A stretch of 64,000 nucleotides of DNA from Thioalkalivibrio sp. ALJ12. GTDB taxonomy: Bacteria > Pseudomonadota > Gammaproteobacteria > Ectothiorhodospirales > Ectothiorhodospiraceae. The stretch covers positions 343,854-407,853 of the forward strand of contig NZ_KB899539.1 of the NCBI RefSeq assembly GCF_000378305.1, read 5' to 3'. The notes under the pieces are model-generated. The model saw only the letters and a program-made list of their open reading frames with translations. It was not told where the DNA came from and did not search any database. Shown piece by piece: positions 1-64,000 of the stretch. The position numbers were made by a program, and so were the translations under genes. Within the stretch, counting starts at the first letter, position 1. Every line of letters starts with the position of its first letter.

Positions 1-654
1 GTGCAGCCCGGCATCGTTGACGACGGTGTAGCACCCATCGACATGGCCTTATCCGGGCTACTGGACGATGCGGGTACGGATGACGAGCTGCAGGAGTTCC
101 TGGAGGCACTGGCCGAGGTCGCCGACGAGCTGGAAATGGCGATGGCCCCCTTGATCGAGGAGGGTGATCTCCGGGTAAGCCGCGAGGCGTACTGGCTGGA
201 GATCGAGATCACCAGTCGGCTGTTGTTCGGGAGCGGTTCGGCTACGTTGAATCCCGAGGCCCGGGCCCTTCTGGACGAGGTCGGGGCGATCCTCGCGCCG
301 CGGGTGTCGCGGGTGCACGTGGAGGGCCATACGGACAATGTCCCGATCCAGACGGCGGTCTATCCTTCCAACTGGGAGCTTTCTTCGGGGCGTGCCGCGG
401 CCGTGGTGAGCGTGTTTGAAGACGCGGGCATCGAGCCGAAGAATCTGGTGGCCCTGGGATATGGTGAGCATCGTCCGGTCGCGAGCAATGATACCGAGCA
501 AGGACGGGCGGAAAACCGGCGGGTGGCCATCGTGGTCCTGCCCGGCGCGCGCCCGCGCGAAGACGGGGCGCAGGAACCCGAGCAATTGCGCGAAGACCTT
601 CCGCTCGCGCCGGGTGCACCAACGATGGATGGGGACGAGGGGGATACCGAGTGA
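1..654 (+). CDS. motD: Flagellar stator protein MotD (MotB family), 5' part missing
   Basis: Peptidoglycan-binding stator subunit of a flagellar motor. The visible 217 codons hold an OmpA-like C-terminal domain at about residues 60-180, with the typical VEGHTDNVPI stretch, an NWELSSGRA segment and a closing NRRVAIVV strand. Family members carry a single N-terminal transmembrane helix with the proton-binding Asp. No such helix is visible, so the gene very likely begins upstream and the GTG at base 1 is not a real start. The stop overlaps the next gene by 4 bp (GTGA). The following genes (ParA-like, CheW-like, CheW, DUF2802) match the Pseudomonas motC-motD order, which favours MotD over the primary MotB. 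Confidence 0.85.
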   Translation: MQPGIVDDGVAPIDMALSGLLDDAGTDDELQEFLEALAEVADELEMAMAPLIEEGDLRVSREAYWLEIEITSRLLFGSGSATLNPEARALLDEVGAILAPRVSRVHVEGHTDNVPIQTAVYPSNWELSSGRAAAVVSVFEDAGIEPKNLVALGYGEHRPVASNDTEQGRAENRRVAIVVLPGARPREDGAQEPEQLREDLPLAPGAPTMDGDEGDTE

Positions 655-1457
655 AGATCTGGGCGGTGGCCAACCAGAAGGGCGGGGTGGGCAAGACCAC
701 GACCACAGTCACCCTGAGTGGCCTGTTGTCGGGTCCGGAACAGCGCGTCCTGATGGTCGACGTCGACCCCCATGGCTCGCTGACGGCCTATTTCGGCCAC
801 GACCCGGAGACCGCCACCCGCGGTGTGTACGAGCTGTTCAGCCAGTGCGCAGAGGGGAAGCGTCCTGATCCGCGGGGGTTGATCCGCGAGACCCGGTTCC
901 CGGGGCTGGACCTGCTGACGGCCAGTACGGCACTGGCCACACTCGACCGGCAGCTTGGTACGCGCAGCGGGATGGGCCTGGTGCTGCGCCAGGCGCTGGA
1001 GCAGGTCGCCGACCAGTACGACTACGTGCTGATGGACTGCCCGCCCATGCTGGGCGTGTTGATGGTCAATGCCCTGGCGGCCTGTGACGAGCTGCTGGTC
1101 CCGGTGCAGACCGAGTTCCTTGCCCTCAAGGGCCTGGAACGCATGATCAATACCCTGAAAATGGTCCAGAAGTCGCGCAAGGCCGAGTTGCAGTACCGGA
1201 TCATTCCTACCCTGTTTGATCGGCGCACGCGCGCAGCGCACGAGGCGTTGGCCGAGCTGCGCCGCCTTTATGGCGATGAGGTCTGGCCCGGCGTGATCCC
1301 GGTTGATACGAAGTTTCGCGATGCGTCGAGCGCAGGCCAGCCGCTGTGCTTCATGATTCCGGACGCCCGGGGCGTACTGGCGTACTCGGACTTGCTGGAG
1401 GCGATTGGCGGGCAGCTTTCGCAGCCTCATGCCCGGACCCGGAGTCAGAAGGGATGA
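651..1457 (+). CDS. ParA-family ATPase of the chemotaxis cluster (ParC-like)
   Basis: A 268-residue MinD/ParA-type P-loop ATPase. The deviant Walker A (QKGGVGKTTT) lies at residues 10-19, the switch region LMVDVDPHGS follows at about residues 33-42, and a DYVLMDCPP strand lies near residue 130. In Vibrio and Pseudomonas the orthologue at this position places chemoreceptor arrays at the cell pole. The GTG start overlaps the motD stop by 4 bp, and the gene in turn overlaps the CheW-like gene by 4 bp (ATGA), so all three are probably translationally coupled. The position next to cheW, not next to parB and oriC, argues for chemotaxis placement and against chromosome partition. Confidence 0.9.
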   Translation: MKIWAVANQKGGVGKTTTTVTLSGLLSGPEQRVLMVDVDPHGSLTAYFGHDPETATRGVYELFSQCAEGKRPDPRGLIRETRFPGLDLLTASTALATLDRQLGTRSGMGLVLRQALEQVADQYDYVLMDCPPMLGVLMVNALAACDELLVPVQTEFLALKGLERMINTLKMVQKSRKAELQYRIIPTLFDRRTRAAHEALAELRRLYGDEVWPGVIPVDTKFRDASSAGQPLCFMIPDARGVLAYSDLLEAIGGQLSQPHARTRSQKG

Positions 1458-2185
1458 ACCGTTCGCGTGATGACAACCTGGCACTCAAGGCCGAACCTGA
1501 AGCCCTGCATGACTATTTTGGCAGCCTGCTGGACGAACCGGCGCCGATCGCCCCGGCGCACCTGCTGCGCCCGGATATCCTCGAACCGAGACCGGCGCCC
1601 GCTGAACCGGAGCCGTTAGACGAACCAGAGCTCCCCGTGGTGGCCGAAGCGGTCGCGCCCCCCGTGCCTCCGCGCACGATTGTCGAGAGTGACGAGTATC
1701 CGCGTCCGTCCGAGCGATTCTCCGCCCTGGTGCTGGAGGCCGGGAATCTGACCCTGCTGGCGCCGCTGGCCTCGCTCGGCGGCGTTGCGCCGCTTGGGGA
1801 TCTGGATGTGCGCCCCACGCCCAACCACTCCGTCTGGTATCTGGGTCTGGCGGATACCAAACAGGGGCGAGTGCAGTTGATTGATCTTGCGGCCGTGGTG
1901 ACCCCCGAGGATCGGGAATATGAGCCGGAGACAGCCCGCCATGTCGTGTTCCTGGCCGGTTCGCGCTTCGCGCTGGCCTGCCGCTCGATTCAGGGGACCC
2001 GCGTGATCGACCCTCAGAATCTGCGCTGGCGCAGTCACCGCAAGCGCCTGCCCTGGCTGGCCGGGGTGGAGCGGGAACAGATGGCCACCCTGCTGGACCT
2101 GGAGGCCCTCGACCGGACCCTGGACCAGGGCAGCTGGGAAATGGGCGGTACTCCGGACTCAAGCCGGGACGAGCGCGGCCGATAA
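1454..2185 (+). CDS. parP: CheW-like chemotaxis coupling protein (ParP-like)
   Basis: A protein of 243 residues from the ATG at 1454, which overlaps the ParA-like stop. A Pro/Glu-rich, probably disordered linker (about residues 25-90) precedes a CheW-fold domain (about 95-225). The segment ending VWYLGL and the VVFLAGSRFALACRSIQG strands resemble the CheW core. ParP of Vibrio and PA1463 of Pseudomonas have this layout. ParP links the ParC ATPase to CheA and stabilises polar arrays; that role is taken from the family. A longer in-frame reading from 1346 would begin inside the upstream gene and is not needed. Confidence 0.8.
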   Translation: MNRSRDDNLALKAEPEALHDYFGSLLDEPAPIAPAHLLRPDILEPRPAPAEPEPLDEPELPVVAEAVAPPVPPRTIVESDEYPRPSERFSALVLEAGNLTLLAPLASLGGVAPLGDLDVRPTPNHSVWYLGLADTKQGRVQLIDLAAVVTPEDREYEPETARHVVFLAGSRFALACRSIQGTRVIDPQNLRWRSHRKRLPWLAGVEREQMATLLDLEALDRTLDQGSWEMGGTPDSSRDERGR

Positions 2186-2242
2186 CGTATTCAGGAACCG
2201 AACACCGGGCCCGCAACAGGGTCCGCGAGCGACGAGGACGAC

Positions 2243-2728
2243 ATGAGCAGCGCACAAGACGTAGAAGCGATGGCCAAGGCCGATACGGCCCCGTATGTGA
2301 CGTTCAGTCTCGCGGAGGAGACCTACGCGATTGACGTCCTGCAGGTGCAGGAGGTGCTGAAGGTCACCGAGATCGCGCCTGTTCCCGGTGTGCCGGACTA
2401 TATCCTTGGCATTATCAACCTGCGGGGCAACGTCGTGACCGTGATCGACGCGCGCCGCCGTATGGGCCTGGAGGACCGCGAGCCGGACGAGGCCTCGCGC
2501 ATCGTGATCATCGATGTCGACAACCAGAATGTCGGCATCCTGGTGGACTCGGTCTCGGAGGTCGTGCGGATCTCGCTGGATTCGGTCGAGCCCGCCCCGG
2601 AAGTGGGGAATGACGACAGTTCGCGGTTCATCCAGGGGGTGACGAGCACGGAGCAGGGGCTCACGATCCTGGTCGACCTGAACAAGCTCCTGTCTGACGA
2701 GGAATGGGCCCAGTTGCGGGAGCTGTAG
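2243..2728 (+). CDS. cheW: Chemotaxis coupling protein CheW
   Basis: A standard 161-residue CheW that joins chemoreceptors to the CheA kinase. It has the usual order of conserved stretches: TFSLAEETYAIDVLQVQEVLK near the N-terminus, the PVPGVPDYILGIINLRGNVV region at about residues 46-66, and a VGILVDSVSEVVRI strand near residue 100. A GAGGA ribosome-binding site lies just before the ATG at 2243, and 57 bp separate it from the ParP-like gene. It is the last clearly recognisable chemotaxis gene of the run. Confidence 0.95.
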   Translation: MSSAQDVEAMAKADTAPYVTFSLAEETYAIDVLQVQEVLKVTEIAPVPGVPDYILGIINLRGNVVTVIDARRRMGLEDREPDEASRIVIIDVDNQNVGILVDSVSEVVRISLDSVEPAPEVGNDDSSRFIQGVTSTEQGLTILVDLNKLLSDEEWAQLREL

Positions 2729-2827
2729 AAACCGCGGGGCATTCGGCGAACTGGAACCGCCGCGTATTGGAGAGGATCAAACCTGAGAGTGGCTCCGAAA
2801 CGCGGCATGCGGAGGGGAGGTGGGACG

Positions 2828-3049
2828 ATGGTGGATGAGCTGCAGCCGGATCGTACGGTTCGCCCTGTGCAGCCGCCGACCGCAAACTCCTCGGTCCGAC
2901 CGGTCCATACGACCGTGCCCGGGCGGACGCTCAGTGATGACCACGACCGGGACCCCGTGCTGCGTCCGGCCGTAAAGCCTGCGCAACAGCGTTCCCCGCG
3001 CGACCGACGCCAGCGCCCCCGTAAGGGCTTGATCGACGATTACGCCTGA
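2828..3049 (+). CDS. Small basic protein of unknown function in the flagellar cluster
   Basis: A 73-residue reading frame starting at the ATG at 2828, with a strong GGAGGTGGGA ribosome-binding site in front of it. An in-frame start at 2789 would give 86 residues but lacks a good site. The product is Pro/Arg/Asp-rich, has no membrane segment or Cys, and ends in a compact motif RKGLIDDYA. I do not recognise the family. Its place between cheW and the DUF2802 gene, in the same direction, suggests it belongs to the flagellar operon. The good ribosome-binding site is the main support that it is real; composition alone would not suffice in such GC-rich DNA. Confidence 0.5.
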   Translation: MVDELQPDRTVRPVQPPTANSSVRPVHTTVPGRTLSDDHDRDPVLRPAVKPAQQRSPRDRRQRPRKGLIDDYA

Positions 3050-3132
3050 CGGACCCCTCCAGTCGGCCCCGGCTGGTGTATCAGTGCATTTCACGCGACA
3101 ATCGACTCTGAGTCGCTGGGAGTATTGGGTCG

Positions 3133-3552
3133 ATGGGGGAAGGCATTCTGGTTTGGATTGTCGCGGCAATCGCCCTGGTGGCGACCGTCGTCGCAGTGCT
3201 GTCCGTCTCGCTTGTGCTGACCCTGCGGCGCCAGCTCGCGACGTTGCGCCAGGACTACCAGCGTCAGGCGACCTCGGTGATGGCGCTGCAGGGGGCGATG
3301 AAGGTCATCTCCCAGGGGGTGGTCAACCACAGCCAGGCGCAATCCGCGGTGCAGCGCGCACTGGAGCGCCTCAACGACCAGCAAAGCGAGCTGCGGGCCC
3401 GTGACGCCGATGATGGCGCCTATCAGCAGGCGATCGAGCTTATTCGGCAGGGCCGTGAGCGCGAAGAAGTCCGCCGGATGTGCGGCCTGACCACCACCGA
3501 GCTGGACCTCCTGTACAGTCTGCACGCCCCCGGCTCTGCGGGTCGTCGTTAG
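3133..3552 (+). CDS. DUF2802 family membrane protein
   Basis: A 139-residue protein with one N-terminal membrane helix (about residues 6-30), a coiled-coil-like middle, and a C-terminal helix-turn-helix-like segment (IELIRQGREREEVRRMCGL, then TTTELDLLYSLH) typical of DUF2802. Proteins of this family sit directly after cheW in Pseudomonas-type flagellar clusters; their job is not established. It ends 21 bp before the convergent FlhB-tail gene, marking the right end of the forward flagellar operon. Confidence 0.8.
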   Translation: MGEGILVWIVAAIALVATVVAVLSVSLVLTLRRQLATLRQDYQRQATSVMALQGAMKVISQGVVNHSQAQSAVQRALERLNDQQSELRARDADDGAYQQAIELIRQGREREEVRRMCGLTTTELDLLYSLHAPGSAGRR

Positions 3553-3573
3553 TCCCTGCTACTGCTTGTGTCT

Positions 3574-3933
3574 TCACTCGCCCGATGTTGAATCGTCGCG
3601 GCGGTATCCCTGTTCGCGGTCCTCGGGTGTGATGCCCGCAAGCACAAATACAAACGCCAGGACCTCGGCCACCGCGACATAAAGACTCTCCGGGACCTCT
3701 TCGCCCAGCGGTACCTGTGCGAGCGCCTCGGTCAGGCCCGGGTCCTGGTGCAGGGGAATCCCGTGTTCGTCGGCGATTCGCAGGATCTGCTCGGCGGTGA
3801 CACCACTGCCGCTCGCGGTGATCCGCGGCGCTCGTTGCCGATCCCATTCCAGTGCCACCGCTTGCTGCCGGCGGGGGCCGCGGGGGGCGACGTACGGCTC
3901 GTCGTGATCGTGAGGGGGGCGTCGCTTGCTCAT
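3574..3933 (-). CDS. FlhB C-terminal-domain protein (flagellar export switch homologue)
   Basis: A 119-residue protein whose second half (about residues 30-105) matches the cytoplasmic tail of FlhB/YscU without the membrane part. It includes the VALEWDRQRAPRITASGSG stretch, the DEHGIPLHQDPGL motif and an IPESLY-type helix (here VPESLYVAVAEVLAFV). FlhB itself has an NPTH self-cleavage motif at the start of this domain; it is absent here. Such proteins (FhlB/YlqH type) usually sit beside fliK. It lies 9 bp downstream of fliK on the same strand, so the two are co-transcribed. Confidence 0.85.
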   Translation of the reverse strand: MSKRRPPHDHDEPYVAPRGPRRQQAVALEWDRQRAPRITASGSGVTAEQILRIADEHGIPLHQDPGLTEALAQVPLGEEVPESLYVAVAEVLAFVFVLAGITPEDREQGYRRDDSTSGE

Positions 3934-3942
3934 CTCAAGCCT

Positions 3943-5256
3943 TCAGGCGCGCTCGTCCAGCAGCCCGTCACGCAAGGTAAGGCTCGCCGGATCCTGTGGC
4001 TCCACCTGACCTTCTCGCACCGAGAGCGATCCGACGGTCAGGTCCCGCCCGGCCAGGCGCTGATGGAGTTCCGGCGTGCCGGCGCGCAGGCGTTGGGCGG
4101 TTTCCGGGCGTTCTGCGGTGAAATGAACGGATACCCGTTCATCGCGCAGCGCAAGGGCGACACGGGTAGGGCCGAGGGCCTGCAAATCGAGATCCAGCAC
4201 AAGAGTCCATCCTTCGGCGCGTTCGGGGGGGCGGCCAGCCTCGTGCTGCAACTGGCCGGCCAGCGAGTGAAGCCCTTGCGGGCTGCGAAAGGGTAGCTCG
4301 AAGAACCAGCGGGGGTGCGACTCGTCGTCTCCCTGCGTGCTGGGCTGCAGTGAATGCAGTTGCAGCGTGGTAATGCGCTTCAGCATCCCTTCGATGAGCC
4401 CGGCCAGCGCCCCCGTGGGAGGCAGGCCCGCCGTGGTGGGCGCGGGTGGGGCCGGCGTCGCAGCCGCGGGGGTTGGCAGAGGGGAACGGGTCTCGGCCGA
4501 TTGGCGCAGGTGTTCGGCGACGCGCAGCAGCTGGGCCTTGAGATCCTGAGCGGCCGTGCCAGAGGTATTGGTTCGAACCCCCTGAGCGAGCATGGCCTCC
4601 AGCCACAGGCCGGACTGCTGGATATGGCGATTCAGGCTATCGGGGCTGGTCAGGCGAACGGCAGGAGGTGTCAGTTCGATCAGGCGGTTCATCGCCGGCA
4701 GCAGTCGGGCTTCGCTTGCTGTGGGTGGCGCGCCGGCTGCTATGGCCGTGGCCAGCGTGTTCTGAATCGTTTGCAGGCCACCGGCCAGGCCTCGCGCCCC
4801 CGGTATCTGGTGGCGCAACTCGCGCAACAGCCACTGCGTGGCGTCGTGCTGGCCGACCGACGGATTCGATGGTGAAGTCGGCACCGGGGGCGAGGGCGAA
4901 CCGGTCGCCAGGGCGGTGCCAGAGGGCAGGGGTAGCAGCCTCACCTCCAGGCGCGGCTCTGTGCGGGTCACCTCGGCGAGGGCGATGCGTGGACCGGACT
5001 GGTTGCCGGGTAGCAGGGCGTTGGTTAGTGGAGTCGCGAGCTGGGCATTGAAGGTGGGCGCGCGGGTGTCCACGCTTTGCGCGCCGGACGACGTCAGCGG
5101 CCGCAGTTGAACTCCCCGTTCGGCCAGTTGCCCGACGATCTGGACCTGCAGCCGGGTGCCGGTCTCAAGCGTCGGCATCGCGCTCGCTCGCGGGGCTACC
5201 CGATCAAGGCCGCCTGCGGGCAATCCGGTTGGGCGAGGGCCGGTAAAGTCGGGCAT
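3943..5256 (-). CDS. fliK: Flagellar hook-length control protein FliK
   Basis: About 437 residues from the ATG at 5256, which has a GGAG site 5-8 bases upstream. A longer frame reaches 5313 but lacks such a site. The N-terminal two thirds are Ala/Pro/Thr-rich and low in complexity, as in FliK molecular rulers. The C-terminal domain (about residues 320-420) has the Flg_hook pattern: LDLQALGPTRVALALRDERVSVHF followed by the LxxRLAGRDL helix. FliK measures the hook and triggers the FlhB specificity switch, which fits the adjacent FlhB-tail gene. The ruler part is too divergent for residue-level claims. Confidence 0.8.
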   Translation of the reverse strand: MPDFTGPRPTGLPAGGLDRVAPRASAMPTLETGTRLQVQIVGQLAERGVQLRPLTSSGAQSVDTRAPTFNAQLATPLTNALLPGNQSGPRIALAEVTRTEPRLEVRLLPLPSGTALATGSPSPPVPTSPSNPSVGQHDATQWLLRELRHQIPGARGLAGGLQTIQNTLATAIAAGAPPTASEARLLPAMNRLIELTPPAVRLTSPDSLNRHIQQSGLWLEAMLAQGVRTNTSGTAAQDLKAQLLRVAEHLRQSAETRSPLPTPAAATPAPPAPTTAGLPPTGALAGLIEGMLKRITTLQLHSLQPSTQGDDESHPRWFFELPFRSPQGLHSLAGQLQHEAGRPPERAEGWTLVLDLDLQALGPTRVALALRDERVSVHFTAERPETAQRLRAGTPELHQRLAGRDLTVGSLSVREGQVEPQDPASLTLRDGLLDERA

Positions 5257-5401
5257 CGGTGCTCCGAGTCGCTTGGGAAGCGGCTGCCCGCACAGCAGGC
5301 ATGCCAACAGCATCGCACACCGCGTCCGCCGCGCCTACGGGCGGGCATCGGAGCGGGGCTTTGCTATGCTGTGTGTTCATTTCGCGAACACAAAAGAAGG
5401 C

Positions 5402-5896
5402 ATGCAAAAGATTCGAGTGCTGATGGTTTGTCTGGGCAATATCTGCCGCTCGCCCATGGCTCACGGTGTCTTCCAGGCACGCGTGCGCGCGCATGGTCTG
5501 GAGTCCGCCATCGAGGTGGATTCGGCGGGTACGGCGGGTTATCACGTTGGGGCACGGCCGGACCCGCGCGCCCGCGAGGAGGCGAGCCGCCGAGGCTACG
5601 ATCTCGACCAGTTGCGGGCGCGGCAGCTGGAGGCGGACGACTTCGAGACGTTCGACTACATCCTGACGATGGACGAGGCGAACTATCGCAATGCCCAGCA
5701 GATCCAGCCGAATGGCGCCCGCGCGCGGTTGCACCGTTTCCTGGAGTTCGCCCAGGACCATCCCGAGCGCGAAGTACCGGACCCGTACTATGGCGGGCCG
5801 GATGGCTTCGTTCATGTGATGGATCTCGTCGAGGCCGCCAGCGACGGCCTGCTGGACCACATCTGCCGGGAACACGCGCTGGAGCGCGTCTCCTGA
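5402..5896 (+). CDS. Low-molecular-weight protein-tyrosine phosphatase
   Basis: A 164-residue enzyme with the P-loop CLGNICRSP (Cys10, Arg16 of the CX5R signature) at the N-terminus and the DPYYGG acid loop near residue 122. These are the nucleophile and general-acid elements of the family. The start at 5402 gives the usual short N-terminus before the P-loop; upstream in-frame ATGs would add unrelated residues. An AGAAGG lies only one base before the ATG, which is unusually close. It stands alone between fliK and rne and is followed by a strong hairpin. Substrates cannot be told; relatives include exopolysaccharide-control Wzb and arsenate-reductase-like enzymes. Confidence 0.9.
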   Translation: MQKIRVLMVCLGNICRSPMAHGVFQARVRAHGLESAIEVDSAGTAGYHVGARPDPRAREEASRRGYDLDQLRARQLEADDFETFDYILTMDEANYRNAQQIQPNGARARLHRFLEFAQDHPEREVPDPYYGGPDGFVHVMDLVEAASDGLLDHICREHALERVS

Positions 5897-5929
5897 AGAC
5901 CCTGGTCAGGCGGCCGGGGCGTTCTCCCG

Positions 5930-5965
5930 CCGGCCGATAACGCGATAAACGTTATCGGCCGGTTT
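5930..5965 (+). terminator. Perfect 12-bp hairpin between convergent phosphatase and rne
   Basis: A perfect inverted repeat with arms at 5930-5941 and 5951-5962 and a 9-base loop, followed by a short TTT. It lies 34 bp after the phosphatase stop and 9 bp after the rne stop on the other strand, so it could stop transcription from both sides. The T tract is weak. Confidence 0.7.
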
Positions 5966-5970
5966 CCAGC

Positions 5971-8805
5971 TCAATCGCGCGGCTTGTCGTCCGGGCTGCT
6001 CGAAGACTCAGCCGCCGGTTCCGGCTTGCTGGCCGGCTTGTCGGTCGGGGGTGCCGAGGCCGGCTCCGACCGGGCAGAACCGCTGGCCTCGGCGGGTGCG
6101 GCCTTCTCGGGCGTGGGCTTGGCATCGCTTTTCTTGCCACGAGACGGCTTTGATGCGGAGCTGTCATCCGTTTTGGCGGCTTCGGAAGGGCGATTCTCGG
6201 TGTGCGATCCAGAATCACCCTTGTCCTTCGCGTCATCCGTTTTGGACGATTGAGCGCTTCCCTTTGCCCGACGTGTGCCGGAGGCAGCCTTGGGCGCCTC
6301 TTCCGACCCTTTTTCCGCCTTGCCAGGCTCGCGGGTTGGCTTCTCCTGGGCCTGAGGCTTGTCGCTTACCGCACCTTTGTCTTCAGGCGCCTTTTCGCTT
6401 TTGCCACCGGTTTCCTGGCCGGAGTCCTTCTCGGCTGATTTTTCCCTAGCGGCCGGTTTGGACTCGCCGCTGGGTGGCTGGCTGTCGCCCTTGCCCGAGT
6501 CCTTCACGGCCGGCTTCTTGGTGGTCTCGCTGTCCTGGGGCGAGGAGGCGGACTTGTCACCTTCCTTCGAAGTACCGGCATCCTGGTTCTCGGCGTTTTC
6601 ATTACCCGAGCTGTCGTCACCGCTTCCGGAGCGGCCGCGGCCGCCACGACGGCGCCCGCCCCGGCGCGAGCGGCGCGAACGGGCACGGCTCTTGCCGCTA
6701 TCGTCGTCGGAAGTGGACGGGCCGTTCCCGGAAGGCGATGCCGGTTCCTCGGATGTTGCGGCTGCCTCGCCCCCTTCCGCCTTCGGTTTGGCGGCCTTGG
6801 GTTCGGTTTCGCGAGCCTTGGTGCCGGCGCCACCACTGGCGCTACCACGCCGTCGCGATCGGCCGCCTTTGCCGCCGTCTTCACTACCGGCGCTGCTGGC
6901 GTCCTGACGGGGCTCGCCTTTGCCGTTACCTGACGGCTTCGCTGCATCGCGCTTGTCACCGCCGTCGTCTCGTGCGCCACGGCGCCGGTTGGAGCCGCCC
7001 CCACGGTTGCTTCCATTACCGCGGCTGGCGCGCTGCTGCCCGCCTTTGCCGCGCTTGCGCCCCTCGTCTTTCTCTTGCTCTTCTGCTTCAGGCTCCGGGG
7101 TCCGGGCCGCGTTGGGGAACAGGGAGGACCAGATGCGGGTAAAGAACCCGGGTTGCTGCACCGGCTCGCTGGGCGTTTGAGGGGCGGGCGACTCGGCCAT
7201 CGGGGCCGGGGCCTTGACCTTCACACCCTGGACCAGGGGCTTCTCCACTTTGCCGCGGCGTTCGCCGTGCGGGTCGACATCCTCTTCGACGGACTCCACG
7301 AGTTCGTGCGATCCGCGGCCACTGACGACCTCTTCGCGTTCGTCGCCGCGCACGCGCTGGACCTCGAACTTCGGTGTCAGGTACTGCGGGTTCGGGACGA
7401 TACTGATATCGACCCGATGGCGTGCCTCGATCTCGTTGATCGATGAACGTTTTTCGTTCAGCAGGAAGGTGCCGACATCGACCGGGACCTGCGCCAGGAC
7501 GAGGCCGGTGCGGTCTTTCATCGCCTCTTCTTCGATCAGGCGCAGGATCGACAGGGCTAGCGACTCGACGCTGCGCACCTGGCCATGCCCCTGGCAGCGG
7601 GGGCAGGTGATCTGGCTGGACTCGCCGAGCGACGAACGCAGGCGCTGGCGCGACATCTCCAGCAGCCCAAAGCGACTGATGCGGCCCACCTGGACCCGCG
7701 CGCGATCGAGCTCGAGCGCTTCGCGGAGACGGTTTTCCACTTCTCGCTGATGCTTGTTGGCGCTCATGTCGATGAAATCGATCACGATCAGGCCGCCCAG
7801 ATCTCGCACGCGCAGCTGGCGCGCCACCTCTTCAGCGGCTTCCAGATTGGTGTGGAAGGCGGTCTCCTCGATATCGCCACCCTTGGTGGAGCGGGCGGAG
7901 TTCACGTCGATGGAGATCAGGGCCTCGGTATGGTCGATGACCAGGGCGCCGCCGGAGGGGAGCTGCACGTCGCGATCGAAGGCGCTCTCGATCTGACTTT
8001 CGATCTGATAGCGGTTGAACAGCGGGACGGGGTCGTCGTACTTCTTCAGCTTGCGCTGGCTGTTCGGCATCACCAGTCGGACGAAGTCCTCCGCCTGCTG
8101 ATAGACGGCTTCGTCGTCGATGATCACCTCGCCGACGTCATTGCGCATGTGATCGCGCAGGGCGCGGATGATCACGTTGCTTTCCTGGTGGATCAGCGCC
8201 GGGGCGTTGGCCTTTTCCGCCGCCTCGGTCACGGCCGACCAAAGGGCCGTCATGTAGTCGAGGTCCCATTGCAGTTCTTCGGTGCTGCGGCCTACGCCGG
8301 CGGTGCGGGCGATCACGCCCATGCCATCGGGCATGGTCAGGCCGGACAGGGCCTCGCGCAGTTCCGCGCGATCTTCGCCCTCAATGCGTCGCGAGACGCC
8401 ACCGGCCTTGGGATTGTTCGGCATCAGGACCAGGTAGCGCCCGGCCAGGCTGATATAGGTGGTCAGCGCGGCACCCTTGTTGCCTCGTTCTTCCTTCTCC
8501 ACCTGGACGAGAAGCTGGGTCCCTTCCTTTAGCAGCTCGCGGATGGGCTTGTCGCTGTCGGCCGGCGCGCCAACCGCGGAGGGGGCGATCTCCTTGAACG
8601 GGAGAAAGCCATGGCGCTCTGCGCCGAAATTAACAAACGCGGCTTCGAGGCTTGGCTCGACGCGGGTGATCTTGGCCTTGTAGATGTTGGCCTTCTTGCG
8701 CTCGCGCGAGGGCAGTTCGATATCGAGGTCGTACAGCCGCTGGCCGTCGACCATGGCCACGCGCAGCTCTTCGGGCTGCGTGGCATTGATCAGGATGCGT
8801 TTCAT
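5971..8805 (-). CDS. rne: Ribonuclease E
   Basis: The main mRNA-decay and rRNA/tRNA-processing endonuclease, 944 residues. The N-terminal catalytic half begins [10 protein letters not shown] and contains the S1 RNA-binding domain (about 35-120). The two metal-binding Asp motifs follow (IDVNSAR near 300; VIDFIDM near 345), then the zinc-link CPRCQGHG near 405. From about residue 500 to the end it is a disordered scaffold tail, extremely rich in Lys, Glu, Ser, Gly, Ala and Arg, with an Arg/Gly block ([15 protein letters not shown]) in the middle. Length and layout are normal for the gammaproteobacterial enzyme. The divergent rluC gene is its usual neighbour. Confidence 0.97.
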
Positions 8806-9237
8806 GCAATGGACTCGGTCGGTCGTCCTGTACGTCGGTCACAAGCCCGGGGCCACGTGGTGCGGAACGGAGGCGGCACGTCGACGTTTCGAGACGCATG
8901 CTCGCCATGGCGGCGCGAAGAGGAATCCAACGCGCCAGCCAGGTGTTCACCAATAGCCACGGGACCAGCCGTCCGCGGGATGCGGGGCCGGGGAGACAGG
9001 ACTGGGTTAGAAGAAATAGTGTCACAGGTTCGCTTTTGGGCGATGGCCGTCTGGTCGCATGTAGTCGCACTGTGCAGGACCAGATCGGCGGGTAATTCGA
9101 GGCGCCCGGGCGCAATATCCGCCAGCAGGTACCGTGCGCCAATGTAGGGCATAACCCCCCGATTGGGCAAGTTTTTTCGTCGCGGAAATGCCAGGGTACA
9201 TGGTTAGGATGGCGCGCCTGAGGTAGGATCGCGCCCG
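8806..9237. promoter_or_regulatory. 432-bp divergent spacer: rne leader and rluC promoter region
   Basis: No supported gene lies here; every open frame extends from neighbouring genes or lacks a start signal. By analogy with E. coli, where rne has a long structured 5' leader bound by its own product, much of this spacer is probably the rne untranslated leader. I could not identify a convincing -35/-10 pair on either strand. A T-rich stretch (TTTTTT at about 9172-9177) is the only clear low-GC feature. Confidence 0.5.
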
Positions 9238-10212
9238 ATGAAAGCACGTCCCCGTCAGCCGCAATCTCCCTCTGGGCCTCGTACGCTCTCGGTCACCGAG
9301 CGCGGGGATGGCCAGCGCCTGGATAACTTCCTCCTGCGCGAGCTCAAGGGAGTTCCCAAAAGTCTGATCTACCGCCTGGTGCGCAAGGGGGCGATCCGGG
9401 TCGATGGGCGCCGTGCCAAGGTGACCCAGCGGCTGAGTGTCGGCTCGGAGGTGCGCGTGCCGGACCTGGACCGGCCCGAGGCCGTCGAGCGGGACATCCC
9501 CCCGGGGGTCCTGGACCGACTGCGCCGCTCCATCTTGCATGAAGACGACCAGGTCCTGGTCCTCGACAAGCCCTCGGGCCTTGCGGTGCATGGCGGCAGC
9601 GGCCTGGCCTTCGGGATCATCGAGGCGATGCGCCAGCTGCGTCCCGGTTGCGAGCTGGAGCTGGGGCATCGGCTGGATCGCGAGACCAGCGGCTGCCTGC
9701 TGCTGGCCAAGACTCGCGCGGGATTGCAGGACTTCCACGCGGCGCTGCGCGAGGGGCGTGTGGAGAAGCGCTATCTGGCGCTGCTGGTGGGGGCGTTCCC
9801 CAACGATCAGCCCATTGTGTGCGACGAACCGATTGCCTCCAGTCGGGGTCAGGACGGGAAACGCCGCATGCGTGCGGGGGAGGATGCCGACCCCGAGAGT
9901 GCCCGCTCGGCGATCAGCCAGTTCGTGCCGCTGGAACGTTTTGGATCCTTTCAGTTGGCCGAGGTACGGATCGGTACCGGACGGACCCACCAAATCCGCG
10001 TACATGGCCAGGCGATTGGCCATCCCGTTGGCGGCGATCACGACTACGGATTGCCCGATGCAAACCGGGTACTGCGCGGGGCAGGCCTGAAACGCCTGTT
10101 TCTGCACGCCCAGGCCCTGCAGTACGAGGATTCGGCCGGCGAGTCGCATGTGTACTCCGCGCCGCTGCCGGACGAGCTGCAGTCGATCCTCGATGCGCTC
10201 GCAAGCCCCTAA
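9238..10212 (+). CDS. rluC: 23S rRNA pseudouridine synthase RluC
   Basis: A 324-residue enzyme that makes pseudouridines in 23S rRNA (positions 955, 2504 and 2580 in E. coli). An S4 RNA-binding domain occupies about residues 18-80 (RLDNFLLREL, then the SLIYRLVRKGAIRVDG core). The catalytic motif GHRLDRETSG with the active Asp lies near residue 146. GRTHQIRVH near residue 250 is the second conserved motif. It is divergent from rne, as in E. coli and Pseudomonas, and leads a short operon with the HAD phosphatase and sppA. Confidence 0.95.
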   Translation: MKARPRQPQSPSGPRTLSVTERGDGQRLDNFLLRELKGVPKSLIYRLVRKGAIRVDGRRAKVTQRLSVGSEVRVPDLDRPEAVERDIPPGVLDRLRRSILHEDDQVLVLDKPSGLAVHGGSGLAFGIIEAMRQLRPGCELELGHRLDRETSGCLLLAKTRAGLQDFHAALREGRVEKRYLALLVGAFPNDQPIVCDEPIASSRGQDGKRRMRAGEDADPESARSAISQFVPLERFGSFQLAEVRIGTGRTHQIRVHGQAIGHPVGGDHDYGLPDANRVLRGAGLKRLFLHAQALQYEDSAGESHVYSAPLPDELQSILDALASP

Positions 10213-10220
10213 GCGTCCGG

Positions 10221-10919
10221 ATGAGCACACTGCTGCCACCGGAGGGGGATGCCTTGCGCCTGGTCGTATTCGACTGGGACGGGACGCTGATGGATTCGCC
10301 ACGCCGGATTGTTCACTGCCTGCAGCGGGCCTGTGCGGCCCTGGGGCGCGAGACGCCCGCGGAAAGCGAGCTGCGCGATATTATTGGCCTGGGCGTGGAG
10401 GCCGCGGTAGAGAGACTGTTCCCGGGCGCCGACTCTGCGTTCGTGGGGGCGTTCGCCACCACCTATCGCCAGTGCTATCTGGGCGCCACCGATGCGCCAG
10501 AGACGCCCCTGTTCGCGCATGTCGAGCCCTTGCTCGACTGGCTTGACGAACGCGGCGTGCTGCTGGGCGTTGCGACCGGCAAGTCGCGGGCGGGGCTGGA
10601 CCAGGCCCTGGAAGCCGCCGGCCTCATGGGACGTTTTGTCGCGACGGCCTGCGGGGACGAGCATCCGTCGAAACCCAGTCCGGTGATGCTGGAACATGTG
10701 ATGGCGCGCTGCGGGGTGGAACGTTCCCGGGCACGGATGGTCGGTGATAGCGTTTATGATCTGCAGATGGCTCGCGCAGCCGGCGTCCCGTCGCTGGCCG
10801 TGACACATGGGGTCCACGATCACCGCCGGCTGAGCGCCGAGCGCCCGCTGGCCGTGGCCCGCGACCTGAAGGAACTGCTGGATCTCCTGCGGCAGTCGGA
10901 GCCGCTTCCCGAGGACTGA
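10221..10919 (+). CDS. HAD-family phosphatase (Gph-like)
   Basis: A 232-residue haloacid-dehalogenase-type hydrolase. Motif I is DWDGTL (about residues 18-23, nucleophile Asp), motif II a hydrophobic strand ending ATGKS, and motif III/IV the GDSVYDLQMARAAG region near residue 175. Phosphoglycolate phosphatases and related small-phosphate hydrolases look like this; the substrate cannot be read from sequence. The gene starts 8 bp after rluC and precedes sppA, the same order as in Pseudomonas. Confidence 0.85.
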   Translation: MSTLLPPEGDALRLVVFDWDGTLMDSPRRIVHCLQRACAALGRETPAESELRDIIGLGVEAAVERLFPGADSAFVGAFATTYRQCYLGATDAPETPLFAHVEPLLDWLDERGVLLGVATGKSRAGLDQALEAAGLMGRFVATACGDEHPSKPSPVMLEHVMARCGVERSRARMVGDSVYDLQMARAAGVPSLAVTHGVHDHRRLSAERPLAVARDLKELLDLLRQSEPLPED

Positions 10920-10928
10920 GGACAAACG

Positions 10929-11894
10929 ATGGGTTGGTCGAACGAGAACAAGCCGGGCTGGGAGCGCGAGACGCTGGAGCGTCTGGTCCAGGCCCAGGTG
11001 GTGGAACAGCGGCGTGCCCGGCGCTGGGGAATCTTCTTCAAGCTGCTGCTGTTCATCTATCTGTTCGCCCTGCTGGTTCTGGTGCGGGGCGGCGATATGG
11101 GCTTGACCGCCTGGTTCGAGGACGACCGCGAGCCCGAAGAGCACGTGGCCGTTGTCGAGGTCGACGGACTGATCGCGTCGAGTGCTCGGGCCAACGCCGA
11201 AGAGCTCAACAAGACCCTGAAACGGGCGTTCGAGGCGGATGGCACTCGCGCCGTGATGCTGCGCATCAACAGTGGGGGCGGGAGTCCGGTGCAGGCCGCC
11301 GCGATCCATGACGAGATCCTGCGGCTGAAGGACGAGCACGAGGACATCCCGGTCTATGCGGTCGTCACCGATATCGGGGCCTCGGCCGCCTACTACATCG
11401 CCGTGGCGGCCGACGAGATTTACGCCAGCCAGGCCAGCATGGTCGGTTCGATCGGGGTGCGCCTGGACAGCTTTGGCGTGGTGGATCTGCTGGAGAACAT
11501 TGGTGTCGAACGGCGGCTGTTCACCTCCGGGGAGAACAAGGCCCTGCTGGATCCGTTTCTGCCGCTCGACGAGGGTCACGTGAGCCATATCCATGACCTG
11601 ATGGACGGGCTGCACCAGCAGTTCGTCGATGTGGTCCGCCAGGGGCGGGGAGATCGTCTGGCCGAAAACGAGGAGCTGTTCGACGGCCTGATCTGGACCG
11701 GTCAACGCGCGGTGGATCTGGGCCTTATCGATGGTCTGGGGACGGATCAGTCGGTCGCACGCGACGTGATTGGTGTTGAGAAAATGGTGACCTTCAAGCC
11801 GCGCCGCAGCGCCCTGCAGCTTCTGTTCGAGGACCTGGGCATGTCGGCGCTGCAGAGCTGGCTGGCGATGGAGACCAAGCCCAACTGGCGCTGA
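10929..11894 (+). CDS. sppA: Signal peptide peptidase SppA (S49 family, short form)
   Basis: A membrane-anchored serine protease of 321 residues thought to clear cleaved signal peptides. One membrane helix lies at about residues 36-57. The catalytic Ser is Ser152 in GASAAYYIA and the general-base Lys is Lys204 in GENKALLDP. The 52-residue spacing between them matches short S49 enzymes. The usual GG after the Ser is AA here. A strand VGSIGVRLDSFG closes the active site. It follows the HAD gene by 9 bp and is followed by a terminator hairpin. Confidence 0.9.
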   Translation: MGWSNENKPGWERETLERLVQAQVVEQRRARRWGIFFKLLLFIYLFALLVLVRGGDMGLTAWFEDDREPEEHVAVVEVDGLIASSARANAEELNKTLKRAFEADGTRAVMLRINSGGGSPVQAAAIHDEILRLKDEHEDIPVYAVVTDIGASAAYYIAVAADEIYASQASMVGSIGVRLDSFGVVDLLENIGVERRLFTSGENKALLDPFLPLDEGHVSHIHDLMDGLHQQFVDVVRQGRGDRLAENEELFDGLIWTGQRAVDLGLIDGLGTDQSVARDVIGVEKMVTFKPRRSALQLLFEDLGMSALQSWLAMETKPNWR

Positions 11895-11901
11895 GCCGGC
11901 A

Positions 11902-11925
11902 AAACAGGCGGGGTGACGCCTGTTT
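11902..11925. terminator. Hairpin between convergent sppA and csiV
   Basis: Perfect 9-bp arms at 11902-11910 and 11917-11925 around a 6-base loop. The AAA/TTT ends give a short U tract in either direction. It lies 7 bp after sppA and 9 bp after the csiV stop, so it probably serves both. Confidence 0.65.
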
Positions 11926-11934
11926 CCGTCCGGA

Positions 11935-12597
11935 CTAGCTGTCCAGCCGCGTCACGCGGGCGATGATCCCGACGACCGGGTGGTCCAGGTAGAAGAGCTG
12001 GCTGCCGGAGTTCATGCGCTGGTGGCCGCGCACGGCCACCCCGAGCGGTTCGGCCCCGTCACGGTCGATGTGATAGACGAGGTCGGTCTCCAGGTGGAGG
12101 AAACGCCCGACCCATACCCGTAGCCGGCCCTCCAGTTCGTAGCGGTCTTCGTCCACTACGATCGGCTGCGCTGCGGTGGTGGAATCGCCAAACACAGCCT
12201 GACGCGCCCCAAGACGGCGGCCCTGCTGCACCTTGAGCCAGGGGGTGGCGCTATGATCGCGGCCCAGCTGATCCCAGGCCAGACGCGCGATCACACGCCC
12301 GGTGCCGGAGTCTTCGACCCGACTGGCCGCCCGTTGCAACTCGAAGCCGCGCCGAGAATCCTGATAGATGCGCCCACCCAGTTCGGATCCTGCCAGGTTG
12401 GGTTCGCGCACGGAGGCGATCTCCTCCTGCAGGCGCCGGCTCTCCGCGGTCGTGTGCTCGAAGATGACCAGCTCGATGCGGTAGCGGCGGCCGACCTGGG
12501 CGGTGGCCGTTGTCCCAAGCCCGAGTAGTGGCAGGAGGGCGAGGCTGCTGACGAGCCTGCGGCGGTTCGGGTCGGGGCGATTGGTGTTGGCGGGCAT
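11935..12597 (-). CDS. csiV: CsiV-family periplasmic protein
   Basis: A 220-residue exported protein. The N-terminus has a run of Arg and a hydrophobic core ending TATAQ, a signal peptide (about residues 1-34) that is Sec-like with a slight Tat look (NRRRLVSS). The mature part begins with the family pattern YRIELVIFEH and ends with the beta-rich segment on membrane-associated sugar or peptidoglycan binding. In Vibrio cholerae CsiV helps LpoA-type activation of a cell-wall synthase. The gene directly downstream of mfd, on the same strand, is the CsiV homologue in Pseudomonas too; the start codon abuts the mfd stop. Confidence 0.75.
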   Translation of the reverse strand: MPANTNRPDPNRRRLVSSLALLPLLGLGTTATAQVGRRYRIELVIFEHTTAESRRLQEEIASVREPNLAGSELGGRIYQDSRRGFELQRAASRVEDSGTGRVIARLAWDQLGRDHSATPWLKVQQGRRLGARQAVFGDSTTAAQPIVVDEDRYELEGRLRVWVGRFLHLETDLVYHIDRDGAEPLGVAVRGHQRMNSGSQLFYLDHPVVGIIARVTRLDS

Positions 12598-15500
12598 TCA
12601 GGCGGCCTGTTGTTTCGGGCTGATGGTATGGATCAGACGCTGGACGGCCTGAGAGCGAGCCTCCAGAGTCTCCATTTCGGCATAAAAGCGGAAAGCCTTC
12701 TGGCCATCCAGTTTGTAGGCATTCGGGTCGGATTGCACCAGTTCGATCAGGGCGGCGATATCGATTTCGGGATTGGGTCCAAAAACGAAGCGTCCGCCGG
12801 CCGGGCCCAGTTCCAGTTTGCGGATCCCCAGCGGCGTCAGCTTGAGCCGCAGGCGGGCCGCCTCGAACAGGGCCTTCGCCGGATCGGGCAGCAGGCCGAA
12901 ACGATCCACCAGTTCCACCTCCAGTTCGCGCAGTGCATCGCTGTTCTCGGCGCTGCTGACGCGCTTGTAGAGGATCAGGCGTGTGTGCACATCCGGCACG
13001 TAGGCATCCGGGAGCAGGGCGGGCAGCCCCAGCTCGACCTCCGTTCCGGGGGTCTCCGGGGTCTCCAGTTCGGGCATCTTGCCGGAGCGCAGGGCGTTGA
13101 CCGCGCGGTTGAGCAGGTCGTTGTACATCGAGAAGCCGACTTCCTGGATCTGGCCGCTTTGCTCGTCACCCAGCAACTCGCCAGCGCCCCGGATCTCGAG
13201 GTCGTGGCTGGCGAGCGTGAAGCCCACGCCGAGATCCTCCAGCGAGGCGATCGCCTCCAGGCGCTTGCGCGCGTCGGCCGACATGGCTTTTTCCGGCGGC
13301 GTGACCAGGTAGGCGTAGGCCCGGTGGTGGGAGCGCCCGACGCGGCCGCGCAGCTGGTGCATCTGGGCGAGGCCCAGCTTGTCCGCGCGATTCATCACGA
13401 TCGTATTTGCGGTGGGTACATCGATGCCGGTCTCGATGATGGTGGAGCAGACCAGGATGTTGTAGCGCCGATGGTAGAAGTCGAGCATCACCTGTTCGAG
13501 TTCGCGTTCGCGCATCTGGCCGTGGGCGATACCGATGCGGGCGCCCGGCAGCAGCGCACGAATCTGTTCCGCCATGCGTTCGATGGTGTTGACCTCGTTG
13601 TGCACGAAGTACACCTGGCCACCGCGGCGAATCTCGCGCAGGCAGGCCTCCTGGATGATCGCGTCGTTCCACTCGTTGACGAAGGTCTTGATTGCCAGGC
13701 GTTCGCGCGGCGGGGTCGTGATCACCGAGAGGTCGCGCAGCCCGGACAGGGCCATGTTCAGCGTGCGCGGGATCGGGGTTGCGGTCATGGTCAGCATGTC
13801 GACCTCGGCGCGCAGTCTCTTCAGCGCCTCCTTGTGGCGCACGCCAAAGCGTTGTTCCTCGTCCACGATCACGAGCCCGAGGTTGGAGAAGTCCAGGTTC
13901 GACTGCAGCAGCTTGTGCGTGCCGATCACGATATCGACCTTGCCTTCCTTCAGCCCTTCCAGCACGGCGGCCTGCTGCTTGGCACTGCGAAAGCGCGACA
14001 GGGACTCGATGCGGACGGGCCAGTCGGCGAAGCGGTCGCTGAAGTTCTGATGGTGCTGCTGGGCGAGCAGGGTGGTCGGGACCAGCACGGCCACCTGGCG
14101 ATTGTTCTGCACGGCGACGAATGCGGCGCGCATCGCGACCTCGGTCTTGCCGAAGCCGACATCGCCGCAGATCACGCGGTCCATCGGCCGCGTGTCAGCC
14201 ATGTCGGTCAGTACCGCGTCGATTGCCTGGAGCTGATCGGCGGTTTCCTCGAACGGGAAGGCGGCCGCAAAGGCGTGATACTCGGGGGTCTCGGTCGCAA
14301 ACGCCGTCCCCTGCTTGGCGGCGCGCCGAGCGTGGACCTCCAGCAGCTCGGCGGCGACATCGCGCGCCTTCTCGGCGGCCTTGCGGCGGGCGCGGTTCCA
14401 CTGCTCGCTGCCCAGGCGGTGGAGTGGGGCGTGTTCCGCGTCGGCTCCGGTATAGCGGCTGATCAGGTGCAGCGAGGAGACCGGGACATAGAGCTTCGCG
14501 CCATCGGCGTACTCCAGTGTCAGGAACTCTGACGGCTGGCCACTGAAATCCAGGGTCTGGAGGCCCAGGTAGCGGCCCACGCCCTGTTCTTCGTGGACGA
14601 CCGGGGCCCCGATTGTCAGGTCGCTGAGGTTCTGGATGACGGCATCGGCATCGCGGGTGGGGCGGTTGCGCCGGCGGGATTGCCGCGCGCGCTCGCCGAG
14701 GATCGCGGACTCCGGCACGAGCACGATCCCGTCCGGCAGCCGGAAACCTTCGCTCAGCGCACCGACTGTCACGCTGAGGCCGGGCTCGCCCCCCAGGAAG
14801 GCCTCCCAGTCATCGACGGCGTGGTGCGGCACATCCTGTTCGCGCAGCAGTGTGAGCAGGGCCTCGCGCCGGCCGGCGGACTCGGCGGTGAGCAGGACCC
14901 GCTCCTGTTCCCCGACAAAGCGCTTCAGGCGTTCGGCGGGGGCATCCTTGCCGTGTTCCATTCCCAGTTCGGGGAGGGGGTCGCAGGTGAAGGGCACGGT
15001 CCTGCCTCGGTCTGCCGGTAGCGGCTGCGGCGGCTCGCCGCCCAGGGCAATACCGGCGCGGGCGCGCAGCGCCTCGTTCAGGGCCGACTCGTCGAGATAG
15101 AGGCGCTCCGGTGGCAGCAGGGGGCGTTCCACCTGGTGGCTCAGTTGCTCGAAGCGGTCGGCGATCTCGCGGGCATACTCCTGCGCGGCGTCGGCGATAT
15201 TGCCGGCCTGCACGACGCGAGCCTGAGGGGCGTAGTCGAATACGCTGTCCATGCCCTCGAAGAACAGGGGCAGGTAGGCCTCGATGCCCGGGGGAACCAG
15301 GCCTTCGCTGATGTCCCGGTAGATCGGGTGGCGACTGGGATCGCCACTGAACTGCTCGCGGTAGCGGGTGCGGAACGCGCGGATGGAATCCTCGTTCAGC
15401 GGAAACTCGTGGCTGGGCAGGATCTCGACGCGCTCGACCTTTTCCGTGGAGCGCTGGGTCTCCGGGTCGAAATGGCGCAGGGAATCGATCTCGTCGTCGA

Positions 15501-16071
15501 GAAACTCGATGCGCACCGGCTGCTCGGCGCCCATCGGGAACAGATCGAGGATCTCCCCGCGTGCGGCAAATTCGCCGTGGCTGATCACCTGGTTGACTGC
15601 GCTGTAGCCCGCCTCGGTCAGCCGTTCCCGCAGCTGCATGCGGTCCAGGCGCTGGGCACTGCGCAGGGAGAGACCCTGGGTGGTCAGCCAGTCGCGCGGG
15701 GGCAGGCGCTGCATCAGTGTGGAGACCGGGATCAGGATGATCCCGCGCTCCAGCGACGGGAGGTGATACAGCGTGCGCAGCCGCTCGGAGATGATGTCCT
15801 CGTGTGGGGAGAAGACATCGAACGGCAGGGTCTCCCAGTCGGGGAGACGCATCACTGGCAGGTCGAGCCCGGCACCGAAAAAGTCCCACTCTTCCTGCCA
15901 GCGGTCCGCGGCCTCATTCGACTCGACGACGACCAGCAGCGGCCATTCGGCCGATGCGGCGGCGCGTGCGAGTGCCAGGGGCGCGGCCGAGGTATTGAGC
16001 CCCGACCAGATCTCGAATCCGTCGCCGGGAAAGCGACCGGGTTTTAGCGGGTTGCGCGGCTGTTCGGACAT
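12598..16071 (-). CDS. mfd: Transcription-repair coupling factor Mfd
   Basis: A DNA translocase of 1157 residues that removes stalled RNA polymerase and recruits UvrA. The N-terminal UvrB-like module (about 30-340) is followed by the RNA-polymerase-interacting domain (about 480-560). The RecG-like motor has Walker A GDVGFGKTEVAMRA near residue 635, the DEEQRFG box near residue 735 and TATPIPRTL near residue 765. A TRCF C-terminal domain ends the protein. Length is normal. A TATAAT -10 element lies on the same strand 33 bp before the ATG. uvrB, its pathway partner, is elsewhere in the window. Confidence 0.97.
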   Translation of the reverse strand: MSEQPRNPLKPGRFPGDGFEIWSGLNTSAAPLALARAAASAEWPLLVVVESNEAADRWQEEWDFFGAGLDLPVMRLPDWETLPFDVFSPHEDIISERLRTLYHLPSLERGIILIPVSTLMQRLPPRDWLTTQGLSLRSAQRLDRMQLRERLTEAGYSAVNQVISHGEFAARGEILDLFPMGAEQPVRIEFLDDEIDSLRHFDPETQRSTEKVERVEILPSHEFPLNEDSIRAFRTRYREQFSGDPSRHPIYRDISEGLVPPGIEAYLPLFFEGMDSVFDYAPQARVVQAGNIADAAQEYAREIADRFEQLSHQVERPLLPPERLYLDESALNEALRARAGIALGGEPPQPLPADRGRTVPFTCDPLPELGMEHGKDAPAERLKRFVGEQERVLLTAESAGRREALLTLLREQDVPHHAVDDWEAFLGGEPGLSVTVGALSEGFRLPDGIVLVPESAILGERARQSRRRNRPTRDADAVIQNLSDLTIGAPVVHEEQGVGRYLGLQTLDFSGQPSEFLTLEYADGAKLYVPVSSLHLISRYTGADAEHAPLHRLGSEQWNRARRKAAEKARDVAAELLEVHARRAAKQGTAFATETPEYHAFAAAFPFEETADQLQAIDAVLTDMADTRPMDRVICGDVGFGKTEVAMRAAFVAVQNNRQVAVLVPTTLLAQQHHQNFSDRFADWPVRIESLSRFRSAKQQAAVLEGLKEGKVDIVIGTHKLLQSNLDFSNLGLVIVDEEQRFGVRHKEALKRLRAEVDMLTMTATPIPRTLNMALSGLRDLSVITTPPRERLAIKTFVNEWNDAIIQEACLREIRRGGQVYFVHNEVNTIERMAEQIRALLPGARIGIAHGQMRERELEQVMLDFYHRRYNILVCSTIIETGIDVPTANTIVMNRADKLGLAQMHQLRGRVGRSHHRAYAYLVTPPEKAMSADARKRLEAIASLEDLGVGFTLASHDLEIRGAGELLGDEQSGQIQEVGFSMYNDLLNRAVNALRSGKMPELETPETPGTEVELGLPALLPDAYVPDVHTRLILYKRVSSAENSDALRELEVELVDRFGLLPDPAKALFEAARLRLKLTPLGIRKLELGPAGGRFVFGPNPEIDIAALIELVQSDPNAYKLDGQKAFRFYAEMETLEARSQAVQRLIHTISPKQQAA

Positions 16072-16103
16072 GCAGTGTCGAGAATCCGGGAAAACGGGCC
16101 GGC

Positions 16104-16109
16104 ATTATA
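16104..16109 (-). promoter_or_regulatory. -10 element for mfd
   Basis: On the minus strand these bases read TATAAT, a perfect sigma-70 -10 box. A start about 7 bases on would leave a leader of roughly 25 nt before the mfd ATG at 16071. The -35 region is poor (GC-rich), so strength is uncertain. Confidence 0.5.
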
Positions 16110-16170
16110 CGGATTCGATCCTGTTTGCGGCGGAACCCCGTCGGGAAGGCGCTGAATTAGCCGGTAGCGG

Positions 16171-17070
16171 TCAGTCCGTGCGGTCGATGTAGCGCTTGAG
16201 GATCGGGCTGTAGGCGTCGATGCGACGGTCGCGCAGGAAGGGCCACATCCGGCGGACCGCCTCGGTCTGACCCAGGTCCAGGGTGGCGCGGAGGGTCTCG
16301 GGCTGATCCTCGCCCGCCTGCGCCAGGAACTCGCCCTGCGGGCCCGCAACGAAGCTGGTGCCCCAGAACCGGGCCCCGGGACTGGTCTCTGACGGGTCCG
16401 TTTCGTGTCCGGTGCGATTGCAGGCGAGGACCGGCAGGTTGTTCGCGACCGCGTGGCCGCGCTGGACGGTGATCCAGGCCTCGCGCTGACGGGTTTGCTC
16501 GTCCGCCTCGTCGCGCGGGTCCCAGCCAATGGCGGTCGGGTAGATCAGGCACTGCGCCCCGGACAGGGCCATGATGCGCGCGGCCTCCGGATACCACTGG
16601 TCCCAGCAGACCAGCACGCCCAGCCGGCCGACCGAGGTGTCGATCGGGACGAAGCCGGTATCACCCGGGGTGAAGTAGTACTTCTCGTAATACCCGGGGT
16701 CGTCCGGGATGTGCATTTTGCGGTAAAGGCCCGCCGGGCGGCCATCGGCCTCGAAGACGATCGCGGTGTTGTGGTAAACGCCGGCTGCGCGCCGCTCGAA
16801 CAGCGAGGTCACGAGCACCACGGCGTTGTCGCGGGCGATCTGTCCCAGGCGCCTGGTGGACGGGCCGGGGATGGGCTCGGCGCGGTCGAAGACCCCCGGG
16901 TCTTCGGTCTGGCAGAAGTAGGGGCCGGTGTGCAGCTCGGCCAGCACGACCAGGCGAGCCCCGCCCGCCGCGGCATCGGCTACGGCCTGGGCGGTCGCGT
17001 CCAGGTTGGCCTCGACGCTCCCGGCATCGCGGTGCTGGATCAGGGCCACGGGAAGGGTATCGGTCGTCAT
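16171..17070 (-). CDS. aguB: N-carbamoylputrescine amidase AguB
   Basis: A nitrilase-family enzyme of 299 residues that hydrolyses N-carbamoylputrescine to putrescine, CO2 and ammonia. The Glu-Lys-Cys triad is visible as Glu46 (LAELH), Lys118 (YRKMHIP) and Cys155 (VCWDQW). The PDDPGYYEKYYFTPGD block that follows the Lys is typical of AguB. The ATG at 17070 is chosen; a GTG one codon upstream is possible. It follows aguA by only a few bases, so the two consecutive steps from agmatine are co-expressed. Confidence 0.93.
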   Translation of the reverse strand: MTTDTLPVALIQHRDAGSVEANLDATAQAVADAAAGGARLVVLAELHTGPYFCQTEDPGVFDRAEPIPGPSTRRLGQIARDNAVVLVTSLFERRAAGVYHNTAIVFEADGRPAGLYRKMHIPDDPGYYEKYYFTPGDTGFVPIDTSVGRLGVLVCWDQWYPEAARIMALSGAQCLIYPTAIGWDPRDEADEQTRQREAWITVQRGHAVANNLPVLACNRTGHETDPSETSPGARFWGTSFVAGPQGEFLAQAGEDQPETLRATLDLGQTEAVRRMWPFLRDRRIDAYSPILKRYIDRTD

Positions 17071-17076
17071 CACAGA

Positions 17077-18147
17077 TCAGTCTTCCGGGATGCCAAGGGC
17101 GCCCTTGGGGTATTGCATGGTCAGGCAGTGCAGGCTGCCACCCTGACGGATGATGGCCCGGCAGTCGATTTCCACGATTTCGCGCCCCGGAAAGGCCTCG
17201 GTCAGGCGATCGAGCGCGATGGCATCGGCGGGGTCGTCGTAGGCCGGCATCAGGACGGCATCGTTGAGGATCAGGAAGTTTGCGTAGGTCGCCGGCAGGC
17301 GCTGGCCATCGGGGCCGCGCTGCGGGCGAGGCCAGGGCAGGGGAATCAGCCGGTAGGGCGCGCCGGAGGCCTGGCGCAGCGAGCGGAGTTCCTCCTCCAT
17401 GGCCGCCAGTTCGCCGTGGTGCGGATCATCGGGGTCGTCGCACTGGACATAGGCGATCGTATCCGGGCTGCAGAAGCGGGCGAGGGTGTCGATGTGGCTG
17501 TCGGTGTCGTCCCCTTCGAGGTGGCCATGTTCCAGCCACAGGACCCGTTGTGTGCCCAGATGCTCGTGCAGGCGGCGCTCGATCGCCGCCTTGTCCAGAT
17601 CCGGGTTGCGTGTTGGCTGCAGCAGGCATTGGGCAGTCGTCAGGAGGGTGCCGTCGCCGTCGGACTCGATGCTGCCACCCTCCAGCACCATTGCGATGGG
17701 CTCCGGCACGTTCGGGCCGAAGACGCCCTGCTGGGCCAGGGCAGTGGTGATCGCGTTGTCATGCTCTGCAGGGAATTTGCCGCCCCAGCCGTTGAAGGTG
17801 AAGTCGAGCAGGCGGGGCTGCGGCCCTTCCAGTACGGTAATCGGGCCATGGTCGCGAGCCCAGGTGTCGTCGGAGTCGGCCAGCGCGAACCACAGACGGT
17901 CGTTGCGGATGGCGGCCTCGACCAGAAATCCGGAGATCTCTTCGATGTGTTCCGGGTCGCGGGCGACGATCACCACCGGCTCGAAACGGCTGATCGCAGC
18001 CGCGAGGGTGGCAAAGACAGGGTGGACCCGGTCGAGTTCTCCGGCCCAGTCGGTACCGCTATGCGGCCAGGTGAGCTGAACACCGGCCTGCGGTTCCCAC
18101 TCTGCTGGTAGACGCCGGGTATGGGGGGAAGATGCGCCGCCCGTCAC
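17077..18147 (-). CDS. aguA: Agmatine deiminase AguA
   Basis: A 356-residue enzyme converting agmatine to N-carbamoylputrescine and ammonia. Family landmarks are the N-terminal MPAEW-like segment (LPAEWEPQAGVQLTWPH), the WARDHGPI motif near residue 92, a GGSIESDGDGTLL stretch near 150, and the nucleophile Cys341 in GGSLHCLTMQYP near the C-terminus. The GTG start overlaps the upstream gene's TGA by 4 bp, so translation is coupled. With aguB it gives a complete route from agmatine to putrescine; no arginine decarboxylase is visible here. Confidence 0.95.
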   Translation of the reverse strand: MTGGASSPHTRRLPAEWEPQAGVQLTWPHSGTDWAGELDRVHPVFATLAAAISRFEPVVIVARDPEHIEEISGFLVEAAIRNDRLWFALADSDDTWARDHGPITVLEGPQPRLLDFTFNGWGGKFPAEHDNAITTALAQQGVFGPNVPEPIAMVLEGGSIESDGDGTLLTTAQCLLQPTRNPDLDKAAIERRLHEHLGTQRVLWLEHGHLEGDDTDSHIDTLARFCSPDTIAYVQCDDPDDPHHGELAAMEEELRSLRQASGAPYRLIPLPWPRPQRGPDGQRLPATYANFLILNDAVLMPAYDDPADAIALDRLTEAFPGREIVEIDCRAIIRQGGSLHCLTMQYPKGALGIPED

Positions 18148-18503
18148 GGCCGACGCGGGGTCTGTTCGCCGTGCACGATGCTGTGCAGCACGTATTCGCC
18201 CTCGAACACGACAGAGAAATCGCTGTAGTCCCAGCGGGTGATCGGCGGATCACCGACCGTGGGATGGCGCTGGCTGGGCTCGCCATGACGACTGCGCACC
18301 CCGGACTGGCTCTGGCCACGGGCTGGCAGCCCCTCACGGGTTTGCACTTCGAAGTCTCCGCTTGTGCCCCGCAGGATCTCGGCCTGCGCCTCGTTGACGG
18401 TCAATGGGGTCAGTGCCGTGGTCATGACCAGGACCGCCGCGGCAGCGACGGCGAGCAGGCCGCGCGGACGGGTAAGCGTTGGCTTTGCATGATTCCCTTG
18501 CAT
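18144..18503 (-). CDS. Small exported protein with BamE/SmpA-like repeat
   Basis: A 119-residue protein from the ATG at 18503, which is preceded by CGGAGA at good spacing; the open frame continues upstream without such a site. A signal peptide covers about residues 1-40 (a long hydrophobic stretch ending NEAQA). The mature part has the pattern GxxxxxVxxRxGEPxxxxxxVGDPPITRWDYSDFSVVFEGEYVLHSIV, reminiscent of BamE/OmlA-fold lipoprotein-like domains. I recognise this as a common gammaproteobacterial exported family without assigned role. It is coupled to aguA (GTGA overlap) although no metabolic link is evident. Confidence 0.65.
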   Translation of the reverse strand: MQGNHAKPTLTRPRGLLAVAAAAVLVMTTALTPLTVNEAQAEILRGTSGDFEVQTREGLPARGQSQSGVRSRHGEPSQRHPTVGDPPITRWDYSDFSVVFEGEYVLHSIVHGEQTPRRP

Positions 18504-18633
18504 GAGACAAATCTCCGATGGCTCGCGGACGATAAACCACATGGTAGCGTCATCCTGTTGGCTGTGCCTCCCATCGTGAAAGTCTGTGCCATCGGGGATA
18601 GGCGCGCCCGTGTAACTCTGGCATGATTTCTCG

Positions 18634-19884
18634 ATGTTCCGCCCGCTCCCGCTCGCCATTGGTCTGCGCTATACGCGCGCCAAACGGCGTAACCACTTCA
18701 TCTCCTTTATCTCGGTCGTCTCGATCCTCGGCCTGGTGCTGGGTGTGATGGCGCTGATTACCGTGCTCTCGGTCATGAACGGCTTCGAACGCGAGCTGCG
18801 CGATCGCATCCTGGGCATGGCGTCGCATGCGACCATCCAGGACGTGAATGGTGGCTTGCGCAACTGGGAGTCGCTGAAGGAGCAGGTCGAGACGATCGAC
18901 GAGCGAGTACTGGCGGTCGCTCCGTATGTCCAGGGCGAGGCGATGCTCAGTGCCACCGGGAACATCTCCGGTGCGCTGATCCGCGGGGTGGACCCGGGGG
19001 CCGAGGAGCGCGTGGCGCGGATCGGCGAGCACATGACTCAGGGCCGGCTCGGGCAGCTCGAACCCGGTGCCTACCGCATTGTGCTGGGGCGCGAGCTGGC
19101 AGCGGAACTGCGCGTGAGGGTAGGCGATTCTCTGATCCTGATGGCGCCACAGGCCTCGGTGTCGCCAGCGGGTGTAATGCCGCGCATGCGACGATTTGAG
19201 GTGGCGGGGATCTTCGAGGTCGGGATGTACGAGTACGACCGCGGGACTGCGTTTATTCATCTGCAGGACGCCCAGGCGGTCTTCCAGACCGGCGAGAGCG
19301 TCACCGGCCTGCGCCTGCGCCTGACGGACATGATGCGGGCGGGTGTGGTCTCGCGCGAGGTGGCCAGTCAGCTTGACGGGCTGTTCCGGGTGTCCGACTG
19401 GACGCGCCAGCACGCGAACCTGTTTCGCGCGATCCAGATCGAGAAGATGGTGATGTTCATCATCCTGTCCCTGATCGTCGCGGTAGCGGCCTTCAATATC
19501 GTTTCCACGCTGATCATGCTGGTGACCGACAAGCAGGGGGATATCGCGATACTGCGAACCCTTGGGCTGTCCCCCTCGGGGGTCATGCTGGTGTTCGTGG
19601 TCCAGGGGGTGGTGATCGGCGCGATCGGCATCCTGCTCGGCTCGGTCGCCGGTGTCGCGCTGGCGCTCAATATCGATGTCGTGGTGCCCTTTATCGAACG
19701 CGCGATGGGTATCGAGTTTCTCGCGGCCGATGTCTACTACATCAGTGACTTGCCGTCGGAACTGAAAGCATCCGATGTCTTTCGGGTGGGCGGGATTGCG
19801 TTCTTGCTGACCGTCGTGGCGACGCTGTTCCCGGCCTGGCGGGCGGCCCGTACACAGCCGGCGGAGGCCCTGCGCCATGACTGA
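18634..19884 (+). CDS. lolC: Lipoprotein-releasing ABC transporter permease LolC/LolE
   Basis: Inner-membrane permease, 416 residues, of the LolCDE machine that extracts outer-membrane lipoproteins. It has the FtsX/MacB layout: one helix near residues 22-48 (after the family start [20 protein letters not shown]), a large periplasmic domain (about 50-265), and three C-terminal helices (about 270-400). The gene overlaps lolD by 8 bp. Only one permease gene is present, so it may act as a homodimer (LolF-like) or pair with a second copy elsewhere. It is divergent from the BamE-like gene, with a 130-bp spacer. Confidence 0.92.
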
Positions 19885-20590
19885 GACTGTGCCTGTACTG
19901 GAGGCCATGGGGGTCGAGCGGCGTTTCCGTGATGGCAAATTGGATGTGGCCGTGCTGCAGGGCGTCGATTTTCGCCTGGAGCGGGGCGACCAGACGGCGA
20001 TCATCGGTGCCTCGGGTTCCGGCAAGAGTACGCTGCTGCATCTGCTCGGGGGACTGGATCGCCCCACGGCGGGCGAGGTTCGGCTGCTGGGGCAGGAGTG
20101 GTCGCGCATGGGCGAGGCGCGCCGGGGCCGAATGCGCAACCAGCACCTGGGGTTCGTCTACCAGTTCCATCACCTGCTGCCGGAGCTGACGGCGGTCGAG
20201 AATGTCGCGCTGCCTCTGCTGATCCGGGGGACCTCCAGCCGTCGGTCGCGCCAGGAGGCAGAGCACTGGCTCGGGCAGGTCGACCTCGGGCACCGTGGTG
20301 CGCACAAGCCGGCCGAACTGTCGGGGGGCGAGCGCCAGCGCGTGGCGATCGCGCGGGCGCTGGTGACGCGGCCGTCCGCGATTCTGGCCGACGAGCCCAC
20401 CGGGAATCTGGATCAGGAGCGCGCCCAGCATGTGTTCGCGCTGCTGCGCGAGATGAACCGTTCGACCGGCACCGCGCTGGCACTGGTGACGCATGACATC
20501 ACCCTCGCGCGCGAGCTGGATCGGTCGGTACAGCTGGTCAAGGGGCACCTGGAGCGCGAGCACTTCCACGGCCAGCTGGCCGACGACTGA
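19877..20590 (+). CDS. lolD: Lipoprotein-releasing ABC transporter ATPase LolD
   Basis: A 237-residue ATPase driving lipoprotein release. Walker A is [11 protein letters not shown] near residue 45, the signature [15 protein letters not shown] near residue 150, and Walker [12 protein letters not shown] near residue 170. The Q-loop region [17 protein letters not shown] is typical of LolD/MacB ATPases. It overlaps lolC by 8 bp and is the last gene of the pair; the next gene lies on the opposite strand. Confidence 0.95.
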
Positions 20591-20658
20591 TCCGTCCGCT
20601 CGGGAGCGCTGGGCAAAGCCTTGCTGATTTACAGTCACCGTGTGTTGTGCGCCGACGG

Positions 20659-21228
20659 TCAGCTCGAATCGTCTTTTTCCGCTTTTTCCTTTTCCTTGTT
20701 CCTCTCCTGGCGTAACCGCCGCAACGCGCGACGGGTCCGCAGGCGCTGTACGACATTCACGCGCCACAGCACACGCACCAGCAGATATCCGGAGAGGCTG
20801 GCCAGCGTCGCGAAGAGCAGGCTGCCGAGCAGTAGCGGCTGCCAGATGGTCAGCAGCTCGGTACTGAACCATTCCCAACTCCAGTCGAGATGCACATCGC
20901 GGGGCGGCTCACCCAGCAGCTTGCGGCCGACGGTATAGGCCATATACAACATGGGGGGCATGGTGATCGGGTTGGAGATCCAGACCAGGATCACCGAGAT
21001 GGGCAGGTTGACGCGCACAATCAGCGCGACAATCGCGGCGACCAGCATCTGCATAGGGATAGGCAGGAAGGTCACGAACAGCCCAACGGCAAACGCACCA
21101 GCCACGGAGCGGCGGTTCAGATGCCACAGATCCGGAGACCGCAGGCGCGGCCCCAGTGGGGAGAGTGCGCGATGGCCGCGCACGCCCTCCATGCCGGGGA
21201 ACAGCCTTCTGATGATGTGCTTCGCCAT
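20659..21228 (-). CDS. DUF2062 family membrane protein
   Basis: A 189-residue inner-membrane protein with about three hydrophobic segments: about residues 44-70 (SVAGAFAVGLFVTFLPIPMQ, then AIVALIVRVNLP), 75-97 (ILVWISNPITMPPMLYMAY), and 130-155 (PLLLGSLLFATLASLSGYLL). The NPITMPPMLY motif is the hallmark of DUF2062. The C-terminus is highly charged (Arg/Lys/Glu). In other gammaproteobacteria this gene commonly sits beside comEC and the lol genes, as here. Function is unknown. Confidence 0.85.
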   Translation of the reverse strand: MAKHIIRRLFPGMEGVRGHRALSPLGPRLRSPDLWHLNRRSVAGAFAVGLFVTFLPIPMQMLVAAIVALIVRVNLPISVILVWISNPITMPPMLYMAYTVGRKLLGEPPRDVHLDWSWEWFSTELLTIWQPLLLGSLLFATLASLSGYLLVRVLWRVNVVQRLRTRRALRRLRQERNKEKEKAEKDDSS

Positions 21229-21341
21229 GTCTGTGGGTATCTGTCGGACTCTCGCAGGCCCAATCCTGGGCGTGCATCCTACCTGCTAGGACTGGGCCCT
21301 GGGGAGAGGATTCCAACTCTTCCTGGACGGGACCGTGCGCC

Positions 21342-23672
21342 ATGATGGTCGCGGTCCTGGGTCTGATCGCCGGTGTGTGGGGGTTGCACCAGCTCCCCGT
21401 CCTGCCTGTCTTGCTCGAAGGTCCATTGAGAGTGTTCCTGCCTGTCGCTGGCGCGCTGGTCGCACTTGGCTGGGTCCAGGCGGCTCGGCGAGGTTCTCCT
21501 TTCACGTGGTTGCCAGCAGCCTCGCTGGGGTTGCTCGCGGGCGTGTGGCTGGCACTCCCGCATGCGACGGACTGGTCGGGCAAGGTCGTGGGTCCCGAGT
21601 GGTCGGGAGTCGAGGTCTCGGTGCGGGCACAGGTGGTCAGTTTGCCGGAGCACGGGGAGCGGCGCAGCCGGTTCCGGGTTGGGGTGTCGGAGATCGAGCA
21701 GGGCAGCCCGGGGCTGGAGCTTGAAGGCCGCGAGTTGTGGGTGAGCACCTTCCCCGCGCGGCCGGCGATACAGGTGGGTGATTCGCTGCGGCTGGACTTG
21801 CGATTGCGTGGTGTCGACGGCCCCCGCAACCCCGGGGGATTCGATGCCGCAGGCTGGTTCTACCGCGAGGGGATGCACGGCAGCGCCGTTGCGCGTTCCG
21901 TTACCCCACTGGCAGGCGTGCACGAGGGGGCCAGGGGCCGCGTGATCATGCACCGCCTTCGGGCCGCAATGCAGGCGCGTCTGGAGCGCGCGGCACCGGA
22001 TTTGCGTCACCCGGGCCTGGTGCAGGCGCTGGTCATCGGCAATCGTCAGGCCATGACCGAGAGTGAATGGCAGGCCTTTCTACACACCGGGACGAATCAC
22101 CTGATGGCGATTTCCGGGTTGCATGTGGCCCTGGTGGCGGGGTTTGCCGGCGGCATTGCCGGATGGTTGTGGTCCGGGGTGGCCGTTATAAGACGGCTGC
22201 GGCGCTGGCTGTTCATGGGTGTGGTCGGGCTGGTGGCCGCCACGGGCTATGCGGTACTCGCCGGTTTCAGCATCCCGACCCAAAGGGCTTTGCTGATGCT
22301 GATTGCGCTCACGCTTGCGGTGCTGTCGCGTCGCGAGGGTGTTGCCTGGCGCGCCCTGGCCCTTGCCGCGGCCATGGTGCTGATTGTGCACCCACCGAGC
22401 GTGCTGGCCCCGGGGTTCTGGTTCTCGTTCGGCGCAGTGGCCGTGATCCTGCTGCTGTTGCAGGGTCGGGTCGGGACGACCGGCTGGCGCGAAGGCCTGC
22501 GCATCCAGGTCGTGCTGGCGATTGCGATGCTGCCGCTCAGTCTGGCCTGGTTCCAGCTGGGGTCTTGGGTCGCACCCGTGGCCAACCTGGTCGCGGTGCC
22601 GATGGTGACGCTACTGATCTTGCCGTTGTTGCTGGTCGGTGCCTTGCTCGCGTGGGGGTGGCCGGCCGCAGGTGGCTTGTTGTTATGCATTGCGGATGGC
22701 CTGTTGGCACTGCTGGTGATGACGCTCGAGGCACTGGCAGGGATCCCTGTCCTGGTGGACCAGCGCCATGTGCCGGTGGCCGCGTCCCTGCTGGGCGGGG
22801 TGGCTGTTTTCCTGGCCTTGCAGCCGCTCGCCCGGCGATTGGCGCCCTGGATTGCAGTGGCTGCGATCGCCTTGGTCGCGCCGTTGCGCCCGGACTTTGC
22901 GGCCGGGCAGTGGCGCGTTCAGGTCCTGGACGTTGGCGCCGGGCAGGCCACCATCGTCGAGACCCGACGACACGCGCTGTTAATTGATGCGGGTCCGGGC
23001 CGGGAGGGCGGCTTCAGCGCGGGTGACCGAATTGTGGTGCCGGCCTTGCGGGCGGGCGGCATCCGCTCCCTGGACACGCTGATGGTGACGCACGAGCATG
23101 CCGGGCACGCCGGCGGCGTGGCGGTAGTCCGGGAACAGATCTCGGTGAGGCGCACGCTGCGGCGCACCCCGGTGAGCCATGGCACTGACGAACGTTGCGA
23201 AAAGGGGGATCAGTGGAACTGGGACGGTGTGCGCTTCGAGATACTCCATCCGCCGCCGGGCTGGAATGACGACTCGTCCGCGTCCTGTGTGCTGAAGGTG
23301 GAGGGGGCGGACGCGACCCTGCTGGTCATGGGCGGGCTGGATGGTCTCGGCGAGGCCGTGATGCGTCGGGGCACCGCAGGATTTGCGGTTGACTTGCTGG
23401 TAGCGCCGAGGACTTCCAACCCGCGCGCCCTGCAGGACGACTGGCTGGCGCAATTCCCGCCCGGTCAGGTTTGGGCTGCGACGACTGCCGAGGGTGCCGG
23501 TTTGCCCGACGAGGCACGGAAACGGCTGGAGCTAAGCGGTATTCCCCTGTACGAGACTGGGCGCAGCGGGGCGCTGGTCACGAGCAGTACCCAACTCGAC
23601 AGCGCTCCGGCGACAGGCCGTCCGCGGCTGCGATTCTGGCATCCAAGAAGCCCTGACCGAAATGAGCCCTGA
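21342..23672 (+). CDS. comEC: DNA internalisation protein ComEC/Rec2
   Basis: Inner-membrane channel for single-stranded DNA during natural transformation, 776 residues. An N-terminal membrane part and OB-like domain (about 1-200) are followed by the Competence domain with many helices (about 205-490), including the ALVIGNRQAMTESEWQAFLHTGTNHLMAISGLH region. A C-terminal metallo-beta-lactamase-like domain (about 525-755) begins VLDVGAGQATIVET. In that domain the metal motif reads HEHAGH where HxHxDH is expected, so the usual Asp is Gly. A small ComEA-like protein is encoded at 39838, so part of a DNA-uptake set is present. Confidence 0.92.
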   Translation: MMVAVLGLIAGVWGLHQLPVLPVLLEGPLRVFLPVAGALVALGWVQAARRGSPFTWLPAASLGLLAGVWLALPHATDWSGKVVGPEWSGVEVSVRAQVVSLPEHGERRSRFRVGVSEIEQGSPGLELEGRELWVSTFPARPAIQVGDSLRLDLRLRGVDGPRNPGGFDAAGWFYREGMHGSAVARSVTPLAGVHEGARGRVIMHRLRAAMQARLERAAPDLRHPGLVQALVIGNRQAMTESEWQAFLHTGTNHLMAISGLHVALVAGFAGGIAGWLWSGVAVIRRLRRWLFMGVVGLVAATGYAVLAGFSIPTQRALLMLIALTLAVLSRREGVAWRALALAAAMVLIVHPPSVLAPGFWFSFGAVAVILLLLQGRVGTTGWREGLRIQVVLAIAMLPLSLAWFQLGSWVAPVANLVAVPMVTLLILPLLLVGALLAWGWPAAGGLLLCIADGLLALLVMTLEALAGIPVLVDQRHVPVAASLLGGVAVFLALQPLARRLAPWIAVAAIALVAPLRPDFAAGQWRVQVLDVGAGQATIVETRRHALLIDAGPGREGGFSAGDRIVVPALRAGGIRSLDTLMVTHEHAGHAGGVAVVREQISVRRTLRRTPVSHGTDERCEKGDQWNWDGVRFEILHPPPGWNDDSSASCVLKVEGADATLLVMGGLDGLGEAVMRRGTAGFAVDLLVAPRTSNPRALQDDWLAQFPPGQVWAATTAEGAGLPDEARKRLELSGIPLYETGRSGALVTSSTQLDSAPATGRPRLRFWHPRSPDRNEP

Positions 23673-23684
23673 TAGAATAACGCC

Positions 23685-24761
23685 ATGACCGAACACCGCT
23701 CCGACACGATCCGCCCGATTCGCTTTGAAGACGGCAACCTCTATCTGCTCGACCAGCGCCTGTTGCCGGGCGAGGCCGTGCGCCAGTGCTACACCGATGC
23801 CGGCGAGGTGGCGACCGCGATACGCGACATGGTCGTGCGCGGTGCGCCCGCCATCGGGATCACGGCCGCGTTCGGGGTCGTGCTGGCCTGCCAGAAGGCC
23901 CGGGGTCGGGACGACTGGCGCGAACGCGTGGCCGCGGACATGGATCGCCTGCGGGCCTCGCGGCCCACGGCGGTGAATCTGTTCTGGGCACTGGACCGCA
24001 TGGCCCGGGAGGTCGATGGCGCCCCGGATCCGGAGGCCGCCATTGAGGCGACCACGACCGCGGCCCGGCAGATGCTGGACGACGACATCGCGGGCAACCG
24101 TCGCATGGGGCGGCACGGGGCTTCCTTGATTGAGCCGGGACAGGCGGTGCTGACCCACTGCAATACGGGTTCGCTGGCCACCGGGGGCTATGGCACGGCC
24201 CTGGGGGTGATTCGGGCGGCCTGGGACGAGGGTCGGGTGACCGAGGTCTTTGCCGACGAGACCCGCCCGTGGCTCCAGGGGAGCCGGCTGACCGCCTGGG
24301 AACTCGTGCATGACGGTATCCCGGTACAGCTGCTGTGCGAAGGGGCGGCCGCCAGTCTGCTGCGTTCCGGACGCGTCGGCTGGGTGATCGTGGGTTCCGA
24401 CCGCATTGCGGCGAACGGCGATGTGGCGAACAAGATCGGCACCTATGGGCTGGCCCTCCTGGCCCGTGCCCACGGCGTGCGCTTTATGGTCGCGGCCCCG
24501 TTGTCGACCATCGACTTCGACATGCCGGACGGGGAGGGTATCCCGATCGAGCAGCGCGCCGAAGACGAGGTTTTGGCTCTCGCCGGGAAGCGCGTGGCCG
24601 CGGACGGCGCCCGGGCCTACAACCCGGCGTTCGACGTCACGCCGGCGCACCTGGTCGACGCGATCGTGACCGAGCACGGTGTGGTCGAGGCGCCGGATCG
24701 GGACAAACTGGCCGCCCTGCGGCGGAAAGCCGTCGCTGGAGAGCCTGTTGTGGAGGGCTGA
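23685..24761 (+). CDS. mtnA: Methylthioribose-1-phosphate isomerase MtnA
   Basis: A 358-residue isomerase of the methionine salvage pathway that turns 5-methylthioribose-1-phosphate into the ribulose form. Markers are [15 protein letters not shown] near residue 50, the catalytic Cys in [19 protein letters not shown] near residue 155, and the Asp in [18 protein letters not shown] near residue 235. It begins 12 bp after comEC. A TAGAAT hexamer at 23673-23678 lies so close to the ATG that a transcript from it would be nearly leaderless; no clear ribosome-binding site is present. No other salvage gene is adjacent. Confidence 0.95.
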
Positions 24762-24859
24762 CAGCGCCGGATCACGGTGTTTCACAGTGGTGCACCCCGG
24801 CTGAGAGCTACGGAGGGGCGATTTCAGGCCCATTTGCTAGGTCCCAGTGGTTACCCCTG

Positions 24860-24868
24860 TGGTATGAT
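24860..24868 (+). promoter_or_regulatory. Extended -10 promoter for the gyrA supraoperon
   Basis: TGGTATGAT, an extended -10 (TGn plus TATGAT), in the 141-bp gap before gyrA. A start about 7 bases downstream gives a leader of roughly 27 nt. No good -35 lies 17 bp upstream, which is usual for extended -10 promoters. Confidence 0.55.
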
Positions 24869-24902
24869 CGCGAGCTTGTTCAGACGGACGGCGTAACCCT
24901 CG

Positions 24903-27515
24903 ATGGCTGAATTTGCCAAGGAAATCTTCCCGGTCAATCTCGAAGACGAGATGCAGCAGTCCTACCTCGATTACGCGATGAGCGTAATCGTGGGCCGGGC
25001 CCTCCCCGATGTCCGTGACGGCCTCAAGCCGGTCCATCGCCGCGTGCTCTACGCGATGCGCGAGCTGGGCAACGACTACAACAAGCCGTACAAGAAGTCG
25101 GCGCGCGTGGTCGGTGACGTGATCGGTAAATACCACCCGCATGGTGACTCCGCCGTCTACGACGCCATCGTGCGTATGGCGCAGCCGTTCTCGATGCGCT
25201 ACATGCTGGCCGACGGGCAGGGCAACTTCGGCTCCATTGACGGTGATTCCCCGGCGGCCATGCGTTATACCGAGGTGCGCATGGCGCGCATCGCGGCCGA
25301 GCTGCTGGCCGATATCGACAAGGAAACCGTCGACTTCATCGACAACTACGACGGCTCCGAGACGGAGCCGGCGGTACTGCCGAGCAAGTTTCCCAACCTG
25401 CTGGTCAACGGCTCCGCCGGGATCGCGGTGGGGATGGCGACCAACATCCCGCCGCACAACCTGCGCGAGGTGATCAACGCCTGTGTGGCGCTGATTGATG
25501 ACCCGGAGATATCCATCGAAGGTCTGATGGAGCACGTGCCGGGCCCCGATTTCCCGACGGCCGGGATCATCAACGGCGTGGAAGGCGTGCGCGAGGCCTA
25601 TCGCACTGGTCGTGGCCGGGTGCTGATCCGGGCGCGCTCGCATGTCGAGCCGCTGGAGGGCGGACAGCGCGAGGCGATCGTCGTCACCGAACTCCCGTAC
25701 CAGGTGAACAAGGCCCGCCTGACCGAGAAGATCGCCGAGCTGGTCAAGGAAAAGCGCATCGACGGCATCTCGGAGCTGCGCGACGAGTCGGACAAGGACG
25801 GCATGCGACTGGTCATCGAGCTCAAGCGCGGCGAGATGGCCGAGGTGGTCCTGAACCACCTGTACATGCACACGCAGATGCAGAACGTCTTCGGCATCAA
25901 CATCGTCGCCCTGGTTGACGGCCAGCCGAAGGTGCTGGATCTGCGTCAGGTGCTGGAGTCCTTTCTGCGGCATCGCCGCGAGGTGGTTACCCGCCGCACG
26001 ATCTTCGACCTGCGCAAGGCGCGCGAGCGCGCCCATATCCTGGAAGGCCTGGCGATCGCGCTGGCCAACATCGATCCGGTGATCGAACTGATCCGTGCCG
26101 CCCCCAACCCGGCCGAGGCCAAGGCCGGCCTGCTGGCGCGCAGCTGGCCGCTGGGCGTGGTCAGCGACATGCTTGACCGGGCCGGGGCCAGCGCCTCGCG
26201 TCCGGAGGATCTGGCAGCGGACTACGGCGTGGGCGACGACGGCTATCGCCTGTCCGAGGCCCAGGCGCAGGCGATTCTGGATCTGCGCCTGCACCGTCTG
26301 ACCGGGCTGGAACAGGACAAGATCCTCGACGAATACCGGGAGCTGCTCGACTTGATCGAGGACCTGCTCGACATTCTCGGTTCGGGGGAGCGCCTGCAGC
26401 AGGAGATCCGCAACGAACTGCTGGCCGTGGCCGAGCAGTTCGGCGACGAACGCCGTAGCGAGATCCGCGAGCGCCAGGCGAACCTCACCCTGGAAGACCT
26501 GATCGGCGAGGAAGACGTCGTGGTGACGCTCTCCCACGCCGGCTATGTGAAGTACCAGCCGGTGGCCGACTACCGCGCGCAACGCCGAGGCGGTCGCGGC
26601 AAGGCGGCCGCGAGCTTCAAGGAAGAGGACTTTGTCGACCGGTTGCTGGTCGCGAACACGCACGACACGGTGCTGTGTTTCTCCAGCCGCGGGCGGGTCT
26701 ACTGGCTGAAAGTCTATGAACTGCCGCAGGGTTCGCGCGCCTCGCGTGGCAAGCCGATCGTGAATCTGCTGCCGCTGGAAGCGGACGAGCGAATCAACGC
26801 CATCCTGCCGGTGCGCGAGTACGACCCGGACCACTATGTGTTCATGGTGACCGCGCGCGGAACGGTCAAGAAGACCCCGCTGACCGACTTCTCGCGCCGC
26901 CGCTCGACCGGGATCATCGCGGTGGATCTGCGCGACGACGATTACCTGGTGGACGTTTCGCTTACCGATGGCCAGATGGACGTAATGCTCGTTACCACGG
27001 CCGGCAAGGCAGTGCGCTTCTCCGAGAACGACGTGCGGCCGATGGGCCGTACCGCCTGCGGTGTGCGCGGCGTGCGCATGGAATCGGATCATCGCGTGAT
27101 TGCGCTGCTCAATGTCGCCGAGGGTGCCGCCTTGCTGGCCACCGAGAACGGCTACGGCAAGCGGACTCGCTTCGACGAATTCCCGGTCCACCGTCGTGGC
27201 GGCCAGGGCGTGATCGGGATCCAGACCGAGGGGCGCAACGGGCCACTGGTCGGGGCCGCGCGCGTGCTGGAAGACGACGAGGCGATGCTGATCACCACGG
27301 GCGGTACGCTGGTGCGTACACCGGTGGACCAGATCCCGCTGATCGGGCGCAATACGCAGGGTGTGCGGCTGATCCGCCTGGACGAGGGCGAGCGCCTGGT
27401 GGAACTGGCCCGGGTCGAAAAGCTGCAGGGCGAGGATGAAGACCTGGACGACGACAGCGAGAGCGAGGACGACGAATCCACGCAGAACACCATGGACAAC
27501 GGAGATCCGGAATGA
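24903..27515 (+). CDS. gyrA: DNA gyrase subunit A
   Basis: Breakage-reunion subunit of gyrase, 870 residues. The active-site Tyr lies in [10 protein letters not shown] near residue 121. The quinolone-determining region [19 protein letters not shown] keeps Ser and Asp at the positions equal to E. coli 83 and 87, so it looks quinolone-sensitive. The C-terminal beta-pinwheel contains the GyrA box QRRGGRGK near residue 560. An acidic tail ([16 protein letters not shown]) ends the protein. The last bases overlap serC by 4 bp (ATGA), which links gyrase expression to the amino-acid genes. Confidence 0.98.
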
Positions 27516-28597
27516 GCCGAGTGCATAACTTCAGTGCGGGGCCGGCTGCGCTGCCGCAGGCGGTCCTGGAACGGGCACGCGAAGAACTGATCGATTTCCA
27601 TGGCGCCGGGATGTCGGTTATGGAGATGAGCCATCGCGGCAAGCCGTTCATGCAGGTTGCCGAGAAGGCGGAGCAAGACCTGCGCAAGCTGATGAACATT
27701 CCGGACGACTACAGTGTGCTGTTCCTGCAGGGTGGGGCGACCGGCCAGTTTGCGGCGATCCCAATGAACCTGCACTCGGGCGGAAAACCGATGGACTACA
27801 TCGACACCGGGGCCTGGTCGGGCAAGGCGATCAAGGAAGCCCAGAAGTTCGGGCCGGTGAATATCGTCGCCAGCTCGCAGGCCAGTGGCTACGCCTCGAT
27901 CCCGGCGCGCGACAGCTGGAATCTGGACCCGAATGCCGCCTACGTGCACTACACCCCGAACGAGACGATCGGTGGCGTGGAGTTTCACGAGGTCCCGGAT
28001 GTCGGGGGCAAGCCGCTGGTGGCGGACATGTCCTCCACCATCCTCTCGCGCCCGATCGACGTGTCGAAATTTGGCGTGATCTACGCGGGCGCGCAGAAGA
28101 ACATCGGGCCCGCCGGGCTGACCGTGGTGATTGTTCGCAATGACCTGCTGGACAAAGAGTCGAATCCGAATCTGCCGGCGGTGGTCGACTGGACGCTGCA
28201 GGCGAAAAACGACTCCATGTACAACACGCCGCCGACCTTCGGCTGGTACTTGGCGGGACTGGTCTTCGAGTGGCTTCTGGAGCAGGGCGGGCTGGACAAG
28301 ATGGCCGAGATCAACCAGCGCAAGGCCGAGAAACTCTATCATTTCGTGGATAACTCGGCGTTTTATCGCAACCCGGTCGAGCCGGATGCGCGTTCGTGGA
28401 TGAACGTGCCGTTTATCCTCGCGGACGACTCGCTGGATGGTACGTTCCTGAACGAGGCCGATGCCGCCGGGCTGTCGTCGCTGAAAGGGCATCGTTCGGT
28501 GGGCGGTATGCGCGCTAGCATCTACAACGCCGTGCCGGAGAGTGCTGTGGACGCGCTGATCGAGTTCATGGCGGACTTCGAGAACCGCCACGCCTGA
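27512..28597 (+). CDS. serC: Phosphoserine aminotransferase SerC
   Basis: A PLP enzyme of 361 residues for the second step of serine synthesis (3-phosphohydroxypyruvate to phosphoserine), also used in pyridoxal phosphate synthesis. Typical stretches are the N-terminal [10 protein letters not shown], the [14 protein letters not shown] loop near residue 75, and the PLP Lys in [13 protein letters not shown] near residue 197. The ATG overlaps the gyrA stop. It heads the amino-acid part of the supraoperon, as in E. coli (serC-aroA) and Pseudomonas. Confidence 0.97.
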
Positions 28598-28635
28598 GCG
28601 TGTCCCCCTGGGGTAACCGATCACGGAGGACCCGG

Positions 28636-29799
28636 ATGTACCGCATACAGACCTACAACAATATCGCCATACGCGGGCTGGATCGCTTCCCGCGGGACCG
28701 TTACGAGGTCGCCTCGGACATCAATCAGCCCGACGCGCTGATGCTGCGCTCGTTCAATCTGCACGATGTCGATATCCCGGAGTCCGTGCTGGCCGTCGGG
28801 CGGGCTGGCAGCGGGGTGAACAATATCCCGGTCACGGCGCTGTCGGACCGTGGGGTCGCGGTATTCAACGCGCCCGGGGCCAATGCCAATGCCGTCAAGG
28901 AGCTGGTGATCGCCGGCCTGCTGCTGGGCGCGCGCAATCTGCTCCCGGCGGCCGGCTATGTGCAGGAGCTGGACCCGAGCAAGGACGACTTCATGGCCGC
29001 GGTCGAACACGGCAAGAAGCGGTTCACGGGCTTCGAACTGCCCGGGCGCAAGCTCGCCGTGCTGGGACTGGGCGCCATCGGTGTCGGCGTGGCCAATGCG
29101 GCCAAGGCCCTCGGCATGGAAGTCGTGGGTTTCGACCCCAAGGTCACGGTCGAGAATGCCTGGCGCCTCGATTCGGACATCGAGCGGGCGCGCTCCGTGG
29201 AAGCTGCCCTGGAGGGTGCCGACGCGGTGACGGTACATGTACCGCTGACCGAGAACACTCGCCATATCGTCAATGCCAAGGGGCTGGCTGGTATGAATCC
29301 AGGCGCGATGGTGCTGAACCTGGCGCGCGAGGGCATCGTCGATGACGAGGCCGTGCGCGAAGGGCTCGATGCCGAGCGGCTGCACGCCTACATTACCGAC
29401 TTCCCGGTGCCCAACATGCTGGGCCACCCGCGGGTCATCACGCTGCCGCACCTGGGGGCTTCGACGACCGAGTCGGAAGAGAACTGCGCGGTGATGATCG
29501 CCGACGAGCTGCGCGACTATCTCGAGAACGGCAATGTGGTCAATTCGGTGAACCTGCCGACCCTGGTGCTGGACCGCAAGGGCGACACCCGCATCGCGGT
29601 GGTCAACCGCAATCTCCCGGATCGCGTGGCGCGCATCTCGCATGTCCTGGGCGAATCCAACCTGAACATCCTGCACCTGATGAACGATTCCCGTGGGGAT
29701 CTCGCGTATACGCTTCTGGACGTGGACGGCAAGCCCGACCCGTCCACGCTGGATGCGTTGCTGCAGATTGATGGCGTGCTGCGCGCACGGGTGCTGTAG
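28636..29799 (+). CDS. serA: D-3-phosphoglycerate dehydrogenase (short ACT form)
   Basis: First enzyme of serine synthesis, 387 residues from the ATG at 28636, chosen for its perfect GGAGGA site; a GTG at 28600 is in frame but worse placed. The substrate domain has GRAGSGVNNIPV where most family members have GVGVDNID. The NAD-binding fold shows LGLGAIGVGVANAAK near residue 145. The catalytic His lies in LPHLGASTTESE near residue 270. A C-terminal ACT domain (about 315-387) suggests serine feedback. Its insertion between serC and pheA puts two consecutive serine steps together, which the Pseudomonas supraoperon does not do. Confidence 0.92.
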   Translation: MYRIQTYNNIAIRGLDRFPRDRYEVASDINQPDALMLRSFNLHDVDIPESVLAVGRAGSGVNNIPVTALSDRGVAVFNAPGANANAVKELVIAGLLLGARNLLPAAGYVQELDPSKDDFMAAVEHGKKRFTGFELPGRKLAVLGLGAIGVGVANAAKALGMEVVGFDPKVTVENAWRLDSDIERARSVEAALEGADAVTVHVPLTENTRHIVNAKGLAGMNPGAMVLNLAREGIVDDEAVREGLDAERLHAYITDFPVPNMLGHPRVITLPHLGASTTESEENCAVMIADELRDYLENGNVVNSVNLPTLVLDRKGDTRIAVVNRNLPDRVARISHVLGESNLNILHLMNDSRGDLAYTLLDVDGKPDPSTLDALLQIDGVLRARVL

Positions 29800-29802
29800 A
29801 TC

Positions 29803-30918
29803 GTGACGAAGAAGGGGCCATCGCCGAAAGCCGCTACGGGGCCGGAAGACCTCGGGTCCTTGCGCAACCGCATCGACGCGCTGGACGGGCAGTTGCTGGA
29901 GCTTCTCAGCGAGCGTGCACGCTGCGCCGAGGCGGTCGCGCGGGTCAAGCGCGACTTCGAGCCGAATCCGGTCTTCTACCGGCCGGAGCGCGAGGCCGAG
30001 ATCCTGCGACGCGTGCGCGAGGAAAATCCCGGACCCTTGTCCGGCGAGGCCGTGGTCCGGCTGTTCCGGGAGATCATGTCCGAGTGCCTGGCGCTCGAGC
30101 ACCCGCTGACGGTCGCCTATCTGGGCCCCGAGGGTACGTTTACCCACCTGGCGGCACGCAAGCACTTTGGTCATGCGGTGGAGGCCACCCCGCTGACCTC
30201 GATCGATCAGGTGTTTGGCGCGGTGGAAGCCGGGCGGGCGCAGTTCGGTGTAGTGCCGATCGAGAACAGCTCCGAGGGCGTGGTCACGCATACCGTGGAC
30301 TGTTTCCTCGATTCGCCGCTGCAGATCTGCGGCGAGGTCGTGACGCCGATCCATCATCATCTTCTGGCGCAGGCCGAAGACCTGAGCCAGGTTCGCCGTG
30401 TCCGCGCGCACGCCCAGGCGCTGGCCCAGTGCCGGCAGTGGCTGGACACCCACCTCCCACACGCGGAGCGCGAGGCGGTGTCCTCCAACGCGCGGGCGGC
30501 GGAGGTCGCGGCGAAAGATCCGGAAAGCGCGGCGATCGCCAGCCGCGTGGCCGCCGAGCACTATGGTGTTCCACTGCGGGTGCAGCATGTCGAGGATCGC
30601 GCGGACAACACCACGCGCTTCCTGATTATTGGCACCGCGTCCACCGATCCGAGTGGTGCGGACCGGACTTCAATCATGCTCAGTACCGCGAACCGGCCAG
30701 GGTCGCTGTATGCACTGCTCAAGCCGATCGCAGAGGCCGGCATCAGCCTGACCCGGATCGAGTCCCGGCCCTCGCGCTGTACCCAGTGGACCTATGTGTT
30801 TTTCCTGGATCTGGTGGGCCACCAGAAGGATCCGGCAATCCAGGATTGTCTTGAGCAGCTGGGCCAGACCGCCGATACCGTCAAGGTGCTGGGGAGCTAT
30901 CCTCAGGCCGCTACCTAA
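29803..30918 (+). CDS. pheA: Bifunctional chorismate mutase/prephenate dehydratase (P-protein)
   Basis: A 371-residue enzyme for two steps toward phenylalanine. An AroQ chorismate mutase domain (about residues 15-100: LRNRIDALDGQLLELLSERA) is followed by the prephenate dehydratase domain (about 103-280; YLGPEGTFTHLAA, and NTTRFLIIG near 265) and an ACT regulatory domain (about 290-365; SRPSRCTQWTYVFFLD, the ESRP phenylalanine-binding motif). The GTG start lies 3 bp after serA with no strong ribosome-binding site, suggesting re-initiation. Confidence 0.96.
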   Translation: MTKKGPSPKAATGPEDLGSLRNRIDALDGQLLELLSERARCAEAVARVKRDFEPNPVFYRPEREAEILRRVREENPGPLSGEAVVRLFREIMSECLALEHPLTVAYLGPEGTFTHLAARKHFGHAVEATPLTSIDQVFGAVEAGRAQFGVVPIENSSEGVVTHTVDCFLDSPLQICGEVVTPIHHHLLAQAEDLSQVRRVRAHAQALAQCRQWLDTHLPHAEREAVSSNARAAEVAAKDPESAAIASRVAAEHYGVPLRVQHVEDRADNTTRFLIIGTASTDPSGADRTSIMLSTANRPGSLYALLKPIAEAGISLTRIESRPSRCTQWTYVFFLDLVGHQKDPAIQDCLEQLGQTADTVKVLGSYPQAAT

Positions 30919-30930
30919 CCGAGGCATTCC

Positions 30931-32088
30931 ATGGCTTCACGCAACCCCGTGTCCGACCAGAACCCGGGTGGTTTTGATGCCGCCGCGCTTGCCGTGGATG
31001 GCGTTCGGGGCCTCACGCCCTATCAGCCCGGCAAGCCGATCGCGGCGCTCGAGCGGGAGCTGGGCATCCAGCAGGCGATCAAGATGGCCTCCAACGAGAA
31101 TCCATTGGGGCCCTCGCCCCAGGCGGTGGAGGCCGCACGCGCGGCGATGAGCGAGGCCCACATCTATCCCGATGGGGCAGGCTTCGAACTGAAGGCCGCG
31201 CTGGCCACCCGGCATGGTGTCGAACCGGATGCCATTACCCTCGGCAATGGGTCCAACGAGATCCTGGAGCTGATTGCGCGGGCCTGGCTGGCGCCCGGTC
31301 GGGCCGCGATCTTTTCGGCTCATGCCTTTGCCGTGTATCCGCTGGTTACCCAGGCGGTGGGGGCCGAGGCCCGGGTGGTCGAAGCGCTGCCTGCGGCCGA
31401 CCTGAAACAGCCATACGGGCATGATCTGGCTGCGATGCAGAAAGCAGTGGATGACACCGTGCGGGTGGTGTTCGTGGCCAATCCGAACAACCCGACCGGG
31501 ACCTGGGTCGGGCGCGCAGCACTCGAGGCTTTCGTGGCAGCGATGCCGGCCACTACGCTGGTCGTGATCGACGAGGCGTATGCGGAGTACGTCGAGCAGG
31601 AAGACTATCCCGATACCACCCAGTGGGTCGCGCGCTATCCCAATCTCATCGTGACCCGCACGTTTTCAAAGATTCAGGGCCTTGCCGGTCTGCGCCTGGG
31701 GTATTCCGTCAGTTCGCCCGCGGTCGCGGAACTGCTTAATCGCGTGCGCCAGCCGTTCAATGTGAATGCGGTTGCACAGGCCGCAGGTCTTGCCGCACTG
31801 GGGGACTCCGCGCATATCGAGCGTTCGGTGCGCGTCAACCGCGAGGGGCTGGCGCAGCTTGACGAAGGTCTCCGCGAGCGGGGACTGCGCGTGATCCCGT
31901 CGGTGGGCAACTTCATTACCTTTGACACCGGGCGTGATGCGGGGCCGGTGTACGAGGCGTTGCAACGCGAAGGCGTGATCACCCGTCCAGTGGAGAACTA
32001 CGGGCTGCCCGGGCATCTGCGGGTAACGGTCTCCACGGCCGAGGACAACGAACGCTTCCTGCAGGCGCTGGATCGGGCCCTGGCATGA
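30931..32088 (+). CDS. hisC: Histidinol-phosphate/aromatic aminotransferase HisC
   Basis: A fold-type I PLP aminotransferase of 385 residues. Landmarks are SNENPLGPSP near residue 53, NPNNPTGTW near 187, and the PLP Lys in RTFSKIQGLAGLRLGY near 248. In the Pseudomonas supraoperon the homologue (HisHb) serves both histidine and aromatic amino-acid transamination. With pheA before and tyrA after, the aromatic role is the natural reading here. It overlaps tyrA by 4 bp. Confidence 0.93.
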   Translation: MASRNPVSDQNPGGFDAAALAVDGVRGLTPYQPGKPIAALERELGIQQAIKMASNENPLGPSPQAVEAARAAMSEAHIYPDGAGFELKAALATRHGVEPDAITLGNGSNEILELIARAWLAPGRAAIFSAHAFAVYPLVTQAVGAEARVVEALPAADLKQPYGHDLAAMQKAVDDTVRVVFVANPNNPTGTWVGRAALEAFVAAMPATTLVVIDEAYAEYVEQEDYPDTTQWVARYPNLIVTRTFSKIQGLAGLRLGYSVSSPAVAELLNRVRQPFNVNAVAQAAGLAALGDSAHIERSVRVNREGLAQLDEGLRERGLRVIPSVGNFITFDTGRDAGPVYEALQREGVITRPVENYGLPGHLRVTVSTAEDNERFLQALDRALA

Positions 32089-32966
32089 TCGAGCGGCTGG
32101 TCATCTTCGGGGTTGGCCTGATTGGTGGCTCGCTCGCGCTCGCCTTGCGCGAGGCGGGAGCGGTACGCGAGATCGTGGGCTGTTCGCGCAATGCGGACAA
32201 CCTGCGCGAGGCCGAGCGTCTGGGCGTGATCGACCGCTGGACGACCTCGGTGGCGGAGGCCGCGGAAGGGGCGGATATCGGCGTACTGGCAGTGCCGCTG
32301 GGGGCAATGGGCCCGCTGGCACGCGACCTGGCCGGCTGCTGGCCGGACGACAGCCCGTTGACGGACGTCGGCTCGAGCAAGCAGGCCGTGATCGACGCGG
32401 TGACCGAGGGCTTTGGCACCACGCCGCGCCAGTTTGTGCCTGGTCACCCGATTGCCGGGACCGAGAAGAGCGGGGTGGCGGCGGCATTCCCCAGCCTCTT
32501 TCGGGACCGGCTGGTGATCCTGACCCCGGCGGATGCGACCAATCCGATGGCCAGCGATCGCATTGCACAGATGTGGCAGGCGACTGGTGCGCGGGTGGAA
32601 TTCATGACACCCGCCCACCACGACCGGGTGCTCGCGGCGACGAGCCATCTGCCTCACGTGCTGGCCTACACGCTGGTGGCGTCACTGTCGGACATGAGCG
32701 AGCGCGACGAGATCTTTCATTATGCGGCGGGCGGCTTTCGCGATTTCACCCGCATTGCCTCGTCGGACCCGGTGGTCTGGCGCGATATCTGCCTGGCCAA
32801 CCGCACGGCCATCCTCGAGGTGATCGAACGCTACCAGGGTGACCTGGAGCAGTTACGCGGGATGATCGAATCGGCGGACGGGCCCGCGATCGAGACGCGC
32901 TTTCGGCACGCAAAGGAAACCCGGGATCGTTTTTGTGACCCGGCGGATGCACAACTGGATACCTGA
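32085..32966 (+). CDS. tyrA: Prephenate/arogenate dehydrogenase TyrA
   Basis: NAD(P)-dependent dehydrogenase for tyrosine synthesis, 293 residues. The N-terminal Rossmann motif is FGVGLIGGSLALALRE (about 4-20), and the domain carries the DVGSSKQAV and HPIAGTEKSGV motifs (near 93 and 121), with the catalytic His in the latter. No chorismate mutase or ACT domain is attached. In P. aeruginosa this enzyme is fused to EPSP synthase; here a stop and three bases separate it from aroA, so the two proteins are independent. Confidence 0.94.
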   Translation: MIERLVIFGVGLIGGSLALALREAGAVREIVGCSRNADNLREAERLGVIDRWTTSVAEAAEGADIGVLAVPLGAMGPLARDLAGCWPDDSPLTDVGSSKQAVIDAVTEGFGTTPRQFVPGHPIAGTEKSGVAAAFPSLFRDRLVILTPADATNPMASDRIAQMWQATGARVEFMTPAHHDRVLAATSHLPHVLAYTLVASLSDMSERDEIFHYAAGGFRDFTRIASSDPVVWRDICLANRTAILEVIERYQGDLEQLRGMIESADGPAIETRFRHAKETRDRFCDPADAQLDT

Positions 32967-32969
32967 CAG

Positions 32970-34274
32970 ATGAACACCTTTACCGTACAGCCGGGGGGCA
33001 CGCTCTCCGGTGTCGCCCGTGTGCCGGGCGACAAATCCATTTCCCATCGCTCGATCATGCTGGGTGCGCTGGCCGAGGGCGAGACGCGTGTCACCGGCTT
33101 TCTCGAAGGGGCCGATTGCCTGGCGACGCTGGAGGCCTTTCGCGCGATGGGTGTGCCGATCGAGCGCAAAGGGCCAGGCGAGGTCGTGATCCAGGGCCGG
33201 GGCCTGCAGGGCCTGCAGGCCCCGGATCGCCCGCTGGACATGGGTAACTCGGGGACCGCCATGCGGCTGCTCTGCGGGGTGCTCGCCGGGCAGTCGTTCG
33301 ATAGCGAGCTCATCGGCGATGAATCCCTGACGCGTCGCCCCATGCGCCGGGTCACCGAGCCCCTGGCGCTCATGGGTGCACAGATCGAGACCAGTGAGGC
33401 CGGTACGCCGCCTTTGCGCATCCGTGGCGGCGCACCCCTGCGGGGCACCGATCATGTGCTGCAGGTGGCCAGCGCACAGGTCAAGTCCGCGATCCTGCTC
33501 GCGGGATTGTGGGCAGAGGGGAAAACCTGTGTGACCGAGCCCGCGCCCACCCGGGACCACACCGAGCGGATGCTGAATGGCTTCGGCTGTGTCGTTACCC
33601 GGGATGGTCCCAAGGCCTGCGTGACCGGTGGCGGGCGCCTGCAGGCCAGTTCGGTGGATGTCCCGGCGGACATTTCCTCGGCCGCGTTCTTCCTGGTGGG
33701 CGCCAGCATCGCGACGGGCTCGCAGATGCGCCTGGAACACGTCGGCATCAATCCGACCCGGACCGGTGTGATCGACATCCTGCGCCTGATGGGCGCGGAT
33801 ATCCGCGTGGAGAACGAACGCGAAGCCGGCGGCGAGCCGGTGGCCGACATCGAGGTACATGCCACGCGCCTGAAGGGGATCGAAATCCCGACCGAGCTGG
33901 TGCCGCTGGCGATCGACGAATTCCCGGCCATCTTTGTCGCCGCGGCCTGCGCCGAGGGCGAGACGGTCCTGACGGGCGCGGAAGAACTGCGGGTCAAGGA
34001 GAGCGATCGCATTCAGGTGATGGCCGATGGGCTTCAGGCGCTGGGTGTGCAGTGCTCGGTGCAGCGCGATGGTATTCGCATTCTGGGCGGCGAGGGTTTC
34101 GCCGGCGGAGAGATCGACAGCCATGGCGACCACCGTATCGCGATGTCGTTCGCGATGGCCGGGCTGCGGGCCAGTGGCCCGATTCGCATTCGTGACTGCG
34201 CCAATGTGGCGACATCATTCCCGGGTTTCGTGGACCTTGCCCGTAATGCCGGTCTGTCGCTGGAGGCGGCATGA
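32970..34274 (+). CDS. aroA: 3-phosphoshikimate 1-carboxyvinyltransferase (EPSP synthase)
   Basis: Shikimate-pathway enzyme, 434 residues, joining shikimate-3-phosphate and PEP. Typical stretches are VPGDKSISHRSIMLGALAEG near residue 17, the DMGNSGTAMRLLCG loop near residue 90, and LRVKESDRI near residue 340. The NSGTA motif carries Ala after Thr, where many family-1 enzymes have GNAGTA/GNSGTS; AroA class cannot be settled from this. It overlaps cmk by 4 bp (ATGA). Confidence 0.96.
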   Translation: MNTFTVQPGGTLSGVARVPGDKSISHRSIMLGALAEGETRVTGFLEGADCLATLEAFRAMGVPIERKGPGEVVIQGRGLQGLQAPDRPLDMGNSGTAMRLLCGVLAGQSFDSELIGDESLTRRPMRRVTEPLALMGAQIETSEAGTPPLRIRGGAPLRGTDHVLQVASAQVKSAILLAGLWAEGKTCVTEPAPTRDHTERMLNGFGCVVTRDGPKACVTGGGRLQASSVDVPADISSAAFFLVGASIATGSQMRLEHVGINPTRTGVIDILRLMGADIRVENEREAGGEPVADIEVHATRLKGIEIPTELVPLAIDEFPAIFVAAACAEGETVLTGAEELRVKESDRIQVMADGLQALGVQCSVQRDGIRILGGEGFAGGEIDSHGDHRIAMSFAMAGLRASGPIRIRDCANVATSFPGFVDLARNAGLSLEAA

Positions 34275-34978
34275 CGGCGGCGATCCCGGTGCTCGCCATT
34301 GACGGCCCGGGTGGTGCCGGAAAGGGGACGGTGTGCATGCGCGTCGCCGCGGCGATGGGCTGGCACCTGCTCGACAGTGGGGCCCTGTACCGACTGCTGG
34401 GCCTTGCCGCGCGCCAGCATGGGGTGGAGCTGACCGATATCGAAGGACTCGAACGCCTGGCCGGCGCACTGGACGTCAGCTTCGAGATCGACGGCGATGC
34501 GGCAAGGGTAACGACCCTGCTTGAGGGCCAGCCGGTGGACGTGCTCCTGCGCACCGAACAGGCGGGTTCCGATGCCTCGCAGGTCGCCGCGCTGCCCGCT
34601 GTACGCGAGGCATTGCTCGATCGCCAGCGATGGTTTGCTCAGGCCCCGGGGCTGGTCGCGGACGGGCGCGACATGGGCACCGTGGTGTTCCCGGATGCGG
34701 ACCTCAAGATCTTCCTGACGGCCTCGGCGGAGGAGCGGGCGCGCAGGCGTTACATGCAGTTGAAGGAACAAGGACTTAGTGCTAATCTTTCCGCCCTTCA
34801 GGATGAGATGGAGGCGCGCGACCGCCGTGACCGCGAGCGTAGCGTGGCTCCCCTCAAGCCCGCCGAAGATGCCTGGGTGCTGGATACCACGGAACTCGAC
34901 ATCGTCAGCGTGGTGGACATGATCCTGGAGCGCCTCCGGGACGTACTCCCGGAACAAAGCCCCCGAATCGAGGGATAG
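34271..34978 (+). CDS. cmk: Cytidylate kinase
   Basis: Phosphorylates CMP and dCMP, 235 residues. The P-loop is DGPGGAGKGTVC near residues 11-22 (the usual SGKGT is AGKGT here). LLDSGALYRLLGL near residue 35 and VADGRDMGTVVFPDA near residue 130 are the NMP-binding motifs; SAEERARRRYMQL is the lid. It is coupled to aroA by a 4-bp overlap and lies 82 bp before rpsA, the same order as in E. coli and Pseudomonas. Confidence 0.96.
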   Translation: MTAAIPVLAIDGPGGAGKGTVCMRVAAAMGWHLLDSGALYRLLGLAARQHGVELTDIEGLERLAGALDVSFEIDGDAARVTTLLEGQPVDVLLRTEQAGSDASQVAALPAVREALLDRQRWFAQAPGLVADGRDMGTVVFPDADLKIFLTASAEERARRRYMQLKEQGLSANLSALQDEMEARDRRDRERSVAPLKPAEDAWVLDTTELDIVSVVDMILERLRDVLPEQSPRIEG

Positions 34979-35060
34979 CCTCGAAGCGGGTACATTAACG
35001 TTCAAACCCTCTTGTAGGAAGTTTCTTCAAGAGTTTGTTTAATCACAGGTTTTTAAATCC
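34979..35060 (+). promoter_or_regulatory. rpsA translation-initiation region without Shine-Dalgarno
   Basis: The 82-bp leader is AT-rich compared with everything around it and has no purine-rich ribosome-binding site before the ATG (the last bases read AGGTTTTTAAATCC). A short inverted repeat (CTTGTAGGAAG with CTTCAAGAG) is visible. E. coli rpsA also lacks a canonical site and is autoregulated by S1 through a folded leader; the same is likely here. Confidence 0.55.
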
Positions 35061-36731
35061 ATGAGTGAAAGTTTCGCGCAACTGCTCGAAGAGAGCATGG
35101 CCTACACCCAGATGCAGCCGGGTGCCATCCTCAGTGCCACCGTCATTGAGGTCACCCCGGATGTGGTCGTGGTCAATGCCGGCCTGAAGTCCGAGGGGGT
35201 CATCCCCACCGAGCAGTTCATGAACGACGAGGGCGAGCTCGAGGTCAAGGTCGGCGATGTCGTCGAAGTGGCCCTCGAAACCCCCGAAGACGGTTTCGGC
35301 GAGACGCGCATGTCGCGCGAGAAGGCCAAGCGCGCCAAGGCCTGGGATCGTCTCGAAGGTGCGATGGAAGAAGAGCAGTACGTCACCGGCAAGATCTCCG
35401 GCAAGGTCAAGGGCGGGTACACCGTCGAGCTGGGAGACATCCGTGCGTTCCTGCCCGGTTCACTCGTGGATGTACGTCCGGTGCGCGATACCGCGTACCT
35501 GGAAGGCAAGGAACTGGAATTCAAGCTCATCAAGCTGGATCGCCGCCGCAATAACGTGGTCGTATCGCGCCGCGCCGTGGTCGAGCAGGAATACAGCGCC
35601 GAGCGCGAAGAACTGCTGAAGAACCTGCAGGAAGGCGCGGTCGTGAAGGGCATCGTGAAGAACCTGACCGACTACGGTGCGTTCCTGGATCTGGGTGGCA
35701 TCGACGGCCTGCTGCACATCACCGACATGGCCTGGAAGCGCGTGAAGCACCCCTCCGACGTGGTCGAGATCGGCCAGGAAGTCGAAGTCAAGGTGCTGAA
35801 GTTCGACCGCGAACGCATGCGCGTCTCGCTGGGCCTGAAGCAGCTGGGCGAGGATCCGTGGGAGAACATCACCCGCCGTTACCCGACCGGCACCCGTATT
35901 TTCGGCAAGGTCACCAACATTACCGACTACGGCTGCTTCGTGGAAATCGAAGACGGCGTGGAAGGCCTGGTGCACGTGTCCGAGATGGACTGGACCAACA
36001 AGAACGTTAATCCGGGCAAGGTCGTGGCCATCGGCGACGAGGTCGAGGTGATGATCCTGGACCTGGACGAAGAGCGCCGCCGCATCTCGCTGGGCATGAA
36101 GCAGTGCCAGTCCAACCCGTGGGACGACTTCGCCGCCAACCACAATCGTGGCGAGAAGGTCCGTGGCCAGATCAAGTCGATCACCGACTTCGGTGTGTTC
36201 GTCGGTCTGGATGGCGGCATCGACGGCCTGATCCACCTGTCCGACCTGTCCTGGCACGAGGCCGGTGAAGAGGCGATCCGCAACTTCAAGAAGGGCGACG
36301 AAGTCGAGGCCGTGGTGCTGTCGGTGGATCCGGAGCGCGAGCGTATCTCCCTGGGTCTGAAGCAGCTGGACCGCGATCCGTTCTCCAACTTCGTGGCCGA
36401 GCACACCAAGGGCAGCATCGTGAAGGGTACGGTCAAGGAAGTGGACGCCAAGGCGGCCGTGATCGAGCTGGCTGACGGTATCGACGGCATCCTGCGTGCG
36501 GCCGATATCTCCCAGGACCGTGTGGAAGATGCGCGGACCGTGCTGAACGTTGGCGAAGAGGTCGAGGCCAAGTTCATGGGTGTGGACAAGAAGACCCGTG
36601 CGATCAGCCTGTCGATCAAGGCCAAGGACCGCGCCGAAGAGGCCGAGATGGTCTCCGACTACTCCGCGAGCGGTAGTGCGACGACCTCCCTTGGCGATCT
36701 GCTGAAGGAACAGATGGGCAAGAACGACTAA
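35061..36731 (+). CDS. rpsA: 30S ribosomal protein S1
   Basis: A 556-residue mRNA-binding ribosomal protein with six S1 repeats spread from about residue 20 to 530. Repeats 3-6 show the strong ...ITDYGAFVDLGG(I/V)DGLLHITDM... pattern (for example near residues 197, 282 and 370). The length matches E. coli S1 (557). It also helps translate messages with weak ribosome-binding sites. An intrinsic terminator follows, then ihfB. Confidence 0.98.
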
Positions 36732-36745
36732 GTCCGTCACAATAA

Positions 36746-36784
36746 AGTCCACGGTGTCCGTACGGATGCCGTGGACTGTTTTTT
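36746..36784 (+). terminator. Intrinsic terminator after rpsA
   Basis: Nine-bp perfect arms at 36746-36754 and 36769-36777 close over two G-U pairs and an inner palindrome TCCGTACGGA. A run of six T (36779-36784) follows. It lies 15 bp after the rpsA stop and 46 bp before ihfB, so it probably separates or attenuates the ihfB-lapA unit. Confidence 0.85.
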
Positions 36785-36830
36785 ATCCGCACACTGCGGA
36801 TCTCTTTCTTCTGTCTGTGACGAGCGTCAG

Positions 36831-37127
36831 ATGACCAAATCGGAATTGATCGAAAGCCTCGCCCAGAAATCGCCTCACCTGCCCGCACGGGATGTCGAGA
36901 TGTGCGTGAAGGCGTTGCTGGAACGGATGAGTCAGGCCCTGGCGCATGGTCAGCGAGTCGAGATTCGTGGCTTCGGCAGCTTCTCCCTGCATTTCCGCCC
37001 GCCGCGTCTTGGACGCAATCCCAAGACCGGGGAAGGGGTGGCACTGCCGGGCAAGCATGTCCCGCATTTCAAACCCGGCAAGGAACTGCGCGAGCGGGTC
37101 AATAGCCCCGCGGTTGTCGACGAGTAA
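36831..37127 (+). CDS. ihfB: Integration host factor subunit beta
   Basis: DNA-bending protein, 98 residues from the ATG at 36831 (the open frame extends upstream into the terminator). The start [11 protein letters not shown] and the DNA-binding arm [24 protein letters not shown] with its intercalating Pro are IHF-beta features; [15 protein letters not shown] closes the body. The rpsA-ihfB order is conserved in gammaproteobacteria. Confidence 0.96.
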
Positions 37128-37132
37128 TCGGC

Positions 37133-37450
37133 ATGTCCGATCGACGGCGCCAGCAGGTCCGCAACGTAGTCGCGTTTGCCTTGCTGATCCTGATCTCTTC
37201 GGCGATCGGTATTCTTGTGGTGTTCAACGAGGGCCAGGTCACCCTGAGCCTGCCATGGGTAGACGTGCAAGCGCCCCTGGTAGTCCTGCTGGGCATTTCC
37301 GCGCTCGTGGGTGTGGTCGTCACGGCCGCCATTCTGCTTCTCCGTATCCGCCGACTGAACCAGAAGGTGGCGGACCTGCGCGCGGAGAATCGCGCATTGA
37401 AGACCGAGGTCGAGCAGATGCGAACGGCCCCGATGCGGGATTTTTATTAG
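37133..37450 (+). CDS. lapA: LapA-family membrane protein
   Basis: A 105-residue inner-membrane protein with two helices (about 12-32 and 43-68) and a C-terminal coiled coil (about 70-98, RIRRLNQKVADLRAENRALKTEVEQ). The NEGQVTLSLPW loop between the helices is typical. In E. coli LapA partners LapB in control of LPS synthesis through LpxC turnover. It follows ihfB by 5 bp. The usual immediate junction to lapB is missing; 342 bp separate them here. Confidence 0.85.
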   Translation: MSDRRRQQVRNVVAFALLILISSAIGILVVFNEGQVTLSLPWVDVQAPLVVLLGISALVGVVVTAAILLLRIRRLNQKVADLRAENRALKTEVEQMRTAPMRDFY

Positions 37451-37462
37451 TGCAATGCGGAT

Positions 37463-37509
37463 CACTGTGCATGCCCGCGCTGGAGTCCATTTCGCCCACG
37501 TGCACAGTG
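37463..37509. repeat. Inverted repeat in the lapA-lapB spacer
   Basis: CACTGTGCA at 37463-37471 pairs perfectly with TGCACAGTG at 37501-37509 across a 29-base loop. There is no T tract after it, so it is unlikely to be an intrinsic terminator; a protein-binding site or end of a small element is possible. Confidence 0.5.
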
Positions 37510-37522
37510 CAGCCGGCGAAGG

Positions 37523-37554
37523 CTAGCCTTGAGGCACACTAGCCTTGAGGCACA
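37523..37554. repeat. 16-bp perfect tandem duplication
   Basis: CTAGCCTTGAGGCACA occurs twice head to tail (37523-37538 and 37539-37554). Such a fresh-looking duplication suggests slippage or the footprint of a small mobile element in the lapA-lapB spacer. Confidence 0.85.
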
Positions 37555-37792
37555 AACGACGCGCCATGTCTTCCGCTACGTCCGAGAATCGATCGACCAT
37601 ATGGTTGGGATGGCTCGTTTCCTCTCCCGTGAACGCTCGTTTATTGATCACCCGATGTAACAAGATTGGTTGGCCAGGCCCTTCTCGTGGGTCATGTTGC
37701 AGGGTGTGGAAACGGGTATGCCTCGCAGCGTTCGCTCGGCCCTGTGGCCCGGCGCGAAAGCTGGGGTCGCTGTCCGAGTCCGGGAGCGTCAC

Positions 37793-39019
37793 GTGATCAA
37801 CGACTGGTTCTGGCTCTTGCTGCCCGTGGCGGCGGCAAGCGGCTGGTGGGTAGCCCGTCGCGTCCACCCGGAAGACCCGGGGGACCAGGAACCTTCCCTT
37901 CACCGTTACCTTGAGGGCGTCCGATATCTGCTGGACGACCGTACCGATGATGCCTTGCAGGCCTTCATCGAGATGGTGGAGGTCGACCACGAAACCTTTG
38001 AGACCCATGTGATTCTTGGACGCCTGTTCCGGCGTCGAGGCGAGGTCGATCGGGCGATCCGGATCCATCAGAACCTGGTGGCGCGTCCTTCTCTGAAGGA
38101 CGAGCAGCGGGCCCAGGCGCTGAACGAGCTCGGGCAGGACTTTCTGCTAGCCGGCGTTCTCGATCGGGCCGAGGCGGTCTTCCGCGAGCTTGCGGACTCG
38201 CCGCATCAGGCGGTGCAGGCGCTGAAGGGCCTGCAGCATGTCTATGAAACCCAGCGTGAATGGGAGCGCGCGATCGAGGTCGGCACACGACTGAAAGCGC
38301 ATAACGTGCCGAATGAACATCTTCGAATCGCGCATTATCACTGTGAGTTGGCGACTATTGCGCTGGAGCAAGGTGACCGCTCAACCTCCGCCGAGCGAGC
38401 GGCACAAGCAGAGGGGCTGGTCCCTGGGCTGTCGCGCGCACTGCTGATCAAGTCCGAGATCGCGGAACGCGAAGACCGCATCGCCGATGCGATTGCATGC
38501 GGCCGTGAGGCCGTGGCCCGTACGCCACCGCTGGCACCCCTGGTCGTGCCGCGCCTCGAGCGGCTGCACCAGGCACTGCCAGGTGAGAACCGCCTGGGGC
38601 AGCTGGAGCAAACCCTGGAAGATCTGGCGAACAGCCGCGGTATCACCGTGGCGCGGATCGCACTGATGCGGTTGTACCGTCGCACCGGGCGGCTGGATGC
38701 CGCACTCTCCGAACTCGGGATGATCCTTTCGCAACGCCCGGTGCCGACATCGGGCTTGCTCGAGGCCGTGCGCTGGATGAAGATTCTCCCCGCGGTGCAG
38801 GAATACAGTGTGGAGTTCGCCGCGTTCGAGAAAGCGCTTTCGGATCAGCTCGGAAGCCAGCATCTGTACCAGTGCATGAACTGTGGCTACCAGGGTCGAG
38901 CGCACGTCTGGCAATGTCCGAGCTGTCGCCGATGGGATACCCTGCGGGGGCTGGATTTTGAACTCGATGCCTCTACCGAGGAGGCTGAAGATGCGCTGGT
39001 CCGCGAAGGGACGCGCTGA
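37793..39019 (+). CDS. lapB: LapB (YciM), TPR and rubredoxin-like protein
   Basis: A 408-residue regulator of LPS synthesis that guides LpxC to FtsH. The GTG at 37793 is chosen because the product then starts with a single membrane helix (NDWFWLLLPVAAASGWWVARR) as in E. coli LapB, and GGGAG lies 6 bases upstream; the open frame begins earlier at 37670. Tetratricopeptide repeats cover about residues 40-340. The C-terminal rubredoxin-like metal site has two CxxC pairs (CMNCGYQGRAHVWQCPSC, about 368-385). Length is near the E. coli protein (389). Confidence 0.9.
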   Translation: MINDWFWLLLPVAAASGWWVARRVHPEDPGDQEPSLHRYLEGVRYLLDDRTDDALQAFIEMVEVDHETFETHVILGRLFRRRGEVDRAIRIHQNLVARPSLKDEQRAQALNELGQDFLLAGVLDRAEAVFRELADSPHQAVQALKGLQHVYETQREWERAIEVGTRLKAHNVPNEHLRIAHYHCELATIALEQGDRSTSAERAAQAEGLVPGLSRALLIKSEIAEREDRIADAIACGREAVARTPPLAPLVVPRLERLHQALPGENRLGQLEQTLEDLANSRGITVARIALMRLYRRTGRLDAALSELGMILSQRPVPTSGLLEAVRWMKILPAVQEYSVEFAAFEKALSDQLGSQHLYQCMNCGYQGRAHVWQCPSCRRWDTLRGLDFELDASTEEAEDALVREGTR

Positions 39020-39042
39020 AACCCATTTAATCAGGAAGAGCC

Positions 39043-39774
39043 ATGCGAGCAGTCGTTCAGTCCCCAGCCCCGCGTCTGATCGTGGCACTCGACTTTGCCG
39101 ATGCCGACGGTGCCATCCAGCTGGCGCAGCGTCTCGATCCGTCATTGTGCGCCCTGAAGGTCGGGTTCGAGTTGTTTGTCGTGGCCGGGCCCGATTTATT
39201 GGGCAGGCTGCACGATCTCGGCTTTCGGGTATTCCTCGATCTCAAGTTTCACGATATCCCCAACACAGTGGCCGCCGCCTGCAGGGCAGCGGCGCGAACC
39301 GGCGTATGGCTGGTAAATGTGCACGCCAGTGGTGGCTTGCAGATGATGCAGGCGGCGCACGAAGCGGTCCGCGAGGTCAATGATCACACCGCCGTTCTGG
39401 CGGTTACGGTTCTGACCTCCAGCGACGCACACACGCTGCGCGAGATTGGCGTTCAGCGCAGCCCGGAGGCCCAGGTGCGCCTGCTGGGCAATCTGGCCAT
39501 CGCGCGGGCTGGGCTGGAGGGGCTGGTGTGTTCTGCGCAGGAGGCAAGCCTGCTGCGTGAGGAGCTGGGCTCTGGCCCGATGCTGGTGACCCCCGGAATC
39601 CGGCTTCCGGAGGCCGAAGGAGACGATCAGCGCAGGGTGATGACACCGGAGAACGCGATCAAGGCCGGTGCCAGCGCCATTGTGGTGGGGCGACCCATTA
39701 CCCGGGCGGCCGATCCGGCGGCAGCTGCGACCGATTTCGCACATCGCCTGGAGAGGGTTTTCCAGAGCCACTGA
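39043..39774 (+). CDS. pyrF: Orotidine-5'-phosphate decarboxylase
   Basis: Last step of UMP synthesis, 243 residues. The catalytic Lys/Asp set is visible in DLKFHDIPNTV near residue 67, with the N-terminal LIVALDF and the C-terminal phosphate-binding VVGRPIT. It has a good AGGAAGAG site, 23 bp after lapB, and is the last gene of the run. lapB-pyrF adjacency is common in gammaproteobacteria. Confidence 0.96.
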   Translation: MRAVVQSPAPRLIVALDFADADGAIQLAQRLDPSLCALKVGFELFVVAGPDLLGRLHDLGFRVFLDLKFHDIPNTVAAACRAAARTGVWLVNVHASGGLQMMQAAHEAVREVNDHTAVLAVTVLTSSDAHTLREIGVQRSPEAQVRLLGNLAIARAGLEGLVCSAQEASLLREELGSGPMLVTPGIRLPEAEGDDQRRVMTPENAIKAGASAIVVGRPITRAADPAAAATDFAHRLERVFQSH

Positions 39775-39792
39775 TCCCGTTAGGATGACCTT

Positions 39793-39809
39793 GGCGCAAG
39801 GGTTGCGCC
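39793..39809 (+). terminator. Hairpin after pyrF
   Basis: Seven-bp perfect stem (GGCGCAA with TTGCGCC) with a GGG loop, 18 bp after pyrF and 28 bp before the ComEA-like gene. There is no clear T run, so its role as terminator is uncertain. Confidence 0.35.
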
Positions 39810-39837
39810 GGTTATCACTCAACATGGAGCAGTTAAC

Positions 39838-40122
39838 ATGAAAAATGCCATCTACTGTGTGAAATGCTGGTTCTTCGCCGCCTTGTGCGTGCTGCCGCTG
39901 GCGCTGGTTACGGCATCAGGCGGGCAGACGCCGGTGAATGTGAACTCGGCATCGGCGGATGAACTCGCGACGCTGGACAACATCGGCCAGGTCAAGGCCG
40001 AGGCGATCGTCGAGCATCGCGAAGCCCACGGTCCGTTTGCCTCGGTGCAGGCGTTGACGGACGTATCCGGCGTCGGCGAGCGCACGGTGGAGATGAATCT
40101 CGACCGTATCGAGGTCGAGTAG
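39838..40122 (+). CDS. ComEA-like helix-hairpin-helix protein
   Basis: A 94-residue exported protein. A signal peptide or anchor covers about residues 10-28. The mature part starts [23 protein letters not shown] and contains two helix-hairpin-helix motifs (about 35-90) that bind DNA without sequence preference. ComEA delivers double-stranded DNA to ComEC in transformation, and a comEC gene is present at 21342. Short ComEA proteins like this are also found in species not known to be competent. Confidence 0.85.
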
Positions 40123-40132
40123 CCCGATCGAG

Positions 40133-40161
40133 GACGACGGGGCCGATCCCCGTCGTCTTTT
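40133..40161 (+). terminator. Intrinsic terminator after the ComEA-like gene
   Basis: A perfect 10-bp GC-rich stem (arms 40133-40142 and 40148-40157) with a 5-base loop, followed by TTTT. It lies 10 bp after the stop codon and only 16 bp before the galU start. Confidence 0.85.
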
Positions 40162-40177
40162 CCCACCTGGAGTCAGG

Positions 40178-41068
40178 ATGAACCCGAATACGCCACCGAT
40201 CCGTACCGCTGTTTTTCCTGTCGCGGGCATGGGCACCCGCTTTCTTCCGGCCACCAAGGCCAACCCCAAAGAGATGCTCCCCATTGTCGACAAGCCGCTT
40301 ATTCAGTACGCGGCCGAGGAGGCCGTGCGTGCGGGTATCGAGACCCTGGTGTTCGTGACCGGTCGCAACAAGCGTTCCATCCCCGATCACTTCGACAAGG
40401 CCTACGAGCTTGAAACGGAGTTGGAAGAACGCGGCAAGACGGAGATGCTGGAGAAGGTGCGCAATATCGTGCCGTCCAACGTGACCTGTGTGTACGTGCG
40501 TCAGGCCGAGGCACTGGGTCTGGGACATGCGGTAGCCTGCGCGCGGCCGGTGGTACGCAACGAGCCCTTTGCGGTGATCCTGGCCGATGACCTGATCGAA
40601 GAAGAGCAGGGCGGTGCCACGAAGCAGATGGTCGAGGCCTTTAACCAGCATGGATGCAGCGTGCTGGGCGTGGAAGAGGTGCCGGCGGACCGCACCCATC
40701 AGTACGGCATCATTGATCCGGTGCAAACGGGCCCGCGCACCTGGGACGTACGCGGGATTGTGGAGAAGCCGCAGCCGGCGGACGCACCCTCCAATGTCGC
40801 GGTCGTGGGCCGCTATATCCTGACCCCGCGCATCTTCGAGCTGCTGGCGGAGCAGGAGCCCGGTGCTGGGGGCGAAATCCAGCTGACCGACGCAATTGCC
40901 AAGTTACTTCAGGAGGAGCGTGTAACTGCCCTTAATTTCGAAGGTCGCCGCTTCGACTGTGGAAGCAAGCTGGGCTATCTGGAGGCGACCGTGGAGTTCG
41001 CGCTGATGCACCCGGAGCTGAAGGACGACTTTGGCGCCTATCTGAAATCCCGCGCCAGCACCTCCTGA
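40178..41068 (+). CDS. galU: UTP-glucose-1-phosphate uridylyltransferase
   Basis: Makes UDP-glucose for LPS, capsule and osmolyte synthesis, 296 residues. The nucleotide motif [25 protein letters not shown] lies at about residues 8-32, with [11 protein letters not shown] next, and [12 protein letters not shown] near residue 190. An AGGA-type site precedes the ATG. It stands alone, between a terminator and the convergent rhomboid gene 4 bp away. Confidence 0.97.
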
Positions 41069-41072
41069 AGCC

Positions 41073-41759
41073 TCACCACCAGAACCTCCGCTGACGCGGA
41101 CGTATCGGAAGCCTTCCGCGCCAGTACTGGATGGCGAGGAAGCCGAACGCCATCCCGCCCAGATGCGCGAAATGCGCAATACCGGCGAGGGTGCCCGAGA
41201 TCCCCAGGTAGAGTTCCAGGGCGCCGTAGGCGATGACGAAGTACTTTGCCTTGATGGGGATCGGCAGGAAGAACAGATAAAGCCGCTGGTTGGGGAACAT
41301 CATCCCGAACGCCAGCAAGACCCCGAACACGCCGCCGGATGCCCCAACAGTGGGATAGACCATCCCATTGTCGCCATAGGCGGTGACCATAAGCTGTACC
41401 AGCCCTGCGCCGATCACGCAGATGAGGAAGTACAGGGCGAAGGTCCTGGAGCCCCAGGCGTTCTCGATCTGCACTCCCAGCATCCAGACGGCAAACATGT
41501 TCACCGAGAGGTGAACGAGGCCTCCGTGCAGGAACCCGTAGGTCAAGAGCTGCCAGAGCTGGAAGTCCGGCACACGTAGCCATTGCCCGTCCTGGAGGAT
41601 CATCGAAGGCGTTCCGATGGGCCACAGAGCGAAATGGGTCATCAGCCAGTCGCCCAGCCAGGGCAGGGCAAGAAAGAGCGCCACGTTGGTGATTAGCAAA
41701 AAGCCGATCACCGGTGGCATCATGCTGAAATCGGGGTGGCGCGGGTCCGGGTGCGTCAT
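41073..41759 (-). CDS. Rhomboid-family intramembrane serine protease
   Basis: A 228-residue six-helix membrane protein. The catalytic Ser141 sits in VGASGGVFG, the paired His199 in FAHLGG near the last helix, and the loop-1 motif ENAWGSR (about 99-105) matches the WR region of rhomboids. The set is complete, so activity is expected. Substrate is unknown. It lies 11 bp downstream of ilvD on the same strand, probably by chance of operon layout. Confidence 0.9.
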   Translation of the reverse strand: MTHPDPRHPDFSMMPPVIGFLLITNVALFLALPWLGDWLMTHFALWPIGTPSMILQDGQWLRVPDFQLWQLLTYGFLHGGLVHLSVNMFAVWMLGVQIENAWGSRTFALYFLICVIGAGLVQLMVTAYGDNGMVYPTVGASGGVFGVLLAFGMMFPNQRLYLFFLPIPIKAKYFVIAYGALELYLGISGTLAGIAHFAHLGGMAFGFLAIQYWRGRLPIRPRQRRFWW

Positions 41760-41770
41760 CGGGGCCGGGA

Positions 41771-43456
41771 TCAGCGAAAGTCGTCGGTGACCGCGCCGCG
41801 ACTGGCGGATCCGACCTGACGGCTGTACTTCCCGAGCACACCTCGATCAAAGCGCGGCGGGGGTGCCTGCCAGGCACTGCGGCGACGCGCCAGTTCGTCC
41901 TCTGGTACCTCGAGCGCGAGACGATTACGGTCGGCATCGACCTCGATGATGTCGCCCTCGCGCACCAGGGCAATGGGCCCACCTTGCGCCGCCTCGGGCG
42001 CGACATGTCCGACGACGAGACCGTAGGTGCCTCCGGAGAAGCGTCCGTCGGTAATCAACGCAACGGAGTCGCCGAGACCCGCGCCGATGATCGCTGCCGT
42101 GGGGGCGAGCATCTCGCGCATACCGGGCCCCCCACGAGGACCCTCGTGACGGACCACGATGACGTCTCCAGCCTGAATACCACCCGCCAGGATGGCGTCC
42201 AGGCATTCCTCCTCGGATTCGAATACGCGCGCGGGCCCGCGAATCGAAGTGGACTTGAGCCCGGTGATCTTGGCCACGCTGCCTTCCGGCGCCAGATTGC
42301 CCTTAAGGATCGCCAGGTGCCCCTGCGGGTACAGGGGGGCATCCAGCGGGCGGATGATGGTCTGGTTCGATGGTGGTGCATCAGGGATGTCTGCGAGGAC
42401 CTCGCTTAGGGTCTGGCCGGTAATGGTCAGGCAGTGCCCGTGCAGAAGACCGGTGTTCAGCAGGATCTTCATGACCTGCGGTGTGCCCCCCACCGCATGG
42501 AATTCCGTGGTCACGTGTCGACCGGAGGGCTTCAGATCGCACAGTACCGGGGTTTTCCGGCGGATCCGTTCTACGTCATCCAGAGCTAACGGCACGTTGG
42601 CACAGTGGGCAATGGCGAGCAGGTGGAGCACGGCATTGGTCGATCCCCCGACGGCCATAACCACGGCCAGGGCGTTCTCGAAGGCCTCGCGCGTGAGGAT
42701 GTCGCGCGGCTTGCGGTCGGCATGGATCGCCTCCAGGAGGACCTCGGCGGAACGGGCGGCGGAGTCGGCCTTTTCCGGGTCCTCGGCCGCCTGGGTCGAC
42801 GAGCCCGGCAGACTCATGCCCATCGCCTCGAAGGCGCTGGACATGGTATTGGCTGTGAACATGCCGCCACAGGAGCCGGCTCCCGGGCAGGCATTGCGCT
42901 CCACGCCGGCCAGGTCTTCATCCGACAGCTTTCCCGCCCCATGCTGTCCGACGGCCTCGAACGCACTGACGATCGTCAGGTCCTGGTCCTTGTAGCGTCC
43001 CGGCTTGATCGTGCCTCCGTAGACGAAGATCGCGGGCACGTTAAGCCGGGCGATCGCCATCATGGCGCCGGGCATGTTCTTGTCGCAGCCGCCGGTGGCC
43101 AGCAGCCCGTCCAGACTCTGGCCGTTGACGACCGTCTCGATCGCGTCGGCGATCACCTCGCGCGACACCAGGGAGTACTTCATGCCCGGGGTGCCCATCG
43201 AAATGCCGTCAGAGATGGTGATGGTGCCGAAGGTCTGCGGCATGCCGCCCGAGGCTCGTACGGCCGATTCCGCACGTTCGGCCAGTGCCCCGATCCCCAT
43301 GTTGCAGGGAGTGATGGTGCTGTGGGCGTTGGCAATGCCAACGATGGGGCGCTGGAAGTCGTCGTCACCGAAGCCCACGGCCCTGAGCATGGCGCGGTTG
43401 GGGGTGCGGCGTGGCCCTTCGGTGACGACGCGGCTGCGTCGATTGTCCTGGGTCAT
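41771..43456 (-). CDS. ilvD: Dihydroxy-acid dehydratase
   Basis: Branched-chain amino-acid enzyme, 561 residues from the ATG at 43456 (the open frame extends into the hspQ side without support). Iron-sulfur cluster Cys are in CNMGIG near residue 50, GGCDKNMPG near 122 and [16 protein letters not shown] near 190. No other ilv gene is near. It follows hspQ by 40 bp. Confidence 0.96.
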
Positions 43457-43496
43457 CGAGTCGTCCTGTCCGTTGTCCGGCCCGGGAGAGGGCGGA

Positions 43497-43817
43497 CTAG
43501 TGGGTGCGAGAATTGCTTCCCCGGCAGTAGCGCCCATTGAGGAAGTGATCGAAGAACTGGCCCAGTGCCGGATGGTCGATCTGCTGGCCGGAGGTGTCGG
43601 GTTCCAGGTGGCGTTCGGCCACATACGTGCTGTGCGAGTACCCGTCCACCAGCACGTGGTACCACGGCCGGTCCTTGGGGGGACGGCTCCTGGCCACGGT
43701 TTCGTACCATTCGTCCGAGCCGGAGTAGACCGGGTCGACCTCGACGATCACACCGCGGTAGCCGAACTTGGTATGGTGGACCAGTTCACCCACGGTGAAG
43801 CGTGTTCCCTGTGTCAT
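43497..43817 (-). CDS. hspQ: Heat-shock protein HspQ (YccV-like, hemimethylated-DNA-binding domain)
   Basis: A 106-residue protein with the YccV fold. [23 protein letters not shown] opens the domain, [10 protein letters not shown] lies near residue 50, and [10 protein letters not shown] closes it. HspQ in E. coli is a specificity factor for Lon and is heat-induced. It leads the hspQ-ilvD-rhomboid run and is divergent from the NUDIX gene, with a 124-bp spacer. Confidence 0.9.
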
Positions 43818-43941
43818 CGCTGCCCCCTGGCGGCGTTTGGTGCATTAATTGTGCTGCATTGACAGTGTCTCTCAGAAAAGACCATCGCCCGGGTCTCGCG
43901 TTCCGGCGCGTGGTCCTGAACCCGCAAAGCGAACGTATACC

Positions 43942-44490
43942 ATGTCCCGTGACGTCAGCATCCCCCGCCCCGAATTTCACCGGGCCGTGCCCGAAAATGA
44001 TGACCGCGAACGCAAGATCTGCAGTCACTGTGGCTTCGTGGACTACGAGAACCCGCGGATTGTGGTGGGCGTCGTGGCCACATGGGGAGAGCGGGTCCTG
44101 TTGTGCCGCCGGGCGATCGAGCCGCGCAAGGGTCACTGGACACTGCCCGCAGGATACATGGAGCTTGGCGAGTCGACCGAGCAGGGCGCCGAGCGAGAGG
44201 CCTGGGAGGAGGCACGCGCCCGGCTGCGTATCGATCGCCTGCTCGCGGTCTACAGTCTGCCGCATATCGGTCAGGTGCAGATGATCTACCGTGCCGAGCT
44301 GCTGGGCGACGATGTCGCTCCCGGACCGGAATCGCAAGAGGTCGCGCTGTTCGACTTCAATGATCTCCCCGGGGAGCTCGCATTTCCGTCGGTCGCCTGG
44401 GCTCTGGCGCACTATCAGCAGACGCGCCACCTGAACGAATTCGCGCCGATGGGCGCCCCGGAGTCCGCGAGCCCGCTGGGCGGGTTGTAG
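43942..44490 (+). CDS. NUDIX hydrolase with N-terminal CxxC
   Basis: A 182-residue hydrolase from the ATG at 43942. An ICSHCGFVDYENPRIVVG segment near residue 26 resembles the zinc-ribbon entry of ADP-ribose/NADH-type NUDIX enzymes, though only one CxxC pair is seen. The NUDIX box is GYMELGESTEQGAEREAWEEA (about 72-92), with the key Glu residues intact. Substrate unknown. It ends one base before the convergent aldolase gene. Confidence 0.88.
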   Translation: MSRDVSIPRPEFHRAVPENDDRERKICSHCGFVDYENPRIVVGVVATWGERVLLCRRAIEPRKGHWTLPAGYMELGESTEQGAEREAWEEARARLRIDRLLAVYSLPHIGQVQMIYRAELLGDDVAPGPESQEVALFDFNDLPGELAFPSVAWALAHYQQTRHLNEFAPMGAPESASPLGGL

Positions 44491-44491
44491 T

Positions 44492-45154
44492 TCAGCTGTC
44501 CTGCGCGCGCCGGGACGGCCCGTAGTCTTGGAATTTTTCCAGCACGCGCGCCATTTCATCATCGCCGAGCAGCTGCGGGCCGCCAATTTGCAGGCTCAGC
44601 ACATACTGCTGCGCGAGCAGTTCGACCTCTTGGGTCAGCCACAAGGCCCGCGCGAGATCCGGCCCTGTCGCAATCATGCCGTGGTTGGCCAGCAGGCACG
44701 CGAGTCGATCCTGCAGGGCCTCCACCGCGTTGCCTGACAGCTGCTCCGTGCCGAACGTGGCATAGGGGGCACAACGGATCGAATTGCCCCCGGCCGCCGC
44801 CACCATATAGTGCAGGGCGGGGATATCACGACCCTGAATCGCGACCACGCTGGCATAGATCGAGTGGACATGCACCACGGCGTTCAACTCCGGGCGCGCC
44901 TGGAGGATCGCCCGATGAAAATGCCACTCGCTGGAAGGCTTCTGGTGATCCGGCCAGCGTCCCTGTGCATCGACGGAGACCAGGTCCTCCGGACGCAGGG
45001 CTTCATAGGGCACGCCGGACGGGGTAATCAGCATGCCGTCGCCCAGACGCGCGCTGACGTTGCCCGAGGTGCCCTGGTTCAGGCCACGGCGATTGGTCTC
45101 GAGCGCGGTGTCGATAATCGCTTGGCGCAGGGCCAGTTCATCGGTGGCAGGCAT
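44492..45154 (-). CDS. Class II aldolase, FucA-like (possible methylthioribulose-phosphate aldolase)
   Basis: A 220-residue zinc aldolase, very close to E. coli L-fuculose-1-phosphate aldolase. The catalytic Glu76 (SSEWHFH), zinc ligands His95, His97 (HVHS) and His158 (NHG) and Tyr116 all align with FucA residues 73, 92, 94, 155 and 113 at a constant offset of 3. No fucose genes are near. FucA-like aldolases act on 5-methylthioribulose-1-phosphate or 5-deoxyribulose-1-phosphate in dihydroxyacetone-phosphate shunts. mtnA and a methylthioinosine phosphorylase are in this window, so that role is likely, but not proven. The ATG at 45154 is used. Confidence 0.85.
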   Translation of the reverse strand: MPATDELALRQAIIDTALETNRRGLNQGTSGNVSARLGDGMLITPSGVPYEALRPEDLVSVDAQGRWPDHQKPSSEWHFHRAILQARPELNAVVHVHSIYASVVAIQGRDIPALHYMVAAAGGNSIRCAPYATFGTEQLSGNAVEALQDRLACLLANHGMIATGPDLARALWLTQEVELLAQQYVLSLQIGGPQLLGDDEMARVLEKFQDYGPSRRAQDS

Positions 45155-45383
45155 CGGAATCCAGGGGGATAGATGGAAGCCGGATTGTATCGCGACAGGC
45201 GCGAAGGATGTCTCGGGGAACACCCGTTAGTTTATGGGGTCAATGTCGAGAGGCCGGCGTGAGCGGGACGTGAAGACGCGGATGGCGCGCACGCCACCTG
45301 GACATCTATATTGAAGGCTGTACTTGGCAGGCCGCAGCCGTTGCGCGGCACTTTCGATGTTCCTTGAACAGGGAGGACAACCC

Positions 45384-45851
45384 ATGAAAAAAACCCTTCG
45401 TTTTCTGACTGCGGCTTCCGTTGCCGGAACCCTCGCGCTGGGCCTGGGCGCTGTGCATTCCGTGCATGCCTTTGACGAGCACGAGGCAACCATTGATTAC
45501 CGTCAGGGCGTGATGCGGTCCATCGGCGGCAACGTCGGGTCTATCGCCGCAGTCGTTGTCGACGGCGCCGAATTCGGCGACAACCTCGAGATGCACACCA
45601 GGCATTTGGTGGATCTAACCGCGGACATCCCGGCACTGTTCCCTGAAGGCAGTGATTTCCCCGATACCGATGCCAAAGAGGAGATCTGGGACGACTGGGA
45701 CCGGTTCAAGGAGCTCTCTCAGGACACCAAAGATGCAGCCGAGGCATTGCATGCCGCGGTTGAAGCCGGTGACGACGACGAACTCCCGATTCGCTTCCGT
45801 AACCTGGGGCAGTCCTGCCAGGCCTGCCACGACGACTTCCGCCGCGACTGA
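45384..45851 (+). CDS. Cytochrome c' (c-556 type)
   Basis: A 155-residue exported haem protein with a Sec signal (about 1-28: MKKTLRFLTAA, then hydrophobic, ending VHA). The mature part is alpha-helical with the haem site CQACH near the C-terminus (about residues 145-149), the layout of cytochrome c' family four-helix bundles. A strong GGAGG site precedes the ATG. It is 3 bp upstream of a dihaem cytochrome. The family is common in sulfur and photosynthetic bacteria and may bind NO. Confidence 0.92.
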   Translation: MKKTLRFLTAASVAGTLALGLGAVHSVHAFDEHEATIDYRQGVMRSIGGNVGSIAAVVVDGAEFGDNLEMHTRHLVDLTADIPALFPEGSDFPDTDAKEEIWDDWDRFKELSQDTKDAAEALHAAVEAGDDDELPIRFRNLGQSCQACHDDFRRD

Positions 45852-45854
45852 TCG

Positions 45855-46781
45855 GTGGCGGTGACCACAAGGCGCACAGGGCCGGCCGCCTGGCTGCCGG
45901 CCCTGGCCATTGCGGCCTTTGCATGGAGTTCCGTCGCACAGGCGGAGGTGGAGATCGGTGAAGAGGACCCCCAGGCCGGAGAGGACGAACGTATTGCCTA
46001 CGGTGAATACGTCTTGCGCGCCGGCGGGTGTGTGACCTGTCACACCGCGGAGGATGGCGACTTCCTGGCCGGTGGTCGGCCGATCGAAAGCCCGTTCGGC
46101 GTGTTCTACGGCCCGAACATCACCCCGGACGAAGAGCACGGCATCGGCGGCTGGTCGGAGGGCGACTTCAAGCAGGGCCTGAGGGAAGGGCGCAGCCCGA
46201 ACGGGACCCATTACTACCCGGCATTTCCGTACACCGCATATACGAAGATGACGGACCAGGACGTGGAGGCGTTATGGGCCTATCTGCAGTCCGAGGTCGA
46301 GCCCGTCGCCCGCGAGAATACCCCGCACGATCTGGACTGGTTCGTGCGCTTTCGGCCATCACTCAGTGTATGGAAGTGGTTGCACTTCGAGCCCGGCGAG
46401 TTCGAGGCAAATCCTGACGAGTCCGAGGAGTGGAACCGTGGCGCCTATCTGACTCAGGCCCTGGGGCACTGCATGGAATGCCATACCCCGCGCACCCGGA
46501 CGGGCGGGCTGGACCTCGAGCGTCTGGGGGCAGGGGCGCGCATGCCGGATGGCGACGTCGCACCGAATATCACGCCGGACCGGGAAACCGGCATCGGCCG
46601 ATGGGGCGCGCGTCATATCGCCCGCTACCTGGAGATGGGCATCACCCGTGACGGCGATTTTGCCGGGAGCAGCATGGCCGACGTGATCGAGCACGGGACG
46701 TCCTACCTGACCAGTGACGACCGCCGGGCAATCGCGGCCTATCTGCAGTCGCTGGACCCCATCGAACACGAGCCGGACTGA
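45855..46781 (+). CDS. Dihaem c-type cytochrome
   Basis: A 308-residue exported protein starting with GTG at 45855. After a signal peptide (about 1-29, ending AQA) come two class-I-like haem domains: CVTCH near residue 59 and CMECH near residue 209. Each is followed by a GGRPIESPFGVFYGPNITPD- or DGDVAPNITPD-type segment seen in the cytochrome subunits of sugar-acid and alcohol dehydrogenases. No dehydrogenase subunit is adjacent. The 3-bp gap to the cytochrome c' gene suggests one transcript. Confidence 0.9.
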   Translation: MAVTTRRTGPAAWLPALAIAAFAWSSVAQAEVEIGEEDPQAGEDERIAYGEYVLRAGGCVTCHTAEDGDFLAGGRPIESPFGVFYGPNITPDEEHGIGGWSEGDFKQGLREGRSPNGTHYYPAFPYTAYTKMTDQDVEALWAYLQSEVEPVARENTPHDLDWFVRFRPSLSVWKWLHFEPGEFEANPDESEEWNRGAYLTQALGHCMECHTPRTRTGGLDLERLGAGARMPDGDVAPNITPDRETGIGRWGARHIARYLEMGITRDGDFAGSSMADVIEHGTSYLTSDDRRAIAAYLQSLDPIEHEPD

Positions 46782-46802
46782 ACGGGACGAAGGCCGCATA
46801 AA

Positions 46803-46836
46803 AAAGGGCCAGGCTGCAGCGCAGACCTGGCCCTTT
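46803..46836. terminator. Bidirectional terminator between dihaem cytochrome and tRNA-Asn
   Basis: Perfect 11-bp arms at 46803-46813 and 46826-46836, with A and T runs at the two ends. It lies 21 bp after the cytochrome stop and 10 bp from the 3' end of the tRNA gene on the other strand, so it can end both transcripts. Confidence 0.85.
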
Positions 46837-46845
46837 CTCTTTATC

Positions 46846-46921
46846 TGGCTCCCCGGGACGGGCTCGAACCGCCGACCTAGTGATTAACAGTCACCCGCTC
46901 TACCGACTGAGCTACCGGGGA
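46846..46921 (-). tRNA. tRNA-Asn (GTT)
   Basis: A 76-nt cloverleaf on the minus strand with the CCA end encoded. Acceptor arms TCCCCGG and CCGGGGA pair fully, the D stem is GCTC/GAGC, the anticodon loop reads CTGTTAA (anticodon GTT) and the T loop TTCGAAC. The aminotransferase gene ends 55 bp upstream of it on the same strand. Confidence 0.98.
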
Positions 46922-46976
46922 ATTGGCCGCAGATCCTAATGGGGGGCGGCCACCCCGTCAAGCTTCAATTATTGCT

Positions 46977-48179
46977 TCAGCGGTGGGTCGAGGCGAATTG
47001 CCTGAGCCGGTCCAGTGCCTTGTCGAGCATGTCGACGCTGGTGGCGAACGAGACGCGCACATGACCCGGGGCGCCGAATGCACTGCCGGGCACCAGGGCG
47101 ACTCCGACTTCGTCCAGCAATTGCTTGGTGAGGGCGACATCGGTGTCGATGTCGGCCGCCTGCATCAGGCCGGTGACCCGTGGAAAGCAGTAGAAGGTGC
47201 CGTCGGGCATCAGGCAGTCGATGCCGTCGATCGCATTCAGGCCGTCGACCACGTGCCGCGCCCGTTCGGCGAAGGCCGAACACATGGCGATCACGCAGCC
47301 CTGATCGCCATCCAGCGCGGCCTGCGCTCCGGCCTGCGCAATCGAGGTGGGGTTGGAGGTGCTCTGCGACTGGATCTTTTTCATCGCCGCGATCAGATTC
47401 TTCGGTCCACCGGCATAACCGATACGCCAGCCGGTCATCGCGTAGGCCTTGGACACGCCATTGAGCACGACGGTGCGCTCGAGCAGATCCGGAGCCACAT
47501 TCACGATGTTCACAAACGGCGTGGAGCCGAAGCGGATGTGTTCGTACATGTCGTCGGTGGCGATCACCACCCGGGGGTGTTCGCGCAGCACGTCGGCCAG
47601 GGCCTTCAACTCGTCGGCCGAGTAGGCCGCTCCAGTGGGGTTGGACGGGCTGTTGATGAACACCAGGCGGGTATTCGGCGTGATCGCCGCCGCGAGTTGC
47701 TCGCCCGTAATCCGGAATCCCGCCTCCTGGGTGGCGCTGACCACTACGGGCCGCGCACCGGCCAGAAGTGCGATGTCGGGGTAGGAGACCCAGTAGGGCG
47801 CCGGGATCACCACCTCGTCGCCCGGGTTCAGCAGGGCCTGGCAGAGGTTGAAGATGCTCTGCTTGCCACCAGAGGAGACCAGGATCTGGTCACGCTCGAA
47901 CGTAAGCCCGTTGTCGCGATCAAACTTGCGGATGATGGCGTCTTTCAGGCCCTGCGTACCATCCACTGGAGTGTACTTGGTTTCCCCGCGGGCAAGGGCG
48001 TCGATGGCCGCCTGCTTGATATGCTCCGGGGTATCGAAATCCGGCTCGCCGGCCCCCAGACCGACGATATCGCGGCCCTCGGCCCGCAGCTGCGCGGCCA
48101 GCGCGCTGACGGCCAGGGTGGGGGAGGGCTGGATGCGCTGAACGCGATCGGAGAGCTCGATATCCAAGGCGGGCCTCAT
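46977..48179 (-). CDS. Aspartate-type (class I) aminotransferase
   Basis: A PLP enzyme of 400 residues from the ATG at 48179. The open frame runs far upstream opposite uvrB, but only this part is homologous. Landmarks are GAGEPDFDTP near residue 43, SPSNPTG near 175, and the PLP Lys in LNGVSKAYAMTGWRIGYAGG near 238. This subgroup (Ib) acts on aspartate and sometimes prephenate. It is divergent from uvrB with a 90-bp spacer. Confidence 0.93.
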   Translation of the reverse strand: MRPALDIELSDRVQRIQPSPTLAVSALAAQLRAEGRDIVGLGAGEPDFDTPEHIKQAAIDALARGETKYTPVDGTQGLKDAIIRKFDRDNGLTFERDQILVSSGGKQSIFNLCQALLNPGDEVVIPAPYWVSYPDIALLAGARPVVVSATQEAGFRITGEQLAAAITPNTRLVFINSPSNPTGAAYSADELKALADVLREHPRVVIATDDMYEHIRFGSTPFVNIVNVAPDLLERTVVLNGVSKAYAMTGWRIGYAGGPKNLIAAMKKIQSQSTSNPTSIAQAGAQAALDGDQGCVIAMCSAFAERARHVVDGLNAIDGIDCLMPDGTFYCFPRVTGLMQAADIDTDVALTKQLLDEVGVALVPGSAFGAPGHVRVSFATSVDMLDKALDRLRQFASTHR

Positions 48180-48269
48180 GCGGGTTGGGCGGGGTGGGCG
48201 GCCGGGCGCGAATGCATAACCGGCCGCAAGTGGCGAAATAATACTGAAATCAGGCGCGGAGGATAAGGC

Positions 48270-50303
48270 GTGCAGCCAGATGAAGGCGAACAATTCAAGG
48301 TGGTATCGCAGTATCAGCCTGCCGGCGACCAGCCCGCGGCGATCCGCGCGCTGATCGATGGCATCGAGGCGGGGCTGGCGCATCAGGTCCTGCTGGGTGT
48401 GACGGGGTCGGGCAAGACCTTCACGATCGCCAACGTCGTCGAGAACCTGCAACGCCCGACTATCATCCTGGCGCCGAACAAGACCCTGGCCGCGCAGCTG
48501 TATGGCGAGTTCAAGGAGTTCTTCCCGAACAACGCGGTGGAGTACTTCGTCTCGTACTACGACTACTACCAGCCGGAGGCCTACGTCCCGTCCTCGGACA
48601 CCTACATCGAGAAGGATGCCTCGATCAACGACCACATCGAGCAGATGCGACTGTCCGCGACGCGCGCCCTGCTGGAGCGCCGGGATGCGATCATCGTGGC
48701 CTCGGTCTCCGCCATCTACGGCCTCGGCGATCCGCGCAAGTACCTGTCGATGGTGCTCCACCTCCAGCGCGGGGATCGCATTGACCAGCGCGACCTGCTG
48801 CGGCGTCTGGCAGAGCTGCAGTACACCCGCAACGACACCGAGCTGCGGCGCGCCACCTACCGGGTACGTGGGGAGGTCATCGACATCCATCCCGCCGAAT
48901 CCGAAATCGAGGCCGTGCGCATCGAGTTGTTCGACGACGAGATCGAGCGGCTGTCGTACTTCGATCCGCTGACCGGCGAGCAGCTGCGCACCGTCCCGCG
49001 CCTGACCATCTACCCGAAGACGCACTACGTGACCCCGCGCGAGACACTGCTGGAGGCGGTGGACCATATCCGCGACGAACTCAAGGAGCGTCTGGATTTC
49101 CTGCGCAAGGAGGATCGCCTGGTCGAGGCGCAACGCCTGGAGCAGCGCACGCTGTTCGACCTGGAGATGATCCTCGAGATCGGCTACTGCAACGGCATCG
49201 AGAACTACTCGCGTTATCTCTCCGGCCGGGCACCGGGCGAGCCGCCGCCCACCTTCTTCGACTACCTGCCGAAGGACGCGCTGCTGGTGGTCGACGAGTC
49301 GCATGTGTCGGTGCCCCAGGTGGGCGGGATGTACAAGGGCGACCGCTCGCGCAAGGAGACGCTGGTGGAATACGGTTTCCGACTGCCTTCGGCACTGGAT
49401 AACCGCCCGCTGCGCTTCGAGGAATTCGAGGCCCTGCAGCCGCAGACCATCTACGTGTCCGCCACACCGGGGCCGTACGAGCGCGAGCATGCCGGGGCCA
49501 TCGTCGATCAGGTCGTCCGGCCCACGGGGCTACTGGACCCGATTCTCGAGGTGCGCCCGGCGGGCAGCCAGGTCGACGACTGTCTGTCCGAGGTGCGCGA
49601 CCGGGTGGAGCGCGACGAGCGTGTATTGATCACGACGCTGACCAAGCGCATGGCCGAGGACCTGACTGACTATCTTTCGGAACACGGCGTGCGGGTGCGC
49701 TATCTGCATTCGGATATCGACACCGTCGAGCGTATGGAGATCATCCGCGACCTGCGCCTGGGCGAGTTCGATGTGCTGGTGGGGATCAACCTGCTACGCG
49801 AGGGCCTCGACATGCCCGAGGTCTCGCTGGTGGCGATCCTGGACGCCGACAAGGAGGGCTTCCTGCGCTCCGATCGCTCGCTGATTCAGACCATCGGGCG
49901 TGCCGCGCGCAACGTGAACGGCAAGGCGATCCTGTACGCCGACAAGGTGACCCGATCGATGCAGAGGGCGATCGACGAGACCGAGCGCCGGCGGGAGAAG
50001 CAGATCGCCCATAACAAGGCGCACGGCATCACCCCGCAGGGCATCCGCAAGAATGTCGCCGACATACTCGAGGCCCGCAACGCTACGCCAGGCTCCGGGC
50101 GGCGTCGTGGCCAGAAGAAGGTGGCCGAGGATGCGCCCGACTACATCGACGCCCCGGAGCAGGCCGCCAAGGAGATCGAGAAGCTGGAACAGGAGATGTT
50201 CCAGAAGGCCCGCGACCTGGAGTTCGAGGAGGCCGCGCGGATCCGTGACCGCATCGAGAAGCTCAAAGCACTCGCGTTCCGCCCGGAAGCCTCGCTATCC
50301 TAA
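48270..50303 (+). CDS. uvrB: UvrABC excinuclease subunit B
   Basis: Damage-verifying helicase of nucleotide excision repair, 677 residues. Walker [15 protein letters not shown] is near residue 43, the beta-hairpin [12 protein letters not shown] near residue 95, DESHVSVPQ near residue 340 and the helicase motif [10 protein letters not shown] near residue 543. A C-terminal UVR coiled coil (about 630-665) contacts UvrC. The start is GTG at 48270 with GGAGGAT upstream. Mfd, which brings UvrA to stalled polymerase, is also in this window. Confidence 0.98.
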
Positions 50304-50345
50304 AAAGATTGCTCGGGTCACGAGCGCCAGTTGAGTACAGGTTCA

Positions 50346-51389
50346 ATGGCTACTCCCGTATCCCTGCCCCTGGGGCCGGTCATGCTCGATGTGACAGGCC
50401 TGGAACTGACCCCGGAAGACCGTGAACGCCTGCGCCACCCGGCGACAGGCGGCGTCATCCTCTTTGCCCGCAACGCCGGTACGCCCGAGCAGGTGAGGGC
50501 ACTCACCGATGCGATACGCGCGGAGCGACCCGGCATCCTGATCGCGGTGGATCAGGAGGGTGGGCGCGTACAGCGTCTGCGAGACGGTTTCACCGCGCTC
50601 CCGCCCATGCGCGAGCTGGGGCATGTCGATGATTACGATCGCAACAAGGCCTGTGAGCTGGCCCATGCGACCGGGGAATTGCTGGCGCTGGAACTGCGCG
50701 AGGTGGGAATCGATTTCAGTTTCACGCCTGTACTGGACCGGGACATCGACGTTAGCGAGGTGATTGGGGATCGTGCGTTCCACCATGATCCCGATGTCAT
50801 CGCACGCCTGGCAGGCGAGCTGATTCGCGGGCTCGCGGCCGGCGGCATGGCCAGTGTGGGCAAGCATTTCCCCGGACACGGGGCCGTCCAGGCGGATTCC
50901 CATCTCGCGCTCCCGGTAGATGACCGCCCGCTGGCCGAGATCGAGGCCGATGACATCGCGGCCTTTCGCCCGGTGCTGGGCGATCTCGATGCCGTGATGC
51001 CCGCGCACGTCCTGTACCCACAGGTGGATGACCAGCCCGCCGGATTTTCGCGGATCTGGCTACAGGACATCCTGCGCCGCGAACTTCGGTTCCGCGGGGC
51101 AATCCTCAGCGATGATCTGGCCATGGCCGGCGCCGAGGCCATCGGCAGCCCGGCCGAACGGGCCGCGGCAGCGCGTGCGGCAGGCTGCGACATGGTGCTG
51201 ATCTGCAACCAGCCCGAGCAGGCCGACGCCATCCTCGAGGCGCAACAGGGGCAGCCGCTCGATGCCCAGGCATTGCGAAGAGTCGAGGCATTGCGCGCAC
51301 AGTCCACTGCGCATGAACCCAGGCGAATTCACGCCCTTCGCGCTCAGCTGCATCACTGGCTCGCGGCCCGTCAGGCAGCGACGGCCTGA
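50346..51389 (+). CDS. nagZ: Beta-N-acetylhexosaminidase NagZ
   Basis: Cytoplasmic GH3 enzyme of peptidoglycan recycling, 347 residues from the ATG at 50346 (a TTG at 50331 would add five residues; neither has a strong site). VDQEGGRVQRLRDGF is near residue 60, the mobile catalytic loop KHFPGHGAVQADSH near residue 170, and the nucleophile Asp in SDDLAMAGAEA near residue 255. In Pseudomonas nagZ lies beside the methylthioinosine phosphorylase gene; here two genes intervene. Confidence 0.95.
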   Translation: MATPVSLPLGPVMLDVTGLELTPEDRERLRHPATGGVILFARNAGTPEQVRALTDAIRAERPGILIAVDQEGGRVQRLRDGFTALPPMRELGHVDDYDRNKACELAHATGELLALELREVGIDFSFTPVLDRDIDVSEVIGDRAFHHDPDVIARLAGELIRGLAAGGMASVGKHFPGHGAVQADSHLALPVDDRPLAEIEADDIAAFRPVLGDLDAVMPAHVLYPQVDDQPAGFSRIWLQDILRRELRFRGAILSDDLAMAGAEAIGSPAERAAAARAAGCDMVLICNQPEQADAILEAQQGQPLDAQALRRVEALRAQSTAHEPRRIHALRAQLHHWLAARQAATA

Positions 51390-51419
51390 AACCCCGTTCC
51401 GCGGCGGGGGAGTCACTCA

Positions 51420-51449
51420 TTGGCGCACAGGCGCTCGCGCGCCTATAAT
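51420..51449 (+). promoter_or_regulatory. Sigma-70 promoter for the DsrE-like gene
   Basis: TTGGCG at 51420-51425 and a perfect TATAAT at 51444-51449, 18 bp apart. A start near 51456 gives a leader of about 60 nt ending in TTGGAGA before the ATG. This is the best promoter match I found on the forward strand. Confidence 0.7.
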
Positions 51450-51515
51450 GCGCCACCGGTTTGCGCTTGAGCAGCTGTTAATATTCACACTCACCACTGA
51501 AGTTGGAGATCAAAA

Positions 51516-51884
51516 ATGGCCGACAAGCTCCTGATCGTCATGGTTAATACCGATCCGAGCAACCCGTCTGAACTGGGTGCCCCGTTCTTCCAGGCCACCG
51601 TGGCCGCCGCGATGGAATATGACGTTGAAGTCGTCATGACCGGCCGTGCCGGCGAGCTGGCCAAGAAGGGCGTTGCCGAAAACCTGTTTGTCCAGGAAGG
51701 CTCCAGCAAGAGCGTCTACGATTTCATGAAGGACGCCCACGAAGCCGGCGTGGTGATGAAGGTCTGCACCCCGACTCTGGATCTGTGGGGCAACGACCTG
51801 ATCCCGGAAATCGAAGAAACCGTGGGCGGCGCCTACGTGATTTCCGAAGCCATGGACGACGACACCGTGACCTTTACCTACTAA
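51516..51884 (+). CDS. DsrE-like protein
   Basis: A 122-residue soluble protein with the DsrE/F fold pattern: LLIVMVNTDPSNPSELGAPFFQATVAAAMEYDVEVVM at the N-terminus and a MKVCTPTLDLWG segment with the only Cys (Cys84). In sulfur oxidisers DsrE-type proteins carry persulfide sulfur on such a Cys. The gene is a single transcription unit with its own strong promoter and terminator and its codons are unusually biased to NNC, hinting at high expression. No dsr, tus or hdr genes are in the window, so sulfur trafficking is inference. Confidence 0.8.
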   Translation: MADKLLIVMVNTDPSNPSELGAPFFQATVAAAMEYDVEVVMTGRAGELAKKGVAENLFVQEGSSKSVYDFMKDAHEAGVVMKVCTPTLDLWGNDLIPEIEETVGGAYVISEAMDDDTVTFTY

Positions 51885-51911
51885 GGGTCCACACGTCCGT
51901 AGCTTTGCCAT

Positions 51912-51943
51912 CCGGCCGGCCCTTGTGCCGGCCGGTTGCGTTT
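51912..51943 (+). terminator. Intrinsic terminator after the DsrE-like gene
   Basis: Perfect 9-bp arms CCGGCCGGC/GCCGGCCGG at 51912-51920 and 51927-51935 with a 6-base loop, then TTGCGTTT. It lies 27 bp after the stop. Confidence 0.75.
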
Positions 51944-52041
51944 AAGGGCCCTGTAGGGCCCGCGCATACCGGACCCAGACCTTGCCGTCTGCCAGACGCT
52001 CGGCCAACATCCTTCCTCCACCCCCCACCGCAGGACCCTTG

Positions 52042-52593
52042 ATGAGCCCGGAACAGGCCCGTGCAACGCTCCGAGATGCCGACTGCCTCTATAGCCGCGA
52101 TGCAGTCGAGACCGCGATCGACCGCCTGGCCGAACGCTCGGCGCAGGCGCTCAAGGACCGTAACCCCCTGGTTCTGGGCGTGATGAATGGCGGGGTCGTC
52201 CTGATGGGCGGGCTGCTGACTCGCTGGTCGTTTCCAATGCAGGTCGACTATCTGCACGCCACGCGCTATCGCGGCGGCACGCGGGGAGGGGAGCAGCTGC
52301 ACTGGCTGGCGCGCCCCCAGACTCCGATCCAGGGGCGCACCGTAGTGATCGTGGATGACATCCTCGACGGTGGCATTACCCTGGAAGGCATCCAGGCTTT
52401 CTGCGAAGAGCAGGGCGCCGAGAAAGTTTATTCCGTGGTGCTGGTGGACAAGGCCAACCCGGAACGCGATCCGGCCATTACCGTCGATTTTGCGGCCCTG
52501 GAGGTGCCGAATCGGTACGTGTTTGGCTACGGGATGGATTACCAGGATTACCTCCGCAACGCACCCGGCATCTTTGCCGTCGCGAACCACTAG
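52042..52593 (+). CDS. hpt: Hypoxanthine-guanine phosphoribosyltransferase
   Basis: Purine salvage enzyme, 183 residues from the ATG at 52042. The PRPP-binding motif VVIVDDILDGGITL is near residue 100, and the early GVMNGGVVLMGGLL loop near residue 48 binds pyrophosphate. The DYLHATRYRGGT segment is typical of this Hpt branch. It is 13 bp upstream of the methylthioinosine phosphorylase gene; hypoxanthine released by that enzyme is a direct Hpt substrate, so the pair makes metabolic sense. Confidence 0.93.
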   Translation: MSPEQARATLRDADCLYSRDAVETAIDRLAERSAQALKDRNPLVLGVMNGGVVLMGGLLTRWSFPMQVDYLHATRYRGGTRGGEQLHWLARPQTPIQGRTVVIVDDILDGGITLEGIQAFCEEQGAEKVYSVVLVDKANPERDPAITVDFAALEVPNRYVFGYGMDYQDYLRNAPGIFAVANH

Positions 52594-52606
52594 GGATACC
52601 CGCCAT

Positions 52607-53359
52607 ATGTCGACACCCCGTCTTGCCGTGATCGGCGGCACCGGACTGACCCAGCTGAAGTCGCTGGAGATTACCCGCAGGCAGGTCATGCATACCCCGT
52701 ATGGCGAACCGTCGGGGCCGCTGGTCTTCGGGCGGCTGAATGACACGGAAATCGTGTTTCTGCCGCGCCATGGCGCACGTCACACTATCCCGCCGCACCA
52801 GGTGAACTACCGGGCCAACATCTGGGCCCTGAAGCATGCCGGGGTCGACAACGTGATTGCGGTGGCCGCCGTGGGCGGCATTACCGAATCGATGAAGCCG
52901 GGCATGATCGCGATTCCCGATCAGATCATCGATTACACCTGGTCACGCGCCAACACCTTTTTCGAGGGCGGTGACCTCGAAGAGGTCACCCATATCGACA
53001 TGACCTGGCCTTACAACCAGGGCGTGCGGGAGACGCTGCTGAACGCGATTGATGACCTGTGCATCGAGGCGGCAGACCGAGGGACGTATGGGGCCACCCA
53101 GGGCCCGCGGCTGGAGACGGCGGCCGAGATCGACCGCATGGCGCGTGATGGCTGCGACCTGGTGGGAATGACCGGCATGCCGGAGACGGCGCTGGCGCGC
53201 GAACTGGAGCTGAACTACGCCTGCTGTGCCGTGATCGCCAACTGGGCGGCCGGTCGTGCCGAGGGCGAGATCACCATGGACGAGATCGGCCGCAACCTGG
53301 ATCACGGGATGGCGCGGGTGAAAGATGTGCTGACGCACGTGATCGAGACGCTTTCCTGA
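52607..53359 (+). CDS. S-methyl-5'-thioinosine phosphorylase (MTAP/PNP family)
   Basis: A 250-residue phosphorylase from the ATG at 52607. The phosphate site VIGGTGLT is near residue 8, PRHGARHTIPPHQVNYRANIWAL near residue 48, and the specificity loop GMTGMPETALARELEL near residue 185. The last differs from methylthioadenosine phosphorylase (MTxxPE) and resembles P. aeruginosa PA3004, shown to use methylthioinosine. That gene also neighbours nagZ. The reaction gives hypoxanthine and 5-methylthioribose-1-phosphate, the substrate of MtnA encoded at 23685. Confidence 0.88.
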   Translation: MSTPRLAVIGGTGLTQLKSLEITRRQVMHTPYGEPSGPLVFGRLNDTEIVFLPRHGARHTIPPHQVNYRANIWALKHAGVDNVIAVAAVGGITESMKPGMIAIPDQIIDYTWSRANTFFEGGDLEEVTHIDMTWPYNQGVRETLLNAIDDLCIEAADRGTYGATQGPRLETAAEIDRMARDGCDLVGMTGMPETALARELELNYACCAVIANWAAGRAEGEITMDEIGRNLDHGMARVKDVLTHVIETLS

Positions 53360-53497
53360 ACCAGCCTCAGCGCGAGGCCTGGATGTGATCTCTCAATAGG
53401 TTGTCCACGGGGGACTTCCGCGCGTGGTGCAAACCACGAGCCATAGGTTATCCCGTGTGGCCAAGCAGGCGACGCAGGGCGAGCGGTCGCGGCAGTT

Positions 53498-54472
53498 CTA
53501 CATCGCGGTGCGGTCGCGAACCACAGCGAGCAGTAGTGCGGCAAGCACGGATCGGCCCTGGTTCTGATCGACATAATGGCCATTGCCGGCGGCCGCCATC
53601 GCCTCCAGTAGGTCGCTGGTCTGGCGATCAAGGTCTTCCCAGAATTCATTGCCCTCGGGTATTTCGTGTCTGACCTGGACCGTCGATACGAAGTGTCTGT
53701 CATCCGCCTCCGCAAAGGCCCGGGTGGCTTCCAGCGTACGCTGTTCGAATCCTGCGCGCGCCGGCGCGTCCGTGAACACCACCACATGCCGTTCTTCGGC
53801 CTCGCTGCGCCACTGGATGCGTGATACCTGTTCCATTGCCAGATGGATGTCCTCGGGGACGTTTCCGGAGTGGCGACCGGTCCCCATGCCGATGTTGATG
53901 GCGAGAATGTTCTTCAGGTAGTGGTTCAGCTCCTCCTCGGCCGCCGGGACATCGATATCGGAGACGGCGAGCGGAGCGGGCGGATAACTGTCGCCCGGAT
54001 TGCAGAGCGTCAGGGGATTGTGCACCGTCACGATGCATTGAAACTCCTTGTCCCCAAAGGTCATGACACCGAACCCCAGTGAGGGGGACATCCGCTGGAG
54101 GACTGCCAGCAGTTCCGAGGTCTCGTTCTTGATGCCGTCAATCGCGTGCTGCATGCTGCCGGTCACGTCGACCACCACCACCACGTCCATCGGCCTGACC
54201 TCAAGCCGCTGTACGACCTCGGCCAACCGTTCCGCATCTGTCTGCGCATCTTCCAGCGCTGCCTCCAGCTCCTCCTGCGCGCTGGCCGCCTGTTCCAGCT
54301 CGGCCTCGAGTTCACCCAGCCGCTCCATCAACGCCTCATCATCGAACTGGCTCGTGTTGGGGAAAAACGGCAGGGCGATCACGGCCAGAACGATAAAGGC
54401 ACCCAGCGCGGAGGCGAACAGGTCCAGCGCCGACATGCTGAAGATATTGAGGTCCCGGTTGCGTATTTTCAT
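53498..54472 (-). CDS. Membrane-anchored vWA protein with MotB-like helix
   Basis: A 324-residue protein. One membrane helix (about 14-36) begins with Asp17 (SALDLFASALGAFIVLAVIA), like the ion-binding Asp helices of MotB/ExbD/TolR. A coiled coil follows (about 45-92), then a von Willebrand A domain (about 94-310). The metal site DVTGSM has Asp102, Thr104 and Ser106, with TDAPAR as a later acidic strand. Positive residues before the helix put the vWA domain in the periplasm. It is the last gene of a six-gene leftward operon, 9 bp after the pseudo-trypsin/FHA gene, and is the likely partner of the MotA/TolQ-like protein in that operon. I do not recognise a named protein. Confidence 0.85.
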   Translation of the reverse strand: MKIRNRDLNIFSMSALDLFASALGAFIVLAVIALPFFPNTSQFDDEALMERLGELEAELEQAASAQEELEAALEDAQTDAERLAEVVQRLEVRPMDVVVVVDVTGSMQHAIDGIKNETSELLAVLQRMSPSLGFGVMTFGDKEFQCIVTVHNPLTLCNPGDSYPPAPLAVSDIDVPAAEEELNHYLKNILAINIGMGTGRHSGNVPEDIHLAMEQVSRIQWRSEAEERHVVVFTDAPARAGFEQRTLEATRAFAEADDRHFVSTVQVRHEIPEGNEFWEDLDRQTSDLLEAMAAAGNGHYVDQNQGRSVLAALLLAVVRDRTAM

Positions 54473-54481
54473 ACGAAGACC

Positions 54482-55987
54482 CTATCCCAGCACGTGTACA
54501 TGCAGGGTGATTGACCCCAGGATCAGACGATCCCCGTCTGACAGCGACATTTCGTCCCCAGATCCGAGCACGTGTTCGTTTACCTGCGTGCCATTCTGTG
54601 AACCCTGATCGCTCACGCGCAGTTCGTTGTCTCGAACCCGGAACCGCAGATGTCGCCGCGAGATTTCCGGCAGATTGAGGACGTAGTCCACCTGGCGCGG
54701 GTCACGCCCCAGCGATTGTCCGTCAGGCGAGCGGATGAGGCTGTTGCCGTGGAGCTTGATGCGGATCGGCTGGCCTTCGGGGTCTGTTCCGTCCAGGACC
54801 ACGTCGGGGAAGGTTGCAGTCGCCGCGGACAGCTGGTCATTCACGCGTCCCAGCTTCTGCCGTTCCGTGTTCAGCAGGGCCTTGCGCCGACGCAGCGTCA
54901 GCAGAGCCAGAGCCACCAGCCCGAGGAGCAGGCCAATACCGGCAAGGGCCAGCCAGTTTTGCTGCTGGCGCAGCGCCTGCTCCCGTTCCAGCTGCGCGTG
55001 GCTTTCCTGCTGGGCCCGCTCCAGCTCGGTGGCCCTCTGGCGGATGGTTGCGGCCGTGTCTTCCAGCTCGGCCTTCTCCGCACGTAGCGCTTCCAGTTCC
55101 GATTCGACCCCCGCGAGGCTTTCCAGGGCCTCATTGCGTGCCTGTTCGAGTTCGGCTGTGAGGCGTTCGAGTTCTTCCCGGGCTGCGCCTTCGCGTTCGG
55201 CCTGTTCGATCTGTTCTTCCAGCTGCTGCTGCAGGGCCTCGGCGGCGGTCCGGTGCTGTTCCGCCTGCTGCAACTGCTCTTCCAACTGCCGTTCGAGGTC
55301 CTGTGCCGCCGCGCTGTCCTCTTCCGCCCGTTCAAGCTGAATCTCCAGCGGGAGACAGACCGTATCGGCGCGATTCACGTGAACACCAACCGACTCCAGC
55401 GCGGCTGCGATGCGATGAACCGATGTCGCCGTGTAGGGTGAGGCTGGATCGGCCAGGCGCCGCCGCAAAAAGCCGCCCCGTTCCTCGCGGCTTATACCGA
55501 TCAAATGATTGCAGTGATCAAAGACGGGTGCCGCGCGCGCGTGCAAGGGGTAGCCGGCCCCGTGATGGAATGCGTCGGCGTTGTCCGGAAGGGAGGAAAG
55601 GAACAGCCCACGGCCGCGGTCGCCATCCGCAGAACGTGTATGGACAGGCTGCTCGTCTTTCGGGAGTTCACGTGCAAGCCGGACTGACGGCCCCGGGAGA
55701 TTCGGCACTTCCAGCACGACCAGGTCATGTTCCGGCCATTGCAGCAGGACGGTCCCCGGGAGACGGGCCCCGCGTTCCGTTCGGACTTCCCAGTCGCCAC
55801 GCTGGATCAGGGTGTAGCTGGTGACACCAATGCCGTCGCCGACTACGGTCAGGCTGCCACGTTCCACGATGCTGCCCGCGCGGTCCTGGACCACAATCTC
55901 CTGCACAGGTACGGCAGCGGCCGGGACGGTCCACAGCAGTATCACCAGGAACAGGCCAAGGGTCGCCGAGCGGTGGATCGGCTTCAT
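54482..55987 (-). CDS. Exported pseudo-trypsin, coiled coil, membrane helix and FHA domain
   Basis: A 501-residue bitopic protein. A signal peptide (about 1-25) precedes a DegP/trypsin-like fold (about 30-168). The segment DGIGVTSYTLIQ replaces the catalytic His with Thr, EHDLVVLEV keeps the Asp (Asp88), and the ARAAPVFDHCNHLIGI segment lacks the Ser nucleophile, so it is probably a dead protease used for binding. A long coiled coil (about 216-343), a membrane helix (about 345-364, then LRRRK) and a cytoplasmic FHA domain (about 405-497) follow. The FHA core GRD, SRRH and QNGT is complete, so it can bind phosphothreonine. Its ATG overlaps the PP2C stop by 4 bp. Confidence 0.85.
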   Translation of the reverse strand: MKPIHRSATLGLFLVILLWTVPAAAVPVQEIVVQDRAGSIVERGSLTVVGDGIGVTSYTLIQRGDWEVRTERGARLPGTVLLQWPEHDLVVLEVPNLPGPSVRLARELPKDEQPVHTRSADGDRGRGLFLSSLPDNADAFHHGAGYPLHARAAPVFDHCNHLIGISREERGGFLRRRLADPASPYTATSVHRIAAALESVGVHVNRADTVCLPLEIQLERAEEDSAAAQDLERQLEEQLQQAEQHRTAAEALQQQLEEQIEQAEREGAAREELERLTAELEQARNEALESLAGVESELEALRAEKAELEDTAATIRQRATELERAQQESHAQLEREQALRQQQNWLALAGIGLLLGLVALALLTLRRRKALLNTERQKLGRVNDQLSAATATFPDVVLDGTDPEGQPIRIKLHGNSLIRSPDGQSLGRDPRQVDYVLNLPEISRRHLRFRVRDNELRVSDQGSQNGTQVNEHVLGSGDEMSLSDGDRLILGSITLHVHVLG

Positions 55988-56787
55988 GGGCGGGTGTCCC
56001 CTGTTTCGTTCGCGGCAGGCTGGGCAGAAAGGCAGGCCATGACGATCGTCGCGTTGTCCTGATGGGGTCGCTGCTGTTCGTTAATCGCCGCCAGCACTCC
56101 GTTGATGCGGTCGGCGGCGGTCAGGTCTGCCTCGTCCAGGAGGCGGGCGAGGACAGAAAGGGACAGGGTCTCGATGCCATCGCTGGCCAGTACGATGCAA
56201 TCACCAGGCGCCAGAGGCAGTGGCGCGTTTGGCCGGTCCACCAGGTGGATGTCGTTACCCATCACCGCTTCCAGGAGTTGAGCACGATTGCGGTGATCGC
56301 GAGCCTCCGCGAGGCTGATTTCCCCTGCAGCCGCCTGCTGATCCAAGCGCGCGCCCACGGAATGGATCGCATTGAGGCGCCGCAGGGTGCCTTTTCGGAG
56401 GAGCCAGAGGGGGCTGTCACCGATGCTGAGCCACTCCAGAGACTGGCCATCGAAGGTGGCCGCCACCAGAGTCGAACCCATCCCATCCTGTTCCGGGTGC
56501 GCATCCCGGAAGGCATCGACGGCCTCGTTGGCGGTCTTGAGCCCGGCGATGAGGCGAGCCGGGTTATCCGCGCCCTGTGCCTGAATGAACCCGTCTCGCA
56601 TCCCCTCGGCCACGAGCCGGGAGGCATGGCCGCCCCCAACGTGCCCGCCCATCCCATCGGCGAGCACGAACAGGTGGAAGCCGTTGTCCCACCGTGTAAC
56701 CAGTGCGGTGTCCTGCTGTTCGCTTCTGCCACCCGGGATCTGTGCCCAGGCGGCATCAACCCGAAGGTCGAGTTCAACCTCCGTCAC
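55984..56787 (-). CDS. PP2C-family protein phosphatase, soluble
   Basis: A 267-residue serine/threonine phosphatase. The GTG at 56787 is chosen because it overlaps the upstream FHA stop as GTGA and has AGGA before it; a TTG at 56817 is also in frame. Metal-binding motifs are ADGMGGHVGGG near residue 45, DGMGSTLVAA near 105, IGDSP near 125, LASDGIETL near 200 and HQDNATIVM near 245. The RxxNED entry motif is degenerate (RSEQQD). Cytoplasmic. It probably reverses kinase action on the FHA-containing system and neighbours on both sides carry FHA domains. Confidence 0.9.
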   Translation of the reverse strand: MTEVELDLRVDAAWAQIPGGRSEQQDTALVTRWDNGFHLFVLADGMGGHVGGGHASRLVAEGMRDGFIQAQGADNPARLIAGLKTANEAVDAFRDAHPEQDGMGSTLVAATFDGQSLEWLSIGDSPLWLLRKGTLRRLNAIHSVGARLDQQAAAGEISLAEARDHRNRAQLLEAVMGNDIHLVDRPNAPLPLAPGDCIVLASDGIETLSLSVLARLLDEADLTAADRINGVLAAINEQQRPHQDNATIVMACLSAQPAANETGDTRP

Positions 56788-57416
56788 CGGTCCTGCCACG
56801 AGAAATCGGGGCCGCAAAGCGCCACGAATCGCAGGCGCGTCTGGCCGAGCAGCATTTCCTGACCGGATTCGATGCGGGTGGGGCTGAGTACCAGGTCGTC
56901 ATCGAGGTATACCAAGTTCTTGCCACTGCCCTGCTGCATCAGAAACTGGCGGCCCCGCGGGTCGTAGATGATTGCGGCATGGTGTTCACGGGAGATCTCG
57001 GCATCACCGAAGTCGATACTGATGCGTTGCGTGGCTGCGCGCCCGATGCTGTTCTGCCCTTGCCCCACGGTGAGGACCGAGCCGAGACCGGGCCCGTCGA
57101 CGATCACGAGCCATCCCGCAACCGGATCATCCAGCCCCTCTGTCTCCGAGGTGGCGTGCCGACGGCTGCCCTGAATAACTGTCAGGTTCTCGTCGCGTGC
57201 GGCGACCGGTGCGGGGGAGGGGGTTCCCGGTTGTTTCGCGACCGGGGTGCCGGGCGGTTGTGTGGGTGCTTCTTCCGGGAAGAGGGACGCTCGGCGAACC
57301 GGTGGCGGATCGGTTTCCGCATCGTCTCCTTGGGCCGGGTGCGGTGAGGGTGCCGCTCGGTCCAGATGCGTCGGCACATCTACCGGGGTACCGTCGGGTC
57401 CGCGTTTCTTCGCCAT
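56784..57416 (-). CDS. FHA-domain protein with disordered N-terminus
   Basis: A 210-residue cytoplasmic protein. The first 100 residues are Pro/Thr/Glu-rich and probably disordered, with several Thr that could be phosphorylated. The FHA domain (about 105-200) has NSIGRA, ISREHHAAI and SGKN at the phosphothreonine-binding positions. A strong AAAGGAG site precedes the ATG. It lies 25 bp after the MotA/TolQ-like gene and is coupled to the PP2C gene by a GTGA overlap. It resembles the short phosphoacceptor/FHA partners of bacterial kinases; no specific partner is provable. Confidence 0.88.
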   Translation of the reverse strand: MAKKRGPDGTPVDVPTHLDRAAPSPHPAQGDDAETDPPPVRRASLFPEEAPTQPPGTPVAKQPGTPSPAPVAARDENLTVIQGSRRHATSETEGLDDPVAGWLVIVDGPGLGSVLTVGQGQNSIGRAATQRISIDFGDAEISREHHAAIIYDPRGRQFLMQQGSGKNLVYLDDDLVLSPTRIESGQEMLLGQTRLRFVALCGPDFSWQDR

Positions 57417-57441
57417 GCGAAGCTCCTTTAGCGATCAGGGG

Positions 57442-58248
57442 TCAGTCGTCTTCGTACAGACGGTTGATCAGGTTGTCGAGGCAAGTCTGGCCGGCCCGGT
57501 TCAGAGCCGCTTCCTCGCGACCCTGAGCGATATGCATCAGGAACACCAGTACCGCAGCGAGCAACAACGCAACCAGGGTGGTATTGAATGCGAGCCCAAG
57601 ACTGCCCGTCAGGGTCGTGACCCACTCGCCGACAGCCACCGAATCCTGCAGGTCCGGCATGTGGCCGGCGTTGGACAAAGCGAGAGCGATCCCGATCACC
57701 GTGCCGATGAAGCCCAGAGTGGGAATCAGCCACATGATGTAGCGCAGCATGTTGTATTTGAGGTCGATCTCGTGCTGCATCAATTCTAGGCTGGAGTTCA
57801 TCAGGCTGTTGGCCTGGTTGATGGACCCACTGCTCTGGAATTGCAGAATCGTCCGCTGTATCAGCCGGGGCAGGGCGTATTCCCCGGCTCGGGGTGTCTG
57901 CTGGATCGCGCTGTAGATCGGGCCCAGGTCCTGGCTGCGCAGCATGGAACTGTCATCATCGGGTAGCCAGAGGGTCTCCTGCAGCCGCAGTTCCGCGGAA
58001 CCGCGCTGGAAACGCACCCACAGCTCGCCGAGGCCGACAAAAAAGATCAGCCACATCAGATTCTGGATGGTGACCGGGTAGATACCACTGGCACGGTCCA
58101 GGAGGATGGCCGCCGCCGAAATCTCGCCGCGGTGCTCCGGAGTCGCGAGTGCCAGCGAAGCCAGCGTGATCACTGCCGCTCCGATGATCAGTGCCGCGAG
58201 TGCCACACTGATGCGGTACTGGCTTTCGGCACGACTGCTGATTCCCAT
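57442..58248 (-). CDS. MotA/TolQ/ExbB-family proton-channel protein
   Basis: A 268-residue membrane protein with four helices (about 14-37, 58-77, 168-190 and 210-235). The last two carry the family core: LIPTLGFIGTVIGIALALS and LTGSLGLAFNTTLVALLLA, with the conserved Pro, Gly and Thr. The large cytoplasmic loop (about 80-165) is short for MotA. No tol, exb or flagellar genes are close. The operon's vWA protein has an Asp-containing helix like MotB/TolR, so together they could form a stator-like ion channel. It follows the first FHA gene by 3 bp. Confidence 0.88.
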   Translation of the reverse strand: MGISSRAESQYRISVALAALIIGAAVITLASLALATPEHRGEISAAAILLDRASGIYPVTIQNLMWLIFFVGLGELWVRFQRGSAELRLQETLWLPDDDSSMLRSQDLGPIYSAIQQTPRAGEYALPRLIQRTILQFQSSGSINQANSLMNSSLELMQHEIDLKYNMLRYIMWLIPTLGFIGTVIGIALALSNAGHMPDLQDSVAVGEWVTTLTGSLGLAFNTTLVALLLAAVLVFLMHIAQGREEAALNRAGQTCLDNLINRLYEDD

Positions 58249-58251
58249 GGC

Positions 58252-58617
58252 CTACCTTCCCGAGGAGGCGAGTTCTACCTCGCCGGTGGTGGATTTACGC
58301 CGGGGCCGGACCGAAACGGGTTCGTGTACCGCAACGGCAGGCATCGGCTGGCGATCCGGTAGCCTCGCGATCAGCTCGGACAACTGCAGGGAACGGCCCC
58401 CCAGCGTCAGGCGATCTTCAGGCTCGAGAAAACCCTGGCGCAGGGGCTGCCATTTGTCGCTTCGCCATACGCGCGTGGGGTTGCTGGTGGAACAGGATAC
58501 GGCGTAGAAACGCCCGTCCTCGGTACGGGTGAGCTCGAGCTGGCGCCGAGAGACGGAGGGATCGTCCAGCTGGATATCGGAGGACGCAGAACGCCCGACC
58601 ATGAACGTCCTGAACAT
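58252..58617 (-). CDS. Small FHA-domain protein, degenerate site
   Basis: A 121-residue protein that is almost only an FHA fold (about 5-85). The GR motif is present (MVGRSASSD) and the second motif reads SRRQ where His is usual; the last one is SNPT where NGT is usual. Phosphothreonine binding may therefore be altered or lost. It is the first gene of the leftward operon, about 29 nt behind a good promoter. A Pro/Arg tail (about 90-121) follows. Confidence 0.8.
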   Translation of the reverse strand: MFRTFMVGRSASSDIQLDDPSVSRRQLELTRTEDGRFYAVSCSTSNPTRVWRSDKWQPLRQGFLEPEDRLTLGGRSLQLSELIARLPDRQPMPAVAVHEPVSVRPRRKSTTGEVELASSGR

Positions 58618-58652
58618 CGCCGCCCCGTGTCGTCAAGCCCTGATAATTTTGA

Positions 58653-58681
58653 CTTATAGCAAAAGCCGTTAGGGGGTACAA
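58653..58681 (-). promoter_or_regulatory. Promoter of the leftward operon
   Basis: On the minus strand TTGTAC (58676-58681) and TATAAG (58653-58658) are separated by exactly 17 bp, a good sigma-70 match. The predicted start is about 29 nt before the first FHA gene. Confidence 0.7.
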
Positions 58682-58683
58682 CC

Positions 58684-58699
58684 GGCGCCAGAAGGCGCC
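58684..58699. repeat. GGCGCC inverted repeat in the divergent spacer
   Basis: Two GGCGCC hexamers flank a 4-base AGAA loop. It lies just upstream of the leftward -35 and could be an operator or a leader hairpin of the rightward transcript. Confidence 0.4.
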
Positions 58700-58779
58700 A
58701 TGAGGCCATCCTGCGTCTCCGGCCCGACTTGTGGGCCAGGCTTTCACGCAGTAGTTTGATGGGAAAACGAGGGCCCCGC

Positions 58780-60375
58780 ATGCCGATATGGGACGCATGG
58801 GCGAGCAGCCACATCGGCGGTCGCGACGAAAACCAGGATGCTACGATCATCCTGTCCACAGATGAAGGCACGGAGCTGCTGGCAGTCATCGCCGACGGTC
58901 TTGGCGGGCACGGGGGCGGCGCGGACGCGGCTGCCTGCGTAATTCAGGCCGCCCGCGAGGTCTGGGATGAGCGCCGTTCGGATGTAACACTCAAGGCCCT
59001 GTTGCAACGATTGGTGGCGACGGCCCAGGACAAGGTCCGCAGCTTGAACGTCGAGCGCGGGACCGATGCGGGCAGCACGCTGGCTGCGCTCTGGCTACGC
59101 GACGACCATGCGGCATCCATCCATGTCGGTGACAGCCGCGTTTGCCAGTTCTGCGCGGACGGCTTTGTGGAACGAACGCTGGATCATTCCATCGCCCAGC
59201 TCCAGGTACTGCAGGGCAGGATTTCCGAGGATGAACTGGCCTCCCATCCCGACCAGCACCGCCTGACAACCAGCATTGGTAGCGACGAAGAGCCCCAGGC
59301 GGAGTACCGCGACTGGTCCCTGGCGGCAGGGGACCTCTTCGTACTCGCCACTGACGGCTTCTGGGAAATCGCCGACGGTGAACAGCAGCACCGGGTGCTG
59401 GACAGCGCGGCGCCCGGATCGGCGCTGGACGCGCTGATTCAGGACTGCCTGGAGGCCACCGATGAGGGTCACGACAACACCAGCGCGATTGTGGTGCGGC
59501 CGTTGGCCGGCGATACCCCCAGTGCATCCGTGCGGCGTCGATGGTGGAGCCTCGCGCTGGCCGGGATTTTCCTGGCTGCTGCCCTGCTGCTGGGGGCCTA
59601 TCTCCTGCTGGGAAGCCCACAGATCGAGCCGGCCCCGGAAGTCGCGGAGCGCGCATTGCCGAGGGCTACCCCACCAGCGGGAACGGACTCTGAGCCGGCA
59701 GGGCACTCGGGCCCTATGGAAGCACTTGCAGATGAAGCGGCCGAGGAACTGGCGCTGGAGCAGGCCCCGCCCGAAGGCGACGCGCGCGCCGCCGATCCGG
59801 AAGGGCCGGCCAGAGAGGACGAAGTCCACCGGGGCGCACCGCGGGGCCCGGACCCGGGCGGGCTGGACGCGTTCGAGCAGCGCGTACAGATACCGTATCT
59901 CGCAGACGAGGAGATGGACGGCGAGACCCTGTCTGCGGCCCTGCGTGAAGCAGACGTGCTGGGAGACGACGAATCCCTGCGGATGCGCCGGGGCCAGCAG
60001 ATACTTGAGGGGCGAGAGTCCATCCGCTTTGACCTGTACTTTCAGGGATTGCCAGTGTGGGGGAGTGTGGTTAACGCCCGTGTCGAGCAGGGTCAAATCG
60101 TAATTCTCCGGGGCGAGCGGCCCCATGCGATCGACCTGCCAGAAGAAGCGACCCTGTCATATCGGGAGGCCCTGGCGCATGCGGAGGCGTCACTGGGCAA
60201 AGCGCTGTCTCCGGCCGACGAGGGGCGCCTGTACGTGTACCGGTACGACCCCGAAGGCAATCGATATACGCGCGCCTGGCACGGACTGGTGGCGAACGAT
60301 ACCTATGTCCTGATCGATGCCCACCGCGGCACGCTGTTACAGAGCTGGTCCGCGATCATGGAGCGCTCGATGTGA
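58780..60375 (+). CDS. PP2C phosphatase fused by a membrane helix to a periplasmic protease-propeptide-like domain
   Basis: A 531-residue protein from the ATG at 58780, which has GAGGG 6 bases upstream; in-frame starts at 58729 and 58759 lack a site. The N-terminal PP2C domain (about 1-245) has the full metal set: GGRDENQD, ADGLGGHGGG, DAGSTLAA, VGDSR, ATDGFWEI and GHDNTSAIVV. A helix (about 257-277, after RRRWW) crosses the membrane. An acidic Pro/Glu-rich linker leads to a domain (about 395-531) that matches FTP/PepSY propeptides of thermolysin-like proteases (YFQGLPVWGSVVNARVEQGQ, then YVLIDAHRGTLLQSW). A real M4 protease follows with a GTGA overlap, so this could inhibit or fold that enzyme in trans. 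Confidence 0.88.
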   Translation: MPIWDAWASSHIGGRDENQDATIILSTDEGTELLAVIADGLGGHGGGADAAACVIQAAREVWDERRSDVTLKALLQRLVATAQDKVRSLNVERGTDAGSTLAALWLRDDHAASIHVGDSRVCQFCADGFVERTLDHSIAQLQVLQGRISEDELASHPDQHRLTTSIGSDEEPQAEYRDWSLAAGDLFVLATDGFWEIADGEQQHRVLDSAAPGSALDALIQDCLEATDEGHDNTSAIVVRPLAGDTPSASVRRRWWSLALAGIFLAAALLLGAYLLLGSPQIEPAPEVAERALPRATPPAGTDSEPAGHSGPMEALADEAAEELALEQAPPEGDARAADPEGPAREDEVHRGAPRGPDPGGLDAFEQRVQIPYLADEEMDGETLSAALREADVLGDDESLRMRRGQQILEGRESIRFDLYFQGLPVWGSVVNARVEQGQIVILRGERPHAIDLPEEATLSYREALAHAEASLGKALSPADEGRLYVYRYDPEGNRYTRAWHGLVANDTYVLIDAHRGTLLQSWSAIMERSM

Positions 60376-62657
60376 TCTGGAGGTGCAGCCCTTGCGACCG
60401 GCCGCGGCACCGCACCTCCTGGTGGGGCTATGCGGTGTTGTTGCTGCTGATCTGGCCGCTTGTGGGGCTGGCCGGGCTCGATAGCACCGACAGTCCCCGA
60501 GCCGGTTTTGTCGACAGCGGTACGTTCCTGGTGGACCTGCCTGCATCAGGCCCGCTCAACACCTCGGCCGACGTACAGCAGTGGCTGGATGCGGAACTGA
60601 AACACGTACTGGGGCTGGAGGCCCGTGATCACCTGGAGCTCGAGCCTGGACGTGCGGATGCCGCCGGCTTTGTCTACTACCGAACCCAGCAGCTGCACGC
60701 TGGGCACCCAGTGATCGGCAATGACGGAGTCGTAGCGATCGATTCCGCCGGTATTCCCGGTGTGTTTCTTGGCCGCCACGCGGCGCTGGGCGATGTGTTA
60801 GTGGAAGCCGGGATCGATCACGAGGAGGCCCGGCGACGATCCGGGGTCCTGCCCCTGACCGAAGACGCGCCCGCCCTGGTGTACTGGCCCGGTGAAGACC
60901 GCTTCCATCTCGCCTGGAAGTTCGCTGGTTCCCGGGTTGAAGGCGAGGAAATGTCTCGGCTGTACGTGGATGCCGGTACCGGCGAGTTTCTGGGTTCGTT
61001 ACCGCTGGTATTCCACACCAGGGATCGTCACGTCCACGACATGTCCGCGGCCTGCTCGGCCCAACGTGTCACGGGCCTTATGACGCCGGGCGGCAGCAGA
61101 CTATTCATCCAGCTTGAGGTTCAGCGCCCCGAATACACCCGCAGTGAACATGATCGTCCGACCGGGCGAGCGCATGTCGATCGCATGCACGATCTGATGG
61201 GGGACCTGTATACCTTTATCGAAGCCGAGTTTGGCATGAGCAGCATCGACGATAACGGCATGCCGCTGCGGGCAGTCGCGGGCGCGCGCTTCAGCCATCT
61301 CCCGAACGTGACGTGGCCGCAATGCGTAGGGGATGGCTTCAATGCGCAGTGGCATCCAGCGATCAATACCATGGTGGTTCCGGAGTCGGTACTGAGCCAC
61401 GGCCTCGTCGAGGTGGTCGCACACGAACTCGGGCATGGCATCGTCAGCAACGGGAGCCGGTTGAACAACAGTGCGCAGGCCGGCGCACTGAACGAGTCGG
61501 TATCGGACCTGGTCGGGGTCGCGTTTCGGGCCTGGCGTCAGGCCGGGGGGCGCATGGACCGGCCGATTGCACAAGGATTTGACTCCACGCGCGAGGTATG
61601 GGGACTGCGGTATACCGATGGGTTGATCCGCGATATGGCCAACCCGCGCAATGCCGACCCCGGTTATCCGGATCACTTTTCCGGTTTCCTAGCGCCAACC
61701 GAGGGTAACAACCGCGCACACGCCAACGCGAACATCCTGAACCATGCATGGTTCCTGATGGCAGAAGGCGGCCAGCACCGGCGGCTCCGCAGCGGACCGG
61801 CGGTAGAGGCGATCGGGCTCAGAAAGACGGCGCAGATTGCGGCGCATGCGGCCTCGCTCACCATGTCCTCCGCGACCAGTTACTACACGGTCCGCAATGC
61901 ACTGGCCCAGAGTGCGGAGAACCTGTTCGGAGAACATTCGCGGGAGTGGCAGACGGTGCACGAGGCACTGGACGCAGTCGGGATTCCCGGTAACTGGCGC
62001 CGACCGCCCGTGATCGAGTCGCCACCCGTCCCTGAACCGGAGCCGGCCCCTGCCCCGGAACCGCCACCGGTACCCGAGCCTCCCGTGGTGCCGGAACCGC
62101 CACCGGTCGAAGAGGTTCCGGAGATTGCCGACGAGACACCCGACCAGCCCCTGCTGTTTGCGCTGCTCGCACTGCTGGTTGCAGCAGCCCTGGGGGCCGT
62201 CATTCTCTCGAGGCCGCGCCACCCGGACGCTCGACCATCGGCTCCGCGCTTCGTGGCCCAGGGGGAGCAGCCGGCACGGAGGGACGAAACGAATGTACCG
62301 GCCGCAGCGGCATCCTCCCATGGCCTGGCCGAACCGACCTGGTCACTGCGGGCAATGGACGGCTCCGAGTCCATACCCCTGCACGGCGACCTTTTGCGAT
62401 CCGGCGAGGGGGTTGTGATCGGAAGGGCGCCGGAACTTGCTCATGTATGCATGCAGAGCCGGCAGGTATCCAGGCGCCATCTGCGCCTGTTTGAACGCAA
62501 TGGTCAGTTGCGCTTCGAGGATCTGTATTCGAGTCATGGAACGCAGCTGGACGGACATACGGTTCCGCCCTTTTCACCCGAACCCCTCAACGAAGGCCAG
62601 ATCCTGGGGTTGGCGGGTTTCAGCTATCAACTGGTGCGATCGCGCGCGCCGCAATGA
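60372..62657 (+). CDS. Membrane-anchored M4 (thermolysin-family) metalloprotease with cytoplasmic FHA domain
   Basis: A 761-residue protein starting with GTG at 60372, GGAG 8 bases upstream. An N-terminal helix (about 17-37) precedes a self propeptide (FTP/PepSY, about 45-215). The catalytic domain carries the zinc site HELGH (His351, Glu352, His355) and Glu375 in ALNESVSD; the 24-residue spacing between His351 and Glu375 equals thermolysin His142/Glu166. His450 fits the thermolysin His231 position. A Pro/Glu-rich hinge (about 550-590), a second helix (about 594-614) and an FHA domain (about 665-755; GRAP, SRRH, SHGT) follow. Both ends are in the cytoplasm, the protease outside. I know of no described protease with this layout. 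Confidence 0.9.
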   Translation: MIWRCSPCDRPRHRTSWWGYAVLLLLIWPLVGLAGLDSTDSPRAGFVDSGTFLVDLPASGPLNTSADVQQWLDAELKHVLGLEARDHLELEPGRADAAGFVYYRTQQLHAGHPVIGNDGVVAIDSAGIPGVFLGRHAALGDVLVEAGIDHEEARRRSGVLPLTEDAPALVYWPGEDRFHLAWKFAGSRVEGEEMSRLYVDAGTGEFLGSLPLVFHTRDRHVHDMSAACSAQRVTGLMTPGGSRLFIQLEVQRPEYTRSEHDRPTGRAHVDRMHDLMGDLYTFIEAEFGMSSIDDNGMPLRAVAGARFSHLPNVTWPQCVGDGFNAQWHPAINTMVVPESVLSHGLVEVVAHELGHGIVSNGSRLNNSAQAGALNESVSDLVGVAFRAWRQAGGRMDRPIAQGFDSTREVWGLRYTDGLIRDMANPRNADPGYPDHFSGFLAPTEGNNRAHANANILNHAWFLMAEGGQHRRLRSGPAVEAIGLRKTAQIAAHAASLTMSSATSYYTVRNALAQSAENLFGEHSREWQTVHEALDAVGIPGNWRRPPVIESPPVPEPEPAPAPEPPPVPEPPVVPEPPPVEEVPEIADETPDQPLLFALLALLVAAALGAVILSRPRHPDARPSAPRFVAQGEQPARRDETNVPAAAASSHGLAEPTWSLRAMDGSESIPLHGDLLRSGEGVVIGRAPELAHVCMQSRQVSRRHLRLFERNGQLRFEDLYSSHGTQLDGHTVPPFSPEPLNEGQILGLAGFSYQLVRSRAPQ

Positions 62658-62675
62658 ATATGCCGGGGCTAGGAA

Positions 62676-64000
62676 ATGACTGACCACAAGAACGCCTTGC
62701 CGGCGGGGACGGTGCTGGATAACCGTTTTCGGATCGAAGGCCTGCTGGGGGCCGGTGGTTTCGGCATGGTCTATCGGGCGGTGCACGTGCATCTGGAGCA
62801 GGTCCGCGCGATCAAGGAGTACCTGCCACAGGAAGTGGCGATGCGCGAGGGCGTCACGGTGCATCCGCTGAGTCGGGACAGCCGGGGCGACTACGAGGAA
62901 GGGCGGCAGCGCTTTCTGCAGGAGGCGCGCCAGCTGGTGCGCTTTTCCAGTCATCCGAACATCGTCACCTGCACCGACTTCTTCGAGGCCAACGGCACCG
63001 CCTATCTGGTCATGGAGTACGAGGACGGGCTGCCGTTGTCCGGGCTACTGGCGGGCCGGGAGGCCCAGGGGCGGCCCCTCGAGGAGTCGGAGATCCTGGG
63101 CCTGTTGCGTCCTATCGTCGCAGGGCTTGCCGAGGTGCACGCACAGGATGTCCTGCACCGCGACATCAAGCCGGGGAACATCTTCATCCGCCGCAGTGAC
63201 GAGCAGCCCGTGCTGCTGGATTTTGGTGCGGCCAAGGTGGAGTTTTCGAAGCACAGCAAGTCGCGTCACGCACTCACGCCGGGCTATGCGGCCCCGGAGC
63301 AGATCACAGACATTGGCAAGCTCGGGCCGTGGACGGACATCTACGCCATCGGGGCGGTAATGTGGCGCATGGTCACGGGCGAAAACCCGGTAAAGAGCGA
63401 GGCCCGCGGGCACACGCTGTTCCGTGGCGGCGAGGACCCGGTGGCTCTGGAGGGCCGGGCGGGCGCAAGCCGCTTCAGCCAGGGCTTCCTGCAGCTGGTT
63501 TCCGACTGCCTGAACTACGACGAGACCCAACGGCCGCAGAGCGCGGAACAACTGCTAACGCAATTGGACGCCGTGGCGCGAGGAGAGGCATCGCCAGTCT
63601 CGCCCGGTCGGGAACAAGCGGCGGATCCTGCGCCGGAGAAAAGTCCTGATATTGCCCCCGTGGAAGGGTTGCGCTCGGGTAAAAGGGACCCGGTGAAAGG
63701 CCATTCCGTTCCCGCGTCTCCGGGGCGGAAGATCGGCCTTGGCGTTGCCGGTCTTGTCGTGGCGGCGGGCATTGGAGGCGTGCTCTGGACGATGATGCCA
63801 ACGGAACATCCGTCCGACAGTGCCGAAAGCGGTGCTGCCGAAGTCGAGACCGTGGACCAGCGACAACCCAGTGATGCCTCTCTGGTGGAGGTGGAGGAGG
63901 ATGCCTCCGCAAGCGCCGAGACTCAGCCGAGTACGGAAGCGGGGGCAGAGACGGACTTTAGGCGAGCAGTGCAGGCGTGGTATTTCGATCATGATCGAGA
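62676..64000 (+). CDS. Membrane-anchored serine/threonine protein kinase, cut at the right edge
   Basis: The first 441 codons of a Hanks-type kinase; the gene runs off the window. The ATG at 62676 follows AGGA. The glycine loop GAGGFGMVY (about 25-33), Lys47, catalytic HRDIKPGN (Asp163), LLDFGAAK (Asp182) and APEQ are all intact. The KEYLPQEVAMREGVTVHPLS segment after the Lys resembles kinases of type VI-secretion and FHA-linked loci. A helix (about 353-374) crosses the membrane and an acidic periplasmic part follows. It lies 18 bp after the protease gene and is probably the kinase whose products the FHA domains read and the two PP2C enzymes erase. Confidence 0.92.
   Translation, partial: MTDHKNALPAGTVLDNRFRIEGLLGAGGFGMVYRAVHVHLEQVRAIKEYLPQEVAMREGVTVHPLSRDSRGDYEEGRQRFLQEARQLVRFSSHPNIVTCTDFFEANGTAYLVMEYEDGLPLSGLLAGREAQGRPLEESEILGLLRPIVAGLAEVHAQDVLHRDIKPGNIFIRRSDEQPVLLDFGAAKVEFSKHSKSRHALTPGYAAPEQITDIGKLGPWTDIYAIGAVMWRMVTGENPVKSEARGHTLFRGGEDPVALEGRAGASRFSQGFLQLVSDCLNYDETQRPQSAEQLLTQLDAVARGEASPVSPGREQAADPAPEKSPDIAPVEGLRSGKRDPVKGHSVPASPGRKIGLGVAGLVVAAGIGGVLWTMMPTEHPSDSAESGAAEVETVDQRQPSDASLVEVEEDASASAETQPSTEAGAETDFRRAVQAWYFDHDR

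Follow-up and report, generated by a model that had tools for sequence, protein, structure and literature searches.

A twelve-gene cassette that appears to connect a Ser/Thr kinase switch and a membrane motor with a periplasmic protease

In Thioalkalivibrio sp. ALJ12, a set of twelve genes seems to connect an inner Ser/Thr kinase switch and an ion-driven membrane motor with an outer protein-cutting enzyme. The set lies at the right edge of the window, i.e., the whole stretch of 64,000 nucleotides that was analysed (contig NZ_KB899539.1, positions 343,854 to 407,853), and extends beyond it. The reading that we favour, with a probability of about one half, is that the cassette encodes one transmembrane machine, in which a periplasmic protease, coupled to the motor and restrained by a propeptide, is gated by a circuit of kinases, phosphatases and FHA proteins. 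The 5:2 motors known so far power flagella, transport at the outer membrane, cell division and phage defence; to our knowledge, none powers proteolysis or is under the control of Ser/Thr phosphorylation.

Extent and genetic unity of the cassette

The cassette covers 15.7 kb, from 53,363 to about 69,065, with nine genes in the window and three past its right edge (Table 1). A sequence-only reading of the window had assigned the nine genes to two divergent sets, and the ORFs and domain searches agree with it: six genes lie on the minus strand and three on the plus strand. The overlaps or gaps of 3-25 bp that it gave hold for all spacings but one, a 34-bp overlap (minus side in coordinate order, +9, -4, -34, +25 and +3 bp; plus side, -4 and +18 bp). 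The look past the right edge that it suggested gave three further genes, and the kinase cut by the edge was completed. In the window part, FHA domains number four and PP2C domains two; the M4 domain, which has its catalytic residues, and the MotA_ExbB domain occur once each.

Table 1. Features of the cassette, in window coordinates continued past the right edge
Feature	Position	Strand	Basis or remark
Cassette, window part	53363..64000	.	G016/G024 junctions; end near 69,065 past right edge
StB, MotB/ExbD-like trans-pore helix (Asp17) + coiled coil + periplasmic vWA	53498..54472	-	
Pseudo-trypsin - coiled coil - TM - FHA	54482..55987	-	FHA 1.5e-14; Trypsin_2 below cut-off
Soluble PP2C phosphatase	55984..56817	-	PP2C_2 7e-9, over cut-off
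FHA2, FHA domain + Thr-rich acidic N-terminal tail	56784..57416	-	FHA 5.3e-6
StA, MotA/TolQ/ExbB-family channel subunit	57442..58248	-	PF01618 9.7e-11, over cut-off
FHA3, small FHA-domain protein	58252..58617	-	FHA 2.3e-10
PP2C - TM - thermolysin-type propeptide (FTP+PepSY)	58729..60375	+	PP2C_2 7.5e-16
M4 metalloprotease with own propeptide - TM - cytoplasmic FHA	60372..62657	+	Peptidase_M4_C 1.1e-28, FHA 2.4e-11
Ser/Thr kinase 1, N-terminal part	62676..64000	+	Pkinase 7.2e-42; runs on to 65,357
Lipoprotein-like gene, past window	65,533-66,231		
Gene of no assigned family, past window	66,228-67,064		
Second kinase, past window	67,077-68,774		

Two closely related genomes, G016 and G024, lack the cassette at the same junction. 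The match to them ends at 53,362 and 53,359, respectively, of our sequence and restarts at its position 69,066, with about 80 bp in between, and the DNA identity beside the cassette is 94-95%. These precise ends, together with the empty site in close relatives, show that the genes form one genetic unit. The G+C content of the cassette is 63.5%, vs. 63.9-64.3% in the flanks. Domain searches found no integrase among the twelve proteins and no obvious repeat was seen by eye at the ends, and a reading of the cassette as a mobile element was dropped on these grounds.

It was also considered that the genes regulate type VI secretion, as a module of the PpkA/PppA/Fha kind, or belong to another known secretion system. 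The logic of kinase, PP2C and FHA is alike, TagH is weakly matched by two of the FHA proteins, and passages of PMC3224232 place a vWA domain outside the membrane on PpkA as well. However, no match to the sheath family VipA (PF05591), the sole type VI family searched, was found in the genome, with an E. coli control positive, and the right flank beyond the cassette holds, by eye, biotin, fatty-acid, folate and housekeeping genes with no secretion cluster of the kind that, by the sequence-only reading's own standard, would have refuted it. Of the 134 families matched by flank proteins of the relatives, 25 were listed, and none of these is a secretion family. A type VI regulator is thus refuted for this genome by the VipA search and the right flank, and a role in secretion at large is very improbable.

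Recurrence and distribution

Relatives were anchored on StA, the channel protein, alone; of 128 related loci 80 were examined, and these span seven phyla. Six or more of the seven core parts are present in 51 of the 80 loci and all seven in 29, so that the domain set recurs as a neighbourhood; counting FHA2 matches masked by ORF overlap, these numbers become 52 and 33. In 37 loci FHA3, StA, FHA2 and PP2C are adjacent on one strand. Fewer than six core parts were found in 29/80 loci, some of which are contig ends, and only two in 13/80. Within an even sample of the class, the StA gene occurs in 6 of 369 genomes, and the StB N-terminus in the same six. Such a set could also be made of chance neighbours, or of signalling genes that are unrelated and share a loose island, and the parts missing in some relatives would fit this; but the gene order conserved across phyla, the co-occurrence of StA with StB and the precise cassette ends refute this explanation, which was hardly credible. 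The view that the genes form one system is instead borne out by the recurrence, by the empty site and by the co-occurrence of the protease, PP2C-propeptide protein, vWA protein and channel.

The spread is patchy at closer range too, with a whole StB in 1 of 30 genomes of the same genus, plus one remnant, and StB in 2 of 26 genomes of another genus. This pattern, together with cassette behaviour with empty sites, would be expected of an anti-phage or other conflict system with Zorya-like logic, in which the motor senses envelope damage and the kinase/protease part is the effector. StA weakly matches ZorA (2.7e-5), TIR-like and methyltransferase-like neighbours were noticed by eye, and three transposase matches occur among the families listed for the flank proteins. 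On the other hand, 111 of the 192 flanking proteins, compared with PADLOC at 1e-20, gave 32 models, a number that has no control set beside it; among the 25 of these models that were listed, one is matched by two proteins and the others by one each, and many are alternatives for the same two names (MTase_II, RmrA). The twelve cassette proteins, nine of which were compared with PADLOC, showed neither a nuclease nor another known effector, and where the kinases match defence models, the similarity looks like that of kinases in general. A defence-island setting was rejected, given the few strong PADLOC matches in the flanks and their mixed Pfam content (25 of 134 families listed). We therefore regard an anti-phage role as quite unlikely. 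No relative of the vWA protein was found in viral contigs. The set is present in cultured marine Alteromonas, Aliiglaciecola and Pseudidiomarina, which makes it directly testable.

The motor pair

The protein first read as a vWA protein begins with a MotB/ExbD-type transmembrane helix and is thus a MotB/ExbD-like rotor partner, here StB. Its vWA assignment holds in relatives, which exceed the Pfam cut-off; the window copy falls just under it (24.0 vs. 24.8 bits). StB has the single N-terminal helix of a 5:2-motor partner, and one Asp in this nearly invariant segment is kept in all 77 copies found, a conservation that is partly a matter of how the copies were chosen, because they were gathered with a profile of the helix itself. 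Among 23 aligned copies, D102, S106 and D235 are invariant, and the best solved-structure match of StB is a BatB-type chain. StA carries the PF01618 domain, and its P176, T183, T223 and T224, which we take to be pore-lining positions by analogy with ExbB/MotA, are kept in 84 of 84 aligned copies; a profile search of solved structures with StA gave no match.

The periplasmic part of StB varies among relatives between two vWA types and a DUF2135-like domain, here X. Domain X matches DUF2135 in 4 of 14 copies with a best E of 0.028, which makes the assignment only suggestive, and a profile search of solved structures with X gave no convincing match. Two StB genes stand in 5 of 72 loci. StA and StB are direct neighbours in 19 of 80 loci, and three genes separate them in the window. 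Ten Gemmatimonadota loci, among the 13 with two parts, hold only StA and a StB, which indicates that the motor can do without the rest of the system.

FHA proteins, phosphatase and kinases

The soluble PP2C matches the Stp1/IreP model at 3.6e-31, yet lies under the cut-off of that model. FHA2 was compared with switches of the GarA/OdhI/FhaB type, which have an FHA domain and a phosphorylatable Thr in the N-terminal tail; its matches to the FhaB/OdhI models of NCBIfam are below cut-off. Thr motifs recur in the N-terminal FHA2 tails of relatives: one of the type [DE]xT[RKVQ][LIVAF]..G occurs in 51 of 64 tails vs. 3.9 in shuffles, a comparison in which the motifs were picked after viewing the sequences and the homologues are not independent. 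In these tails E/D is preferred at position -3 of Thr, not of Ser. Binding of an FHA domain to a phosphothreonine of a membrane protein has a precedent in TssL-Fha (PMC3953482). Past its kinase domain, kinase 1 has a TM segment, Sel1 repeats and an Lcl_C domain; no domain was recognised beyond the kinase domain of kinase 2.

This difference between the kinases is also what an envelope-signalling system would show, in which StA/StB do no motor work, acting only as scaffold or passive channel, and in which the target of the protease is a sensor or an anti-sigma-like protein. FHA, PP2C and kinase sets are common signalling parts, and the trypsin-fold protein lacking the Ser motif, which 49 of 80 loci contain, might act as a sensor that binds a ligand. 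However, the conservation of the StB Asp and of the StA Thr/Pro positions exceeds what a scaffold should need, and we consider this alternative unlikely.

An exchangeable protease and a displayed propeptide

The M4 protein is predicted to be an M4 peptidase with a complete set of catalytic residues, H351, E352, H355, E375, D379 and H450 being invariant in 14 of 14 copies. In the window trypsin-fold protein, neither the His nor the Ser motif of an active S1 enzyme was found. Counting as active S1 the trypsin-fold copies with a Ser motif, S1 is the commoner enzyme in the slot (27 vs. 13 of 80 loci), so that M4 as the protease stands for the window but is one version only, within a wider conserved core. 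With the window included, M4 occurs in 14, active S1 in 27 and both in 0 of 81 loci, an exclusivity that is weak statistics because one change on the StA tree explains the exchange. Both kinds are carried on a membrane-anchored FHA tail, and for each of the 14 M4 proteins active S1 enzymes supply the four FHA tails that come nearest outside the M4 group. Thus, the protease slot is modular, with M4 as one of its versions. That the same FHA tail bears two unrelated classes of enzyme suggests that the output is controlled periplasmic cutting. In seven Rhodothermota/Bacteroidota loci with most or all of the core, no recognised protease was found in the stretch fetched.

The C-terminal part of the PP2C-TM protein matches the M4 propeptide with 98% probability, vs. 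0.2% for two controls, and by its sequence the domain displayed by this second phosphatase is a homologue of that propeptide. The sequence-only reading had made it a test of itself that homologues of these proteins keep company, which they do. StA and StB accompany M4 in 13 of the 13 M4 loci among the 80, and the propeptide-bearing phosphatase has a profile match in 11 of these 13, in one case fused to the M4 enzyme (L022); in the remaining two (L042, L048) a PP2C-TM protein adjoins the M4 gene and aligns with the family. In Pseudomonas sp. WN033, PP2C, TM, propeptide, M4, TM and FHA occur as a natural fusion in one chain. The M4 enzyme has a propeptide of its own and the fused homologue only one, and inhibition in trans may therefore be dispensable.

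Proposed mechanism

In the single-machine reading, StA and StB would form an ion-driven motor of the 5:2 type, in which a MotA/ExbB-like pentamer surrounds, as a wheel, a dimer of StB; the load that this dimer carries in the periplasm would here be the vWA domain. In the cytoplasm, the kinases, with C-terminal domains that are probably variable sensors, would phosphorylate threonine residues, for which the acidic FHA2 tail is the likeliest place. These phosphothreonines would be bound by FHA2, FHA3 and the FHA tails of the pseudo-protease and the protease, which would dock the membrane proteins onto the motor, and the soluble PP2C would reverse the docking. The periplasmic output would be proteolysis: two propeptides may restrain the M4 enzyme, its own and the homologous one of the membrane-anchored PP2C, and, in the order of events that we envisage, a change in phospho-state or the motor-driven vWA rotor would then release the protease or give it substrate. 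The sequence-only reading had proposed that phosphorylation controls the assembly of the proteolytic complex and that ion flow perhaps powers it; these proposals gain indirect support from the Asp and Thr conserved as in a 5:2 motor, from the Thr motifs of the FHA2 tail and from the propeptide that the PP2C displays.

More tentatively, and at rather less than even odds, the cassette may represent a new class of machine, in which a phosphorylation-gated ion-driven motor works a tethered periplasmic protease, with exchangeable S1 or M4 heads, exchangeable loads (two vWA types or DUF2135-like) and a transmembrane phosphatase bearing a protease propeptide. If so, one protein would combine dephosphorylation inside with zymogen control outside, and the phosphatase-carried propeptide would be a new route for passing a signal through the membrane.

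Comparison with known systems

TolQR, ExbBD and MotAB are 5:2 motors. The cassette shares with them the family PF01618 and the Asp/Thr pore signature, but differs in its exchangeable load and in its cytoplasmic FHA partners. In Zorya, the MotA-like channel ZorA and its MotB-like partner ZorB sit in an accessory gene set, and the load of ZorB is a peptidoglycan-binding domain; the cassette instead has a vWA load, with proteases and phospho-signalling. None of ZorB, ZorC, ZorD and ZorE matched any of the eight window proteins scanned, and membership in Zorya was rejected on this ground.

No published description of the whole combination was found among the titles and abstract openings listed from the open-access literature, so that the set stands as undescribed there, although a 2025 paper already describes motors of the TolQ-like/vWA kind (PMC12204202, Mol Biol Evol 2025). 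In section 8 of that paper, a TolQ-like channel is joined by a vWA protein that has its own Asp-bearing trans-pore helix, without ExbD/TolR, and this TPH-vWA protein is predicted to rotate in a TolQ-like pentamer; the family is given as vWA genes beside tolQ, mostly as pairs. The Asp-bearing trans-pore helix with vWA and the missing ExbD/TolR gene also apply to the cassette. However, the cassette is no such pair, and its StA and StB sit amid kinase, PP2C, FHA and protease genes. In the main text of that paper, a term search found no 'kinase', and 'fha' a single time, within FhaC; section 8 of the paper names no phosphatase and no protease. Passages of PMC7159879 (eLife 2020) describe vWA-MoxR ternary and kinase-PP2C-vWA systems, one of which joins a kinase, a PP2C and a stand-alone vWA protein, while others carry trypsin-like peptidases; there, FHA concerns effector domains, and a term search gave neither MotA nor ExbB.

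As in PpkA/PppA/Fha, a kinase, a PP2C and FHA proteins would control a membrane machine, but here the machine would be a motor plus a protease, in a genome with no type VI sheath gene. The M4 protein resembles thermolysin in its HExxH motif, E, D and proton-donor His and in its FTP/PepSY propeptide, and differs from it in the TM anchor with a cytoplasmic FHA domain and in the second copy of the propeptide, carried on a phosphatase.

Gene content and extent of the cassette

Domain searches showed that the nine ORFs claimed by the sequence-only reading are real and carry the domains assigned to them; ORFs in high-GC contigs were picked heuristically, and topology was taken from hydropathy in 12 related loci together with reading of the sequences. 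The window lies at 343,854-407,853 of contig 2 in a genome of 2.78 Mb. That reading had also advised looking past the right edge for more members, and three further genes on the same strand were found there (see the table), followed 3' of the second kinase by a LuxR-type regulator, aminotransferases, holB, tmk, mltG, and pab and fab genes (names assigned by eye). The first 881 bp of the two kinase genes (62676-63556 and 67077-67957) are 92% identical, including 240 bp without a difference, and no long DNA match between the two genes follows these 881 bp. The kinase domain appears to be the product of a recent duplication or gene conversion.

Features of the cassette at and beyond the right edge of the window (coordinates continue along the contig)
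Feature	Position	Strand	Remarks
Kinase 1, C-terminal part	ends 65,357	+	Sel1 repeats and Lcl_C domain; TM by eye
Lipoprotein-like gene	65,533-66,231	+	past right edge
Unknown gene	66,228-67,064	+	past right edge
Second kinase	67,077-68,774	+	past right edge

The left neighbour gene of the set, which we take to be of the methylthioadenosine/purine phosphorylase type, is present in 28/30 genomes of the genus, and its right side was compared with the window genome in six of the 28 and in G020. In G016 and G024 (94-95% DNA identity), the match ends at window-genome position 53,362 or 53,359 and restarts at 69,066, with ~80 bp between, showing that genomes either have or lack 53,363 to ~69,065 as one block; the ends of this block coincide with those of the system. 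The match likewise restarts at 69,066 in G019 and at 69,120 in G039, and only at 70,804 in the more distant G040 and G023. In the congeneric G020, what is left of the vWA gene at the corresponding site is a remnant with a broken reading frame (L014:11788-12633), after which the match restarts at 70,797, and the cassette there appears to be decaying or to have been lost. No difference in base composition marks the block against its surroundings.

Recurrence across genomes

A search with the vWA protein (StB) returned 2/47 genomes of the order, namely its own and the G020 remnant, and 9/369 genomes of the class; the matches of two of these nine, G165 and G071, lie outside the N-terminus and were rejected as other vWA proteins. 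One relative, L015, has the gene order FHA3-StA-FHA2-PP2C-trypsin-fold-FHA-StB-kinase, and parts of this order are found in L016, L017, L018 and L019. A profile of four sequences of StA, the MotA/TolQ/ExbB-family channel subunit, was then used alone against 84,980 named genomes, giving 128 relatives, of which the best 80 were analysed (L064 and L075 among them being the same records as G081 and G259). Among these best 80 of 128 loci, StB was found in 67, PP2C in 59, FHA2 in 58, kinase in 57, FHA3 in 51, pseudo-trypsin-FHA in 49, active trypsin-FHA (Ser motif) in 27 and M4-FHA in 13, by means of part profiles that derive from the window proteins together with the matches to them and whose E-values refer to small sets. 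Cultured carriers include Aliiglaciecola lipolytica and Pseudidiomarina mangrovi.

When seven core parts were counted (StA, StB, FHA2, FHA3, PP2C, kinase, and an FHA-tailed protease or pseudo-protease), all seven were present in 29 of the best 80 of 128 loci, six in 22 and fewer in 29. The core set recurs as a neighbourhood, a check that the sequence-only reading had proposed, with at least six of seven core parts in 51/80 StA-anchored loci; only two core parts were found in 13/80. The relatives, many of them metagenome bins, belong to Pseudomonadota, Acidobacteriota, Rhodothermota, Bacteroidota, Latescibacterota, Gemmatimonadota and Binatota. StA occurs in 6/369 genomes of the even class sample and the identical six carry the StB N-terminus, a co-occurrence with a chance of 2e-12 (conservative; genomes taken as independent, G020 counted); StA and StB are on separate contigs in G078 and G314. 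We put the probability that these genes form one functional system at about 95%.

Ten of the 13 two-part loci are from Gemmatimonadota (L083-L086, L089-L091, L093, L094, L096); they carry StA and a divergently transcribed StB-vWA gene only, which appears to be a minimal motor without phospho-signalling.

The predicted StA-StB motor

The N-terminal segment of StB, typically REINIFSMSALDLFASALGAFILI, is near-invariant and its Asp is kept in 77/77 copies, which come from 72/89 loci searched (including the window and L014-L021) and were gathered by a profile of that very segment. Two helices of StA retain a Pro, a Thr and a Thr-Thr pair in 84/84 aligned copies, and an EE..LN..GQ segment is conserved near the C-terminal end. 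Among those cassette proteins that were scanned, none showed an ExbD/TolR domain. Together these features are the signature of a 5:2 motor, with StB as the predicted axle; this motor is probably ion-driven. The load of StB varies between two vWA types, the window domain being similar to BatB-type domains, and a domain with a DVDLHV.DP motif (a weak DUF2135 match in 4/14 copies, best E 0.028). To judge from these sequences, the load is exchangeable.

The proposed phospho-switch and the propeptide-bearing phosphatase

Against FHA2, the OdhI and FhaB models score under their cut-offs. Threonines in the tail of the window copy include T16, T35, T52 and T79. In 64 tails, taken from 66 FHA2 proteins, three Thr motifs occur in 41, 47 and 51 of 64 (6.8, 10.5 and 3.9 in shuffles), statistics that are suggestive only because the motifs were picked after the tails had been read and the sequences are related. 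A looser pattern, E/D 2 or 3 before T, occurs in 64/64 tails versus 56.5 in shuffles, and E or D stands at -3 of Thr in 46% of cases, a preference that Ser lacks. These data are suggestive of FHA2 tails that may be phosphorylated by the kinases and read by the FHA domains. Some tails begin with a zinc-ribbon-like paired-Cys segment ahead of the Thr motifs (L016:10799-11383 (-), L077:2324-2941; by eye).

Pfam recognised no family in the periplasmic part of the second PP2C protein (PP2C-TM-propeptide, 58729-60375), of which twelve relatives were aligned with the window copy. A profile of this part matched the M4 enzymes' own propeptide region with 98% probability (E 6e-14), versus 0.2% for two control pairs. 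In Pseudomonas sp. WN033, a single chain of 1,028 residues comprises PP2C, TM, one propeptide, M4, TM and FHA, suggesting that the PP2C-propeptide and M4 proteins of the window are very likely partners and that a second propeptide copy is not indispensable.

The protease slot

The trypsin-fold protein of the window, a pseudo-trypsin in the sequence-only reading, has neither motif of an active enzyme. The catalytic residues of the M4 metalloprotease (60372-62657 in the window) are intact in 14/14 copies. Many relatives encode an additional, active trypsin-fold (S1) protein on the same kind of TM-FHA tail. In the window and 13/80 loci, the TM-FHA tail bears an M4 enzyme and no active trypsin is seen in the fetched stretch; the two enzymes occur together in 0/81 loci (chance 0.002 if independent). 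On StA trees, the M4/S1 states are explained by one change, pointing to one replacement event. A tree of FHA tails (116 columns) is short and weakly resolved, and several of its branches are very long; in it, 14/14 M4 proteins have as their nearest non-M4 tails those of active S1 enzymes rather than those of the commoner pseudo-enzymes. In our reading, M4 versus S1 would be a head swap within one slot. The M4 proteins of one clade (L030, L031, L038, L040, L041, L042, L048) have two tandem FHA domains rather than one.

Proteolysis is the likely output of the system. In seven Rhodothermota/Bacteroidota loci (L023, L029, L033, L035, L037, L039, L044), no active protease was recognised in the fetched stretch; these loci keep most or all of the core, with the pseudo-trypsin only, and L023 and L033 are short contigs.

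Proposed mechanism

We infer the mechanism throughout, beginning with kinases and PP2C that would set the phosphorylation state of FHA2 and perhaps that of the motor as well. Membrane proteins with FHA tails would dock according to this state, the protease and pseudo-protease would act in the periplasm beside the driven vWA domain, and the PP2C-borne propeptide may be an extra brake or chaperone. For the chain as a whole, from phospho-setting through docking and periplasmic action to the role of the propeptide, we see about even odds.

Comparison with known systems

A type VI secretion system was rejected, as the genome has no sheath gene (E. coli control positive), and so was Zorya, with no partner match among eight proteins scanned. 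Among published work, a 2025 force-transducer paper on TolQ-like/vWA pairs with a trans-pore Asp, which uses an Idiomarina seed, comes closest (PMC12204202); its main text contains "kinase" 0 times and "fha" once, within FhaC, whereas the cassette here has kinases and FHA domains. In one genus of the Idiomarina kind, StB was found in only 2/26 genomes. At L021:8614-11473, another TolQ-like gene is followed by two tandem vWA genes whose helix differs and which may belong to the paired family of the 2025 paper; the tandem vWA protein had no match in two Idiomarina-type genomes, in which other MotA/ExbB-family genes are present. A 2025 survey of MotAB relatives lacks "vWA" in its main text (PMC12505986), and the terms MotA and ExbB are absent from an article on vWA ternary systems in eLife (2020, PMC7159879). 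Among the papers listed by searches of an open-access library, none described the gene set, and we rate the set as new as an assembly of parts that are already known.
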